Below are positions 1 to 5,180 of a stretch of 5,180 nt of DNA, piece by piece; positions within the stretch are counted from its first letter, which is position 1, and every line of letters starts with the position of its first letter. The position numbers were made by a program, and so were the translations under genes. This DNA comes from Candidatus Bathyarchaeum sp. (GTDB lineage Archaea > Thermoproteota > Bathyarchaeia > Bathyarchaeales > Bathyarchaeaceae): NCBI GenBank assembly GCA_003096235.1, contig PIXT01000048.1:1-5180 (forward strand), written 5' to 3'. The notes below the pieces were generated by a model. That model saw only the letters and a list, made by a program, of their open reading frames with translations. It searched no databases and was not told the origin of the DNA.

Positions 1-11
1 GGTTCTAGAAA

Positions 12-26
12 TGAAAAATTTAAGTA
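12..26 (+). promoter_or_regulatory. BRE/TATA promoter of tRNA-Asp
   Basis: An A-rich BRE-like stretch (TGAAAAA, 12-18) runs directly into the TATA-like element TTTAAGTA (19-26). Counting about 25-27 bases from the TATA centre puts the transcription start near 47-49, a few bases before the mature tRNA 5' end at 56. This is the arrangement expected for an archaeal tRNA gene with a short leader removed by RNase P. Called by eye from motif and spacing only. Confidence 0.55.
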
Positions 27-55
27 CAAGACTACATCATGATAGGGAATTGAAT

Positions 56-133
56 GCCTTGGTAGTATAGCTCGGCCTAGTATAGGCGGCTGTCGCCCGC
101 CCGACCCGGGTTCAAATCCCGGCCAAGGCGCCA
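56..133 (+). tRNA. tRNA-Asp (anticodon GTC), CCA encoded
   Basis: A full cloverleaf can be folded by hand. The acceptor stem is GCCTTGG (56-62) with CCAAGGC (123-129), followed by discriminator G130 and an encoded CCA (131-133). The D stem is GTAT (65-68) with GTAT (80-83) using G-U pairs, and the D loop has A14, G15, the G18-G19 pair and A21. The anticodon stem is GGCGG (85-89) with CCGCC (97-101), and the loop CTGTCGC (90-96) has anticodon GTC at 92-94. The variable loop is four bases. The T stem is CCGGG (106-110) with CCCGG (118-122), and the T loop is TTCAAAT (111-117). G73 and anticodon GTC are the expected identity elements for archaeal tRNA-Asp. No intron is present. Confidence 0.97.
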
Positions 134-152
134 TTCTTCTTACTTTGACGTG

Positions 153-171
153 TTTTTGATGTTCATTTTTT
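153..171 (+). terminator. Oligo-T terminator after tRNA-Asp
   Basis: Two T tracts, T5 at 153-157 and T6 at 166-171, lie about 20-40 bases after the tRNA 3' end with no convincing hairpin. This is the usual form of archaeal termination and separates the tRNA unit from the next gene, which has its own TATA box. Confidence 0.5.
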
Positions 172-182
172 CTGGAGTTGTG

Positions 183-196
183 TATATCTATATAAG
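183..196 (+). promoter_or_regulatory. TATA promoter of the methyltransferase gene
   Basis: The stretch TATATCTATATAAG contains a strong TATA element (CTATATAAG, 188-196). A start site about 25 bases downstream would fall near 217-220. That leaves a leader of roughly 35 bases containing the AAGGTG ribosome binding site at 239-244. The spacing supports the ATG at 254 as the start. Inferred from sequence only. Confidence 0.5.
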
Positions 197-253
197 AGAC
201 TGACTTGTTTTTTATTTCCAGCGGACGTTTCAACGTTCAAGGTGTTTCGTTAT

Positions 254-727
254 ATGCTCTTAGAAATCGGGTCTGGAAATTTGAGCAGCCACTCTCCGGT
301 GTTAGGTGAAAAAATAATACATGTGGACATAGACCCAAAAGCGTACCATTTAGAAGCTGCTTGTGATGCTCACCACTTGCCGTTTAAGGATAACACGTTT
401 GAGGTTGTTTATTGTTCTCATGTTCTAGAGCATTGTTTGAACCCGCATCAGATTTTAAAAGAAATTCATCGAGTAACCAAAAGATGCGCGATTTTGAAAG
501 TGCCTAACAAATTCGCAAAAGAGGATTCAGAGCATATTTACAGCTGGACAGAGCACACATTAAATAATCTTGCTTCAAAAGTGTTCAAAAGAACAATGAC
601 GAAAAATACATACTTGATACGCCCGACACAAGGTAAAATTAAAAACATTTTACGGTATTACATTGGATTTGCTGAGATGTTGCTAACCCGAAAAAACGAA
701 ATAACATTAACGGCTTTCAAAAACTAA
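254..727 (+). CDS. Small class I SAM-dependent methyltransferase (Methyltransf_11 type)
   Basis: The 157-residue product has the Rossmann-fold methyltransferase motifs in order. These are the SAM-binding glycine loop LLEIGSGN (residues 2-9, motif I), the acidic strand end HVDIDP (23-28), CDAHHLPF (37-44), the motif IV region FEVVYCSHVLEH (49-60), and EIHRVTK (70-76). It transfers a methyl group from S-adenosylmethionine, but the acceptor cannot be read from sequence. The protein starts almost at motif I and lacks the N-terminal helices of many relatives, so it is a minimal domain. The upstream frame is open back to a stop at 146-148 but has no ATG, GTG or TTG before GTG 242. I prefer ATG 254 because AGGTG (240-244) is a good ribosome binding site with a 9-base spacer, and it overlaps GTG 242. 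The 242 start would add four residues. The gene converges on the propeller gene, 10 bases away. A cytoplasmic enzyme is likely. Confidence 0.85.
   Translation: MLLEIGSGNLSSHSPVLGEKIIHVDIDPKAYHLEAACDAHHLPFKDNTFEVVYCSHVLEHCLNPHQILKEIHRVTKRCAILKVPNKFAKEDSEHIYSWTEHTLNNLASKVFKRTMTKNTYLIRPTQGKIKNILRYYIGFAEMLLTRKNEITLTAFKN
719..723 (-). terminator. Possible oligo-T terminator of the propeller gene
   Basis: On the minus strand a T5 tract (A5 on plus) lies 15-19 bases beyond the propeller stop codon at 738-740, inside the last codons of the convergent methyltransferase gene. No hairpin is evident. It is short, so the call is tentative. Confidence 0.3.
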
Positions 728-732
728 TCATG

Positions 733-739
733 TTTTTTT
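733..739 (+). terminator. Oligo-T terminator of the methyltransferase gene
   Basis: A T7 run begins 6 bases after the methyltransferase stop codon (725-727). It is the first T tract downstream and overlaps the stop codon of the convergent gene. A U-rich tract right after the stop is the common archaeal termination signal. Confidence 0.5.
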
Positions 740-2699
740 AACCCCGGTGTGTTTTTGTGTCTAGGCTTTCTGCATTAACGTTTTTTTTCATTAGAAGCAA
801 TACAGATGAGCTGACAACCATCATGAGCAGAATTGTTGAAATATCTTGGAACTCTGGAATCTGTTCGGTTGTTGTTTCTATGCTGTAAACTTCAATTGCG
901 CTGACTTCTTGTGTTGATTGTGTGTCTTGAATTGCAAAGATGTAGCGTGTAGCGTCGGAGTTAATCCATCCTACTTTGCTGATTCTTGCGCTGCCTGGAA
1001 GAATGTCATACAGAAATGTGCCATTGCAGTCGTAAACTCCGCCGTTTGATGTGAATATCAGTTTTCCATCGCTTGAAAAACGAATATCATGTCCTTCTTC
1101 ATAACAACGCCAAAGCACGTTGCCGTCCAAGTCAAACATGGTCAACAAGTTACCCCCGACAAGTAGTTTGGTGCCATCAGGTGAAAAGCGGCAGGTGCAG
1201 GTCATGTGCATTTCAGTTGTGAATTTTACTGAGCCATCATCGGTGTTAACCACGGTTACGGTGCCTCCTTTTACTCCTGCTGCTAGGTATTCTTCGTTGG
1301 GGGACAAGTCAAAACCGTTAACGATTGGCCAAGAAGCAATCCATTGTTTCCAAATTTTTGAGCCATCACTGGTGTTTACTTTGTAAAGCCAACCCGATGT
1401 GGTTGGAACATAGACATATTCGTCATTTTCGGTGAACAATGCTTCTCTGACTACTGAGCCTGCTTCTAGGCTCCATTCGATTGAGCCATCTGCAGTGTTA
1501 AGCAGGTAAGCATACTGTCCATATATTGACACGAAAATGTAGTTGCCATCGTGAGAAAATTTCATTCCAAAGCAGTAGAATTCGCCCATTGTAGTGTCAG
1601 GGAATTCTTCTGTTGTAACTTCTTTTTCCCAAATCACGGAGCCATCTGTTCCATTAAGTAATCTTATGTAATTGACGAACCCGTCGGGACCTGTTTCCCA
1701 ACCGCAAAGTTTTGATGCAAAAATGGCGTACTTTCCATCATCTGTGATGTCCTCTACCCACGATTCCCAACCCATGTCATGAGTCCACAGGGTTTCTCCT
1801 GTGTTTGTGTCCACAAGATACATTTTTGATTGACTTTTCAGTGACTCATCTTGCCAGTTTTCCATTCCGGCAACTAGCAAAAGTTTGCTTTCATCTGCAG
1901 TGGAAGCGCATCGCCAGAAACCAACGTCTTCTGTTATGCTTGTCACTAATTCTGCGGTTACAGACGTAGTTTGTCCGCTGGTAAGTGTTATTATGTATGA
2001 TTCTTGAAGGTCTGTTCCGTCAATTTCCATGTATGCTCCGCTGTATCCTTCTTTTTGGGCAACCAAAAAATACGTTGAGCTTTCAATAATAGAAACTGAG
2101 AACTGACCATTATCGTCTGAGCGTATTGGAACCTTACCGCCGTATCCGCCAAGATCAATGTCTACGTTTGGTATTGGGGTTCCATTTTCATCCACTGTGA
2201 CTCCTTGAATGTTTACTGGTCCTTCCAAGGTTATTCGGTTAAACACATCTATTTGGATGTCTTTGGTTATTGAAAACCTGTTGTTGGGGTCTTCCCAGTT
2301 GTTGTTTTCGTCGACAAACTCGAAGTATATTGTTCGGTTAATTGTTTGAATTGTGTTTGGGTCGTATGCACATTCTTGCTCTGTGAGAAGAATTTTAAAC
2401 CACATGGATTCTCCCGGCGCAAGTGCTGTCGATGCTTGAGGTGACCCAACAGGAACACGTCCAGGATTTGCGGTACAGTATTTGTCGTATCTTACCAAGA
2501 GGTCATTTGTTCCCGTGTTTGTGGCTTTGAACTTGAAAATAAACCACATATCCATCGGGTCATTGAAACTAAATTGTGTTTCAGAAAAGTCAAGAACCAA
2601 ATCGTCTTCTAAGCTAGAAGCTTGTGCTTTAACAGTTTGGTTTATTGTGCACATAAACAATGCTAAACATAGTACAATAATTAATGCTGGTTTTTTCAC
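738..2699 (-). CDS. Secreted beta-propeller (PQQ/WD40-like) protein with PEF-CTERM-like anchor
   Basis: The 653-residue product has a signal peptide: MKKPAL then a hydrophobic core to about residue 20, with likely cleavage after AQA at 25-27. Residues about 31-155 form a beta-rich region of unknown family with two cysteines (C75, C110) that might pair. Residues about 159-250 resemble a carboxypeptidase regulatory-like (CarboxypepD_reg) domain: INIQG-type start, PNVDIDLGG, DDNGQFSVSI, KEGYSG. From about 258 to 610 there are seven propeller-type repeats with the signature (N/D)xxxG(S/E/N)xxW, near 298-305, 350-357, 402-409, 443-450, 486-493, 523-530 and 556-564. These alternate with FSPDGTKLLV-like strands. 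The C-terminus has IPEF (614-617), a hydrophobic segment (about 619-637) and KK (638-639), like archaeal PEF-CTERM sorting signals, followed by a 13-residue polar tail. It is probably a cell-surface protein for binding or scaffolding. The residues for a true PQQ enzyme are not recognisable. The start is GTG (2697-2699) with GGGTGG upstream. Confidence 0.85.
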   Translation of the reverse strand: MKKPALIIVLCLALFMCTINQTVKAQASSLEDDLVLDFSETQFSFNDPMDMWFIFKFKATNTGTNDLLVRYDKYCTANPGRVPVGSPQASTALAPGESMWFKILLTEQECAYDPNTIQTINRTIYFEFVDENNNWEDPNNRFSITKDIQIDVFNRITLEGPVNIQGVTVDENGTPIPNVDIDLGGYGGKVPIRSDDNGQFSVSIIESSTYFLVAQKEGYSGAYMEIDGTDLQESYIITLTSGQTTSVTAELVTSITEDVGFWRCASTADESKLLLVAGMENWQDESLKSQSKMYLVDTNTGETLWTHDMGWESWVEDITDDGKYAIFASKLCGWETGPDGFVNYIRLLNGTDGSVIWEKEVTTEEFPDTTMGEFYCFGMKFSHDGNYIFVSIYGQYAYLLNTADGSIEWSLEAGSVVREALFTENDEYVYVPTTSGWLYKVNTSDGSKIWKQWIASWPIVNGFDLSPNEEYLAAGVKGGTVTVVNTDDGSVKFTTEMHMTCTCRFSPDGTKLLVGGNLLTMFDLDGNVLWRCYEEGHDIRFSSDGKLIFTSNGGVYDCNGTFLYDILPGSARISKVGWINSDATRYIFAIQDTQSTQEVSAIEVYSIETTTEQIPEFQDISTILLMMVVSSSVLLLMKKNVNAESLDTKTHRG

Positions 2700-2725
2700 A
2701 CGAACCCACCCTTCAATTTCATATT

Positions 2726-2756
2726 GTTATAAACTTTTGAAAAAATCAGATATAGT
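2726..2756 (-). promoter_or_regulatory. Candidate promoter and ribosome binding site region of the propeller gene
   Basis: Reading leftward there are two TATA candidates: ACTATATC (2756-2749) and TTTATAAC (2733-2726), the latter preceded by an A/G-rich BRE-like AAAAG. The distal element predicts a start near 2725 and a leader of about 25 bases that would include the ribosome binding site AAGGGTGGG (2713-2705), whose GGTG lies 7 bases before the GTG start. The proximal element would give an almost leaderless mRNA lacking that site. The distal one therefore fits better, but the choice is not certain. Confidence 0.4.
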
Positions 2757-2836
2757 GCTTATGAAAACATAATCGTAATTTCAAATTCTAACCTGATTTG
2801 AGGTAATCTTTCGAAGTTGTAACTACATAGTTTATT

Positions 2837-2883
2837 ATGTCTAGACGGGTCAACGTATTATTTATCAGCCAATAAATGTCTAG
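2837..2883 (+). promoter_or_regulatory. Promoter of the MFS gene flanked by ATGTCTAG direct repeats
   Basis: A TATA-like element TATTATTTATC (2857-2866) lies about 65-75 bases before the MFS start codon, giving a predicted start near 2887 and a leader of about 43 bases. It is flanked by two identical octamers, ATGTCTAG, at 2837-2844 and 2876-2883. The first extends into the palindrome GTCTAGAC (2839-2846). Identical sites on each side of a TATA box, one close to the start site, resemble a repressor operator. The binding factor is unknown. Confidence 0.35.
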
Positions 2884-2929
2884 TAAAGACAACAATCAAG
2901 ACTGAATGTTGCTGATGAGGTTTTAATTC

Positions 2930-4114
2930 ATGAACACCTGTGAAGAACCTGAGACTTCACGTCGTAACATTTTCGCTCTAGGATTCGTCAGTTTCTTTAC
3001 GGACATGTCAAGCGAGATGGTTTTCAGCCTTTTACCTGCGTTTTTGTTAGGATTGCCCGGTTCAAGCACCGCAATGCTGGGATTTATTGAAGGCTTTGCT
3101 GAAGCGTTGAGTTATGCTTTACGTGCAGTTTCTGGAATTTTTTCTGATAAATTCCGCAAACGCAAACCCTTTGTCTTAGCTGGTTATGCCCTGTCAAATG
3201 CTGTTAAGCCCTTTTTTGCTGTCGCAAGAGTGCCTTTTGACGTCTTTGTGATACGTGTCTCTGATAGAGTTGGCAAAGCAATCCGAACTTCTCCTCGTGA
3301 CGCTTTGGTCTGTGAATCTGTTTCAGAAAAACGCAGAGGCGCAGCCTTTGGTTTGCATAGAACTATGGACCAAGCAGGAGCCATAGTCGGACCTGTGATT
3401 GCTTCAGCAGTTATGGTCATGTTGAGTTTCACCATCCGAGACGTTTTCTACCTGTCGTTGATTCCTGGCGGCATCGCTTTGCTGATAATTTTGTTCTTTG
3501 TAAAAGAGCGAACCGCACAATCTTCTGGAGATTTTCAGTTTTTAGAAGGAGTAAAGTCTGTGTTGAAAGGCAACTTTGCCAAATTGCTTATTATTGTCGG
3601 CCTTTTCTCCCTTGGTGCCTTCAACTTTTCTTTTGTTCTCCTTAACGCCCAAGAAGCTGGAATTGCAGACTCCTTTATTCCTCTGGTTTATGCGGCAGTT
3701 AACGTTGCTCATACTGCTGTTGCGATTCCTGCAGGTGTCCTGTCTGATAAAGTGGGTAAGGAGAAGGTCATGGTTTTTGGTTACGCAGTTTTTCTCGTCA
3801 CTGCGTTACTGTTTATGTTTCCTACAACTGGGTACCTTGCCGTGGTGATAGCTTTGCTTTATGGCGCATATCTTGGAATTGTAGAGACCGTCCAGCGGGC
3901 GTTAATTCCAAGTTTTGTAAGCCAAAAACTTAGAGGCACGGCTTATGGGTTGTACTATCTTGCAGTTGGTTCAGCTTTCTTTGTTTCTAATGCGGCAGTT
4001 GGACTGCTGTGGGGATCTTTTGGTTCGGCTTTTGCGTCAGTTTACAGCGTGGCATTGTCTACTATAGCAATATTGGCTATGGTTTTGTTTGTTAGAAGCA
4101 AAAAATTACAGTAA
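2930..4114 (+). CDS. Major facilitator superfamily (MFS) transporter, 12 TM
   Basis: The 394-residue protein is hydrophobic throughout and has the two-fold MFS architecture. The motif A loop between helices 2 and 3 is seen as SGIFSDKFRKRK (68-79), and again in the second half as AGVLSDKVGKEK (268-279). The N-terminal SFFTDMSSEMVFSLLPAFL (21-39), then FIEGFAEA (52-59) and DRVGKAIRTSPRDAL (112-126), followed by RGAAFGLHRTMDQAGAIVGP (136-155), are hallmarks of a widespread archaeal and bacterial MFS branch with no settled substrate. A hydrophilic central loop (about 192-215) separates the halves. It should act in the cytoplasmic membrane as a proton-coupled or uniport carrier, probably for export. 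ATG 2930 is supported by GAGGT (2917-2921), 8 bases upstream. The last 9 bases overlap the 3' end of convergent arsR. A role in metalloid export is conceivable from location but not shown. Confidence 0.9.
   Translation: MNTCEEPETSRRNIFALGFVSFFTDMSSEMVFSLLPAFLLGLPGSSTAMLGFIEGFAEALSYALRAVSGIFSDKFRKRKPFVLAGYALSNAVKPFFAVARVPFDVFVIRVSDRVGKAIRTSPRDALVCESVSEKRRGAAFGLHRTMDQAGAIVGPVIASAVMVMLSFTIRDVFYLSLIPGGIALLIILFFVKERTAQSSGDFQFLEGVKSVLKGNFAKLLIIVGLFSLGAFNFSFVLLNAQEAGIADSFIPLVYAAVNVAHTAVAIPAGVLSDKVGKEKVMVFGYAVFLVTALLFMFPTTGYLAVVIALLYGAYLGIVETVQRALIPSFVSQKLRGTAYGLYYLAVGSAFFVSNAAVGLLWGSFGSAFASVYSVALSTIAILAMVLFVRSKKLQ
4100..4105 (-). terminator. Oligo-T terminator of arsR
   Basis: On the minus strand T6 follows the arsR stop codon (4106-4108) immediately. 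It lies within the final lysine codons of the convergent MFS gene. No stable hairpin is needed for archaeal termination. Confidence 0.45.
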
Positions 4115-4486
4115 CTTCAGCCTGATCAGGTATTCTACTTTCTTGTTTTCGGCAAGGGAGCAGTAGACCCATTTTCCTTTCTTTGTGCGTTTGATTATGC
4201 CCGCGTTTTCCAGTATTTGGATGTGGTGAGAAAGGTTTGGCTGGGTCATGTCTAGGCATATCATGAGTTCGCATACGCACATTTCTTTTTCTGTTAGGAG
4301 TTTGATTATTCGTACTCGTTTTTCGTCGGACAAGGCTTTGAAGAATTTGCTTTGTTTCTTTGCTGTTTTGAGGTCTGCGACTTGTTCTGTTAGTTGTAGT
4401 AGTTCTTTTCTGTATTCTTCTGGGACTTCTGCTTTGCAAAGGTCGGTTTCGGTTAGTCGTTTTAGTCTTTGGTTGACGTTTTTCAT
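4106..4486 (-). CDS. arsR: ArsR/SmtB-family metalloid-responsive repressor
   Basis: The 126-residue product has a winged helix-turn-helix at about residues 46-112: KFFKALSDEKRVRIIKLL (47-64), the metal-site helix EMCVCELMICL (68-78), the recognition helix TQPNLSHHIQILE (81-93), and the wing GIIKRTKKGKWVYCSL (96-111). The CVC pair (C70, C72) matches the CVCxLC As(III) site of classical ArsR. The third cysteine is replaced by Met75, with Cys77 two residues on; C17 and C109 are other thiols. A 45-residue N-terminal extension that looks helical precedes the domain. ArsR dimers repress ars promoters and dissociate on binding As(III) or Sb(III). ATG 4486 has AGGAGA upstream with a 7-base spacer from GGAG. 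The gene is divergent from the microprotein-ACR3 operon and its promoter carries the same AACGTAT half-site, so repression of both itself and that operon is inferred. The 3' end overlaps the MFS gene by 9 bp. Confidence 0.9.
   Translation of the reverse strand: MKNVNQRLKRLTETDLCKAEVPEEYRKELLQLTEQVADLKTAKKQSKFFKALSDEKRVRIIKLLTEKEMCVCELMICLDMTQPNLSHHIQILENAGIIKRTKKGKWVYCSLAENKKVEYLIRLKLL
4134..4149 (+). terminator. Possible T-rich terminator of the MFS gene
   Basis: A pyrimidine-rich stretch CTACTTTCTTGTTTTC lies 20-35 bases after the MFS stop, inside the arsR coding region. It follows a short perfect palindrome CCTGATCAGG (4121-4130), which could at best make a 3-bp stem. Weak evidence. Confidence 0.25.
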
Positions 4487-4508
4487 TGATGTTCTCCTTG
4501 TACTTGTT

Positions 4509-4538
4509 GTTAACGTATCTAAATATGTTTATATAAAC
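4509..4538 (-). promoter_or_regulatory. arsR promoter with palindromic TATA and AACGTAT half-site
   Basis: The perfect 12-bp palindrome GTTTATATAAAC (4527-4538) contains a strong TATA box. Leftward, a start is predicted near 4506, giving a leader of about 20 bases that includes the ribosome binding site. AACGTAT (4512-4518) sits between TATA and the start site and repeats the arms of the inverted repeat at 4541-4574. Because the TATA is palindromic it could in principle direct transcription either way. Confidence 0.5.
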
Positions 4539-4540
4539 AA

Positions 4541-4574
4541 AACGTATAAATATATCTAAAATTATTTATACGTT
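4541..4574 (+). promoter_or_regulatory. Inverted-repeat operator over the TATA box of the arsenic operon
   Basis: AACGTATAAATA (4541-4552) and its exact reverse complement TATTTATACGTT (4563-4574) are separated by 10 bases. The left arm contains the TATA element TATAAATA (4545-4552), and the right arm ends about where transcription should start (near 4573-4577), some 33 bases before the microprotein ATG. A repressor dimer bound here would block TBP/TFB and RNA polymerase. ArsR is the obvious candidate since its gene is divergent and adjacent; the binding itself is inferred. Confidence 0.65.
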
Positions 4575-4607
4575 CTTGGTTAACACCAAAAGGAAGTGAC
4601 AAAAACC

Positions 4608-4709
4608 ATGAGTAAAGACCTAAAATGCCCATACGGAATTCCAGACAACCAATGTTGCCAATCACCTACATGCGCAACATGGATAACCAGACAAAAACAA
4701 ACCAAATAA
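4608..4709 (+). CDS. Cysteine-rich 33-residue microprotein, first gene of arsenic operon
   Basis: ATG 4608 opens a 33-codon frame ending at TAA 4707-4709. The ribosome binding site GGAAGTGA (4592-4599) closely matches the archaeal consensus GGAGGTGA with an 8-base spacer, and a promoter with operator lies just upstream, so this is very likely a real gene. The peptide has four cysteines, C7, C16, C17 and C22, in the pattern KCPYGIPD (6-13) and QCCQSPTCATW (15-25), then a basic tail with R28, K30 and K33. It has no signal peptide or membrane segment, so it should be cytoplasmic. I do not recognise the family. The C-C-x4-C spacing equals that of C12, C13 and C18, which form the As(III) site of the ArsD metallochaperone. 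An As(III)-binding chaperone or buffer for ACR3 is therefore a reasonable inference. A small zinc-binding peptide using all four cysteines is the main alternative. ACR3 begins 22 bases after the stop. Confidence 0.8.
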   Translation: MSKDLKCPYGIPDNQCCQSPTCATWITRQKQTK

Positions 4710-4731
4710 CACCCATTTTTGAGGGAAAACT

Positions 4732-5180
4732 GTGGTAGAAAAAGCTACAACTCATCTAAGCGCTTTCGAAAAGTACCTCGCTTTATGGGTTTTTCTTTGC
4801 ATGGTAGCAGGACTGTTTTTGTCCCAAGTTTTCCCACAACTGAGCCTAGCCATTAACAGCCTACAGTTTGCAGGAATATCCATTCCCATAGGCGTTTGCC
4901 TGTTTCTGATGATGTACCCTGCACTATTGAACCTGCAACTAAGCGAACTAAAAAAACTAGCAAAAAACCCAAAACCAATTCTCATAACAATCGTTTCGAA
5001 CTGGATTTGGGCACCATTAGTTTCCGCCTTTCTAGCTTACTACTTCTTGGCAGGAAACGACCAGCTAATTGTTTCCTTGATTCTGCTGGGCTCAAGTCCA
5101 TGCACTGCCATGGTTCTAGTTTGGGGAGCACTTGCAAAGGGTAACCAAGAACAAAACGTAGTAAACACGACCCTGAACAC
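4732..5180 (+). CDS. acr3: ACR3-type arsenite efflux permease, N-terminal part (runs off the window)
   Basis: The frame is open from GTG 4732 to the window edge, giving 149 residues of a family usually around 350-400 long, so the C-terminal part is missing only because the window ends. Features of the ACR3 branch of the bile/arsenite/riboflavin transporter superfamily are clear: FEKYLALWVFLCMVAGLFLS (12-31), then the helix ISIPIGVCLFLMMYPALLNL (49-68), NWIWAPL (90-96), and LLGSSPCTAMVLVWGALAKG (118-137). Cys124 in this last segment corresponds to the conserved cysteine needed for transport in studied ACR3 proteins. The visible part holds about four membrane helices (15-33, 50-68, 82-105, 111-132). 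It should export As(III) across the cytoplasmic membrane, driven by the membrane potential or proton gradient. GTG is supported by GAGG (4721-4724) with a 7-base spacer. It is co-transcribed with the microprotein, most likely under ArsR control. Confidence 0.93.
   Translation, partial: MVEKATTHLSAFEKYLALWVFLCMVAGLFLSQVFPQLSLAINSLQFAGISIPIGVCLFLMMYPALLNLQLSELKKLAKNPKPILITIVSNWIWAPLVSAFLAYYFLAGNDQLIVSLILLGSSPCTAMVLVWGALAKGNQEQNVVNTTLN

What the first reader, a model, noticed from the sequence alone, without database searches (positions are those of the whole stretch)
4608..4709. Undescribed microprotein with an ArsD-like CC-x4-C site at the head of an ACR3 operon
A 33-codon gene with a near-consensus ribosome binding site lies between the ArsR operator and acr3. 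Seen in sequence: cysteines at 7, 16, 17 and 22, with the pair plus third cysteine spaced C-C-x4-C. Established: ArsD binds As(III) through C12, C13 and C18, the same spacing, and passes it to ArsA. Inference: this peptide could be a stripped-down As(III) chaperone or buffer that delivers to ACR3 rather than to ArsA, or a modulator of ArsR. It is short enough to be missed by standard gene callers, so the family may be unannotated.
Basis: partly seen in the sequence, partly recalled or inferred. Interest (0 to 1): 0.78.

Follow-up and report, generated by a model that had tools for sequence, protein, structure and literature searches.

The report
Cysteine microprotein heading archaeal stress operons
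A 33-residue cysteine peptide encoded just before an arsenic pump gene belongs to a real, conserved, apparently undescribed archaeal protein family, but most of its located relatives sit in thiol and redox operons, not arsenic operons.

Summary
ORF 4608-4709 encodes a 33-residue peptide, with an 8/9 Shine-Dalgarno match, between a divergent ArsR gene and acr3. It is a real gene: a 70%-identical copy sits at the same place in Ca. Bathyarchaeum (pN/pS 0.27). The family has 32 rows (30 different), found here only in Bathyarchaeia genomes and in database proteins without an informative name.

The conserved site is not ArsD's CC-x4-C (7 of 32 rows). It is C7, C16 and C22, invariant in 32 of 32, plus C17, H17 or H18 in 32 of 32, as expected of a four-ligand metal site, probably zinc. 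Of 13 located copies, 3 head acr3 operons and 1 is divergent from an arsR-acr3 pair. Eight lie divergently beside a TrmB-type regulator resembling the redox regulator OxsR and precede thioredoxin or Cys-membrane-protein genes; 1 lies among ferredoxin genes. In 12 of 13 the neighbour is a cysteine-bearing HTH regulator.

Best reading: a metal-binding accessory microprotein of thiol-stress operons, recruited to arsenite efflux in one branch. Whether it buffers metal or tunes the regulator is untested.

The parts
4608..4709 (+). Microprotein gene, 33 aa, pattern C-P-x7-C-[C/H, or D-H]-x-C plus a basic C-terminal stretch
   Evidence: homologues; purifying selection
4591..4599 (+). Shine-Dalgarno-like AGGAAGTGA, 8/9 match, 8 nt from ATG. 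Best matches before the other 12 copies range from 5/9 (chance level) to 8/9
4512..4560 (.). Block conserved in the three acr3-type loci; putative ArsR operator and promoter region
   Evidence: alignment of window, L001, L119
4541..4574 (.). Inverted repeat AACGTATAAATA/TATTTATACGTT, 12/12, 10-nt spacer
4106..4486 (-). Divergent ArsR/SmtB-family regulator with a CVC motif; best solved relatives Lmo1102 (9t6r) and a cadmium efflux accessory protein (1u2w; CadC by recall)
4732..5180 (+). acr3 arsenite efflux transporter, 5' part; GTG start 22 nt after the microprotein stop
2930..4114 (+). MFS transporter; the order MFS - arsR - microprotein - acr3 recurs in L119, where arsM follows

Best explanation
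Shown: the ORF belongs to a real family of microproteins (33-44 aa cores) found here only in Bathyarchaeia. In 12 of 13 located copies the gene is divergent from a cysteine-bearing HTH regulator (ArsR type or TrmB type) and is followed by a gene tied to thiol, redox or metalloid stress (acr3, thioredoxin, a Cys-rich membrane protein, or DUF5714 of unknown function); in the 13th it lies among ferredoxin genes. Inferred: the peptide wraps one soft metal ion, most likely Zn(II), with C7, C16, C22 and a fourth C or H at 17 or 18, and ends in a short basic helix. Inferred, less sure: it is induced when the regulator's thiols are hit (arsenite, oxidant, soft metal) and acts in feedback, giving up or taking up metal so as to buffer the stressor or tune the adjacent regulator. 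In the window's branch the module serves an ArsR-controlled arsenite-efflux operon.
For: Homologue in place in L001, and purifying selection. Twelve copies in 11 of 256 Bathyarchaeia genomes at E 3.1e-17 or better, then a gap to one hit with a stop at E 0.003. The protein search settled on 20 proteins, all E 2e-13 or better. C7/C16/C22 plus C17, H17 or H18 in 32 of 32 rows; Cys/His exchange at one position is what metal ligands do (established knowledge, recalled). Regulator beside the gene in 12 of 13 copies: 8 TrmB type and 4 ArsR type (window, L001, L119, L120), all with cysteines. The TrmB regulator's best PDB match is 3r0a, the template on which OxsR's redox Cys24 was modelled (PMC9426492, section 11); its Cys20, kept in 8 of 8, aligns with the matching cysteine. 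The 22-base operator pattern, drawn from these copies, has exact matches in 7 genomes only before the microprotein (7 of 8 copies; G103's has 2 mismatches).
Against: No metal binding was measured. AlphaFold2 gives only a C-terminal helix (23-32) at mean pLDDT 63.6. No match in PDB by profile and none above cut-off in Pfam. Three of 11 TrmB-regulator places have no detected microprotein; one (G102) keeps an operator-like site, thioredoxin and the membrane gene without it, so the operon can do without it. In G094 a second regulator has a one-mismatch operator but no microprotein. L117 has no adjacent regulator (an ArsR-like gene lies about 2.2 kb away). The family is rare: 11 of 256 genomes. Fe-S or As(III) binding through the three invariant cysteines is not excluded.
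Confidence: 0.5

Rival explanations
1. Stripped-down As(III) chaperone or buffer delivering to ACR3, by analogy with ArsD.
For: Heads acr3 in window, L001 and L119; divergent from arsR-acr3 in L120. Three cysteines invariant in all rows could bind As(III). The three acr3-operon copies each keep four cysteines.
Against: CC-x4-C in only 7 of 32 rows; of the 6 of these with known context, 4 are outside acr3 operons. 9 of 13 located copies not beside acr3; 102 of 105 acr3 places without it. Of 80 acr3 loci, one (L001) has it by profile search (a few of these loci are cut close to acr3). No ArsD-like domain.
Confidence: 0.15
2. Redox-active or Fe-S-linked peptide working directly with the thioredoxin, ferredoxin and Cys-membrane protein of the operon as a thiol or electron shuttle.
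For: The next gene is thioredoxin in 5 of 13 copies, the Cys-membrane protein in 3 and a ferredoxin-like gene in 1; peroxiredoxin (L122), OsmC, flavodoxin and NifX-like (L116), DsbD-like (L124) genes nearby. C, H and D also serve as Fe-S ligands (recalled).
Against: No CxxC motif in any of 32 rows. Does not explain the acr3 operons: no thioredoxin was seen in the window or in the L119 stretch listed. Cys/His exchange argues for metal rather than disulfide.
Confidence: 0.15
3. Leader peptide or uORF whose translation, not its product, controls the operon.
For: Short, close to the next gene, before varied downstream genes.
Against: Amino-acid-level constraint (pN/pS below 1 in 33 of 33 pairs compared). 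No consistent RNA fold: z 0.01 in the window, -2.0 in L001, -1.0 in L090 (the L001 value is mildly in favour).
Confidence: 0.05
4. Chance ORF.
For: 33 codons is short, and the protein collection searched does not list the window's copy.
Against: Homologue in place, substitution pattern, 12 further copies, conserved cysteines.
Confidence: 0.01

Closest known systems
ArsD arsenic metallochaperone
   Same: Small cysteine protein of ars operons; the window copy has the C-C-x4-C spacing of ArsD Cys12-Cys13-Cys18 (PMC4562236, passages).
   Different: 33 aa against about 120 (recalled); no ArsD domain hit; CC-x4-C in 7 of 32 rows; no arsA recognised by eye in the L119 stretch listed; most located relatives not in ars operons.
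Brz and the CPxCG zinc-finger micro-proteins of haloarchaea
   Same: Very small archaeal Cys/His protein encoded directly upstream of, and in the same direction as, a gene it regulates (Brz and bop; PMC2253796, abstract and section 7).
   Different: No CPxCG-like pattern in any of 32 rows and no two Cys/His patterns at least 7 apart, as that paper defines them.
OxsR-type TrmB thiol regulators
   Same: Not the microprotein but its neighbour in 8 copies: TrmB domain (PF01978 in both scanned), cysteine near the N-terminus, best PDB match 3r0a (PMC9426492, abstract and section 11).
   Different: Redox sensing untested here; OxsR binds many genomic regions (abstract), whereas here the operator pattern has exact matches at one place per regulator-microprotein pair.

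Membership tests
ArsD | Conserved Cys12-Cys13-Cys18 (CC-x4-C) As(III) site | tested here: not met
   Present in the window and 6 other rows, absent in 25 of 32
ArsD | ArsD domain | tested here: not met
   No Pfam match for the window peptide up to E 0.1, no NCBIfam match up to E 1; 33 aa
ArsD | As(III) binding and transfer to ArsA | not testable with these tools
   Needs biochemistry; no arsA recognised by eye in the L119 stretch listed
CPxCG zinc-finger micro-proteins (Brz family) | At least one CPxCG, CPxCx or CxxCG pattern | tested here: not met
   0 of 32 rows
CPxCG zinc-finger micro-proteins (Brz family) | Two Cys/His patterns 7-40 residues apart | tested here: not met
   0 of 32 rows (tested by start positions at least 7 apart)
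Four-ligand metal-binding microprotein (general kind) | Four conserved Cys/His positions | tested here: met
   C7, C16, C22 plus C17, H17 or H18 in 32 of 32 rows
Four-ligand metal-binding microprotein (general kind) | Compact fold around a metal | tested here: inconclusive
   AlphaFold2 mean pLDDT 63.6, helix 23-32 only
Four-ligand metal-binding microprotein (general kind) | Metal binding | not testable with these tools
   Needs biochemistry

The most novel reading that the evidence does not exclude
The peptide is a portable metal-carrying co-sensor: a microprotein that binds the soft metal or metalloid (or loses its zinc to it) and acts on the adjacent cysteine regulator, so that one module has been wired to two kinds of HTH regulator and to arsenic, thioredoxin and membrane-thiol operons.
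Probability: 0.15. Interest if true: 0.75.

Novelty: new variant of a known kind. Interest (0 to 1): 0.5.

Why it matters
It adds an apparently undescribed microprotein family to archaeal stress operons: in the protein collection searched its 20 relatives are nameless or 'hypothetical protein', and neither the window's nor L001's copy was among the hits. The family ties arsenite efflux and thiol-redox control in Bathyarchaeia to one shared peptide, and its invariant ligand set makes metal binding directly testable.

Tried and rejected
ArsD membership and CPxCG zinc-finger membership: rejected, see the membership test. RNA attenuator: no consistent fold signal. Relatives outside Bathyarchaeia: of 398 genomes drawn from the phylum 5 hit, all of them also hit in the class search; of 148 Asgard genomes 3 gave weak partial matches, E 0.014 or worse, judged chance; in viral contigs 18 stretches matched a pattern and none was confirmed. 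Other archaeal phyla were not searched as genomes, because no handle for them was at hand; there only the protein searches speak, which need shared 5-residue words. PDB by profile: 0 matches. Pfam for 26 rows: 4 families, best Tachystatin_A at E 0.0068 (2 rows), under its cut-off and judged chance. The AlphaFold2 model was too weak to search with, so no fold search was made. Dropped before all counts: the weak hits (L082-L089; L082, L100-L112, L114, L115), L127, and the hit in G018 with an internal stop. My first screen of the 80 acr3 loci asked for two cysteines at most 3 apart and would have missed CDH forms; it was repeated with a profile, same result, L001 alone. Notebook entries 2 ('always' beside a regulator) and 4 ('TrmB/Trx clade') overstate; the report's wording replaces them. 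Literature: searches listed 3, 8, 10, 12 and 12 papers (of 3, 59, 33, 12 and 303 that matched); no title or abstract start shown mentions this peptide.

Full report
What is there. ORF 4608-4709 encodes 33 residues with cysteines at 7, 16, 17 and 22. AGGAAGTGA at 4591-4599 matches the Shine-Dalgarno consensus AGGAGGTGA (recalled) in 8 of 9 positions at 8-nt spacing. The ORF lies between a divergent ArsR-family gene (4486-4106) and acr3 (from 4732). The window is bathyarchaeal by its acr3: the three closest matches are Bathyarchaeota MAGs, one of them Ca. Bathyarchaeum bin115, each 83% identical over the part matched. No whole genome is held for the window.

Is it a gene. Of 80 acr3 loci fetched, one, L001, has the ORF (cysteine screen of the 700 bases before acr3; repeated by profile over all frames of the 80 loci; a few loci are cut close to acr3). 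In L001, 23 of 33 residues are identical and all four cysteines are kept. Base differences fall 6, 4 and 14 on codon positions 1, 2 and 3; pS 0.59, pN 0.16; in all 33 listed pairs of copies (those with pN below 0.35) pN/pS is below 1, at most 0.71.

How wide is the family. A profile search of the 256 Bathyarchaeia genomes searched finds 12 copies in 11 genomes at E 3.1e-17 or better; one further hit at E 0.003 carries a stop and was dropped. Of 398 genomes drawn from the phylum 5 hit, all in that list. Of 148 Asgard genomes 3 gave weak partial matches. In 5.8 billion predicted proteins the family search gave 14, then 19, in all 20 proteins at E 2e-13 or better; the names shown are 'hypothetical protein', one of them from a Bathyarchaeia MAG, and the others have none. 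The window's and L001's proteins are not among them.

What is conserved. In 32 rows (30 different) M1, C7, P8, P12, C16 and C22 are invariant. Position 17 or 18 always supplies C or H: C-D-H in 23 rows, C-C in 7, C-H in 2. So the ArsD-like CC-x4-C (7 of 32) is one form of a four-ligand set in which Cys and His replace each other. The stretch after the last cysteine is basic (net +2 to +4 in the 13 located copies), and AlphaFold2 gives it a helix, at low confidence (mean pLDDT 63.6).

Where the copies lie. Thirteen copies have DNA context: the window, L001 and L116-L126 (9-12 kb each; L127 was a weak partial hit and is not counted). In 12 of 13 a regulator gene lies divergently next to the microprotein. 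ArsR type: window, L001, L119 and L120, with C-V-C or C-I-C in each. TrmB type: L116, L118, L121-L126 (Pfam TrmB shown for the two scanned, L121 and L123). The exception is L117: the gene lies between ferredoxin-like genes, with an ArsR-like gene, read by eye, about 2.2 kb away. The next gene downstream is acr3 in 3 (window, L001, L119; arsM follows in L119); thioredoxin in 5 (L116, L122, L123, L125, L126; Pfam for L123 and L125, the others by their shared motif); a Cys-rich membrane-like protein in 3 (L118, L121, L124; two kin scanned, no Pfam or NCBIfam match); DUF5714 in L120 and a ferredoxin-like protein in L117. Nearby lie OsmC, flavodoxin and NifX-like genes (L116 scanned; look-alikes by eye in L118, L123 or L126), a peroxiredoxin (L122) and a DsbD-like gene (L124).

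Arsenic link. Of 105 matched acr3 places, some of them fragments, in 94 of 256 genomes, 3 have the microprotein next to them: G001 and G059 directly upstream, G136 divergently with arsR between. The G136 acr3 is 45% identical to the G059 one, another acr3 branch, and the peptide tree sets the three acr3-operon copies apart (support 99/97) from the L091-L094 pair, G140 and G136 (96/90). I infer two separate associations with arsR-acr3. Most other forks are unresolved, 35 columns being few, and the TrmB-type copies do not form one supported clade. The arsenic link is real but is a minority context.

The regulator. The TrmB-type regulator was found at 11 places in 9 of 256 genomes at E 1e-20; 8 are beside the microprotein, and these are all 8 TrmB-type copies. 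Three places have none: G094:C17, G102:C194, G032:C15. G102 keeps a degenerate operator-like site, thioredoxin and the membrane gene without the microprotein; the script did not resolve G032. Cysteines 14 and 20 are kept in 8 of 8 regulators, Cys60 in 7. The 22-base operator pattern, which I drew from these same copies, has exact matches in the seven genomes only before the microprotein (7 of 8 copies; G103 has 2 mismatches) and a one-mismatch match before the second regulator of G094. With up to 3 mismatches there are 75 matches in 8 genomes against 58 for the reversed control, so weaker matches carry no weight. The best solved relative is 3r0a, which the OxsR paper names as template, stating that OxsR C24 aligns with C17 of that protein (PMC9426492, section 11); Cys20 aligns with a cysteine of 3r0a that I take to be C17, allowing for tag residues. 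The window's ArsR is closest to Lmo1102 and a cadmium efflux accessory protein among solved structures, with the CVC motif aligned.

Mechanism. Shown: real gene, conserved ligand set, usual position next to cysteine-bearing regulators, purifying selection. Inferred: zinc-like metal binding, because Cys and His replace each other at one position; induction with the operon; feedback on the stress or on the regulator. The data do not decide between buffer, chaperone and co-sensor.

What is known. ArsD's three N-terminal cysteines are described as essential for its chaperone function (PMC4562236, passages). Brz is a small archaeal zinc-finger protein encoded directly upstream of bop; its deletion lowers bop mRNA strongly (PMC2253796, abstract and section 7), a precedent for a regulatory microprotein before the gene it controls. 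Of 14 haloarchaeal C(P)XCG proteins tested, 9 bound zinc, and the authors say that AlphaFold2 cannot correctly predict the tetrahedral arrangement of the cysteines (PMC11241148, abstract), so neither motif nor model here proves zinc. In some searches no listed title or abstract start mentions this peptide; the lists were capped.

Verdict. A real and apparently undescribed microprotein family; the ArsD-like spacing is one form among several; the arsenic role is a minority context. Interest 0.5.

Noticed in passing
L116:5031-5507 (-), L123:4905-5396 (-); kin in L118, L121, L122, L124, L125, L126: Small membrane-like proteins with CNSCYYCKSCTKG or CLRPCYNCIKCTHGMGR motifs in or near the TrmB-type microprotein operons; the two scanned have no Pfam (E 0.01) or NCBIfam (E 1e-5) match.
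   Followed up: partly
L183 (G094:C17): A second TrmB-type regulator whose divergent neighbour looks, by eye, like an ABC ATPase of the SufC kind, with a one-mismatch copy of the operator and no microprotein.
   Followed up: partly
L180 (G102:C194): Same regulator, degenerate operator-like site, thioredoxin and Cys-membrane gene but no microprotein ORF: a natural operon without it.
   Followed up: partly
P0008, P0009, P0011, P0012, P0019: Database versions begin with an extension (MVLF-I-NT--YI) that looks like the translated operator, so the annotated starts are probably too early.
   Followed up: no
L007:4570-5000: A frame before acr3 that looks like a low-molecular-weight arsenate reductase and has an in-frame stop; seen by eye only.
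   Followed up: no
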